Shown one piece after another: positions 1-38,150 of a DNA stretch of 38,150 nt; the stretch's first letter is position 1, and every line of letters starts with the position of its first letter. Source of the DNA: Lachnospiraceae bacterium (GTDB lineage: Bacteria > Bacillota > Clostridia > Lachnospirales > Lachnospiraceae); NCBI GenBank assembly GCA_017484135.1, contig JAFUTQ010000084.1, positions 1 through 38,150 on the forward strand, read 5' to 3'. Below the pieces are notes generated by a model. The model was not told the DNA's origin. It saw only the letters and a program-made list of their open reading frames with translations, and made no database searches. The position numbers were made by a program, and so were the translations under genes.

Positions 1-50
1 ATAATCTGTCGGAGGGGATTTCTTTCCTCGAATAAAGCGTCGAATCTACA

Positions 51-595
51 TCAGATAATCTGGATGATTCGGCCGTTAGACGGCAAGACGCAACCATCTA
101 AAGTGACGGATGAGTCTCCATCTAATTTGACGGACAACACCACGCCATATCCTAAGATATACCGGCTTACGTTGTTCCCTTCCGCATCATGTTCGGCAAG
201 AAGCTCCCCGTTATAATACAGGAAACCTTTCTTCTCTCCGTTTTCGGTCGTCCCGGCACGCAGATATTCTGCATCATATCGGCTTTCCAGACTGCTTCCG
301 TCCGAATTCACTACATGGATCTGCTGATTGAACGCATTATAATGGTATTGCACTCCTCCTTCCGTTCCTGTTGCCTTTAATACATTGCCCTGCCGATCAT
401 ACTGATAGCATACCTCTGCCTTTGCAGATTTCTTTCTAAGTAACTGATTCTTTACATTGTAAATATACTCCTCACAGGAGCTTTTATCTACCCTTTTTAG
501 ACGATTTCCGCACAAATCATAGCGGTACTGGACCGTTTCATAATCATATGCTTCTTCAACCAGCCGATCCATCTAATCATACCGGTAACGGATTA
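51..595 (-). pseudogene. RHS/YD-repeat protein remnant
   Basis: The minus strand encodes about 180 residues of YD-repeat (RHS) sequence. Repeated units such as YRYDLCGNRLKRV, YQYDRQGNVLKAT and YHYNAFNQQIHVV are visible, followed by the typical RHS core segment YNGELLAEHDAEG. RHS proteins are very large surface or secreted proteins, often polymorphic toxins, whose repeats form a beta-shell. Here only a core fragment survives. The frame is interrupted by a TAG at 573-575, between RYRYD and MDRLVEE, and ends at 51-53 without a toxin tip. Its upstream end runs in frame into an ArdC-like gene near position 595. This is a decayed fragment, not a functional gene. Identification of the YD repeats is secure. 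Confidence 0.8.
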
Positions 596-1690
596 CCGTA
601 TTACACAGCTTGTCCTCCAAATCCGCAAAGCATCCCGCCTTTGCAGTACGGATACTTTTCGTGTTCTTCTCCTCCAACTTGGCAAGTTCACCCATAATCT
701 CCCGGACTTCCTCTGGTGTCTTGTTGGTAATGCGCTCTACCTCAAACCCGTCTGCATGGGTAATTTTCAATATCACGTCATCTGCCCCGATAGGCTCATT
801 TGCCTTTTCGTCCATCTCCCTTTCTGCTTTCAGGTCAATCACTTCATTCTTATCTGTGATCTACCGGACATCAAGGCGGTGTTCCACAAATTCCTTTGTT
901 TCCTCGTTGGCAATCTCCGTAGTCCATGCCCCTTTGCTCTCCAGATATGCGGAAACGCTCAGCCTGTCATCATCATTCATGACAGAAAGGGCTTCCACAA
1001 CCTCCGCCGATCCATTCCCCAGACGTTTACAAGGCTATATTCTGACGTATCTATGCCGAAGTGCTGGCGCACCGTATAGGCAATGCTCTCCGCTTCCACC
1101 TCTTTGGTGTTCCTGTCCTTTTCCGACGCAAGCACATCCTCCCTGCCCGCTTCTTTATTATGCAGAATGGAATGGGCTGTTTCATGCACCATCGTCTTTA
1201 AGGTCTGGCTCTATCCCATGCCCTCCTGCACCGCAATCCGCTTTTCTTCTGTACTGTAATATCCCTTTGAATCTCCGGGAATGTCCTCAAAGCCGATTGG
1301 AACCGGGACAACATAGGTGATTGCCTTTACAAAATCCTCGTAGCCCTCCACCGTGGATAAAAGTTCCTTTGCTTCCAGCTCCGGAATCGGCTCTCCATCC
1401 GTCTGTGATATGTCAAAAACGGACACTGCATGAAAGGCGGGGATTTTAATTTCAACCTCCTCTTTCTGCGGCATACCGTCCTTGCCAAGCATGGCCTCCC
1501 CCGTCACAGGTTCTAACTTGTCCCGCTCCTCCTTGATTTTATATGGGGCAGGGGCAAGGATGCGGATTCCTTTGTCACTCTTGTTCACATGGCAGTTAAA
1601 GTTCGTCTGCCAAATTTCTATTTTTCTTTCTTTTCCACACGAAAATATCGCCCTGAATATTTCCAAGACGGTACTGCAAAAAAAGTGCAT
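596..1690 (-). pseudogene. ArdC-like antirestriction / IrrE-type metallopeptidase, degraded
   Basis: The translation matches the ArdC-N / zinc-metallopeptidase proteins carried by conjugative elements. It shows HVNKSDKGIRILAPAPYKI (single-stranded-DNA-binding ArdC region), then VVPVPIGFEDIPG and RIAVQEGMG, then the metallopeptidase motif HETAH. Four lesions are visible. The N-terminus is missing upstream of about 1640. A TAG at 1208-1210 splits EGMG from SQTLKTMVHETAH. A frameshift lies near 1035, after DTSEYS. A further TAG lies near 862-864, after EHRLDVR. The last frame, 842 to about 596, continues as NEVIDLKAER and ends in RHS sequence. The family helps incoming DNA evade restriction, so this is a relic of an integrated conjugative element. 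Confidence 0.8.
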
Positions 1691-1717
1691 GGTCTGTAAA
1701 TCTTACTTTCCATGCAC
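1678..1717 (-). terminator. Intrinsic terminator of the toxin-antitoxin operon
   Basis: Arms GTGCATGG (1685-1692) and CCATGCAC (1710-1717) form an 8-bp stem with a 17-nt loop. On the minus strand the stem is followed by seven U (1678-1684). It lies 66 nt past the toxin stop codon and separates the toxin-antitoxin pair from the broken ArdC gene. Confidence 0.7.
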
Positions 1718-1782
1718 CTTTCGGTTACTATATATACAATATACAATCAAACATTAGCAGTTCGATTGTCACGAATTTTTTC

Positions 1783-2394
1783 TTAGAGCAGCCTTAAAAG
1801 CTGTATCAGCTCATGCGGCTCATCTGTGCCTGATGTCTGTCTGGTGTCAAACTGCGAGAAACGGTTGTCACGATAAAATGATAACAGCTTTTCCTCATTT
1901 TCCGCTTCCAAGAATGTCACCATGCCGCCAAGCATATATTGTGCATTTTCGATTACCATCCACGCCAGTTCTATAAGCTCCTTCCCTGCAATCTCCTTAT
2001 GCCTGTCATCAACATAATTTTTCCCAAGCTGGGCAATGAGATAAGCAGACATGGTATAGGTATCCGATTTCTCATCCAACTCACTGATTCGCAACAGCTT
2101 TCTTTTTACTGTATTGCTGATCGTTTCACCCCGAACCGTCAAAGGCTTTAATGCAAGGGTAAAATAACCCAACATTTCCCCATTTTCTTTTGAAAAAACA
2201 AGATATGTAACTGACTGGTTCTTTTTAGCGAACTCTATGGCACTTTTTTTCAAAAACCGTTCCACATCCGGGTTCTTTGGGCAAGAAAATCCGGAGAGCA
2301 GTTTCACAAGTGCAGGCTCTCCGGCTTCAAGATCATCTCCCAATGCCAAATACTTGCGGATATTGATTGCAAAAAATTTATCCGTTATTGGCAT
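1783..2394 (-). CDS. GNAT acetyltransferase, probable toxin of a type II TA pair
   Basis: The 203-residue protein is of GNAT type. It has a central beta-strand pair (SVTYLVFSKENGEMLGYFTLA), the segment SAYLIAQLGKNY where GNAT enzymes bind acetyl-CoA, and a late FYRDNRFSQF strand. Relatives of the TacT/AtaT group acetylate aminoacyl-tRNA and stop translation. That substrate is inferred from family and gene arrangement and is not visible in the sequence. The ATG at 2394 overlaps the end of the upstream small gene by 17 nt, the translational coupling usual for antitoxin-toxin pairs. It could instead be an ordinary peptide or small-molecule N-acetyltransferase. The frame appears intact although its surroundings are decayed. 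Confidence 0.7.
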   Translation of the reverse strand: MPITDKFFAINIRKYLALGDDLEAGEPALVKLLSGFSCPKNPDVERFLKKSAIEFAKKNQSVTYLVFSKENGEMLGYFTLALKPLTVRGETISNTVKRKLLRISELDEKSDTYTMSAYLIAQLGKNYVDDRHKEIAGKELIELAWMVIENAQYMLGGMVTFLEAENEEKLLSFYRDNRFSQFDTRQTSGTDEPHELIQLLRLL

Positions 2395-2587
2395 TTGATT
2401 TCTCCTTTGCTTTCTTTTCTCTGAACCTCATAAAATCTCTCAATTCATCCTCTGTTTCAATGAATTTCACATTTACCGGAGTACGGACAGGACGGTTTTT
2501 GGCAGATTCTTCAATCGCATTGACAAACATCTCCACCTGCTCCTTGCCGGAAATGACAAAATTTTTGGTGATACTTGAAGTTGCCAT
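2378..2587 (-). CDS. Small antitoxin-like protein paired with the GNAT enzyme
   Basis: This 69-residue protein begins MATSSITKNFVISGKEQVE and ends in a lysine- and glutamate-rich helix (FMRFREKKAKEKS). The N-terminal ITKNFVISGKEQVEMFVNAI stretch resembles the ribbon-helix-helix-like antitoxins found next to GNAT toxins in clostridia. The C-terminal part would be the toxin-neutralising tail. It is the first gene of the operon, has a strong AAGGAGGTG site 5 nt before the ATG, and overlaps the toxin start. By analogy the antitoxin would bind and repress its own promoter at 2647-2675. Function is inferred from size, order and overlap. Confidence 0.65.
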   Translation of the reverse strand: MATSSITKNFVISGKEQVEMFVNAIEESAKNRPVRTPVNVKFIETEDELRDFMRFREKKAKEKSNANNG

Positions 2588-2646
2588 ATAAACACCTCCT
2601 TTTCTATTATGGCTTTTTCAGCGATTACGCATACTTTCCTACCTAC

Positions 2647-2675
2647 ATTTTATTCTCTTATTGGGGCGATTGCAA
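2647..2675 (-). promoter_or_regulatory. Promoter of the toxin-antitoxin operon
   Basis: On the minus strand there is a -35 TTGCAA (2670-2675), a 17-bp spacer and a -10 TAAAAT (2647-2652), about 60 nt ahead of the antitoxin start. Confidence 0.6.
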
Positions 2676-2694
2676 CAAAACTTTTGTGAATTTT

Positions 2695-2835
2695 TTATGC
2701 CTTGCATTTTCTACCGGATATGGCATGGGGACATCCGCAACTTTTATATACTGTATAGCCATCATTTTTAAGATAAACTTCAATAAGATCTGCTATCTCT
2801 TTTTCATCATCCACTATCAATACACTTTCAGCCAT
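2695..2835 (-). pseudogene. Truncated VanR-like response-regulator receiver domain
   Basis: A 46-codon minus-strand frame starts with ATG at 2835 behind a good GGGAGG site. It reads MAESVLIVDDEKEIADLIEV followed by YLKNDGYTVYKS, which is the beta1-alpha1-beta2 start of an OmpR/PhoB-type receiver domain. It includes the acidic DD pair and resembles VanR-type regulators of clostridial mobile elements. The protein then diverges (CGCPHAISGRKCKA) and stops at 2695, before the phospho-acceptor aspartate and without any DNA-binding domain. It cannot work as a regulator and is read as the stub of a two-component system removed by a deletion or by insertion of the neighbouring toxin-antitoxin segment. 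Confidence 0.75.
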
Positions 2836-2971
2836 ATGAACCTCCCTTTCCTTATAATCTGCATTCTATTACGCCTAATATAACATTTTTTTCTTTAGAA
2901 ATTCTCACGAATTACCTACAATTTCATAAATATTTTATTATTTTTCACTTAGAAAACTGTGGATACATTCA

Positions 2972-3043
2972 TCAATAATAGTCTCGCTCCGCCAGCATCT
3001 CCACATAATATTCGGCTTCCATTTCCGCTCTTATCTCATTCAT
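2972..3043 (-). CDS. 23-residue acidic small ORF
   Basis: A short frame, MNEIRAEMEAEYYVEMLAER plus DYY, starts at 3043 with a well-placed AGGAGG 6 nt upstream. It is acidic and helical in appearance. The strong ribosome-binding site and repeated Glu/Tyr pattern suggest a real microprotein or the stub of a longer gene of the mobile element. I do not recognise a family. It lies between the truncated VanR-like fragment and the AAA ATPase remnant. Confidence 0.4.
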   Translation of the reverse strand: MNEIRAEMEAEYYVEMLAERDYY

Positions 3044-3068
3044 ATCATTCCTCCTAGTACTAACCTTA

Positions 3069-4321
3069 TTAAAACTCCAAACTATCTGCATTAAGGAGAA
3101 AATATTTCATACCCATGATTACAAATCCCTCTTCATTTCTCCAAGGCTTTTTTGTACCATTCACTATAACAATCTTCTTGAATGAATCAGGAATGTTTCT
3201 CAACGAATTAAGCTCCTGCGTCTGCTTTTCCTCAGAAGTCATATCATAGGCTACTTGAATATAATACCTCTGACTACCCTGATTTACTACAAAATCAACC
3301 TCCAACTGCTTACGAGTTGTTTTTCCTTCACTATTTTTTGCATACACCTCTACGATACCAATATCCACATTATAGCCACGTACAAGCAATTCATTATACA
3401 CGATGTTCTCCATAATATGCGTAGGTTCCTGCTGTCTGAAATTCAATCTGGCATTTCTAAGTCCCACATCCGAAAAATAATATTTTAAATTTGCACCCAC
3501 ATATTTTCTACCTTTTATATCGTATCGACAGGCTTTAGAAATCAAAAAAGCCTCTGCCAGATAATCAATATGGTTGGATATGGTTTTATTGCTGTAATTG
3601 ATCCCTCGTTCACTTTTAAAGGTGTTTGATATTTTGGTTGGATTGGTAGGTGCTCCTATGGCAGAAGCAAGAATATCTACCAAAGTTGCAATTTCATCAA
3701 TATTTTGAATCTTATTTCTCTCTACCACATCCTTGATATAGACATTGGTAAAAATATTTTTTAGATATTCTGCCTTTTGGCGTTCCACAGAAAATTGTGC
3801 TACCTGTGGTAACCCACCATATATCATATACTCCTCCCAGGCATCATCGTAATCTCCCTCATAAGCATTATAGACTCTGCAAAGGATAGCGGATAAATTC
3901 TTATCTCATCTCCTCTGCCTCTAAATTCAGTTACAATATCACTGGATAAAAATTTCGAGTTGCTTCCGGTCACATATACATCAATATTGCTAATCCGAAG
4001 CAAACTGTTCAGCACTTCTTCAAATCGCGGCATAAACTGTACTTCATCTAAAAGCAAATAATACTTCTGTTCATCTTTCATTGCGTCCTTGATATACTGA
4101 TAACACTTTTTCGGATCTCTCAGCTCCTCATTTTCAATACCATCCAAGGCAATCTCAATGATATGGTCATTATCTACACCACTCTCCAACAAATATTTCT
4201 TAAACAATACAAATAACAAGAATGATTTTCCGCATCTCCTGATTCCCGTGATAATCTTTATCATTCCATTATCTTTTCTTATTTTTAACTGTTCAAGGTA
4301 TTCATTTCTCTTAATTTCCAC
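3069..4321 (-). pseudogene. AAA_14/DUF4143 ATPase, frameshifted
   Basis: Two overlapping frames together give one archaeal-type AAA ATPase of about 415 residues. The first half has Walker A GIRRCGKS, Walker B YYLLLDEVQF and sensor VYVTGSNSKFLSS. The second half has the DUF4143 region (MIYGGLPQVAQF, YLKNIFTNVYIKDVV) and a C-terminal endonuclease-like fold with LEVDFVV. Near 3875 the first frame reads SFAESIM where the family expects SFAEFYNAYEGDYDDAWEEY. Removing one base from TTC restores the reading, so this is a single-nucleotide deletion. The likely start is GTG at 4321 (VEIKRNEYLEQL) behind AGGGAG. The family is widespread beside mobile DNA and its function is unsettled. The lesion could be a recent mutation or a sequencing error. 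Confidence 0.85.
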
Positions 4322-4339
4322 ATTATCACTCCCTATTTT

Positions 4340-4428
4340 TGTGTGTTTACACATTTTTTAGTAATGCTATTATACCATCCAACGTTCATTTAATCAATAG
4401 CCATTACTATTTTATGTGTATTTACACA
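4340..4428. promoter_or_regulatory. Paired palindromic operators around the ATPase promoter
   Basis: Two copies of a 14-bp palindrome occur: TGTGTATTTACACA (perfect, 4415-4428) and TGTGTGTTTACACA (one mismatch, 4340-4353). Their centres are 75 bp apart, one upstream of the -35 and one just downstream of the predicted start site. This is the layout of a repressor that binds both sides of a promoter. The regulator is unknown. Confidence 0.55.
4369..4397 (-). promoter_or_regulatory. Promoter of the AAA/DUF4143 gene
   Basis: Minus-strand -35 TTGATT (4392-4397), 17-bp spacer, -10 TATAAT (4369-4374). It lies between the two palindromes at 4340-4353 and 4415-4428. Confidence 0.65.
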
Positions 4429-4671
4429 TTTTTATGTAATAAAAAATCATATAAAATAAGCAGTAATCAATTATATAATGTAAGCGCAAAGTTTTCGAAA
4501 AATCTCAAAAAATTATTTATGGCGGGGTAGTTTCCTCAAGCCCCTCTTTCCCTTTCGGGAAATATAAATTCACAAAAAAATGGGCAACACATTGGTTGAA
4601 CGTGTCAGATCATCGGTCGGAGATAGTGTTTTCCATTGAAAGTAATGCTATGTCCAACCGTTTCAATAACA

Positions 4672-4717
4672 AAACAAGGCTCTGATTTGCTTAACAGCGT
4701 GTATCAGAGCCTTGTTT
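4672..4717. terminator. Bidirectional hairpin, probable terminator
   Basis: A perfect 15-bp stem is formed by AAACAAGGCTCTGAT (4672-4686) and its complement (4703-4717), with a 16-nt loop. A/T-rich flanks give short U-runs on both strands. It follows the permease remnant stop at 4747 on the minus strand, so it may be that gene's old terminator. No gene is visible from 4355 to 4746 apart from this hairpin and the upstream control region. Confidence 0.55.
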
Positions 4718-4746
4718 ATTTGATTAATCATTTACAAACGATAAAT

Positions 4747-5515
4747 TTATCTTTTTCCCTTGTCGTATATTTCCCCGAGGGCGCGTGGAGCATTGTTATG
4801 TTTACTGAAGAATATCAGCAAGAACAGCGTTAGGACATAAGGCAGTATACGCACAAGATCATTGAAGGTCGAGGGCATCCCGAGCTGTTGTATGAGCACC
4901 TGTCCGCCGGATATCATGACCGCTATCATCCTTACACGGTTGACATTGATTCCCGCAGCATCTGCAGCATGAGGATTGTCACCGCAGGCACGCAGATGCA
5001 TTCCGAACGGAGTGCGGTACATCACGAACCACATTAACACAGCGATAACGACTATCATTACCTCAAAGGGATATATATTGGTGAATATGGCGCCGATGAC
5101 GGGTATATCCGATAATACAGGTATTGAGAAGCGCACGCTTGTACCGAGTATGAACTTGTTGGAGGTCTGCCGGAACAGGTTTTCGTTGATGCGCTTTGTG
5201 CGGCAAGCGCACCGAAGAATGCGCCGAAACCTTGATCGGCCATTTCTATTTCTACACCCTGCTGACTGCTCATATATATTGAACCCTTAGAAATAACCGT
5301 AATGAGGAATGACGAAACTGTATGTAATTCAACATTATGGACGAAACGACCTCGTTAATGTTGAACTTGTATTTCAGCCAGCCTATCAGCGCACCCACAA
5401 GTATTCCGACAATGAGGCAAATATCATAGGCGTGAGAGCATCAAGAAAGCTCATAAAGTCGGTGAACATATACTGCCGCCCGACATTGTGCGGACTATGG
5501 TGGAGTTGCCGCCCT
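4747..5515 (-). pseudogene. BmpD-type ABC transporter permease, fragmented
   Basis: Pieces of a BPD_transp_2 family permease are spread over several frames. FNINEVVSSIMLNYI, the family's cytoplasmic coupling region, lies at about 5325-5370. MSSQQGVEIEMADQGFGAFF lies below 5273. NLFRQTSNKFILGTSVRF continues into GMHLRACGDNPHAADAAGIN, and the C-terminus is FFSKHNNAPRALGEIYDKGK. These transporters import nucleosides or related compounds. Compared with the family, membrane segments are missing after LNYI and again after MISGG (about 4900), so deletions as well as frameshifts have occurred. No substrate-binding lipoprotein or ATPase partner is nearby. It is a dead remnant, and its codon use looks unlike the core genes downstream. 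Confidence 0.7.
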
Positions 5516-5554
5516 TAAATGTGCCGTCATAGATAGTTCCGAGAACTCTGTTAT

Positions 5555-5797
5555 TGTTTTGCCCACGGTTCCACAAAACCCCAATTCTATTATCCTTATT
5601 CTCTGTCTCTACATATATTTTCTTCGGCAGCATTCGCGGCGATAACATCTCATCACAGATTTCATTTTCACTTCTTCCAAGACCAATTTCATTATCAAAC
5701 CAGTCCTCGTAATCCGATACAATATCATCACATGCATCCTTAGCAAAATATAATGATGTGAAAAATCTTAATCTTTCTAAATAGCTTTTTTTGTCAT
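5555..5797 (-). pseudogene. HAAS/DUF1700-like N-terminal fragment
   Basis: The minus strand encodes SYLERLRFFTSLYFAKDACD, then VSDYEDWFDNEIGLGRSENE and ICDEMLSPRMLPKKIYVE. This has the pattern of the HAAS domain that precedes DUF1700-type membrane proteins: an N-terminal helix, a YEDWF core, and a (S/K)SENEI..ML.SP step. The natural start appears to be ATG at 5797 (MTKK), but a run of seven A puts it one base out of frame; eight A would join MTKK to SYLERL. Downstream the frame runs into the permease remnant near 5540 without a membrane region. HAAS/DUF1700 genes often sit beside PadR regulators, but none is present here. Confidence 0.55.
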
Positions 5798-5856
5798 GTT
5801 TGCGTAACCGAAAAGGGAACGGATATCTCCACTACCCCGGCATGACCTGGCACTCC

Positions 5857-6519
5857 TTACAGCATCCCATGAAACCCTGCCCCCTCCGGCACAATCTCAA
5901 ATTCCATCGGCGTCCCCTCTGTCGGGTGCAGAAAGCTCAGTCGGTAGGCGCATAAAGCCAATGACGGTTCTCCCTTTCCTGCCGTCCCATATTTGCGATC
6001 CCCCAGCAGCGGACAGCCGGCATGTGCCATCTGTACCCGGATCTGATGATGCCGTCCGGTTTTTAACTGAATGCGCACCAGACTTTTATCCTCCCGCTGT
6101 CCGAGCACCTCATAATTCAGCACCGCCTTTTTTGCCCCGGGAGTTTTCTCATCCACCACAAGGGACGTATTTGTTTTGCCGTCTTTCCGCAGGTAATCGG
6201 TCATCGTCCCGCTCTTTGGTTCCGGCATGCCCTTTGTCACTGCATAGTAATATTTCCCAAATCCGTATTCCTGCAGCTGTCGATTCAGAGCAGCCGCAGC
6301 CTCCCTTGTCTTTGCAAAAACCATAACTCCCTCCACCGGCTGGTCAAGACGGTGAACAATTCCGATGTATGGCACATTTTTTTCATTTTTTCCAGCCACA
6401 TGATTCATCAGTTCACTATACAGATCCATCTCTCCCACACGCCTGGTCTGCACCGCCATTCCCGCCGGCTTCACGCACACGATCAACTGACTGTCTTCAT
6501 AGATGATTTTCGCCTGCAT
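5857..6519 (-). CDS. RluA-family 23S rRNA/tRNA pseudouridine synthase
   Basis: The 220-residue protein converts specific uridines in RNA to pseudouridine. The RluA signature HRLDQPVEGVMVFAK carries the catalytic aspartate. LKTGRHHQIRVQMAHAGCP and GDRKYG follow in the expected order. There is no S4 domain, so it is a minimal RluA-type enzyme. The start is ATG at 6519 (MQAKIIYEDSQLIVCVKPAG), behind GGGAGG; longer readings from 6609 overlap the upstream regulator and lack family similarity. It begins 14 nt after the response-regulator stop and is probably the last gene of that operon. Target RNA is not predictable from sequence. Confidence 0.9.
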   Translation of the reverse strand: MQAKIIYEDSQLIVCVKPAGMAVQTRRVGEMDLYSELMNHVAGKNEKNVPYIGIVHRLDQPVEGVMVFAKTREAAAALNRQLQEYGFGKYYYAVTKGMPEPKSGTMTDYLRKDGKTNTSLVVDEKTPGAKKAVLNYEVLGQREDKSLVRIQLKTGRHHQIRVQMAHAGCPLLGDRKYGTAGKGEPSLALCAYRLSFLHPTEGTPMEFEIVPEGAGFHGML

Positions 6520-6532
6520 AGTCTGCCTCCCA

Positions 6533-7228
6533 TCAAACCCGGAACCGATAACCCACGCCCCAGACGGTTTCAATATACTGTGGCTGCGTTCCCTCCGTGT
6601 TCCACTCAATCTTCTCCCGAAGCTTTCTGATATGCACGGTCACAGTGGTGATATCTCCTACCGAGTCCATCCCCCAGATTTCCGAAAAAAGCTGTTCCTT
6701 GCTGAATACACGGTTGGGATTTTCTATCAAAAATAACAGCAGATCATATTCTTTAACGGTAAAGCCCTTTTCCTCTCCATTTACCCAGACGCGTTTATTC
6801 GCCTTATCAATCCGAATCCCCCGAATTTCTACAAAGCCCGTCTCTCTGTCATTTCCGCCGGTCAGACGATCGTATCTTGCCATATGTGCCTTTACCCGCG
6901 CCACCAGCTCACTCGGGGAAAACGGTTTTGTAATATAATCGTCTGCGCCCAGTCCAAGTCCCCGGATTTTATCAATATCATCCTTTCTTGCCGACACCAG
7001 CAGAATCGGTGTATTTCGTACATCCCTGATCTTTTTGCAAATCTCAAATCCGTCCACCTCCGGCAGCATCAGATCCAGAATATACATATCAAATACCGTG
7101 TCTATCGCCCGTTTGAGTCCGGCATCGCCACGATTCTCAATTTCTACCTCAAACCCGCTCAGCTCCAGATAATCCTTCTCCAGCTCGGCAATTGCCACCT
7201 CATCTTCAATAATCAAAATTTTACTCAT
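6533..7228 (-). CDS. OmpR/PhoB-family response regulator
   Basis: This 231-residue transcription factor is the output partner of the adjacent kinase. The receiver domain (residues 1-120) has the acidic pocket IIEDE, the phospho-acceptor Asp52 in LDLMLPEVDG, and the lysine in ITKPFSP. The winged-helix domain (about 130-229) ends in TTVTVHIRKLREKIE and IETVWGVGYRFRV, the standard OmpR-type DNA-recognition part. The start is ATG at 7228, behind AGGAGG. It overlaps the kinase stop by 8 nt, so the two are translationally coupled. The genes it controls cannot be read here; the divergent MATE operon is one candidate because of its position. Confidence 0.95.
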   Translation of the reverse strand: MSKILIIEDEVAIAELEKDYLELSGFEVEIENRGDAGLKRAIDTVFDMYILDLMLPEVDGFEICKKIRDVRNTPILLVSARKDDIDKIRGLGLGADDYITKPFSPSELVARVKAHMARYDRLTGGNDRETGFVEIRGIRIDKANKRVWVNGEEKGFTVKEYDLLLFLIENPNRVFSKEQLFSEIWGMDSVGDITTVTVHIRKLREKIEWNTEGTQPQYIETVWGVGYRFRV

Positions 7229-8711
7229 TATGAAAAGCCTCCTGATATTTTCGTAATACAAAATACATAACAGTTCCCATGGACTCTTCACTGGTCGCCC
7301 ATATTTTTCCGCCGTGATCCTCTATAATTTTTTTCACGATGGACAATCCGATGCCACTTCCACCGGCTGCCGAGTTGCGGGAGGTATCCGCCCGAAAGAA
7401 CCGCTCAAAGATATAGGGCAGATCCTTTTGCGCAATCCCTTTTCCATTGTCTTCAATCTCTACCTGAATAAAATCTCCCACATCCTTAATGCGGATATTG
7501 ATAAAGCCTCTCTGCTTGTCCAGATACTTGACGGAATTGCTGACAATGTTTTGAATGACCCGGCGCAGCTGCTCCGGATCCGCAATGATCCGGATGTCGT
7601 CATCTGCGTAATCAAAATAGGAAAGTCCGATATTTTTCGCCTCCAGCTCCAGACCAATATCCGCAGTACAATCCTCAAAATATTCCTTTACATTTATTTT
7701 GTTGAAATTGTAGGGAATCCGGTTCGTCTCAATATTCGAATATAAGGTCAGCTCGTTGATGAGCGTTTCCATCTCATTCGCCTTGTTATATATGGTTCGG
7801 ATATATTTATTCTTTTTTTCCGGTGTATCGGCAACCCCATCCATGATTCCTTCCGAATATCCCTTTATGGCAGTGATCGGTGTCTTGAGGTCGTGGGCAA
7901 TGTTGCTGATCAGATCCCGGTTCTCCGCCTCGTTCGCCAACTTTTCTTCTGCAGATTCCTTTAGTCGCTGCCGCATCTCTTCGAAGTTTTGTCCCAGCTC
8001 ACCGATTTCATCCTTTCCATTCACATCCACGGTAAAATCAAGATTTCCTTCCTTGATATTTTGAGCTGCCTGCTCCAGTTTTTTTATCGGAATGATCATA
8101 CTGCTGTAGATCCAGATCGTCAGAATACACGCAGTCAGCACCAGAATAAGAATCATGGAAATTGCGATATCCACTGCCACTTCCTTAAGCTCCGGTATCA
8201 CATCCTTGCTCCTGCTGATAAGAAAGACGGTCCCGGCACTTCCATCCGCACAGGTAAAATCCAGCTGCTTGATCAAAATCTGCTGCTGTCCCTCCAGATA
8301 AATTCCTGCCTCTACCTGTTCCTGTGTGTCCTGATATTCCGGCAGATCCTCCATCACATCCAGTGCATCCTCTGCGCCTGCATAAATAAAAGTCTCCCCC
8401 TTTCGCACCAGCAAAAAGGAATACCGCTCCTGCAGCTGACGATTGATTTCCTCGAGATAATTTCGATCCTCCAGCCGTTCGGGACTCGTCTCTGCAACCT
8501 CCTGTAATTCCTCATAAATTTCTGATGTGTAATGATTCAGCAGCTGAATGGGATTCATAAGATATTGGTATTCGTCATTTTCCAGTCCATAAGTCTTCTG
8601 TATATTTTTTATTTGAATATTGTGAAATCCAAGCCAGAAGATCAGCCCCAGCAGGACAGGGACTAAAATAATACAGCAAAATGCCACCATCAGCTTTGTT
8701 TTTAATTTCAT
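7221..8711 (-). CDS. Membrane sensor histidine kinase
   Basis: The 496-residue two-component kinase has a first membrane helix at about 7-29. An extracytoplasmic sensing region of about 150 residues follows, rich in Glu and Gln, then a second helix (about 181-203), HAMP (about 200-255), HisKA with phospho-accepting His273 in NIAHDLKTP, and an HATPase domain. The HATPase domain has the N box NIVSNSVKYLD, G1 DNGKGI, F box IFERFFRAD and G2 GGSGIGLSI. It autophosphorylates and passes phosphate to the downstream regulator. The start is ATG at 8711, behind GAGGAG. It is the first gene of a kinase-regulator-RluA operon. The signal is unknown; the sensor region has no domain I recognise. Confidence 0.95.
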   Translation of the reverse strand: MKLKTKLMVAFCCIILVPVLLGLIFWLGFHNIQIKNIQKTYGLENDEYQYLMNPIQLLNHYTSEIYEELQEVAETSPERLEDRNYLEEINRQLQERYSFLLVRKGETFIYAGAEDALDVMEDLPEYQDTQEQVEAGIYLEGQQQILIKQLDFTCADGSAGTVFLISRSKDVIPELKEVAVDIAISMILILVLTACILTIWIYSSMIIPIKKLEQAAQNIKEGNLDFTVDVNGKDEIGELGQNFEEMRQRLKESAEEKLANEAENRDLISNIAHDLKTPITAIKGYSEGIMDGVADTPEKKNKYIRTIYNKANEMETLINELTLYSNIETNRIPYNFNKINVKEYFEDCTADIGLELEAKNIGLSYFDYADDDIRIIADPEQLRRVIQNIVSNSVKYLDKQRGFINIRIKDVGDFIQVEIEDNGKGIAQKDLPYIFERFFRADTSRNSAAGGSGIGLSIVKKIIEDHGGKIWATSEESMGTVMYFVLRKYQEAFHNE

Positions 8712-8744
8712 ACTATGTAACTCCTCATCGTAAATAACAGTCTT

Positions 8745-8753
8745 AGTATAGCA
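8745..8753 (-). promoter_or_regulatory. Extended -10 promoter of the two-component operon
   Basis: Minus-strand TGCTATACT forms an extended -10 about 35 nt before the kinase ATG. The -35 is weak (TTAGTT-like). Confidence 0.45.
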
Positions 8754-8781
8754 CACTCTATGCAAAAAACTAAATTTTTCA

Positions 8782-8811
8782 TTGACTTTTTCTCATTTTA
8801 TCTGTTAAAAT
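8782..8811 (+). promoter_or_regulatory. Promoter of the MATE operon leader
   Basis: A -35 TTGACT (8782-8787) and a -10 TTAAAA or TAAAAT (8805-8811) with a 17- or 18-bp spacer predict a start near 8818. This is about 265 nt before the MATE start codon, leaving a long structured leader. Confidence 0.55.
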
Positions 8812-8833
8812 ACATTTTGTCGAGTAGCAGGAA

Positions 8834-8867
8834 AGCGTAAATCCAGATATGGATTTGCGCTTTTTTT
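8834..8867 (+). terminator. Leader hairpin with U-tract, probable attenuator
   Basis: AGCGTAAATCC (8834-8844) pairs with GGATTTGCGCT (8851-8861) as an 11-bp stem with one G.U pair and a 6-nt loop. U7 follows at 8861-8867. It sits only about 15-50 nt after the predicted start, so most transcripts would end here unless it is bypassed. No known riboswitch fits in so short a leader. Confidence 0.6.
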
Positions 8868-8869
8868 GC

Positions 8870-9070
8870 GCAGGGGTGCGTATGGAATTTTTCCGGCTTA
8901 CGCCGGACGCACCCCGCGCGGCGGACAGGAGAGTGTGCTCTCCTGTCCGATCACATGCAGGGGTGCGTATGGAATTTTTCCGGCTTGCGCCGGACGCACC
9001 CCGCGCGGCGGACAGGAGAGTGTGCTCTCCTGTCCGATCATATGCAGGAATGCATATCGAATTTTTCCGG
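8870..9070 (+). repeat. 87-nt palindromic tandem repeat, 2.3 copies
   Basis: Units begin at GCAGG at 8870, 8957 and 9044, giving an exact 87-nt period. Copies 1 and 2 are nearly identical, and copy 3 is a diverged 27-nt start. Each full unit holds two hairpins. GGGGTGCGT (8873-8881) pairs with ACGCACCCC (8907-8915) around an inner CCGGC/GCCGG stem. CGGACAGGAGAG (8922-8933) pairs with CTCTCCTGTCCG (8938-8949) around a TGTG loop. The partial third copy supplies the left part of the MATE ribosome-binding site (CCGGAGGT). No U-tract follows the hairpins. Confidence 0.85.
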
Positions 9071-9081
9071 AGGTAACAATC

Positions 9082-10488
9082 ATGAATGAAAAAGAATCTA
9101 TGAACAAAATGGCTGTCATGCCAATCAACAAGCTTATGCTGAACATGGGGATTCCCATGATTCTGTCTATGATGCTGCAGGCTTTTTACAACATTGTGGA
9201 CAGTGCCTTTGTATCCAATATGGGAGAAAATGGGGAAGCAGCCTTAAACGCCCTTACCCTCGCCTTTCCCATACAAATGCTGATGATTGCAATCAGCATC
9301 GGCACCGGAGTGGGCATGAATGCCTTACTCTCCAAAAGTCTGGGACAGGGCAATCAGGAGAAGGCCAGCAAAGCAGCCGGAAACGCCATCTTTCTGGGGA
9401 TTGTGATCTATGTTGTATTTCTTTGCTTCGGAATCTTTGGAAGCAAAGCTTACATCCATACCCAGACATCCAATCCTGTCATCTATGATATGGCAGTGGA
9501 TTATCTGATGATTTGCTGCTGTGCCTCTTTTGGTACGGTATTTTACGCCGTTTTCGAAAAGGCGCTTCAGGCAACCGGACGCTCAATTCTCTCCACGACC
9601 GCACAGATTATCGGTGCCGTTGTAAATATTATTCTGGATCCGATCATGATTTACGGACTGCTGGGCTGTCCCAAGCTTGATGTCCGGGGTGCTGCCTATG
9701 CCACCGTCATCGGTCAGATGGCATCCTTTGCCTTTGCTCTGTTCTTTCATATGAAATACAACAAAGAAATCAAAAACGGACTTGTCTACCTGAAGCCGTC
9801 GAAAAAAATCATCGGCGAAATCTATGCCATCGGACTTCCCGCAATTATTGCACAGGCACTCATGTCCCTGATGACCTATGGGCTCAACATCATCTTTGGA
9901 AAAATTGATGAGAGTGTGGTCACTGCCTATGGATTGTATTATAAAATTCAGCAATTTGTCTTATTTGCAGCCTTTGGTCTGCGCGATGCCATCACTCCCA
10001 TCGTATCCTTTAATCATGGAATGCAGAGCAGACAGCGCGTCAATGACGGCATCAAATACGGCATGACCTATACACTGGTCATCATGTTTGCGGGAATGCT
10101 TGTATTGGAAATTGCTGCAGAACCCCTTGCCGCTGTGTTCGGTCTGTCCGGTCAGACCGAGGATTTATGTATCAGCGCCATAAGAGTGATTTCCTTAAGC
10201 CTTCTCTTTGCAGGTGCCAACGTCGCCTTTCAGGGGATCTTTCAGGCACTGGACAGTGGTCTGGAATCCCTGATCATTTCGGTATGCCGCCAGTTCCTGT
10301 TTGTGTTGCCGGTGGCATGGCTTTTGTCCCTGCTTGTACGAAAAAATATGGATCAGGTCGGTGTAGTCTGGCTCACATTTCTGTTTGCCGAAATGCTGTC
10401 GACGGTCATCGCCTTCCTGTTTATGAAAAAAATCCGGAAAAAGAAGATTGATGTACTGGACATGGAAGGAGAGGTCGTTTATGAGTAA
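9082..10488 (+). CDS. MATE-family multidrug/cation antiporter
   Basis: The 468-residue polytopic membrane protein has twelve predicted helices. The MATE hallmarks are IPMILSMMLQAFYNIVDSAF in helix 1, GTGVGMNALLSKSLGQGN after helix 2, and ALQATGRSI plus NIILDPIMIYGLLG in the first half; the pattern recurs in the second half (FGLRDAITPIVSFNHGMQ). Such proteins export cationic drugs or metabolites in exchange for Na+ or H+. The start is ATG at 9082, behind GGAGGT. The frame stays open upstream through the tandem repeats, but that part is repeat-encoded and not family-like. It overlaps the next gene by 8 nt. The substrate is unknown. Confidence 0.93.
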   Translation: MNEKESMNKMAVMPINKLMLNMGIPMILSMMLQAFYNIVDSAFVSNMGENGEAALNALTLAFPIQMLMIAISIGTGVGMNALLSKSLGQGNQEKASKAAGNAIFLGIVIYVVFLCFGIFGSKAYIHTQTSNPVIYDMAVDYLMICCCASFGTVFYAVFEKALQATGRSILSTTAQIIGAVVNIILDPIMIYGLLGCPKLDVRGAAYATVIGQMASFAFALFFHMKYNKEIKNGLVYLKPSKKIIGEIYAIGLPAIIAQALMSLMTYGLNIIFGKIDESVVTAYGLYYKIQQFVLFAAFGLRDAITPIVSFNHGMQSRQRVNDGIKYGMTYTLVIMFAGMLVLEIAAEPLAAVFGLSGQTEDLCISAIRVISLSLLFAGANVAFQGIFQALDSGLESLIISVCRQFLFVLPVAWLLSLLVRKNMDQVGVVWLTFLFAEMLSTVIAFLFMKKIRKKKIDVLDMEGEVVYE

Positions 10489-11071
10489 ATCGATTATCAC
10501 GATCAGCCGGGAATTCGGCAGCGGCGGACGTTACATCGGCCGGCAGCTTGCAGCCAGACTGGGCATCGCCTTTTATGACAAGGATATCATTGCAAGGGTT
10601 GCAGAGGATACCGGTTTCTCTGAGGAATTTATCGAAAAAAAAGGAGAATATTCCCCGGTAAAGAATATGTTTGCCTATGCATTCGTAGGACGCGACAGCT
10701 CCGGCATGTCCATTGATGACTATGTTTATCAGGCACAGCAGAAAATCATTCTGGATATCGCCCAAAAGGAATCCTGTGTCATTGTGGGAAGATGCTCCGA
10801 TTATATTTTAAGAGAACGAGAGGATGTACTAAACGTATTCATATACGGAGAAATACCCGAAAAGATAACCCGTGTCTGCGATCTTTACGGAAAAACCCCT
10901 TCTGAAGCAAAAGCTATGATGAAGGATATGGACAAGAAACGAAGTATCAACTATCAATACTATACCGATCAGATATGGGGGAATCGGGCCAATTATGCGC
11001 TGTCTTTAAACAGCAGCGCACTGGGATATGGAACCTGTATTGACATCCTGTCAGCCATCGCCCGAAAATAG
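10481..11071 (+). CDS. Cytidylate kinase-like family protein
   Basis: This 196-residue P-loop protein is of the cytidylate-kinase-like family. It starts MSKSIITISREFGSGGRYIG, where the nucleotide-binding loop is GSGGRYIG. YDKDIIARVA and VIVGRCSDYIL follow, and a lid-like region holds paired basic residues (MDKKRSINYQYYT). The family resembles CMP kinase but lacks its usual CMP-binding insert, and its substrate is not established. The true cmk of the organism is expected elsewhere. The start at 10481 overlaps the MATE stop in ATGAGTAA, with GGAGAGG upstream, so it is coupled to the exporter. A perfect terminator follows. Confidence 0.85.
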   Translation: MSKSIITISREFGSGGRYIGRQLAARLGIAFYDKDIIARVAEDTGFSEEFIEKKGEYSPVKNMFAYAFVGRDSSGMSIDDYVYQAQQKIILDIAQKESCVIVGRCSDYILREREDVLNVFIYGEIPEKITRVCDLYGKTPSEAKAMMKDMDKKRSINYQYYTDQIWGNRANYALSLNSSALGYGTCIDILSAIARK

Positions 11072-11142
11072 AACAACGGGATCGCTTCAATCGCATTCGG
11101 CGACAGCCGAAACATTTCCTTATGCGCCCCTGCGCATGAAAG

Positions 11143-11173
11143 ATGGGGCTGCACAGCAAGTGTGCAGCCCCAT
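11143..11173. terminator. Bidirectional terminator between convergent genes
   Basis: Perfect 13-bp stem ATGGGGCTGCACA (11143-11155) / TGTGCAGCCCCAT (11161-11173) with a 5-nt loop, between the kinase-like gene (plus) and murA (minus). Confidence 0.8.
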
Positions 11174-11185
11174 GTTATATACCCT

Positions 11186-12478
11186 CTACGACACCTTTAG
11201 GGTAAACTTCTGTATTTCTTTTTCTGAGCTCACCTTCTCAATCACACCGCCTAACGATGCCATCTTATCCTCGAAGTTCTCATACCCACGTTCAATATAA
11301 TAGATATCATCAATTACTGTGATTCCCTCCGCCGCCAGTCCGGCTATGACCAGTGCGGCGCCTGCCCGCAGATCCGGTGCCGCCACCCTCGCGCCGGTGT
11401 ATTTCTTCGCACCGGTAATGATGGCAATATTGCTCTCCACCTTGATTTCCGCTCCCATACGGGTAAGCTCATCCACATACTTGAAGCGATTCTCAAAAAT
11501 ACTTTCCGTTACCGTACTGGTTCCCTCCGCCAAAGCCAGCAATGCTGACATCTGCGGCTGCATATCGGTCGGAAAGCCCGGATACGGGAGTGTCGTTACC
11601 TGCGTATGATGCAGCGGCTTACTTGCCACCACACGAACCGCATCATCGAACTCCTCCACCTCGCATCCGATTTCCAGCAGCTTCGCTGTTGTCGCCTCTA
11701 AGTGCTTTGGAATCACATTTTTTACGGTTACATCTCCTTTGGTTGCCGCTGCGGCAAACATAAACGTGCCTGCCTCTATCTGATCGGGAATAATCGAATA
11801 TTCTGTCTTATGTAGCTTCTCAACTCCCACGATACGGATTACGTCGGTTCCGGCACCGCGGATGTTTGCCCCCATACTGTTCAAAAAGTTTGCCACATCT
11901 ACAACGTGCGGCTCCTTTGCTGCATTTTCTATTATGGTTTTTCCCTCTGCGAGGGATGCCGCCATCATGATATTTATCGTGGCTCCCACCGAAACCTTAT
12001 CCAGATAAATGTGATTTCCTCTTAAATGCTCTGCAGTCGCTGCAATCAGTCCATGCTGGATATCTACATCCGCTCCTAATGCCCGAAATCCCTTCAGATG
12101 CAGATCAATGGGCCTTGTACCAATGGCACAACCGCCCGGGAAAGCAACCTCAGCCTTTTTATATTTCCCCAGCAACGCGCCAAGCAAGTAATAGGAAGCG
12201 CGTATTTTTTTGATATATTCGTACTCTACGGTCAGCGCATGAATATGTGCGCCGTTGATTTTTACCTTATGCTCATCAATGCGCTCGATTCTGGCTCCGA
12301 TCTCCTCCATTGCACTCAGCAGAACATTAATGTCCCGCACATTCGGAAGATTTTCTATCGTAACGGTCTCATCCGTCATAATCGCAGCAGCCAGAATTCC
12401 CAGTGCAGCATTCTTTGCTCCACCAATTTCAACTTCCCCAACCAGCGGATTTCCACCCTTAATCACATATTGTTCCAT
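11186..12478 (-). CDS. murA: UDP-N-acetylglucosamine 1-carboxyvinyltransferase
   Basis: MurA performs the first committed step of peptidoglycan synthesis, adding enolpyruvate from PEP to UDP-GlcNAc in the cytoplasm. The protein has 430 residues, the normal length. Lys22 in GGAKNAAL and the catalytic Cys117 in FPGGCAIGTRPIDLH are present, so it should be fosfomycin-sensitive. PYPGFPTDMQPQ carries the conserved aspartate, and ENRFKYVDEL follows. The start is ATG at 12478, behind AGAGGTG. It has its own promoter at 12524-12552. Clostridia often carry two copies (murA/murAA and murZ), and which one this is cannot be settled from one sequence. Confidence 0.96.
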   Translation of the reverse strand: MEQYVIKGGNPLVGEVEIGGAKNAALGILAAAIMTDETVTIENLPNVRDINVLLSAMEEIGARIERIDEHKVKINGAHIHALTVEYEYIKKIRASYYLLGALLGKYKKAEVAFPGGCAIGTRPIDLHLKGFRALGADVDIQHGLIAATAEHLRGNHIYLDKVSVGATINIMMAASLAEGKTIIENAAKEPHVVDVANFLNSMGANIRGAGTDVIRIVGVEKLHKTEYSIIPDQIEAGTFMFAAAATKGDVTVKNVIPKHLEATTAKLLEIGCEVEEFDDAVRVVASKPLHHTQVTTLPYPGFPTDMQPQMSALLALAEGTSTVTESIFENRFKYVDELTRMGAEIKVESNIAIITGAKKYTGARVAAPDLRAGAALVIAGLAAEGITVIDDIYYIERGYENFEDKMASLGGVIEKVSSEKEIQKFTLKVS

Positions 12479-12523
12479 TTCGCACCTCTATGCTCAAAAT
12501 CAAAAACCCATGTAATAGCTATC

Positions 12524-12552
12524 ATTATATTACATCTTATAAAAATTGTAAA
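12524..12552 (-). promoter_or_regulatory. murA promoter
   Basis: Minus-strand -35 TTTACA (12547-12552), 17-bp spacer, -10 TATAAT (12524-12529), about 45 nt before the murA ATG and just past the M23 peptidase stop. Confidence 0.75.
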
Positions 12553-12565
12553 TTATGACTTAACT

Positions 12566-14104
12566 TCAATTAAAATATTCCAAGGGATTCACCTGTGCTC
12601 CATCAACGATAATTTCAAAATGTACATGAGGACCCGACGAATTTCCCGTATTCCCACTCAGGGCAATCGTCTGCCCCTGGGTAACGGTCTGCCCTTCCTC
12701 AACCAACAGCTCACTGTTGTGTCCATATCTGGTCATCAGACCATCCCTGTGCTTGATCGTAATACAATTGCCATATCCGTTTACCCACCCTGCTGACACT
12801 ACCGTTCCATCAAGCGCTGCCATGACAGTGGTTCCCTGTGGGCAGGACAGATCAATTCCTTTGTGCATGCGATTATTTCGCCAGCCAAACGGAGAAGAAA
12901 ACACATAGCTTTTCACCGGCCAGATAAATTCCTCCCGTTCCCGGGTTCCACGCTCAATAATGGTAGGTATCGCAATTCGATTGATGCTCTCTGCTACCAC
13001 TTCATGATCCGTCTCTACTCCGTTCTGCATGGTAAGTATGACATCAATCTGCCGGGATCCCGGCTGTCCCTGTGTACGAACCACCTGCTGGTTTTGATAC
13101 CAGTTTTCATTGTCAATATATTCATCTTTGACGGTATAGTTTTCTTCATAGGATATTTCTTTCCTTATTCGAAGACCAATCTCGGCCTGCGGTACAGCGA
13201 TAATCAGCTGATTTCCCACCTGCATAGCCTGTTCCTCGCTGTCATAATGGTTCAACTCCATGATAGATTCGATGGTAGTCATATTTTCCTCTGCAATACC
13301 TGCAAGCGTATCTCCAACCTGCACCTGATATATTGTATTCGGTTCATTCTGTTTTGTTACCTCCTGAAATGCCATACCAAGATCGCTGAGCCGTTCCTTC
13401 GGCAGATAATCCATATACAGCACGACTCTCTGGGAAAAATCCACGTCCAGCAAAACCGGCAGTTCTTTTTCCCCCTTCTGTATCTGTTCCCCTGCAAAAA
13501 GTCCGTTCAGCCAGGCTTCTTCTATCCTGTCTGACATTTCAGATCTATGCTCTTTTTCGTCTGAGACTTCCAGTTCTGCCAGCAATGCTCCTTCATAATG
13601 ATTCTCTGCATCGTGAAAAAAGGTCTTGTATTGCCCCTGCACGTCCTGTTCCGCCTTGAGCCGGTTTAGAAATTCCTCCGCATGCTCCAAAGAATCAAAA
13701 CAGATCTGATGCTCTCCTGCCTGCATGACATACACGCCCTTTTCCGTATTTTTCTCCTGTTCCTCTGTTATGGTATTCCAAACTGCCTCACTTAATTCCT
13801 CCGGAAACATCAGGGGCTGGAAAATTTTTCCGGATCGCTCAATGTGATACTCCGGTGCAAGCAGAAGATATTCTTCCGTCTGCTGTGCCAACGCACGCCT
13901 GTTATCATGTATCAATTCCTCCACATCCACCGTCAATGCCACGTTTCCCAAAAAGCGATCATTTACTGTTACAGAGTAATAATGCTGCCCCAGAGAATAG
14001 TGCTGCCTGACCGCACCATACAACAGCAGCAGCATAAAAACTGCAAGCATTGATGCCTGACAATATGTTTTTTTCTCAATCTGAATCGAACACCTTTTTT
14101 TCAT
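12566..14104 (-). CDS. LysM-G5-M23 membrane-anchored endopeptidase
   Basis: The 512-residue cell-wall enzyme has one N-terminal membrane helix (about 17-33) and a long extracytoplasmic region. A LysM module (about 258-305; YQVQVGDTLAGIAEENMTT) binds glycan. A G5-like beta module follows (about 312-386, IRKEISYEENYTV to TMQNGVETDHEVV). The C-terminal M23 domain (395-510) has the zinc ligands His414 and Asp418 (HKGIDL) and the HVHFE motif at 493-497. All catalytic residues are present, so it should cut peptide cross-links in peptidoglycan. It starts 5 nt after the foldase gene and lies upstream of murA. This architecture is typical of clostridial DD- or DL-endopeptidases. Confidence 0.92.
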   Translation of the reverse strand: MKKRCSIQIEKKTYCQASMLAVFMLLLLYGAVRQHYSLGQHYYSVTVNDRFLGNVALTVDVEELIHDNRRALAQQTEEYLLLAPEYHIERSGKIFQPLMFPEELSEAVWNTITEEQEKNTEKGVYVMQAGEHQICFDSLEHAEEFLNRLKAEQDVQGQYKTFFHDAENHYEGALLAELEVSDEKEHRSEMSDRIEEAWLNGLFAGEQIQKGEKELPVLLDVDFSQRVVLYMDYLPKERLSDLGMAFQEVTKQNEPNTIYQVQVGDTLAGIAEENMTTIESIMELNHYDSEEQAMQVGNQLIIAVPQAEIGLRIRKEISYEENYTVKDEYIDNENWYQNQQVVRTQGQPGSRQIDVILTMQNGVETDHEVVAESINRIAIPTIIERGTREREEFIWPVKSYVFSSPFGWRNNRMHKGIDLSCPQGTTVMAALDGTVVSAGWVNGYGNCITIKHRDGLMTRYGHNSELLVEEGQTVTQGQTIALSGNTGNSSGPHVHFEIIVDGAQVNPLEYFN

Positions 14105-14109
14105 CTTCC

Positions 14110-15180
14110 CTACGCTTCCGTAGACTCCGTTACTTCCGCTTCAGCCTCATCCTCTACAATATTATAGAGCTCGTCAAAATGCACCGTTTCCCACACCTCA
14201 TCATAGACCGTCCAGGATGCGGCATCCTTATAGGCTTCCGTCACTTCAGAATACTTGTCCGTCTGCCTCTGGGATATGATTTCTTCTCTTTTCTCCTCCG
14301 TAGCTGCTTCGTCAAACGCAGTATCCAGGCGAACAATGAAGTAGCCGTCCCCTTCTACATAAACGGCCTCTGAGACCTCGCCTTCCTCCAGTGCATTCGC
14401 CGTCTCAATGACCTGACTGCTCAAGGCTCCTGTTACATTTCCTTCTTCATCGATAATATCTGCTCCGTAGGAATAGGTGTTTACCTCATACCCATAGCCC
14501 TCAGCGGCAGCTTCAAAATCTTCCTTTGCCAACTCTGCGATTTCACCGGCCGTATTCTCCAGATCCGCCTTTTCCTCGTCCGTGTATGCGATGTAGTTAC
14601 TGTCCTCATCGTAATATCCCGCAGTGCTGACTTTGATATAGCTGATCGTTTTCTGGGCAGCTTCTTCGTCCGAAACAGTTGCATCTGCGGATGCTGTAAT
14701 CGCACTGTACATTTTATTTTGAATCAAACGCAATCGGAGCATCTCCGTCACATATTCCTTACTCGCTCCCATGACCCTGATTGCCTTGTCGCTGTTTTCA
14801 CTCAAAAACTCTTCTGCCGCAGCATCAATCTCATCCAGCTCGTCCTGAGTCAGCTCCACTCCATACTCTCCCATATGTGCTTCTAACAGATAATCCAGCT
14901 CAAGTTCTTCCAGAATCTCGCTTTTTACCGAATCCTCCAGTGTGCCTCCGTCTCCTGCCAAGTCCTGTTCCCACATATTTTCTCCGAAATACGACGCATA
15001 CATGCTGTAAGTTACTGCCGTGTACTGCGCCATGAAATTGGCAAGACCAAGAGATATATCCTGTCCGTCCAAATTCGCCACTACAGCCGCCGCATCAATT
15101 TTACTGCCGCATCCTGTCAATGTAAGCGCTGCCGCTGTCGTAACAGCCAGCAGCATAGAAACAATTCTTTTTATTTTCAT
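14110..15180 (-). CDS. PrsA/SurA-like foldase lipoprotein
   Basis: The 356-residue exported protein has a lipoprotein signal MKIKRIVSMLLAVTTAAALT followed by LTGC with Cys24. A SurA_N-like helical chaperone region follows (about 60-160), and then a parvulin-type region (about 165-320; TISYIKVSTAGY, EEGEVSEAVYVEGDGYFIVR). It would help secreted proteins fold outside the membrane. The parvulin core is divergent, so peptidyl-prolyl isomerase activity is uncertain. The tail is very acidic (EDEAEAEVTESTEA). The start at 15180, behind GGAGG, gives the signal peptide; longer readings do not. It has its own promoter and precedes the M23 enzyme, which may be a client. Confidence 0.8.
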   Translation of the reverse strand: MKIKRIVSMLLAVTTAAALTLTGCGSKIDAAAVVANLDGQDISLGLANFMAQYTAVTYSMYASYFGENMWEQDLAGDGGTLEDSVKSEILEELELDYLLEAHMGEYGVELTQDELDEIDAAAEEFLSENSDKAIRVMGASKEYVTEMLRLRLIQNKMYSAITASADATVSDEEAAQKTISYIKVSTAGYYDEDSNYIAYTDEEKADLENTAGEIAELAKEDFEAAAEGYGYEVNTYSYGADIIDEEGNVTGALSSQVIETANALEEGEVSEAVYVEGDGYFIVRLDTAFDEAATEEKREEIISQRQTDKYSEVTEAYKDAASWTVYDEVWETVHFDELYNIVEDEAEAEVTESTEA

Positions 15181-15231
15181 CCTGATGAATCCTCCGCAAC
15201 TCTTTTTCATATTTTGAAACATATCATGTCT

Positions 15232-15260
15232 ATTATAATTCTTTTTGCTGCCTGTCGCAA
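15232..15260 (-). promoter_or_regulatory. Promoter of the foldase-M23 genes
   Basis: Minus-strand -35 TTGCGA (15255-15260), 17-bp spacer, -10 TATAAT (15232-15237), in the 108-nt gap between mfd and the foldase gene. Confidence 0.7.
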
Positions 15261-15288
15261 CCACTTTATTGTATCAGTTAGCGGCTGC

Positions 15289-18200
15289 TCAGCCCTCCGC
15301 AGCAGTCAACAGCAGTTCTCTCATGTGCCCGATCAGCTCTGTCACACTGCGAATACTGTCCCCCTTGATATCCAGCATAAAATACGGACCGCTTCTATCC
15401 GGAACGAATTTCAGATCCGGCTGATATTGTGCAAGTAATACCGGTATATTGACCGTATTTACCTCTGCCCGTTCATACATCACCAGCATGACGTTTCTTT
15501 CTTTTTCTGTAATCTCCTTAATCTGCGTCTCATGCGCCATACACTTTAGCCTTGCAATGGCAAGGAGATTCTGTACAGATTTCGGCAGTTCTCCGAAACG
15601 GTCTGTCAACTCATCCAGCATTTCATCTATTTCAGCATCCTTCTCGATTGCTGCAATCCGCTTATAAACATCCAGCTTTTGTGTCTCGTTGGGAATGTAA
15701 GTCTGTGGAATAAACGCATCCACCTTCATATCAACAGAAGTTTCAAAATCTGCCGCCTCTGTCTCTCCCTTCTCGTGCTTCACAGCCTCGTTTAGCATCT
15801 TGCAATACAAATCATAGCCTACCGCTTCCATATGTCCATGCTGCTGTGCGCCCAGCAGATTTCCCGCTCCTCGGATTTCAAGATCACGCATGGCGATCCG
15901 AAAGCCACTTCCCAGCTCCGTGAACTCCCGGATGACTGCCAATCGTTTCTCCGCAACCTCACGGAGCATCTTGTCTTTCCGGTACATCAAAAAAGCATAT
16001 GCCGTACGGTTGGATCGTCCCACTCTTCCTCTCAACTGATAAAGCTGGGACAGCCCCATATTGTCCGCATCCTGTATGATCATAGTGTTGACATTTGAGA
16101 TATCCAGTCCGGTCTCAATAATCGTGGTGGATACCAGCACATCAATTTCCCCATTGATAAACTGATACATGATGTTTTCCAACTGACGCTCATTCATCTG
16201 GCCATGTGCATATGCCACCGTCGCCTCCGGCACCAGCTCTGCCACCTTCGCCGCAGCGTCTGCGATCTGATTTACCCGGTTAAATACATAATACACCTGT
16301 CCGCTGCGTGCCAGCTCCCGGGTAATTGCCTCGCGAACCAGCTCATCATTGTACTCCATGACATAGGTCTGCACGGCCATCCGATCCATCGGCGGCTCTT
16401 CCAAAACACTCATATCCCGAATGCCAATCAGACTCATGTGCAGGGTACGCGGAATGGGCGTTGCCGTCAGCGTCAGCACATCCACGTCCTTTTTGAGCTG
16501 TTTGATCTTCTCCTTATGCGTCACCCCGAAGCGCTGCTCCTCATCAATGACCAAAAGTCCCAGATCCTTATATCCGACATCTGCCGAGAGCACCCGATGA
16601 GTGCCGATCACGATATCCACCAGCCCCTTCTTCAAATCCTCTATCGTCTTGTGCTGCTCCTTTGTACTGCGAAACCGACACAGCAAATCCACACGCACCG
16701 GAAAGTCCTTCATACGCTGCGTAAAGGTGTTATAATGCTGCTGTGCAAGAATGGTGGTAGGAACCAGATATACCACCTGTTTTCCCTCCTGAACCGCTTT
16801 AAAGGCCGCCCGGATTGCCACCTCTGTTTTCCCATAGCCCACATCGCCGCAAATCAGGCGATCCATAATCTTGCGGCTCTCCATATCCTGCTTGGTCGCT
16901 TCAATCGCAAGCACCTGATCTTCGGTCTCCTCAAAGGGAAACATCTCCTCAAATTCCTTCTGCCATACCGTATCCGGTCCATAGGCATAGCCCTCTTTGT
17001 TCTGTCGGATGGCATACAGCTCTACCAGTTCATGGGCAATCTCCTTTACTGCGCCGCGAACCTTCGCCTTTGTCTTTCCCCACTCCGGGCTTCCCAGACT
17101 GTTCAGCTTTGGCTTTTTACTGTCCGCTCCGGCATACTTTTGAATCAACTCCAGCTGTGTTGCAAGAATGTACAGGTTGCCCCCTTTGGCGTATTCGATC
17201 TTGAGATAATCCTTGACCTTTCCGTCAACCTTGATTTTTTCAAGCCCACGGTAAATACCCAGCCCATGATTTTCATGAACAACATAATCCCCCACCTTCA
17301 ATTCCCGAAAGCTTCCGATCTGTGTTCCTTCATAGGTCCGTTTTTTTCTTGTCCGTTTCTTTTTTTCCGCGCCAAAAATATCGCTCTCCGATATCACGAC
17401 AAACTTCAACAGGGGATAAGCATATCCCCGTCTGAGCTTCCCGTAGGAAGTCATCACTTCTCCCGGCAGAATCTCCCGATCCAGTGTTTCCGAATAAAAG
17501 CTGCTCAATCCCTCCTCCAGAAAATCTCCGGCAAGATGCTTTGCTCTTGTTCTGGATGCGGAAAGTACAATGACCCGGTATCCGTTCTTTTTGTAATTTA
17601 GCAGATCCTTAACCAGCGTAGGATAGCTGTTGTTATACGAGCTGACCCCCTGAACCTCAATATGAAAGTGTTCTTTTATCTCCAGCTGCTTTGCCTTCAT
17701 GTCCAGCGCAGCCAAGGCAAGACAATGCCTTTTCTTCAGCCTTCCCGCTATCTCCTTTCCCGAAAACAAGGTATCCGCCTGCCCCGGCAACAGATATCCC
17801 TTCTGCAGCCGCTGCTCCATGCTCTCGGAAAATTCCGCCTCCGTTACCTCTGCCTTGTTCATCAGGCGTGCCGGTTCGTCCAGAATGATCAGTGTATCCT
17901 TTTCCTCAAAATAGTCCAAAAGACTCACTGTTTTTTTGCAAAAATACCCCAGACCGGTGTCTAACCCGGCAACATCCGTCTGCTCCTCCAGTTTTTCGAT
18001 GAGCTCTGCTGCCAAAGTTTTCACGCGGAATGCTTCCTCATTTTTCATGTCCCGGCGAAACGCCTCTTCTGCCTTCTTGGCATCCTTTTCAATGGCCCGC
18101 TTGCCGGTCAGACATTTGTCCTGATCCAGAACAAATTCACAAGCCGGATAAATGACCACCTCCGGCAGGTTTTCGATGGACCGCTGGCTCTCCGCATCAA

Positions 18201-18810
18201 AGCTCCGGATCGAATCAATGGTATCATCCCACCATTCAATTCGATACGGATTTTCCTCCGTCAAAAGATAAACATCCAGAATCCCTCCGCGAAGCGCGAA
18301 CTCTCCCGGCATTTCCACCTGCGCATTGCGTATATAACCCATTCTGATCAGAAGGCTCTGCATTTCCTCCAGATTCAGTTCATCTCCCACACTGATTTTT
18401 TTCACATATGCTTTGAAACAGGAAAACTCCGCCAGACGGTTCATCAGAGCGTCCATGGTCAACACCACAGTCACAGGCTCCTCATCCGCCAGCCGCTTCA
18501 ACAATCGAACCCGTTCTCTTGTCAGCTGGTTTCCTCTGATATCAGACTGATAAAAAAGGATATCCTTTGCCGGATAATAGAGAATTTCCTTCTCGAAAAC
18601 ACTGTAATCCTCCTGAAGTTCCCGCGCCTTTTGCTCACCAAAAGTAACGATGATCTTATTTCTAAAACCATCGCCTCCTGCTAAAATCATATGTGATTTT
18701 TGTGTATCCATACAACCGGAAAGCTGCACAATCCCGCAATCCCGCCTGACACTGTCAAGCGCATGCTGCAGCTCCTCCAGTTCCTTTACCGGTTGCAGAA
18801 AAGTATTCAT
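15289..18810 (-). CDS. mfd: Transcription-repair coupling factor
   Basis: Mfd removes RNA polymerase stalled at DNA damage and recruits UvrA. The protein has 1173 residues, normal for the family. The UvrB-like N-terminal part includes [10 protein letters not shown]. The RNA-polymerase-interacting domain lies at about 500-550 ([17 protein letters not shown]). The RecG-like translocase has Walker [12 protein letters not shown] (about 655), DEEQRFG (about 756) and TATPIPRT, and then the TRG motif region [20 protein letters not shown]. The C-terminal domain occludes UvrA binding until release. The start is taken at ATG 18810 ([11 protein letters not shown]), behind GAGG; a longer start would overlap pth more deeply. 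It begins 1 nt after the pth stop. Confidence 0.97.
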
Positions 18811-18811
18811 T

Positions 18812-19393
18812 TCAGCCTCTTTCTCGCTTGCGCTCATTATAGTCATTCATTGCCTGATCGGTTTTTCCCTGCAGAATCAACTCTACTGCGGCAATCGCAT
18901 CCTCCGATGCAGCCTGTACCAGCTTGTATTCCTCCTTTGGCATCCGGCCAAGCACATGATCCGCCAAATCGGATCCTTCCGGCTTTTCTCCGACACCGAT
19001 TTTTACTCTGGTAAATTCCTGTGTTCCAATATGGGAAATGATGTCTTTGATGCCGTTATGTCCCCCTGCACTGCCTTTCTTGCGCACGCGAATCCTGCCC
19101 TGTTCCAGACTGATGTCATCATAAATCACAACCAGCTGCGCAGATGCCTCGATTTTGTGATACTGAACCGCCTCAAGAATACTTTCCCCGCTTCTGTTCA
19201 TAAAAGTACGGGGCTTCATCAAAAGCACCTCCTGCCCCTCGATATTCCCCCGCCCGCAATAAGCCTGAAAGTTTTTTTTCACTACTTTTATATTATATTT
19301 TTCCGCCAGTCGGTCTATCACATCAAAACCCGCGTTATGTCTGGTGTGTGTATATTTTCTCCCCGGATTTCCGAGTCCTGCTATAATGTACAT
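18812..19393 (-). CDS. pth: Peptidyl-tRNA hydrolase
   Basis: Pth frees tRNA from prematurely released peptidyl-tRNA. The 193-residue protein has IAGLGNPGRKY, the catalytic His19 in RHNAGFDVID, KPRTFMNRSG, the aspartate in VIYDDISLEQG, and GSAGGHNGIKDI. All four substrate-binding elements are therefore intact. The start at 19393 overlaps the upstream uridyltransferase stop by 13 nt, and mfd follows directly. The pth-mfd order is conserved in many Firmicutes. Confidence 0.97.
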   Translation of the reverse strand: MYIIAGLGNPGRKYTHTRHNAGFDVIDRLAEKYNIKVVKKNFQAYCGRGNIEGQEVLLMKPRTFMNRSGESILEAVQYHKIEASAQLVVIYDDISLEQGRIRVRKKGSAGGHNGIKDIISHIGTQEFTRVKIGVGEKPEGSDLADHVLGRMPKEEYKLVQAASEDAIAAVELILQGKTDQAMNDYNERKRERG

Positions 19394-20130
19394 TTCATGT
19401 TCCTTTTCTGTATCATTTCTTCTGCTGCCTTTAATTGCTCCTGATCATTCACACCGATAATCTCCTCCCCGTTTTCCAATGCAAACGCCTCTACCTGAAG
19501 CCCCTTCGCGGCAATGGAAACCAGTGTGTCCGGCAGATAATACTCGCCCTGTGCATTGTCATTGGTCAGTTTCCCCAATGCCTCCTTCAGCTCTGCCGTA
19601 TCAAAAATATACATGCCGGAATTTACTTCGTGAATATTCAATTCTTCCTCCGATGCATCCTTTTGCTCTACACTCCGGACAAAATTTCCATCCGCATCCC
19701 GGACAATTCTTCCATATCCCCGCGGATCATCCAGATATGCCGAAAGAACCGTAACTGCATTTTTCTTCTGTATATGGTAGTCTGTCAATTGTTTCAGTGC
19801 AGCCGCTGTAATCAACGGAGTATCCCCAAACAGAATCATGGTATAGCCTTCCCGATCCAGAAATTCCTTCGCGCACCGCACCGCGTGTCCGGTTCCAAGC
19901 TGCTCTGTCTGCAGGGCAAAGCTTATATCCTGATGTGCAATATTCTGTTCCACCAGCTCATGCTGATACCCCACTACGAGGCAGATTTCCTCCGCGCCTG
20001 CCCCTCTTGCCGCCTCAATCACATAGTCCACCAGACATTTCCCGTCAATCCGGTGCACCACCTTGGGGAGGTCTGACTTCATCCTTGTTCCTTTGCCTGC
20101 TGCAAGTATCACTGCTTTTAATGCATCCAT
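19381..20130 (-). CDS. GlmU-like N-acetylglucosamine-1-P uridyltransferase, single-domain
   Basis: The 249-residue nucleotidyltransferase has the pyrophosphorylase signature ILAAGKGTRM, then LGTGHAV, ILFGDTPLI, DPRGYGRIV and NSGMYIFD, in the order of the GlmU N-terminal domain. It would make UDP-GlcNAc from UTP and GlcNAc-1-P, feeding MurA. Standard GlmU (about 450 residues) carries a left-handed beta-helix acetyltransferase after this; here the frame ends at about residue 249 with no hexapeptide repeats. The stop overlaps pth, so nothing is lost to a frameshift downstream. The acetyltransferase step must come from another gene. Its position in front of pth is the classic glmU position. The start at 20130 follows GGGAGAAAA. 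Confidence 0.85.
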   Translation of the reverse strand: MDALKAVILAAGKGTRMKSDLPKVVHRIDGKCLVDYVIEAARGAGAEEICLVVGYQHELVEQNIAHQDISFALQTEQLGTGHAVRCAKEFLDREGYTMILFGDTPLITAAALKQLTDYHIQKKNAVTVLSAYLDDPRGYGRIVRDADGNFVRSVEQKDASEEELNIHEVNSGMYIFDTAELKEALGKLTNDNAQGEYYLPDTLVSIAAKGLQVEAFALENGEEIIGVNDQEQLKAAEEMIQKRNMKCTL

Positions 20131-20171
20131 CTTAATTTTCTCCCAAATCATGTTTCTAAACGGTCATTTGT

Positions 20172-20200
20172 ATTTTATACATATCTGCCGCCTTTTTCAA
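20172..20200 (-). promoter_or_regulatory. Promoter of the uridyltransferase-pth-mfd operon
   Basis: Minus-strand -35 TTGAAA (20195-20200), 17-bp spacer, -10 TAAAAT (20172-20177), just beyond the spoVG terminator. Confidence 0.65.
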
Positions 20201-20215
20201 GCCCAAAAACAGAAA

Positions 20216-20260
20216 AGGAGCAATCAGTCAGAGAGACTTTCTCCCTCCTCGATTGCTCCT
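20216..20260 (-). terminator. spoVG terminator
   Basis: AGGAGCAATC (20216-20225) and GATTGCTCCT (20251-20260) form a 10-bp stem; on the minus strand it is followed by a UUUU-containing tract. It lies about 50 nt past the spoVG stop. Confidence 0.6.
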
Positions 20261-20308
20261 GTCCATTCCATTTGTTACCAGCCCCTGCACACACTGCCAG
20301 TGCTTCTT

Positions 20309-20566
20309 TTATCCCAGCTCACTCTCATATTTCTCCAGAATCAGCTGTTGAATGCGATTTCTCGTATCTGAGTTGATCGGATGTGCGATATCCCGATATT
20401 CCCCATCCGCCGCCTTACGGCTGGGCATCGCAATAAACAATCCCTTTTCTCCGTCAATTACCTTAATATCATGTATCACAAACTCTTCATCAATGGTAAT
20501 GGATACGACGGCCTTCATCTTGCCTTCCTTCTCCACCTTCCGTATTCTCACATCTGTAATCTGCAT
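20309..20566 (-). CDS. spoVG: Septation/RNA-binding regulator SpoVG
   Basis: SpoVG is a small nucleic-acid-binding protein that affects septation, sporulation and surface genes. The 85-residue protein matches the family end to end: [18 protein letters not shown]-type strand ([20 protein letters not shown]), [11 protein letters not shown] and [12 protein letters not shown]. It starts 31 nt after glgD, with GGGGG as ribosome-binding site. No promoter or terminator is visible in the gap, so it is probably read from the glycogen operon. Confidence 0.95.
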
Positions 20567-20597
20567 CCTGCAACCCCCTTTTCCCTCTCCGGGTTTT

Positions 20598-21716
20598 CTA
20601 AATCATAAATCTCTCGTTATGCTCCGCCACTACCTTCACTCCGTTATCACCGCAATAGTAGGTGTTGGCTCTCAGGGTTCCCCTGCTCTCCACGATACAG
20701 TTTTCAATATGCGTGTTGTCTCCGATATACACATCATTTAAGATGACTGAATTTTTGATCACGCAGTTATTCCCGACAAATACATTCTTAAACAGCAGGG
20801 AGCCCTCCACTTTGCTGTTAATAATGCAGCCGCTGGAAATCAAGCTGTTTCGCACATCCGAACCGGGATTGTACTTTGCCGGCGGATAATCGTCAATCTT
20901 GGAATAGATCTGCGGCGCTTCCCGGAAGAAATACTTCCGCACATCCGGGTTCAAAAAGTCCATATTTGTCTTATAATAAGAATCCACCGTGGAAATATTG
21001 CTCCAATAATCCTCCATTTTATATCCGTAAATATGCTTCATATTCTTGTAACGGATCAGAATATCATTGACAAAATCCCATCGGTTCTCTTCCTGACAGC
21101 GCTCCAGCATTTCAATGAGCTGCCTTCTGCGGATAATGTACACACCGGTAGAGATCGTGTTGGACTGTGCTACCATAGGCTTTTCTTCGAATTCCACAAT
21201 ACGGTAATCCTCATTCATTCTTACCACACCAAAACGGCTGACATCTTCATCCTTGGGCATATCCTTACATACAACCGTGATATCCGCCTTCTTTTCAATA
21301 TGATAATCCAACACCTTATTGTAATCCATTTTGTAAATGCAATCGCCACCGGCAATAATTACATAGGGCTCATGGCGTTTTCTTAAGAAGTCAATGTTCT
21401 GGCACATTGCATCCGCCGTACCCCGATACCACCAGCTGTTGTCCGAAGTAACCGTCGGGGTAAACGTATACAAACCACCCTGTTTTCTGCCGAAATCCCA
21501 CCATTTTGATGAACTCAGATGTTCGTTTAAGGATCTCGCATTATACTGTGTCAATACCGCCACAGTCTGTACATGAGAATTGGTCATGTTGCTCAATACA
21601 AAATCTATGCTTCGATAGCTTCCTCCAATGGGCATTGCTGCAATCGCACGCTTTGCGGAAAGCTCCTGCATACGGTTATTGTTGCCGCCTGCTAAAATTA
21701 ATCCTAATGCCTTCAT
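20598..21716 (-). CDS. glgD: Glucose-1-phosphate adenylyltransferase subunit GlgD
   Basis: The 372-residue GlgD is the partner subunit of the bacterial ADP-glucose pyrophosphorylase in Firmicutes. The nucleotidyltransferase part has [11 protein letters not shown], where GlgC has GGQGSRL, so the glycine-rich loop is degenerate. [17 protein letters not shown] and [19 protein letters not shown] follow, and then a beta-helix region. GlgD is weakly active or inactive alone and stimulates GlgC. It overlaps glgC by 4 nt (ATGA), which keeps the two subunits in balance. The end near 20598 is at the normal family length. Confidence 0.95.
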
Positions 21717-22987
21717 ACACTGTCACCTTCCTTAATAATAGCCCCGCCGCTTGCCAGCATTCCGCCTGGGTAATCTGATGCTTCTGTCACGCCGGAAATA
21801 GCCGTATTTTTTCCTATAGATACATTGTCCGGTATTATGGAATTTTCCCCGATGGTTACCAGATCAAACGCATACACCTTGGGATTCAATGTGCTTGGTG
21901 CGTAGTCTCCGACACCCAGTCTGCAATTTTTTCCGATCTCGGTTTTGTCCCCTACAATTGATTTGTCAATGATCGTATGCTCACCGATCTGTACATCCTT
22001 CATGACAATGGAGTCGCGTACCACCGCACCCTTTCCGATGCTTACACCCGAACCGATCACCGAATTATATACCTCTCCGTAAATCTCAGTGCCTTCGCCT
22101 ACGATACTCTTGTCTACTCTGGCATCCGCTGCAATAAATTGCGGAGACACATTCTCATTCTTTGTATAGATCTTCCAGTATTCCTCATAAAGATTAAATT
22201 CGGGGATCAGATCAATCAGCTCCATATTCGCTTCCCAGTAGGAGCCCAGTGTCCCCACATCCTTCCAATATCCGTTGTATTCGTAAGCAAAAATCCTCTG
22301 TTGCTTCTCATGACAATACGGAATAATGTGCTTGCCGAAATCACAGTTACTCTGATCCTTCATCGCGATCAGGCTTTCCTTCAACACCTTCCAGCTGAAG
22401 ATGTAGATTCCCATGGATGCCAGATTACTTCTCGGATGCTCCGGCTTCTCCTCAAACTCTGTGATTTTTTTGTTCTCATCCGTAATCACAACGCCAAAGC
22501 GGCTTGCCTCCTCAATCGGCACAGGCATGGTAGCTATGGTAATATCCGCCTGATTGGCCTTATGAAAATCGAGCATTACCTCATAATCCATCTTGTAAAT
22601 ATGATCCCCGGACAGAATCAATACATATTCCGGATCATAGCTGTCCATGTAATTCAGATTCTGATAAATTGCATTTGCCGTCCCCGTATACCACTCACTG
22701 TTGGTACTCTTTTCATATGGCGGCAAAACCGTAACACCCCCATTGTTTCGGTCCAGATCCCACGGAATGCCGATGCCGATATGTCTGTTTAAGCGAAGTG
22801 GCTGATACTGGGTTAACACCCCCACCGTATCAATTCCCGAGTTAATACAGTTACTCAAAGGGAAGTCAATAATTCGATACTTACCTCCGAACGCTACCGC
22901 CGGTTTCGCAACGCCGGAAGTCAAAACCCCAAGGCGGCTTCCCTGTCCGCCTGCCAATAACATGGCAATCATCTCTTTTCTAATCAC
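21713..22987 (-). CDS. glgC: Glucose-1-phosphate adenylyltransferase catalytic subunit
   Basis: GlgC makes ADP-glucose from ATP and glucose-1-phosphate, the rate-limiting step of glycogen synthesis. The 424-residue protein has [47 protein letters not shown], the EEKP motif, and a C-terminal beta-helix of hexapeptide repeats (about 290-410; [20 protein letters not shown]). The chosen start is GTG at 22987 ([10 protein letters not shown]), with GAGAGGTG 6 nt upstream; ATG codons at 22972 or 23023 are alternatives. It is the first gene of glgC-glgD-spoVG. Together with the GH31 enzyme it points to alpha-glucan storage and use. Confidence 0.95.
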
Positions 22988-23038
22988 GTCATTCACCTCT
23001 CGTCCATAAAATAAGCCAATCAATCAATTACATTAAAA

Positions 23039-23067
23039 ATTATATCATATGCTTTTTTACTTGTACA
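23039..23067 (-). promoter_or_regulatory. glgC promoter
   Basis: Minus-strand -10 TATAAT (23039-23044) and a weak -35 TGTACA (23062-23067), 17-bp spacer. The intergenic region 22988-23224 is very AT-rich and divides glgC from the divergent murC. Confidence 0.55.
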
Positions 23068-23159
23068 GCATTTTGTATAATTTTTTTTGATATTTTCGTT
23101 TTTTTTAGTTGATTTTTACAAAAATATTGTCAAATCATACCGATTCGAAACAACATAAT

Positions 23160-23188
23160 TTTACAAACCCGCCGCATATGTTTATAAT
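23160..23188 (+). promoter_or_regulatory. murC promoter
   Basis: -35 TTTACA (23160-23165), 17-bp spacer, -10 TATAAT (23183-23188), about 37 nt before the murC ATG. Confidence 0.75.
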
Positions 23189-23224
23189 ATAGGAAGAATC
23201 TTTGTTGAGGCAGGTAATATAATT

Positions 23225-24604
23225 ATGTATCATTTAAATTTTCAGAAGCCGGTTCATGTTCATTTCATCGGAATCGGCGGTATCAGTATGAGCGGTCTTG
23301 CCGAAATCCTATTGGCAGAGGGTTTTTCCGTCTCCGGCTCAGATTCCAGACAATCGGAACTGACCGAGTGCCTGAAAGAAAAAGGCGCCATCATCTTCAT
23401 CGGGCAAAAAGCGGAAAATATCGCGGCTTCGCCGGATCTGATTGTCTACACAGCAGCAATTCATGAGGAAAACGAAGAATTTGCCGCAGCCAGACGGGCG
23501 GGGATCCCCATGCTGTCCCGCGCCGAGCTCTTAGGACAGATTATGGAGCACTACCACCGTTCCATCGCGGTGGCGGGAACGCACGGCAAGACCACCACAA
23601 CCTCCATGGTCTCCCACATTCTGCTGGCAGCAGATGCAGATCCCACAATCTCCCTGGGCGGCATTCTGACAGCTATCGGCGGCAATATCCGTGTCGGCCG
23701 CTCTGAGGTATTTCTCACAGAAGCCTGCGAATACACCAACAGCTTTCTGCATTTTTATCCGCGTTACAGCATTATCACAAACATAGAAGCAGAACATCTT
23801 GATTTCTTTAAAAATATTGAACAGATTCGCCAGTCCTTCCATGAATTTGCCGCCAACACTTCCCCGGAAGGTGCTCTGATCATCAATGGCGAAATCGAAG
23901 AGCTGCAAACTGTGACAGACGGCTTGTCCTGCCATGTTGTTACTTACGGTTTATGCGAAGAAAATGATTTTTATGCCAAAAATATTACATTTGACGATCA
24001 GGGATACCCCACCTATACTGCCATGTGCCGCAAAGATACGCTTGGCACAATACATCTGCGGGTACCGGGCACACACAATGTCAGCAACTCTCTGGCTGCC
24101 GTTGCGCTTTGCCATACCATGGGATTCCCCATGGAAACCATTATTTCAGGGCTTTCCGAATTTTTCGGCACCAAGCGCCGCTTTGAATACAAGGGAAGCT
24201 TTCAGGGCGCGACCATCATAGATGATTATGCACACCATCCCACAGAAGTGGAAGCCACGCTCAGCGCCTCAGCAAATTATCCCCATAATCGCATCATCTG
24301 CGTATTTCAGCCTCACACTTATTCCAGAACCCAGGCCTTTTATAAGGATTTTGGCCGCGTGCTGACACTTGCGGATGTCGTAATCCTCACAGACATCTAT
24401 GCTGCGAGAGAGCAAAATCCGGGTAATGTCACATCCGAGTTGATTTTAAACGAGCTGAAAAACACAGAGACTGAATGCCACTATATACCGGACTTTTCCG
24501 ATGTCGAAAAATTTTTATTAAAAAAATGCACAAACAATGATTTGTTGATAACAATGGGCGCGGGAGACATCTATCAAATCGGTGAAAATTTACTTCATAC
24601 ATAA
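23225..24604 (+). CDS. murC: UDP-N-acetylmuramate-L-alanine ligase
   Basis: MurC joins L-alanine to UDP-MurNAc with ATP, the first peptide step of peptidoglycan synthesis. The 459-residue protein has the N-terminal Rossmann loop VHFIGIGGISMSGLAE, the ATP loop VAGTHGKTTTTSM at about 118, TEACEYTNSFL, NIEAEHLDFF, the HNVSNSLAA motif and DDYAHHPTEVEATL. All mur-ligase invariant residues I can check are present. The start is ATG at 23225, behind GAGGCAGG. It stands apart from other cell-wall genes here and is followed by a terminator, next to replication genes. Confidence 0.97.
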   Translation: MYHLNFQKPVHVHFIGIGGISMSGLAEILLAEGFSVSGSDSRQSELTECLKEKGAIIFIGQKAENIAASPDLIVYTAAIHEENEEFAAARRAGIPMLSRAELLGQIMEHYHRSIAVAGTHGKTTTTSMVSHILLAADADPTISLGGILTAIGGNIRVGRSEVFLTEACEYTNSFLHFYPRYSIITNIEAEHLDFFKNIEQIRQSFHEFAANTSPEGALIINGEIEELQTVTDGLSCHVVTYGLCEENDFYAKNITFDDQGYPTYTAMCRKDTLGTIHLRVPGTHNVSNSLAAVALCHTMGFPMETIISGLSEFFGTKRRFEYKGSFQGATIIDDYAHHPTEVEATLSASANYPHNRIICVFQPHTYSRTQAFYKDFGRVLTLADVVILTDIYAAREQNPGNVTSELILNELKNTETECHYIPDFSDVEKFLLKKCTNNDLLITMGAGDIYQIGENLLHT

Positions 24605-24605
24605 A

Positions 24606-24774
24606 TTATCCACATTATCCACATTCTTATACTTCGGATGAAGAATTTAAGAATGTGGATTTTTTGTCTATATTTTTTTTGCCACCGGATCTGTCTTTCT
24701 CTCTTTTTTTTCACGATTCTTTTCGGATACGTTTTTTTTATTTTTTGTTATCCACACTATCCACACTATCCACA
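24606..24774 (+). promoter_or_regulatory. Cluster of DnaA-box-like 9-mers
   Basis: Three exact TTATCCACA sites (the consensus DnaA box) occur at 24606-24614, 24615-24623 and 24748-24756. Two CTATCCACA sites follow the last one at 24757-24765 and 24766-24774. Within each group the sites are in the same direction and abut at exactly 9 bp. The two groups bracket a T-rich tract (24661-24747). The cluster lies just upstream of dnaD and the loader gene. It is read as a DnaA-binding control region. Binding is inferred; the same sequence also forms part of the murC terminator. Confidence 0.6.
24617..24665 (+). terminator. murC terminator
   Basis: 13-bp stem ATCCACATTCTTA (24617-24629) / TAAGAATGTGGAT (24648-24660), followed by U5 or more. 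Its left arm overlaps the second DnaA-box-like site. Confidence 0.8.
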
Positions 24775-24841
24775 CACCCCTCAAACCCTTGATTTTACTG
24801 TATTCTCTCTATTTTTGGCTCTTCTCATTTTCGATTGGGTG

Positions 24842-24850
24842 TGCTATAAT
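24842..24850 (+). promoter_or_regulatory. Extended -10 promoter of the dnaD operon
   Basis: TGCTATAAT forms an extended -10, 31 nt before the dnaD ATG; no good -35 is present. The DnaA-box-like group ends about 70 bp upstream. Confidence 0.65.
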
Positions 24851-24880
24851 ATGAGCGTTGAAAGAGGGAGTTCTTTATTT

Positions 24881-25981
24881 ATGAGAGACATAACGCTACA
24901 TATAAACAACAACACGACTGCGACCTGCGTACCAAATGTTTTCATCGATGATCTGATGCCGGATGCAAACGGAGAGTATGTGAAAATATATCTGTATCTT
25001 CTCCGTTGTATGAATTCGGCAGAAGGCTTTTCTATGTCCAAAATTGCGGACAGGCTGGATCACACCGAAAAGGATATCCGACGCGCTTTGAAATACTGGG
25101 AGAAAAAACAGGTCTTAAAATTAGAATATGATGACAATGATCAGCTGGTCGGAATCTGCTTTTTGGATTCCTCTCTTGCCATGCCTGGTTCTGCGCCTGC
25201 GGTTTCGACCGTGCTCACCGCACCGGTTGTGACAGCCGTACCGGAAGTTCCCGCCGTTCCGGCTGAAGCTGACGCAGCACAGAAGATCCCTGCACGTCAT
25301 CCTTCCTACACACAGGATGATTTGCAGCAATTCCAACAGCATGAGGCGCATCGGGATCTTCTATATATTATTGAACGATATATCGGGCATCCCTTATCCT
25401 ACAATGATATCGAAAGCATCATGTATTGGCATCAGACGCTGGATCTCTCTGCGGATTTGATTGAATATCTGGTAGAGTCCTGTGTGGATAACGGGCACAA
25501 AAGCATCCGCTATATGGAGAAGGTGGCATTAAACTGGCACGCCTCCTCCATACGGACCGTAAGCGAGGCAAAACAGGCGACCGGTGCCTACTCCCGCACT
25601 TATTTCGGTGTCATGAAGGCCTTCGGTATCAGCAATCGCAATTTGATTGACTACGAGCGCGCACTGATTGATAAATGGACAAACAACTATCATTTTTCTC
25701 TGGATATTATTTCGGAAGCATGCAAACGAACCATCCAGGCTACAAACCAGCCGAGTTTTCAATATGCGGATTCCATTCTGGAGAACTGGTACAAAAATCA
25801 GGTGCATCAGGCTGAGGATATTGCTATGCTGGATCAAATTTACCGAAAAAACAAGGTGCCTGCCGGTCGGACAGCCGTCTCAGCGAAAGCTGTTTCCGGT
25901 AATCGCTTTAACAATTTTCCTCAACGCTCCTACAACTATGACCAGTTAGAGAAGCAGCTCCTAAACAGCTCGATTCAATAG
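24881..25981 (+). CDS. DnaD-domain replication initiation protein
   Basis: The 366-residue protein is of the DnaB/DnaD primosome family, which remodels DNA and helps load the replicative helicase. An N-terminal winged-helix (about 30-95; GEYVKIYLYLLRCMNSAEGF, SMSKIADRLDHTEKDIRRAL) is followed by an Ala/Pro/Val-rich linker (about 100-140). A DnaD domain (about 155-225) ends in SIRYMEKVALNWH. A second, similar domain (about 240-305) ends in YADSILENWYKN, so there are two DnaD modules. The start is ATG at 24881, behind AGAGGGAG; the -10 at 24845-24850 rules out longer readings. The next gene encodes the helicase loader, and the two should be co-transcribed. Confidence 0.9.
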   Translation: MRDITLHINNNTTATCVPNVFIDDLMPDANGEYVKIYLYLLRCMNSAEGFSMSKIADRLDHTEKDIRRALKYWEKKQVLKLEYDDNDQLVGICFLDSSLAMPGSAPAVSTVLTAPVVTAVPEVPAVPAEADAAQKIPARHPSYTQDDLQQFQQHEAHRDLLYIIERYIGHPLSYNDIESIMYWHQTLDLSADLIEYLVESCVDNGHKSIRYMEKVALNWHASSIRTVSEAKQATGAYSRTYFGVMKAFGISNRNLIDYERALIDKWTNNYHFSLDIISEACKRTIQATNQPSFQYADSILENWYKNQVHQAEDIAMLDQIYRKNKVPAGRTAVSAKAVSGNRFNNFPQRSYNYDQLEKQLLNSSIQ

Positions 25982-26001
25982 GATTCAATAGGATTCAATA
26001 G
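25972..26001 (+). repeat. Three exact tandem copies of a 10-mer
   Basis: GATTCAATAG occurs three times with no gap (25972, 25982, 25992). The first copy holds the last codons and the TAG stop of dnaD; the others fill the space to the loader gene and end just before its weak AAGGAAA site. Confidence 0.9.
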
Positions 26002-26018
26002 ATAAGGAAACGATTACT

Positions 26019-26999
26019 ATGGCACTGAACAACTCACAGTATGACACTCTGATGCGGGTCTATCAGACGCGTCGCCTGAACAACCAGCATCTCCACGAAC
26101 AACGCAGGGAGGAAGTATACACAAAAAATCCCCGGCTCGGGCAGATCGACCGGGAAATCGCCTCTCTCTCTGTAGCATCCGCAAAGCAGCTGCTGGATGG
26201 CGAGTTCTCTGCCCTGTCAAATCTGAAGGAAAAACTTGCGGCGCTTCGCACAGAACGTGCCTCCATCATAAAACATCTGGGGTACTCTGAAGATTATCTT
26301 CAGCCGATATACAACTGCCCGGATTGTCAGGACACCGGCTTTATTGCAAATGAACGGTGTCACTGTTTTGTGCAGGCGGCCATAGATCTGGTTTATACGC
26401 AGTCAAATATTCGGGAGATTTTGCAAACAGAAAATTTTGAACACTTTTCCTACGATTATTACTCCAGAGAACAGATCAATCCATCCACCGGTCTCTCAGC
26501 TTACGACACAGCGGTAGAGGCAGTTGACATCTGCAAAAGCTTTATCAATAACTTTGACCGGGAATTTTCGAATTTGTTTTTTTATGGTGAGACCGGGGTC
26601 GGAAAAACTTTTTTTTCAAACTGCGTGGCAAAAGAATTATTGGATCGCGGTCATTCCGTTATCTACTTTACATCCTTTCAATTGTTTGATATCCTTGAAA
26701 AGTGCAAATTTCAAAAGGATGCCGATGCAATTGCTGCAAATCAGAATATTTTCGACTGCGATCTGCTGATTATTGATGATCTTGGTACGGAAATGTCCAA
26801 TTCCTTTACGGTATCCCAACTGTTTTTGTGCCTGAATGAACGTATGCTGCACAAAAAATCCACCTTGATCTCTACAAATCTTCCTATGAACGAGTTGGCT
26901 GATATTTATTCGGAGCGCACCTGCTCCCGCATTTTCAGTGCATACACTTTGATCAAGCTGTTCGGAGAGGATATACGCATCCAAAAGAAAATTCATTAG
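26019..26999 (+). CDS. DnaC/DnaI-like helicase loader ATPase
   Basis: The 326-residue AAA+ protein would deliver the replicative helicase to DNA. The N-terminal third is helical and would contact the helicase. It is followed by a zinc-binding cluster with Cys100, Cys103, Cys114 and Cys116 (CPDCQDTGF, CHC) as in B. subtilis DnaI. The ATPase domain has Walker A GETGVGKTF (190-198), Walker B DLLIIDDLGTE (about 248-258), sensor 1 in LISTNLP, and an arginine in CSRIFSAY. It lies 37 nt after dnaD. A role as DnaI counterpart is inferred from domain layout and context. Confidence 0.92.
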   Translation: MALNNSQYDTLMRVYQTRRLNNQHLHEQRREEVYTKNPRLGQIDREIASLSVASAKQLLDGEFSALSNLKEKLAALRTERASIIKHLGYSEDYLQPIYNCPDCQDTGFIANERCHCFVQAAIDLVYTQSNIREILQTENFEHFSYDYYSREQINPSTGLSAYDTAVEAVDICKSFINNFDREFSNLFFYGETGVGKTFFSNCVAKELLDRGHSVIYFTSFQLFDILEKCKFQKDADAIAANQNIFDCDLLIIDDLGTEMSNSFTVSQLFLCLNERMLHKKSTLISTNLPMNELADIYSERTCSRIFSAYTLIKLFGEDIRIQKKIH

Positions 27000-27060
27000 A
27001 TTCACTCTATTGAATATAGAAAGCAATTATCTGATAATCAAAAAAGAAGGAGTCACTCAC

Positions 27061-28236
27061 ATGTCAAAAAACGAAAACAACTTACCAAACATTCCATACG
27101 GAAATCTCGGAATCATTCCATTGCAGAGCTGCATGGAATTGGGCGAAAAAATCGACCAGTATCTGGTGCGCTGGAGAAAGGCCGATGAAAAAAAGCATCC
27201 CAATTCTCCGTTTCTGCAAAACAGCCAGCGCGATACCTATATTTTGAAGGCCTCGAATCCGCGTTTCGGCTCCGGCGAAGCAAAGGGTGTCTTAAAGGAA
27301 AGTGCCCGCGGGTATGACCTGTTTATCATGGTAGATGTGACAAATTACAGCATCACTTATTCCATTTGCGGACATACCAATCATATGTCTCCGGATGATC
27401 ACTACGCGGATCTGAAGCGTATCATTGCCGCCTGCGGCGGAAAGGCCCGTCGTATTACCGTCATCATTCCGTTTTTGTATGAAAGCCGTCAGCATCGGCG
27501 CACGACCCGGGAATCCATGGACTGCGCACTGGCACTTCAGGAACTGGTAAACATGGGTGTTGACAACATTATCACCTTTGATGCACACGATCCCCGGGTA
27601 TTGAATGCGATTCCGTTACAGGGTTTTGAATCCGTGCAGCCCGCCTACCAGTTTATCAAAGGAATCTGCCAGAACGTAAAGGATTTACAGATTGATTCCG
27701 AGCATCTGATGATTGTCAGCCCGGACGAAGGTGCCACAGGACGTGCGATTTATCTTGCCAATGTATTAGGCATTGATATCGGAATGTTTTATAAACGCCG
27801 GGATTACAGCAGGATTGTCGACGGACGCAATCCGATCGTTGCGCATGAATTTTTGGGCAGCTCTGTAGAGGGAAAGGATATCCTGATCATTGACGATATG
27901 ATTTCATCGGGAGACAGCATGATTGACGTTGCCACCGAACTGAAAAAAAGAAAGGCAAACCGTATCTTTGTCGTCGCTACCTTTGGTCTGTTTACCAACG
28001 GTCTCGAGAAATTTGACAAAGCAGTGGAGGAGGGAAAAATTTTCAGAGTCGTAACAACGAATCTGACCTATCAGACACCGGAGCTGTTGAACCGTCCGTA
28101 TTACATCAACTGCGATATGAGCAAATATATCGCATATATCATTGATACCCTAAACCATGATTCCTCCATCAGCGAGCTGTTAGACCCGCACGAGCGAATC
28201 CTAAAGCTGGTAAACAAATACCGCAAAGAACAATAA
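27061..28236 (+). CDS. prs: Ribose-phosphate pyrophosphokinase, long divergent form
   Basis: The enzyme makes PRPP from ribose-5-phosphate and ATP for nucleotides, His and Trp. At 391 residues it is longer than the usual 310-320. The extra length comes from an N-terminal extension and internal insertions. DAHDPR (about 174-179) is the metal/ribose site. GATGRAIYLANVLG and the PRPP loop ILIIDDMISSGDSM (about 274-287) are recognisable, although the loop differs from the usual DDMIDTAGT. YESRQHRRTTRES matches the regulatory flexible region. It starts at 27061, behind AGAAGGAG, 61 nt after the loader gene, and is probably in the same transcript. A second, standard prs may exist elsewhere in the genome. 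Confidence 0.88.
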   Translation: MSKNENNLPNIPYGNLGIIPLQSCMELGEKIDQYLVRWRKADEKKHPNSPFLQNSQRDTYILKASNPRFGSGEAKGVLKESARGYDLFIMVDVTNYSITYSICGHTNHMSPDDHYADLKRIIAACGGKARRITVIIPFLYESRQHRRTTRESMDCALALQELVNMGVDNIITFDAHDPRVLNAIPLQGFESVQPAYQFIKGICQNVKDLQIDSEHLMIVSPDEGATGRAIYLANVLGIDIGMFYKRRDYSRIVDGRNPIVAHEFLGSSVEGKDILIIDDMISSGDSMIDVATELKKRKANRIFVVATFGLFTNGLEKFDKAVEEGKIFRVVTTNLTYQTPELLNRPYYINCDMSKYIAYIIDTLNHDSSISELLDPHERILKLVNKYRKEQ

Positions 28237-28253
28237 ATGTGTGCATAAAGAAG

Positions 28254-28292
28254 GAACGCTGTATGGCTCAATGTCCATACAGCGTTCTCTTA
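28254..28292. terminator. prs terminator, possibly shared with the convergent gene
   Basis: 13-bp stem GAACGCTGTATGG (28254-28266) / CCATACAGCGTTC (28275-28287) with an 8-nt loop, followed by a short pyrimidine-rich tail. Confidence 0.65.
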
Positions 28293-28326
28293 ATAAATGC
28301 ACCATCTAAAATATCAATGTCAATTC

Positions 28327-28725
28327 TTAGAACAAATTCAAACGTCCAACACTCTTTTCATTAATTACATAATATGCAGTATACTCTTCCGGCTTTAAAT
28401 AAATCTTTAAAGATTTAATCGAAGAAGGTCTGTGTCCTTCTGCAACAAAAGCTTCCTTTGCCTTTTCGATAATATCATTTACTCCGGCTTCGTTTCCATA
28501 GAACTGAACAAAAACCTCAGCCTCAAACTCCTTCTTGTCTGCTTTTTTTGCAGCCTCTTTCCTTGTGGTTCCCTTAGCAGGCCCTCTCTTACCGGTGCCT
28601 CTTCCAGCGGTCTTGTTTCCCTCTGTCTTTGTTGCCGTTTTGGTATCAGCTGCTTTTGCCTTTGTCTCTGATGTTTTTGTCGTCGATGCCCCTGTTGATG
28701 CTTTTGCTTCTGCTTTCTTCTGCAT
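28327..28725 (-). CDS. DUF6465 family protein
   Basis: The 132-residue protein has a low-complexity Ala/Lys/Thr/Gly-rich first half (about 1-62). The second half is folded (about 66-132; FEAEVFVQFYGNEAGVNDII, IKSLKIYLKPEEYTAYYVIN). The C-terminal half matches DUF6465, a small domain frequent in Lachnospiraceae with unknown function. The basic, disordered N-terminus resembles histone-like tails and could bind nucleic acid; that is only inference. The start at 28725 follows GGAGGG. It is 19 nt after the HPr-like gene and shares its promoter. Confidence 0.8.
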   Translation of the reverse strand: MQKKAEAKASTGASTTKTSETKAKAADTKTATKTEGNKTAGRGTGKRGPAKGTTRKEAAKKADKKEFEAEVFVQFYGNEAGVNDIIEKAKEAFVAEGHRPSSIKSLKIYLKPEEYTAYYVINEKSVGRLNLF

Positions 28726-28744
28726 TATAATTCCCTCCTGAAAA

Positions 28745-28999
28745 TTAATCACAAACTAAAAATTTTTCCATCGCCAAAATAGCTTCCTCTTCATCCACAC
28801 CATCTGCCACAATATTTACCGTCATACCCTTTGATGGATTAAATGCCATAATTCCCATAATACTTTTTGCATTAATCTTTCGATTCTCGCTTTCCAAAAC
28901 GATATTGCTATCAAACTGGCAAGCTACCTGAACTAATTCAGCAATTGGATTGTCATGTTTATTCGCTACTTCTGAAACCGTCACTTCTTTTCTACTCAT
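28745..28999 (-). CDS. HPr-like phosphocarrier with altered active-site loop
   Basis: The 84-residue protein has the HPr fold and length. His15 (the phosphorylated histidine) and Ser46 (the HPr-kinase site, in INAKSIMGIMAF) fall at exactly the standard positions. The usual GLHARPA loop, however, reads NKHDNPI here, so Arg17, which stabilises phospho-His15, is Asn, and Ala16 is Asp. It may be a regulatory or specialised HPr in which Ser46 signalling persists but sugar transport is weak, loosely like Crh. No enzyme I or PTS permease gene is present. The start at 28999 follows GAGGAAG. Confidence 0.8.
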   Translation of the reverse strand: MSRKEVTVSEVANKHDNPIAELVQVACQFDSNIVLESENRKINAKSIMGIMAFNPSKGMTVNIVADGVDEEEAILAMEKFLVCD

Positions 29000-29035
29000 G
29001 ATTATCCACTTCCTCGCTTTTTTCAGTACAAAAAG

Positions 29036-29064
29036 AATATAACTTATTACTCTTTTTTTTGCAA
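29036..29064 (-). promoter_or_regulatory. Promoter of the HPr-like/DUF6465 operon
   Basis: Minus-strand -35 TTGCAA (29059-29064), 17-bp spacer, -10 TATATT (29036-29041), about 37 nt before the start codon. Confidence 0.7.
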
Positions 29065-29155
29065 CCCCCTGTTTTATTTTTCTGTAAATTATGTCAATGA
29101 ATGAATCCAAGCCCATTTTTTTTTATGCAAATTGAATAGAAAAATGCCGCTTTGA

Positions 29156-30820
29156 TCAGCCCTGACGCTTAAGCTGTGACTGGAAAGCAAACGCATCCCG
29201 CGCAATTACCCGGCTCATTGCAAGCAGACAAATAAGGTTCGGAATCGCCATCAGTGCATTGGCAATATCCGAAAGATTCCACACCAGCTCCAATGCCGTC
29301 GTTGCACCTGCATAAGCAATCAGAGAAAAAATGATTCGATACACGAGATTAAATTTCTGTGTCTTTACTAAAAACTCAAATGCTTTTTCTCCATGATATT
29401 CCCATCCCAGAATCGTAGAAAATGCAAACAGAACAATGCCGATGCTTACCATCCAGCCGCCTTGTTTTCCAAGCGCAGACTGAAATGCCAGAATTGTAAG
29501 CGCAGCTCCTGCAACCGGAGAAGCGTACACAAAGGTTCCATCCTTCCGAAACATACATTTCTCCCCTTTTTCGTTCGTCCACCCGGTTCCTTCAAGTTCC
29601 GTTTTTCCCTCCTGCTGTGTGTCTGTTTCCTCCATCGGCAACCGTGTATATACCTCCACATGCTCCTGCTGCATCAGGGTAAGTGTCGTTCCTTCTATTG
29701 TATAGGTATATTCCTTCTCTTCCTGACCATTTTCATTTTCAAACATGATACGCAGCGTGTTTTCTTCTGCCGCATAAATACCTGCGGCTGTCTCCTGCGT
29801 ACTGCCCAGTACGCCGGAACAGGCGATACACAGTCCGGTAATGGTGCACACCACGATCGTGTCAAAAAAAGTTCCCGTCATATTGATATACCCCTGACGA
29901 ACCGGACTGTCTGTGGCTGCAGCAGCCGCTGTAATTGCCGCCGAGCCCATTCCGGCTTCATTGGAAAAGACTCCTCTTGCAACGCCAAAACGCAAGGCCT
30001 GCAGCATGGATGCCGTGATCGTACCGCACATTCCTCCCTCTGCTGCCCGAAGACTAAATGCCATGCGAAAAATCATCGCAAGACCTGCAGGCAGATTTTT
30101 TATATGAATGAGAATGACAAGGATTCCGGCAGCCACATAAAAAACCGCCATGAACGGAACCACGACAGAAGACACCTTCGAAATAGATCGAATGCCACCC
30201 ACAAGAATAAAGAACGATAGCAGCATCAGCAATATTCCGGTAATTTGGGGCGAAATCAAAAACGTTTTCTGCAACGCCTGCGAAATAGAATTTGCCTGCG
30301 TTAGATTTCCGATGCCAAAGGATGCCAATACCGCAAACAATGCAAAGAGCCACCCCAGCACACTTCCCGCCCTTCTGTTTCCAAAGGCTTTTTTAATCGT
30401 ATACATGGGGCCGCCGGACATCTCCCCTTTCTCATTGACCTCACGGTATTTTACCGCAAGCATACACTCACTGAATTTGGAAGAAAGCCCGAAAAAGGCA
30501 GAAACCCACATCCACACCAATGCTCCGGGACCGCCGGAAACCATGGCGGTTGCCACTCCCACAATGTTTCCCGTCCCAATGGTTGCCGCCAATGCCGTGG
30601 TCAATGCGGAAAACGGTGTAATATCCCCGCTTCCCTTTTTTCGGCTTCTTGCCTCTCTGCCCAAGGCGAGCCGCAGGGCATAGCCGAGATTTCTCCACGG
30701 AAGAAAATGGAGCCGGACAGTCAAAAAAACACCGGTTCCAACCAGCAAAAGCAGCATTGCCGGCCCCCACACAATCTCGTCTGCCTTCCCCACGATCTGT
30801 AACACCTGTCCCATACCCAT
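29156..30820 (-). CDS. AGCS-family Na+/alanine or glycine symporter with inserted domain
   Basis: The 554-residue membrane carrier belongs to the alanine/glycine:cation symporter family. It has the signature TALAATIGTGNIVGVATAMV (about 75-94), SGGPMY at 135-140, the FSNEAGMGSAAITAAAA motif (285-301) and GWEYHGEKAFEFL near 472-484. Typical members are 450-490 residues. The excess lies at 341-433, between the helix ending CIACSGVLGS and the helix beginning SPVAGAALTILAF, and is a polar, beta-rich segment. It is therefore in an extramembrane loop that is normally short. No riboswitch or amino-acid gene is adjacent. The start is at 30820 (MGMGQ), with GGAGAG upstream; Met3 is an alternative. Confidence 0.9.
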   Translation of the reverse strand: MGMGQVLQIVGKADEIVWGPAMLLLLVGTGVFLTVRLHFLPWRNLGYALRLALGREARSRKKGSGDITPFSALTTALAATIGTGNIVGVATAMVSGGPGALVWMWVSAFFGLSSKFSECMLAVKYREVNEKGEMSGGPMYTIKKAFGNRRAGSVLGWLFALFAVLASFGIGNLTQANSISQALQKTFLISPQITGILLMLLSFFILVGGIRSISKVSSVVVPFMAVFYVAAGILVILIHIKNLPAGLAMIFRMAFSLRAAEGGMCGTITASMLQALRFGVARGVFSNEAGMGSAAITAAAAATDSPVRQGYINMTGTFFDTIVVCTITGLCIACSGVLGSTQETAAGIYAAEENTLRIMFENENGQEEKEYTYTIEGTTLTLMQQEHVEVYTRLPMEETDTQQEGKTELEGTGWTNEKGEKCMFRKDGTFVYASPVAGAALTILAFQSALGKQGGWMVSIGIVLFAFSTILGWEYHGEKAFEFLVKTQKFNLVYRIIFSLIAYAGATTALELVWNLSDIANALMAIPNLICLLAMSRVIARDAFAFQSQLKRQG

Positions 30821-30879
30821 CCGGCTTCTCTCCTGCTTTCCGGCTGCTTTTGCCCTCCATTCTTAATATATATTGTAGT

Positions 30880-33411
30880 CTACTCCTCCTTCAGATATGC
30901 CAGATATACATTCCCGGCCCGTGCAAATCGCTCCCGTGCCGTCAAAAAGGTGATCTTTTCCACTTCCCCCGTCAACGGGTCATAGATATGAAGGTTTTTT
31001 TCATCATAGCCCACAAGCAATACTCCATGCTCCCCGCTTTCCATGGCAAATACCGGCGTTCCCAGACTGATATAATATAATACCGCTTCCACATCACAAC
31101 CGCTGAGATCCACAATCTGTCCGTCTGTCAATGATTCACTCAAAATCTGGCTGGGTGTCTCTCCTGCCTCCAGCCGCAATTCCGCCGCAATACTGATCTG
31201 TTGGCTCTGTGCCATGGCATTTAGTGCTTTTGCAAGCGAGCTGCTGTCCATGTCCGTCTCGCCGATCGTCACTTCCAAATCCGGCCGCGCAGACCGCCAT
31301 GCCCGCTTCCAGATATACTGCTGGCGGTTCCCCACAACGACCCCCATATTCGCATTTGCCACGCGGATTGCGGAGGCTGCCTCCGTTGCTGCGGCAATCA
31401 CCTTTCCCCGTGCATATACATAATAGTATTCCTCCGGCTCCTCTTCTCCCAGATCAATGGTGCTGTCCTCCTCCAAAAGAATCTGCTTGGGAGTCAGAAA
31501 GCGTTTTGACTCAATCTTCGCATATTCATTCATTACCAGGTGGGTTTCTGTTTCTTTCCGGTCCGTCACCATACTGCTCAGTCCGACCATCGTAAACAGT
31601 CCGCCCTCGCGATTCATGATTGTATCCCCCGGTGCTTCGGAATAATTAAATCCGTTATACTCAAGACGATTTAAATAGATGGTGTCGTCCCTGACCTCAA
31701 TGGACTCCGTATAATAACCATCCTTGTGATAATCCTTGAGCACTTCATGCTCCGGCGATTCCGTTGCAATGATATAGACATCGCTCATCGGATACTTTCG
31801 GTTACCCGCCTGATCGGTATATACCCGATCTTCCTCCACTTCTCCGTAGATCAGATCGTCCCCCATAAAATTCAGCGGTCTGACATAATAATGATCATGA
31901 GGCTGGATTTCGAAGCTGCTGCCGTTTTCCAGATTCAGCACTACAAGCGGCTTGTCAATCCTTCCGTCTCCATCCTCAATATATGCAATATAATGACTGT
32001 CTGCCGACACAGTGTAGCTTTCCGGATTCAGTTCCTTCACCACCTCTGTAACCTCCCGCGTCATCAGATCAATCTCATACAGCGTCCGGTTCATCACAAT
32101 GAAAAAATGTCCTGTCTCATTTTCATAAATAAGCTGTCCTAATTCCGATTTCAGCACCTCATAGGAATGAGTAGACGGAAGAAATAGTTCCTCCTCCACC
32201 GTATTAATCACACTGTCATAATGATAGACGCAGATGCCCACCTGACCCTCGTGATGTTCGCGGTTCATATAGCCATATACCACAAAATCAACGCTTCCGG
32301 TTTCATCTACCTTGACAATCCGAATGCTGTGCTCCATATGGTTTTCGCGGTCGTCCACACCCTCATATCCGCGAAAGCTGAACACCTGTGTCAGCTTCTG
32401 CTCCAATACACTGTAACACCACAGGTCTCCTTCCGCCACAAAGCAGACATGGCTGCCGTTTCCGTTACTCTTGTATTCTATATTCTGATTTCCGATCCCC
32501 AGATCAATATAATTCTCACGAAAATTGTCGCTGTCCGCGCGAAACAATTCGTTCATGGTACGTCTGTAATCCAAAAGATACATACGCTCGGGAGAATGTC
32601 TCAGCCTGTAATACTCCTCCACATTGTAATATTCCGATTCCCCGTCCGCGCCGGTAGCAGTCACCACATAATCCAGCATCACAACATTATAAAAAGGGTT
32701 GATCTCTTTCAGGCTGACGGACGGATTTCCTACCGGTTTTCCATCAAAATCTGCCCATGCCACCTGCTTTAAGGAGGAATGTATGGTCACCTCTGCCAGC
32801 GTGGTATTATCCGCCGAGGAATCGGGCTCCATATAAGTGGCAAGATTCTTATAGTCTTCTTTACTCCATGAACTGTCGTAAAAATTCCGCGCAAATTCTA
32901 TGCTCTCTCTGACATAGCAGTCTGACGGCTCAATGATCCGCGTATAAAATCTGACCGTCTCATCCTCATGTGTCAGAGATAAGATCAGCAAATATTCCCG
33001 GTTTGCATCCAACAGATTCTGAATCATCAAATCCGCTGTAATCAGGCCATTGCTGTACTCATACTCATCGACGACCGACTTTGCAATGAGACGCTCCGTG
33101 TCCATACTGCGGATTTCATAGCTGATCTCATCGACCGCATACTGATTGGTATGAATACACATAGGCAGAATGTGATCCGTATCTACCGGCGTAATATCAT
33201 TCCTCATATAAATCGCATTCATCTCATCCACATAGCCATACAGCCTGTTTATTTCTTTTTCCTGATAAAACATGGTGACGGTGGGCAATACTGCCTCTCC
33301 CATTTCCGTCGTCATATCCTGATTGGTCTTGTTGGTCACATAACCAAACACTTTGACAGCCGTCAGAAAGACGACTGTCAATATGATGGCCCGTATGATT
33401 CCTTTGTTCAT
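30880..33411 (-). CDS. Membrane-anchored protein with propeller-like region and papain-like C-terminal domain
   Basis: This 843-residue protein has one N-terminal membrane helix (about 7-24) and a large extracytoplasmic part. The middle (about 290-600) has repeated strand pairs such as ESYTVSADSHYIAYIEDGDG and HEVLKDYHKDGYYTESIEVR, resembling a beta-propeller. The C-terminus (about 690-840) has GNRQQYIWKRAW, VDLSGCDVEAVLYYISLGTP and GEHGVLLVGYDEKNLHIYDP, a C39-like/papain-like pattern with His and Asp. The normal catalytic Cys before the first helix is not visible. It may be an inactive peptidase-like domain. It starts 21 nt after the small gene at 33433 and probably acts with it at the cell surface. 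No family name is assigned. Confidence 0.75.
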   Translation of the reverse strand: MNKGIIRAIILTVVFLTAVKVFGYVTNKTNQDMTTEMGEAVLPTVTMFYQEKEINRLYGYVDEMNAIYMRNDITPVDTDHILPMCIHTNQYAVDEISYEIRSMDTERLIAKSVVDEYEYSNGLITADLMIQNLLDANREYLLILSLTHEDETVRFYTRIIEPSDCYVRESIEFARNFYDSSWSKEDYKNLATYMEPDSSADNTTLAEVTIHSSLKQVAWADFDGKPVGNPSVSLKEINPFYNVVMLDYVVTATGADGESEYYNVEEYYRLRHSPERMYLLDYRRTMNELFRADSDNFRENYIDLGIGNQNIEYKSNGNGSHVCFVAEGDLWCYSVLEQKLTQVFSFRGYEGVDDRENHMEHSIRIVKVDETGSVDFVVYGYMNREHHEGQVGICVYHYDSVINTVEEELFLPSTHSYEVLKSELGQLIYENETGHFFIVMNRTLYEIDLMTREVTEVVKELNPESYTVSADSHYIAYIEDGDGRIDKPLVVLNLENGSSFEIQPHDHYYVRPLNFMGDDLIYGEVEEDRVYTDQAGNRKYPMSDVYIIATESPEHEVLKDYHKDGYYTESIEVRDDTIYLNRLEYNGFNYSEAPGDTIMNREGGLFTMVGLSSMVTDRKETETHLVMNEYAKIESKRFLTPKQILLEEDSTIDLGEEEPEEYYYVYARGKVIAAATEAASAIRVANANMGVVVGNRQQYIWKRAWRSARPDLEVTIGETDMDSSSLAKALNAMAQSQQISIAAELRLEAGETPSQILSESLTDGQIVDLSGCDVEAVLYYISLGTPVFAMESGEHGVLLVGYDEKNLHIYDPLTGEVEKITFLTARERFARAGNVYLAYLKEE

Positions 33412-33432
33412 CTGCTCACATCCTCTATTCTG

Positions 33433-33900
33433 CTACCATCCCGTACAGCGATGATATCTGCAGCGTCTCTGGTACATTTCATGAAACAATAAAACCTTAA
33501 TTAAATCTGTCAGCCCATCGTTTCGCTCCGATGGCGGCGGTGGCGGCAGCGGTCGATCCGGTGACCCGGGCGGTCTCATCGGATCCGGTGCAGGCATATG
33601 CTGTGTTGCCTGCATATTTCCGGTTGCACGCTGATAAATGCGATCACACAAACGGTTCAAAAGCAGGCGGTCCGGATATTCGTCAAACATAAAGCTTCCT
33701 GCATATTCCAGCTGGTCACACTCATCCTCCACAATGCCCTGTACCTGCTTTGCCGAATTGGGGTACAGCTCCTTCATGCGCTCCAAATCCTTTCGGTACT
33801 CCAACTCCGACATGTAATAATCCTGCGGGCAGACGCCGGACAATATCCCATGATTCAACGTCTGCTGCATTTTCAAAAACTGTTCCTGACTATGATCCAC
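33433..33900 (-). CDS. Small conserved hypothetical protein, proline-rich
   Basis: The 155-residue protein starts at GTG 33900 (VDHSQEQFLKMQQTLNHGIL), behind AGGAG with an 8-nt spacer. It is rich in acidic and aromatic residues in its first 100 residues (DYYMSELEYRKDLERMKELY, CDQLEYAGSFMFDEYPDRLL). A proline run follows (PDRPLPPPPPSERND), then a Cys/Arg/His tail (MYQRRCRYHRCTGW). I do not recognise a domain. It is tightly linked to the large membrane-anchored gene and is likely its partner. A longer upstream reading would come from the palindrome and is not family-like. Confidence 0.65.
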   Translation of the reverse strand: MDHSQEQFLKMQQTLNHGILSGVCPQDYYMSELEYRKDLERMKELYPNSAKQVQGIVEDECDQLEYAGSFMFDEYPDRLLLNRLCDRIYQRATGNMQATQHMPAPDPMRPPGSPDRPLPPPPPSERNDGLTDLIKVLLFHEMYQRRCRYHRCTGW

Positions 33901-33927
33901 AACATACACTCCTAATGTTATTACTTT

Positions 33928-33955
33928 AGTATATGCACTTTTTTGATTTTGTGAC
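33928..33955 (-). promoter_or_regulatory. Possible promoter of the small gene and its partner
   Basis: Minus-strand -10 TATACT (33928-33933) and a partial -35 GTCACA (33950-33955), 16-bp spacer, next to the palindromic element. Confidence 0.4.
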
Positions 33956-33959
33956 CTGC

Positions 33960-34128
33960 GATTTGAGGGGCGATTTGAGGGGCAGAAGGTCATGCCGACG
34001 TAGTCGGCATTGACTCTTTGCGAAAGAAATCGGATCGGAAAACACGTTTTCCGAGACGATTTCCTTCGCAAAGTGTTCACATCGTTTCACGATGTGAACC
34101 TTCTGCCCCTCAAATCGCCCCTCAAATC
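33960..34128. repeat. 169-nt cloverleaf palindrome between convergently spaced operons
   Basis: Two perfectly complementary 31-nt arms (33960-33990 and 34098-34128) enclose three hairpins. The first is ATGCCGAC/GTCGGCAT (33992-34010). The second is a 17-bp near-perfect stem (34016-34032 / 34057-34073) with an inner TCGGAAAA/TTTTCCGA stem. The third is GTTCACATCGT/ACGATGTGAAC (34075-34099). The arms themselves contain a 12-bp direct repeat (GGGGCGATTTGA-type). There is no U-tract, so it is not a simple terminator. It lies between the patatin stop (34144) and the next promoter on the same strand. Confidence 0.9.
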
Positions 34129-34143
34129 TCCGTACAACTCTCT

Positions 34144-35448
34144 CTACAAATCCGAAACAGCGTGCAAAAAACATGCGGCTGCCAGCTCCTCCGGGAAAAC
34201 CGTCTGCAACATTGCCAACGCTTTGACTTCCACCCGGTCTTCCCTTAATGCGGTATAGATTCCGGCGACAATGCGCCGCACCTCGTTTTTCCACTTTAAT
34301 TCCGCCAGCACACCTGCCAGTTCTATATTCCCCTTTTTCAATATTGTATCAATATCATCCACGAAGTCAACATCCTTCAGTTTTTTTAATAACTCCTTCA
34401 TAAAATCCTGTATGCGGTATACGGGACGCACGTCCATCCCAAAGAAGGAGCCGCAGATTTCAGCCGCTGCCAGAAAATATTGTATTTCTGACATATAGGT
34501 CTTTCCGCTGCGCCCGGCAAGCGCCGTATGCACGCGGTTGAAATCCCCCTTTTTGTTCAGCTTTTTTGCAGGCGTATCCCGTACCACTGCCCAGTCAATA
34601 TACGCCATCCAACGCATAAAACGGATCACGCTCTTTCGCCTTGCCGTAATTCCGTCTTTATAAAACGTGTAAACATATCCGTAATACTCGCCGTATACCT
34701 TCATGGCATCCCGATATCCCATGTCGGCATTTTCCATCAGAAGCTCGTGGTCAAAATTCAGCATCGTGCCCAGCGGTCGGCTGGGTTTGATATAGGTTAC
34801 ATAAGGGCGTTTCTCATAATTCAGATGTGCCGGCGTGGTGTGCAGATCGACAGCGATAATCTGATCCGCTCCCATCCGGATTGCCAGACTGATCGGAAGA
34901 TTATCGTGATAGCAGCCATCCACATAGGTAATGTCTCCGATTTTATGCATCGGAAACAGCGGAAAAATTGCCGCCGAGGCAATCATGTAATCCTGAAGCA
35001 GTCCTTGGGGAATTTCCTCTCTTGTCATCTCACATGGTGTCATGGAAGGAAACTGTACTGTCACCAGTCCGTAGTCAATTTTTGACTCTCTGACACGCTC
35101 CTCCTGAATCATTTTGGCAATAAACGCAGAAAACGGCGAAATATCCGCCCCTTTATTTTTCAGGTATTTTTTCAGGAACGGACGAATCGCTTCCTTCTGT
35201 TCGATCATTCCCTCGATCGTGGTGGTCAGATTGATCCCATCCTCCATCATGTCGTCCATGGTAATGCTGTTCCACATCTGATAGGCTTTGTCATAATCCT
35301 CTGTCACCATCAGCGCACCATTGATGGCCCCGATGGAGGTACCGGTTACAATCTGATAATCCAGATTCAGTTCTCTGAGCGCTTTCCACACGCCCAGCTC
35401 GTAGGAGCCCTTTGTTCCTCCGCCGCTCAATGCTACTGCCCGTTTCAT
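34144..35448 (-). CDS. Patatin-like phospholipase
   Basis: The 434-residue alpha/beta hydrolase-like enzyme should cleave acyl chains from lipids. The oxyanion loop is ALSGGGTKGSYELGV (6-20), the nucleophile is Ser38 in GTSIG, and the second dyad residue is Asp177 in YVDGCYHDN. The common DGG/DGA is DGC here, which keeps the Asp. The N-terminal half is the patatin domain; the C-terminal half (about 260-434) is helical and not recognised. No signal peptide is present, so it should act in the cytoplasm or at the inner membrane face. It starts 9 nt after GH31, behind AGGAGG, and shares its transcript. The end runs up to the palindrome. Confidence 0.92.
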   Translation of the reverse strand: MKRAVALSGGGTKGSYELGVWKALRELNLDYQIVTGTSIGAINGALMVTEDYDKAYQMWNSITMDDMMEDGINLTTTIEGMIEQKEAIRPFLKKYLKNKGADISPFSAFIAKMIQEERVRESKIDYGLVTVQFPSMTPCEMTREEIPQGLLQDYMIASAAIFPLFPMHKIGDITYVDGCYHDNLPISLAIRMGADQIIAVDLHTTPAHLNYEKRPYVTYIKPSRPLGTMLNFDHELLMENADMGYRDAMKVYGEYYGYVYTFYKDGITARRKSVIRFMRWMAYIDWAVVRDTPAKKLNKKGDFNRVHTALAGRSGKTYMSEIQYFLAAAEICGSFFGMDVRPVYRIQDFMKELLKKLKDVDFVDDIDTILKKGNIELAGVLAELKWKNEVRRIVAGIYTALREDRVEVKALAMLQTVFPEELAAACFLHAVSDL

Positions 35449-35457
35449 AAATACCTC

Positions 35458-37761
35458 CTAGGACAGCCAAACAGTCAGCGAATCTCCGTTAAATTCAAAT
35501 TGCTGCTCCCGTCCCTTATAACGAATCGTAAATTGCCGATACACCTTAGCATACCCCTTATGAATCAATTTTATAATCAGGGTTTCATCTGCCGACAGGC
35601 TGCATTCGTATGCATTGTAACCGCCCTCCAGATAAGCGAAATCCTCTCCGTTGTCCTGATAATGAATGTAGTGTCCCTCTCCCGGATACACATCCAGCGT
35701 CAGATTGTCCACCTCGATTTCCCCCACATAATGCATCGGCGGATAATTCGGAATGATACTGCCCGCTTTAACAAATACCGGGCAGATGTCAATGGGGGCA
35801 GACTTTATCAGATACTGACCGCCGGTATGCTTTTCCATCGTATCGTAATCATACCATGTCCCCTCCGGCAGATATACCAGTTTTTTGTTCATCCCCTGCT
35901 CGACTACAGGCGCAATCAGCATCTGCGCCCCGAACAAAAACTCTGTATTGAGATTTTTGCACTCCTCATCCTTTTCATAATGCAACACCAGCGGCCGGAT
36001 GATCGGCAGTCCGTTATTCCCTGTTTCGTAAAACAAATCGTACAGATACGGCAGCAGTCGGTAGCGCAGACGAATATACTTTTGATTAATCCGCAGTGTT
36101 TCCTCTCCGAACACCCACGGCTCCTGTCTGGTGGATCCCTTCGAGGAATGATTGCGAAACAGCGGCGAAAAGCAGCCAAGCTGTACCCATCTGCTCAGAA
36201 GCTCCGGCGTGGCATCCGCGCCGAATCCTCCCACATCCGTGCCGACAAAAGCCAGACCGGACAAGCCCATGTTGCACATCTGCGGAATCGCCATGCGCAG
36301 ATGATCCCACAGGCTCTGGTTATCTCCCGTCCACATCGTCGAATATTTCTGAGTCCCTGCATAGCAGGCTCTCGTAATCACAAACGGTCGTCTCCCATCG
36401 TGCCTGACCAGCCCCTCATAGGTTGCCCTGCTCATCAAATGTCCGTAAACATTGTGCATCGCCGCGTGGGTAGAGGCCTCCGATTCATCCGAAAAAACGA
36501 TATCCTCCGGCAACTCACCCCGGAAGCTGGCCGGCTCATTCATATCCGTCCACACGCCGCGCACCCCAAGCTCTACCAGATACTTCTGCTTATCTGCCCA
36601 CCACGCGCGCACCTTTGGATTTCCGAAATCGGGGTACACCGCTTCTCCGGGCCACACTTCATTTTCGTAAACCTCCCCCTCCGGCATCTTTACAAAATAT
36701 CCCTGCTCAATTCCCTCCCGGTACACATCGTAATCCGGGTCTTTTTTTACTCCGGGATCAATGATGGTCACAACCTTAAAGCCCTTTTTCTCCAGCTCCC
36801 GTATGACCTTTCCCGGTTCTCCGAAATCACGTTCGTTCCATGTAAACACACGATAGCCGTCCATGTAGTCAATATCAAAATGAATCGTATCAATGGGGAT
36901 ATCCAGTGCCCGGTATTTATCGGCGATCGCGCGGATCTCGGCAGAAGTCTCATATCCCCACCTGGACTGATGATATCCCAGCGTAAACAACTGCGGCAGC
37001 GGCGTCCTTCCGGTCAGATAGGTGTAATTCCTTATCACCTCAGCCATATTGGTTCCTCCGATGAAGTAGTAATCCAGGTTTCCCTGATCCGCCCCAAACA
37101 GGTAATACCCGTCCTGCTCCTTTCCCAGATCAAAATACGACTTGCAGGGATTATCAAAAAAGATTCCGTATACCGCTTCCTTTCGCAGCGTGATCAAAAA
37201 GGGAACGGATTTGTAAAGCGCCTTAAACGCATCCGTATGTGCCTGCGGAATATCGGAATTCCACATCTCGTAGTCATAATGCCGCTTGTTCAACACTCCC
37301 GTTTTGTCGCCAAGTCCGTAAAAGCATTCATCGCCCTCCATGCGCTTGATGACCTGAACCCGGTAATCCTCTGCCGATTCATGGGGCACCTCATGCCCCT
37401 CTGCAATGAGAAACTCGATGAATTTGTCGCTGATCGGAGTCGCAAATTCCCGATTTCCGCGGTAATCCGCACAGAGCAGCCTGCCCCCTTTATCATAAAA
37501 ATCCACGTGAAAATGATCATACACGCGTACCACAAGGCTGGCTGTAATGATCTCGAGAAAATCCACGCCCTCTTTTACTTCGAAATAGACATGCTTACTC
37601 TTATCCCCTTCGATAGCCTTGGAGTGATGCCCCTCCCGCTCCAGCGGAGAAAACACATTGATGATTTCATCTGTCAATACCTCAATCTGACCGCAGCCCT
37701 TGTCAAAGGTCAGATACACGATCCCCTCTTTTACCTCATACCCTTTTCTCCTGCCAAACAT
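35458..37761 (-). CDS. GH31 family alpha-glucosidase
   Basis: The 767-residue glycoside hydrolase probably releases glucose from alpha-linked oligosaccharides. The GH31 core has LGYHQSRWGYE (about 261-271), DTIHFDIDYMDGYRVFTWN, the nucleophile Asp406 in VWTDMNEP, and the acid/base Asp480 in WTGDNQSLWDHL. RNHSSKGSTRQEPW and RYRLLPYLYDLF follow, and then the two beta domains. There is no signal peptide, so it is cytoplasmic and would act on imported oligosaccharides or storage glucan. It is the first gene of an operon with the patatin-like protein. The start is ATG at 37761, behind GGGAGGGG. Bond preference (alpha-1,4 or alpha-1,6) cannot be decided from the sequence. Confidence 0.95.
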   Translation of the reverse strand: MFGRRKGYEVKEGIVYLTFDKGCGQIEVLTDEIINVFSPLEREGHHSKAIEGDKSKHVYFEVKEGVDFLEIITASLVVRVYDHFHVDFYDKGGRLLCADYRGNREFATPISDKFIEFLIAEGHEVPHESAEDYRVQVIKRMEGDECFYGLGDKTGVLNKRHYDYEMWNSDIPQAHTDAFKALYKSVPFLITLRKEAVYGIFFDNPCKSYFDLGKEQDGYYLFGADQGNLDYYFIGGTNMAEVIRNYTYLTGRTPLPQLFTLGYHQSRWGYETSAEIRAIADKYRALDIPIDTIHFDIDYMDGYRVFTWNERDFGEPGKVIRELEKKGFKVVTIIDPGVKKDPDYDVYREGIEQGYFVKMPEGEVYENEVWPGEAVYPDFGNPKVRAWWADKQKYLVELGVRGVWTDMNEPASFRGELPEDIVFSDESEASTHAAMHNVYGHLMSRATYEGLVRHDGRRPFVITRACYAGTQKYSTMWTGDNQSLWDHLRMAIPQMCNMGLSGLAFVGTDVGGFGADATPELLSRWVQLGCFSPLFRNHSSKGSTRQEPWVFGEETLRINQKYIRLRYRLLPYLYDLFYETGNNGLPIIRPLVLHYEKDEECKNLNTEFLFGAQMLIAPVVEQGMNKKLVYLPEGTWYDYDTMEKHTGGQYLIKSAPIDICPVFVKAGSIIPNYPPMHYVGEIEVDNLTLDVYPGEGHYIHYQDNGEDFAYLEGGYNAYECSLSADETLIIKLIHKGYAKVYRQFTIRYKGREQQFEFNGDSLTVWLS

Positions 37762-37815
37762 AGCTTCCCCTCCCGGACATTTCAGATTTCCTCACACTGA
37801 GCACCTTTTGGGAAA

Positions 37816-37866
37816 ATCATAACACATTGGGAAAAATTTGCCAAGGTCCATCCTCCTGTGTTACAC
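37816..37866. promoter_or_regulatory. Divergent promoters with overlapping -35 elements
   Basis: For GH31 (minus) there is a -35 TTGGCA at 37839-37844, a 17-bp spacer and a -10 TATGAT at 37816-37821. For the plus strand there is a -35 TTGCCA at 37838-37843, a 17-bp spacer and a TTACAC at 37861-37866. The two -35 boxes share the same bases, so only one polymerase could bind at a time. The minus-strand promoter is the better one. Confidence 0.55.
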
Positions 37867-37922
37867 TGTTTTTAGCTTCATCCTGGTCTAAATTCACTGG
37901 CGATTCGCCGCATTTTCCAAGT

Positions 37923-38150
37923 ATGGCAAACCTTAAAAGATGCTACAGGGACAATTGATTACAGTTATCTCAATGACTATATGTTCCGGGCTGCCCTGCA
38001 GACGGATCTGACCGCACTCAAGGGGCTGGTCAGCGCAGTTCTACACTTACCAATGGATGAGATCTCATCTCTTGAGATTATGAATCCCATCGAGTTGGGC
38101 AAGTCCATCGACAACAAGACGTTCATCCTCGACATCCGGGTAAGTCTGAA
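37923..38150 (+). CDS. Rpn/PDDEXK-family nuclease (recombination-promoting), partial
   Basis: The plus strand encodes DATGTIDYSYLNDYMFRAAL, then KGLVSAVLHLPMDEISSLEI and NPIELGKSIDNKTFILDIRV, running off the window. This is the N-terminus of the Rpn/YhgA-like PD-(D/E)XK nuclease family, whose members promote RecA-independent recombination and are often annotated as putative transposases. FILDIRV carries the first catalytic aspartate position. The ATG at 37923 (MANLK) is one base out of frame with the body; six A instead of four at 37935-37938 would restore it. The first in-frame ATG is 37981. No ribosome-binding site is clear, so the gene may be broken at its start. Confidence 0.7.

Follow-up and report, generated by a model that had tools for sequence, protein, structure and literature searches.

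REP/BIME palindromes are intergenic and are present at high copy number, and parvovirus termini consist of a branched palindrome with hairpin-primed synthesis and inverted arms. Template switching in which a folded nascent strand acts as the primer has been described as the source of perfect stems formed in one step, loop inversion and compensatory changes, and parvovirus-type self-priming of terminal hairpins is named in the sections of that paper used here (PMC8794818). Long perfect inverted repeats that overlap coding sequence have been reported for nematomorph mitochondrial genes, as far as the excerpted text of that study goes (PMC6649704). In the excerpts of open-licence PMC literature among the matches listed, neither the element reported below nor copy-specific MITE stems were described.

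The stretch of DNA analyzed here, referred to as the window, is 38,150 nucleotides long and comes from a Lachnospiraceae genome designated G000 (2.55 Mb, 116 contigs, 83% complete). Arms at positions 33960-33990 and 34098-34128 of the window are perfectly complementary over 31 bp and enclose a 107-nt interior, which folds into three hairpins at approximately 33989-34014, 34016-34073 and 34075-34099. The fold energy of positions 33930-34160 was -127.5 kcal/mol, compared to -56.7 +/- 4.8 kcal/mol for 200 dinucleotide shuffles (z = -14.7), none of which folded equally well. The arm match and the fold confirmed the description given in a first-pass annotation, in which complementary 31-nt arms close three hairpins, and the absence of a U-tract that it reported was also found on the gene side of the window copy (C91:33972R). 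The palindrome sits between two genes on the minus strand: a patatin-like phospholipase gene (34144-35448), with 15 nt between its stop codon and the element, and a downstream gene (33433-33903, GTG start placed by eye) that had no match in Pfam or NCBIfam and was not assigned to a family.

The outer 12 nt of the window copy, GATTTGAGGGGC (33960-33971), are a tandem duplication present on both arms, so the family element proper spans 33972-34116; the mirrored unit, GCCCCTCAAATC, lies at 34117-34128. Doubled 12-mers resembling this outer unit were also found at C68:10877 and C102:27264. All parts of the palindrome are given on the plus strand. The copy alignment defined the left arm of the family basal stem, GATTTGAGGGGCAGAAGG (33972-33989; family consensus GATTTGAGGGGCAAAAGG), and the right arm, CCTTCTGCCCCTCAAATC (34099-34116). 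The fold and the alignment together defined hairpin arm A, GTCATGCCGAC gta GTCGGCATTGAC (33989-34014), and hairpin arm C, GTTCACATCG tttca CGATGTGAAC (34075-34099). The middle hairpin (34016-34073) carries the inner asymmetry GGATC/GAGAC, which is the reverse complement of the more common GTCTC/GATCC form. The copy in the window thus keeps the family stem, which a mirrored 12-bp unit extends, and its middle hairpin is inverted.

A DNA search of G000 returned 66 matches at approximately 40 distinct places, the main ones with 78-87% identity, and the same search of 97 other genomes matched G005 alone, and weakly. A covariance model of 145 positions was generated from 28 aligned G000 copies. This model returned 143 matches in G000 at E <= 0.01, on both strands, which were condensed to 89 places; this count omits the seven weakest distinct places and one further place that overlapped, and it includes two places on C1 that share sequence with one another. 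Many copies matched the model on both strands. When the model was applied to 60 other genomes with stricter filters, only G005, which belongs to the same genus, was matched, at seven places, and six other genomes of the genus gave no match under these filters. An exact-pattern scan of GTDB-species genomes yielded 17 stretches, 15 of them from five Lachnospiraceae genomes, and a follow-up of six genomes with the model found copies in four further Lachnospiraceae genomes, besides G005, and none in two. Carriage by a virus, plasmid or phage was considered and rejected: at the sensitivity used, the family had no match among plasmids or phages, nor, by exact pattern, among viral contigs. Internally deleted remnants that keep the family end were also present in G000. 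The first-pass annotation had proposed a search for further copies and had weighed the case of a single, unconserved copy; what was found was a multi-copy palindrome, with 89 places in G000 and copies in relatives.

The ends of the element were assessed in relatives and in G000. Among the relatives' copies, 48 of 49 could be anchored, and 33 of these 48 end in TTGAGTTTCC on both sides, with up to two changes allowed. Direct repeats (at least 6 bp; 7-12 bp were found) flanked 19 of the 33 copies with both ends, compared to a mean of 1.4 and a maximum of 6 when the flanks were re-paired. As found in these relatives, the element resembles an ordinary MITE. The G000 copies that keep the family stem GATTTGAGGGGCAAAAGG, 32 or 34 depending on the cut-off, carry GATTTGAGGGG terminal inverted repeats, and their flanks displayed a 7-bp direct-repeat register above shuffles (z 4.1), perfect in 4 of 32. 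Six repeat lengths were tried in G000 and 7 bp alone stood out, flank lengths of 5, 6, 8, 9 and 10 giving no clear signal (z <= 1.3); at the window copy, no direct repeat was seen by eye. The element is short, non-coding, dispersed in many copies and bounded by terminal inverted repeats, as MITEs are, and we conclude that the palindrome is very probably a MITE-like mobile element, a family that would have spread by means of a transposase acting in trans. The "miniature mobile element" suggested at first pass was supported by the 89 places, the inverted and direct repeats of the relatives and the 7-bp signal in G000.

The fold is conserved among copies. In the 28-copy alignment, 96.6% of cells were paired. 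Covariation was found at 32 of 56 pairs, which had changed on both sides, compared to 8-15 in slid versions and with none of 500 shuffles scoring as high; these controls are somewhat flattering, because the structure was predicted from the same alignment and the copies are related, and relatedness alone can raise covariation scores. The middle hairpin was inverted in 8 of 66 copies, not inverted in 42 and undecided in 16, and the loop of arm C read TGAAA in six copies versus TTTCA in 45. Matches on both strands and inversions of single hairpins are more readily explained by a palindrome at the level of DNA than by an RNA gene.

An unexpected feature of G000 is that the three-hairpin core of approximately 110 bp is decoupled from the basal stem. 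Stems were assessed in the 77 of 89 copies that could be re-anchored, the other 12 giving no stem; an alternative measurement gave 79 copies with a stem and 10 of 89 without. Non-family basal stems of at least 21 bp were found in 32 of the 77 copies (28 to 35 depending on the cut-off). Four of the 32 touch contig ends, and away from contig ends the longest copy-specific stem reached 71 bp. Stems of at least 25 bp were present in 40 of 79 G000 copies versus none of the 48 copies measured in relatives, where the longest stem by the same measure was 21 bp. Among the 32 non-family copies, identity of the inner stem was 0.39 at core identities of at least 90% (21 pairs), 0.37 at 80-90% and 0.39 at 70-80%, and a Mantel comparison of stem and core likeness gave r = -0.10 (p = 0.96, 31 copies). 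The two arms of each non-family copy matched each other at 95% over the inner 16 nt, and 480 of 33,015 cross-copy arm pairings reached 15 nt. For family stems, identity was 0.78-0.87 whatever the band of core identity, which is partly by construction because resemblance of the stem was the criterion for this group.

A scan of long contigs totalling 400 kb gave 16 rows of hairpins whose stems reached at least 20 bp; 14 of these rows lay at family copies, and the other two belonged to a second family. In a 353-kb set made up of the surroundings of copies and the window, five further perfect stems of at least 15 bp were found, two of which are derivatives of the cloverleaf family. A one-hairpin derivative at C82:2141-2245 (L093) carries arm C alone on 22- and 28-bp stems that were not seen elsewhere among the copies read. 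The second palindromic family, of approximately 139 bp, has GCTG..CAGC ends, conserved flanking aaaca/gtcc and paired stem changes; it is found at C17:51232-51370 (L210), C61:92075-92212 (L215), C42:5473-5611 (L221) and about a dozen more places. It had no Rfam match in L210, a tRNA elsewhere in that locus excepted, and it was rejected as a second case of copy-specific stems, its own stems being largely conserved. A separate repeat in the window (8870-9070), located where a membrane-protein-like ORF begins, consists of 2.3 copies of an 87-bp unit; the unit holds the inverted repeats CCGGCTTGCGCCGG and CGGACAGGAGAG..CTCTCCTGTCCG.

The composition of the copy-specific arms was assessed in a 34-copy non-family set, also used for the motif and stem-likeness work, which includes the family-like C68:9331 and C68:10877. 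Read inward, the inner 24 nt or so of these arms were G-rich, a feature that 195 control gene ends did not show. This composition suggests that targets are preferred, that the stem is constrained or that the inner modules derive from the element. GGG starts peaked at 10-12 and 21-25 nt from the core, approximately one helical turn apart, and an AGGATGG motif was common to a few stems. Three further candidates were rejected. G-quadruplex targets were considered on the basis of a G2x4 motif in 18 of 34 arms, compared to 9 of 195 control gene ends and 13.6 in composition shuffles, a weak signal because composition accounts for much of it. Stop codons as the boundaries of stems were striking by eye, but, in a grouping that also takes in family-stem copies with longer stems, stem length and stop distance gave rho 0.21 (p 0.23), and stems ended within 12 nt of a stop in 17 of 34 cases versus 13.9 by permutation (p 0.13). 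Lack of SbcCD as the cause of long stems was assessed with an SbcD model, which exceeded its cut-off in 5 of 12 genomes and fell below it in G000 and six others, including G098, which has many short-stem copies.

Copies were mostly intergenic and near gene 3' ends, as judged from mechanical ORFs, and only four stems reach at least 12 nt into a long neighboring gene without the frame running into the core. Two stems take in the last codons of the adjoining gene together with its stop, mirrored on the far side. At C113:34390, a 46-bp perfect stem holds TGG GAG AAA CGA GAA TTG TAA, the last six codons and stop of a gene that has an 82%-identical paralogue; the paralogue has a similar ending (4 of 6 residues) without the mirrored arm, and what follows its stop may be a decayed element. 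At C42:3650, a stem with 7 mismatches or gaps in 58 extends into the threonine synthase gene (thrC), whose protein ends in FLGNA, and all seven homologues from the genus have FL, but no more than that, at the corresponding position, except one that has FLG. Because these endings recur in part in the paralogue and in the genus homologues, respectively, the gene-side arm probably came first at both loci. At C53:4261 the C-terminal residues within the arm are not common to homologues, and at C89:6334 the overlap of arm and gene is only 12 nt, too little to inform. Judged from their sequences, the two gene-end loci support a copying of flank into the opposite arm, and they are not proof of it for other stems; no clean empty site or empty allele was found for the long-stem loci, and for that reason flank copying stays inferred. 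At another copy, C44:35085 (L049), an ORF of approximately 311 codons continues across the entire stem as far as a stop codon within the core, and its C-terminus may therefore be encoded by the element.

These observations can be accommodated by the following model. A single strand of the element would fold into the basal stem and three hairpins, and the folded core would bring the nascent 3' end against the opposite arm. Synthesis, now hairpin-primed, would then switch template, and the other arm would receive a reverse-complement copy of flanking DNA, which in two cases is a gene's 3' end. Template switching of this kind would make, lengthen and maintain perfect stems and would occasionally invert a hairpin, and both of its signs, mirrored stems and inverted hairpins, are present. 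A non-coding MITE-like palindrome with template-switched copy-specific stems is probably the best explanation of the data; for template switching as the maker of those stems, we put the chance at somewhat above even. The G-rich inner 24 nt stands against a purely host-derived stem, since random host DNA would differ. It is conceivable, though doubtful, that the core moves without any stem and, wherever it lands, builds a new perfect one by using the host flank as template for synthesis that it primes. If so, insertion would carry an inverted target duplication, and rolling-hairpin-like movement or growth would take place in a bacterial chromosome.

Other origins of the stems were weighed against template switching. 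If the element were an ordinary MITE only, the copy-specific stems would be terminal repeats of long standing, driven apart under selection to stay paired, and the cores would have been kept alike by gene conversion. A small set of stems that are mutually alike (scores up to 15 versus a shuffled maximum of 9) and have cores approximately 72-83% identical would suit such a history, as would the GGGG box that family stems also carry at a like distance from the core. However, family stems are 78-87% identical at every core distance (partly by construction), so stems do not generally evolve fast, and gene-end sequence within two arms is unexpected of a terminal repeat; we regard this origin as unlikely. 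It is very improbable that long hairpins, such as terminators, came first and that the core inserted into their loops. Such hairpins would account for copies near gene 3' ends and for C13:15007 (L064), where a family-stem copy is enclosed, beyond unpaired spacers of unequal length, by inverted-repeat arms of at least 28 bp (by eye), yet the 400 kb contained no coreless stem of at least 20 bp except the two second-family copies. At 46 gene ends, no U-tract followed the stems (mean T 0.27 vs 0.25), and coding sequence in an arm is unexpected of a terminator. The reading of the element itself as an intrinsic terminator was not supported, only 1 of the 46 gene ends having at least five T in eight.

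A structured RNA at 3' ends, which would end transcription without a U-tract or protect mRNA and whose stems would be perfected by selection, draws on the strong covariation and on the position of the copies. A facing stop lies within approximately 80 nt or inside the element in 48 of the 54 copies in class II and 20 of the 25 in class I, a coarse grouping based on mechanical ORFs of at least 100 codons, some perhaps not genes, in which class II includes family-stem copies with longer stems and very short stems are also counted. By our own reckoning, however, random gene order already gives approximately three quarters of gaps a facing 3' end, and stem length was not significantly tied to stop distance (rho 0.21, p 0.23). 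No Rfam 15 family reached its gathering score for the repeat in the window, in L037 and L045, two loci with copies, or in L210; the only scoring match among the latter three was a tRNA away from the repeat, and the best sub-threshold match was a microRNA model (36.8 bits vs 113). Together with the matches on both strands and the inverted hairpins, these results make a structured RNA at 3' ends improbable. The three-option reading of the first-pass annotation stands in part, with the miniature mobile element retained and a structured RNA, in the sense of a known family, not supported.

Approximately thirty long, mostly unrelated stems thus surround a common core in one genome. If template switching made them, they form a natural experiment on the origin, growth and continued pairing of hairpins, which are otherwise studied through the reconstruction of ancient events. 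They also advise caution, in that compensatory changes in bacterial palindromes need not imply selection for RNA.

The element shares with bacterial MITEs its short length, lack of coding sequence, many copies, terminal inverted repeats and, in relatives, direct repeats, but differs in having three internal hairpins and, in G000, a basal stem that is copy-specific and decoupled from the core. Like REP/BIME palindromes with their RAYT (TnpA-REP), it is an intergenic palindrome in many copies; however, it is much longer, and a REP/RAYT system was rejected, the Y1 transposase (PF01797) having 0 matches in the 83%-complete G000. It resembles parvovirus-type self-priming, by analogy only, in its branched palindrome, inverted arms and proposed hairpin priming. 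Long perfect inverted repeats over coding sequence are shared with the nematomorph genes, but those are mitochondrial and intragenic, with no repeated core mentioned in the excerpted text of that study (PMC6649704). With the template-switch hairpins, as presented in the sections used here, the element would have in common perfect stems made in one step, compensatory changes, loop inversion and priming by the nascent strand; those hairpins were reconstructed in RNA genes (PMC8794818), whereas here such switching would recur at many copies of one mobile element, with stems of up to 71 bp away from contig ends.
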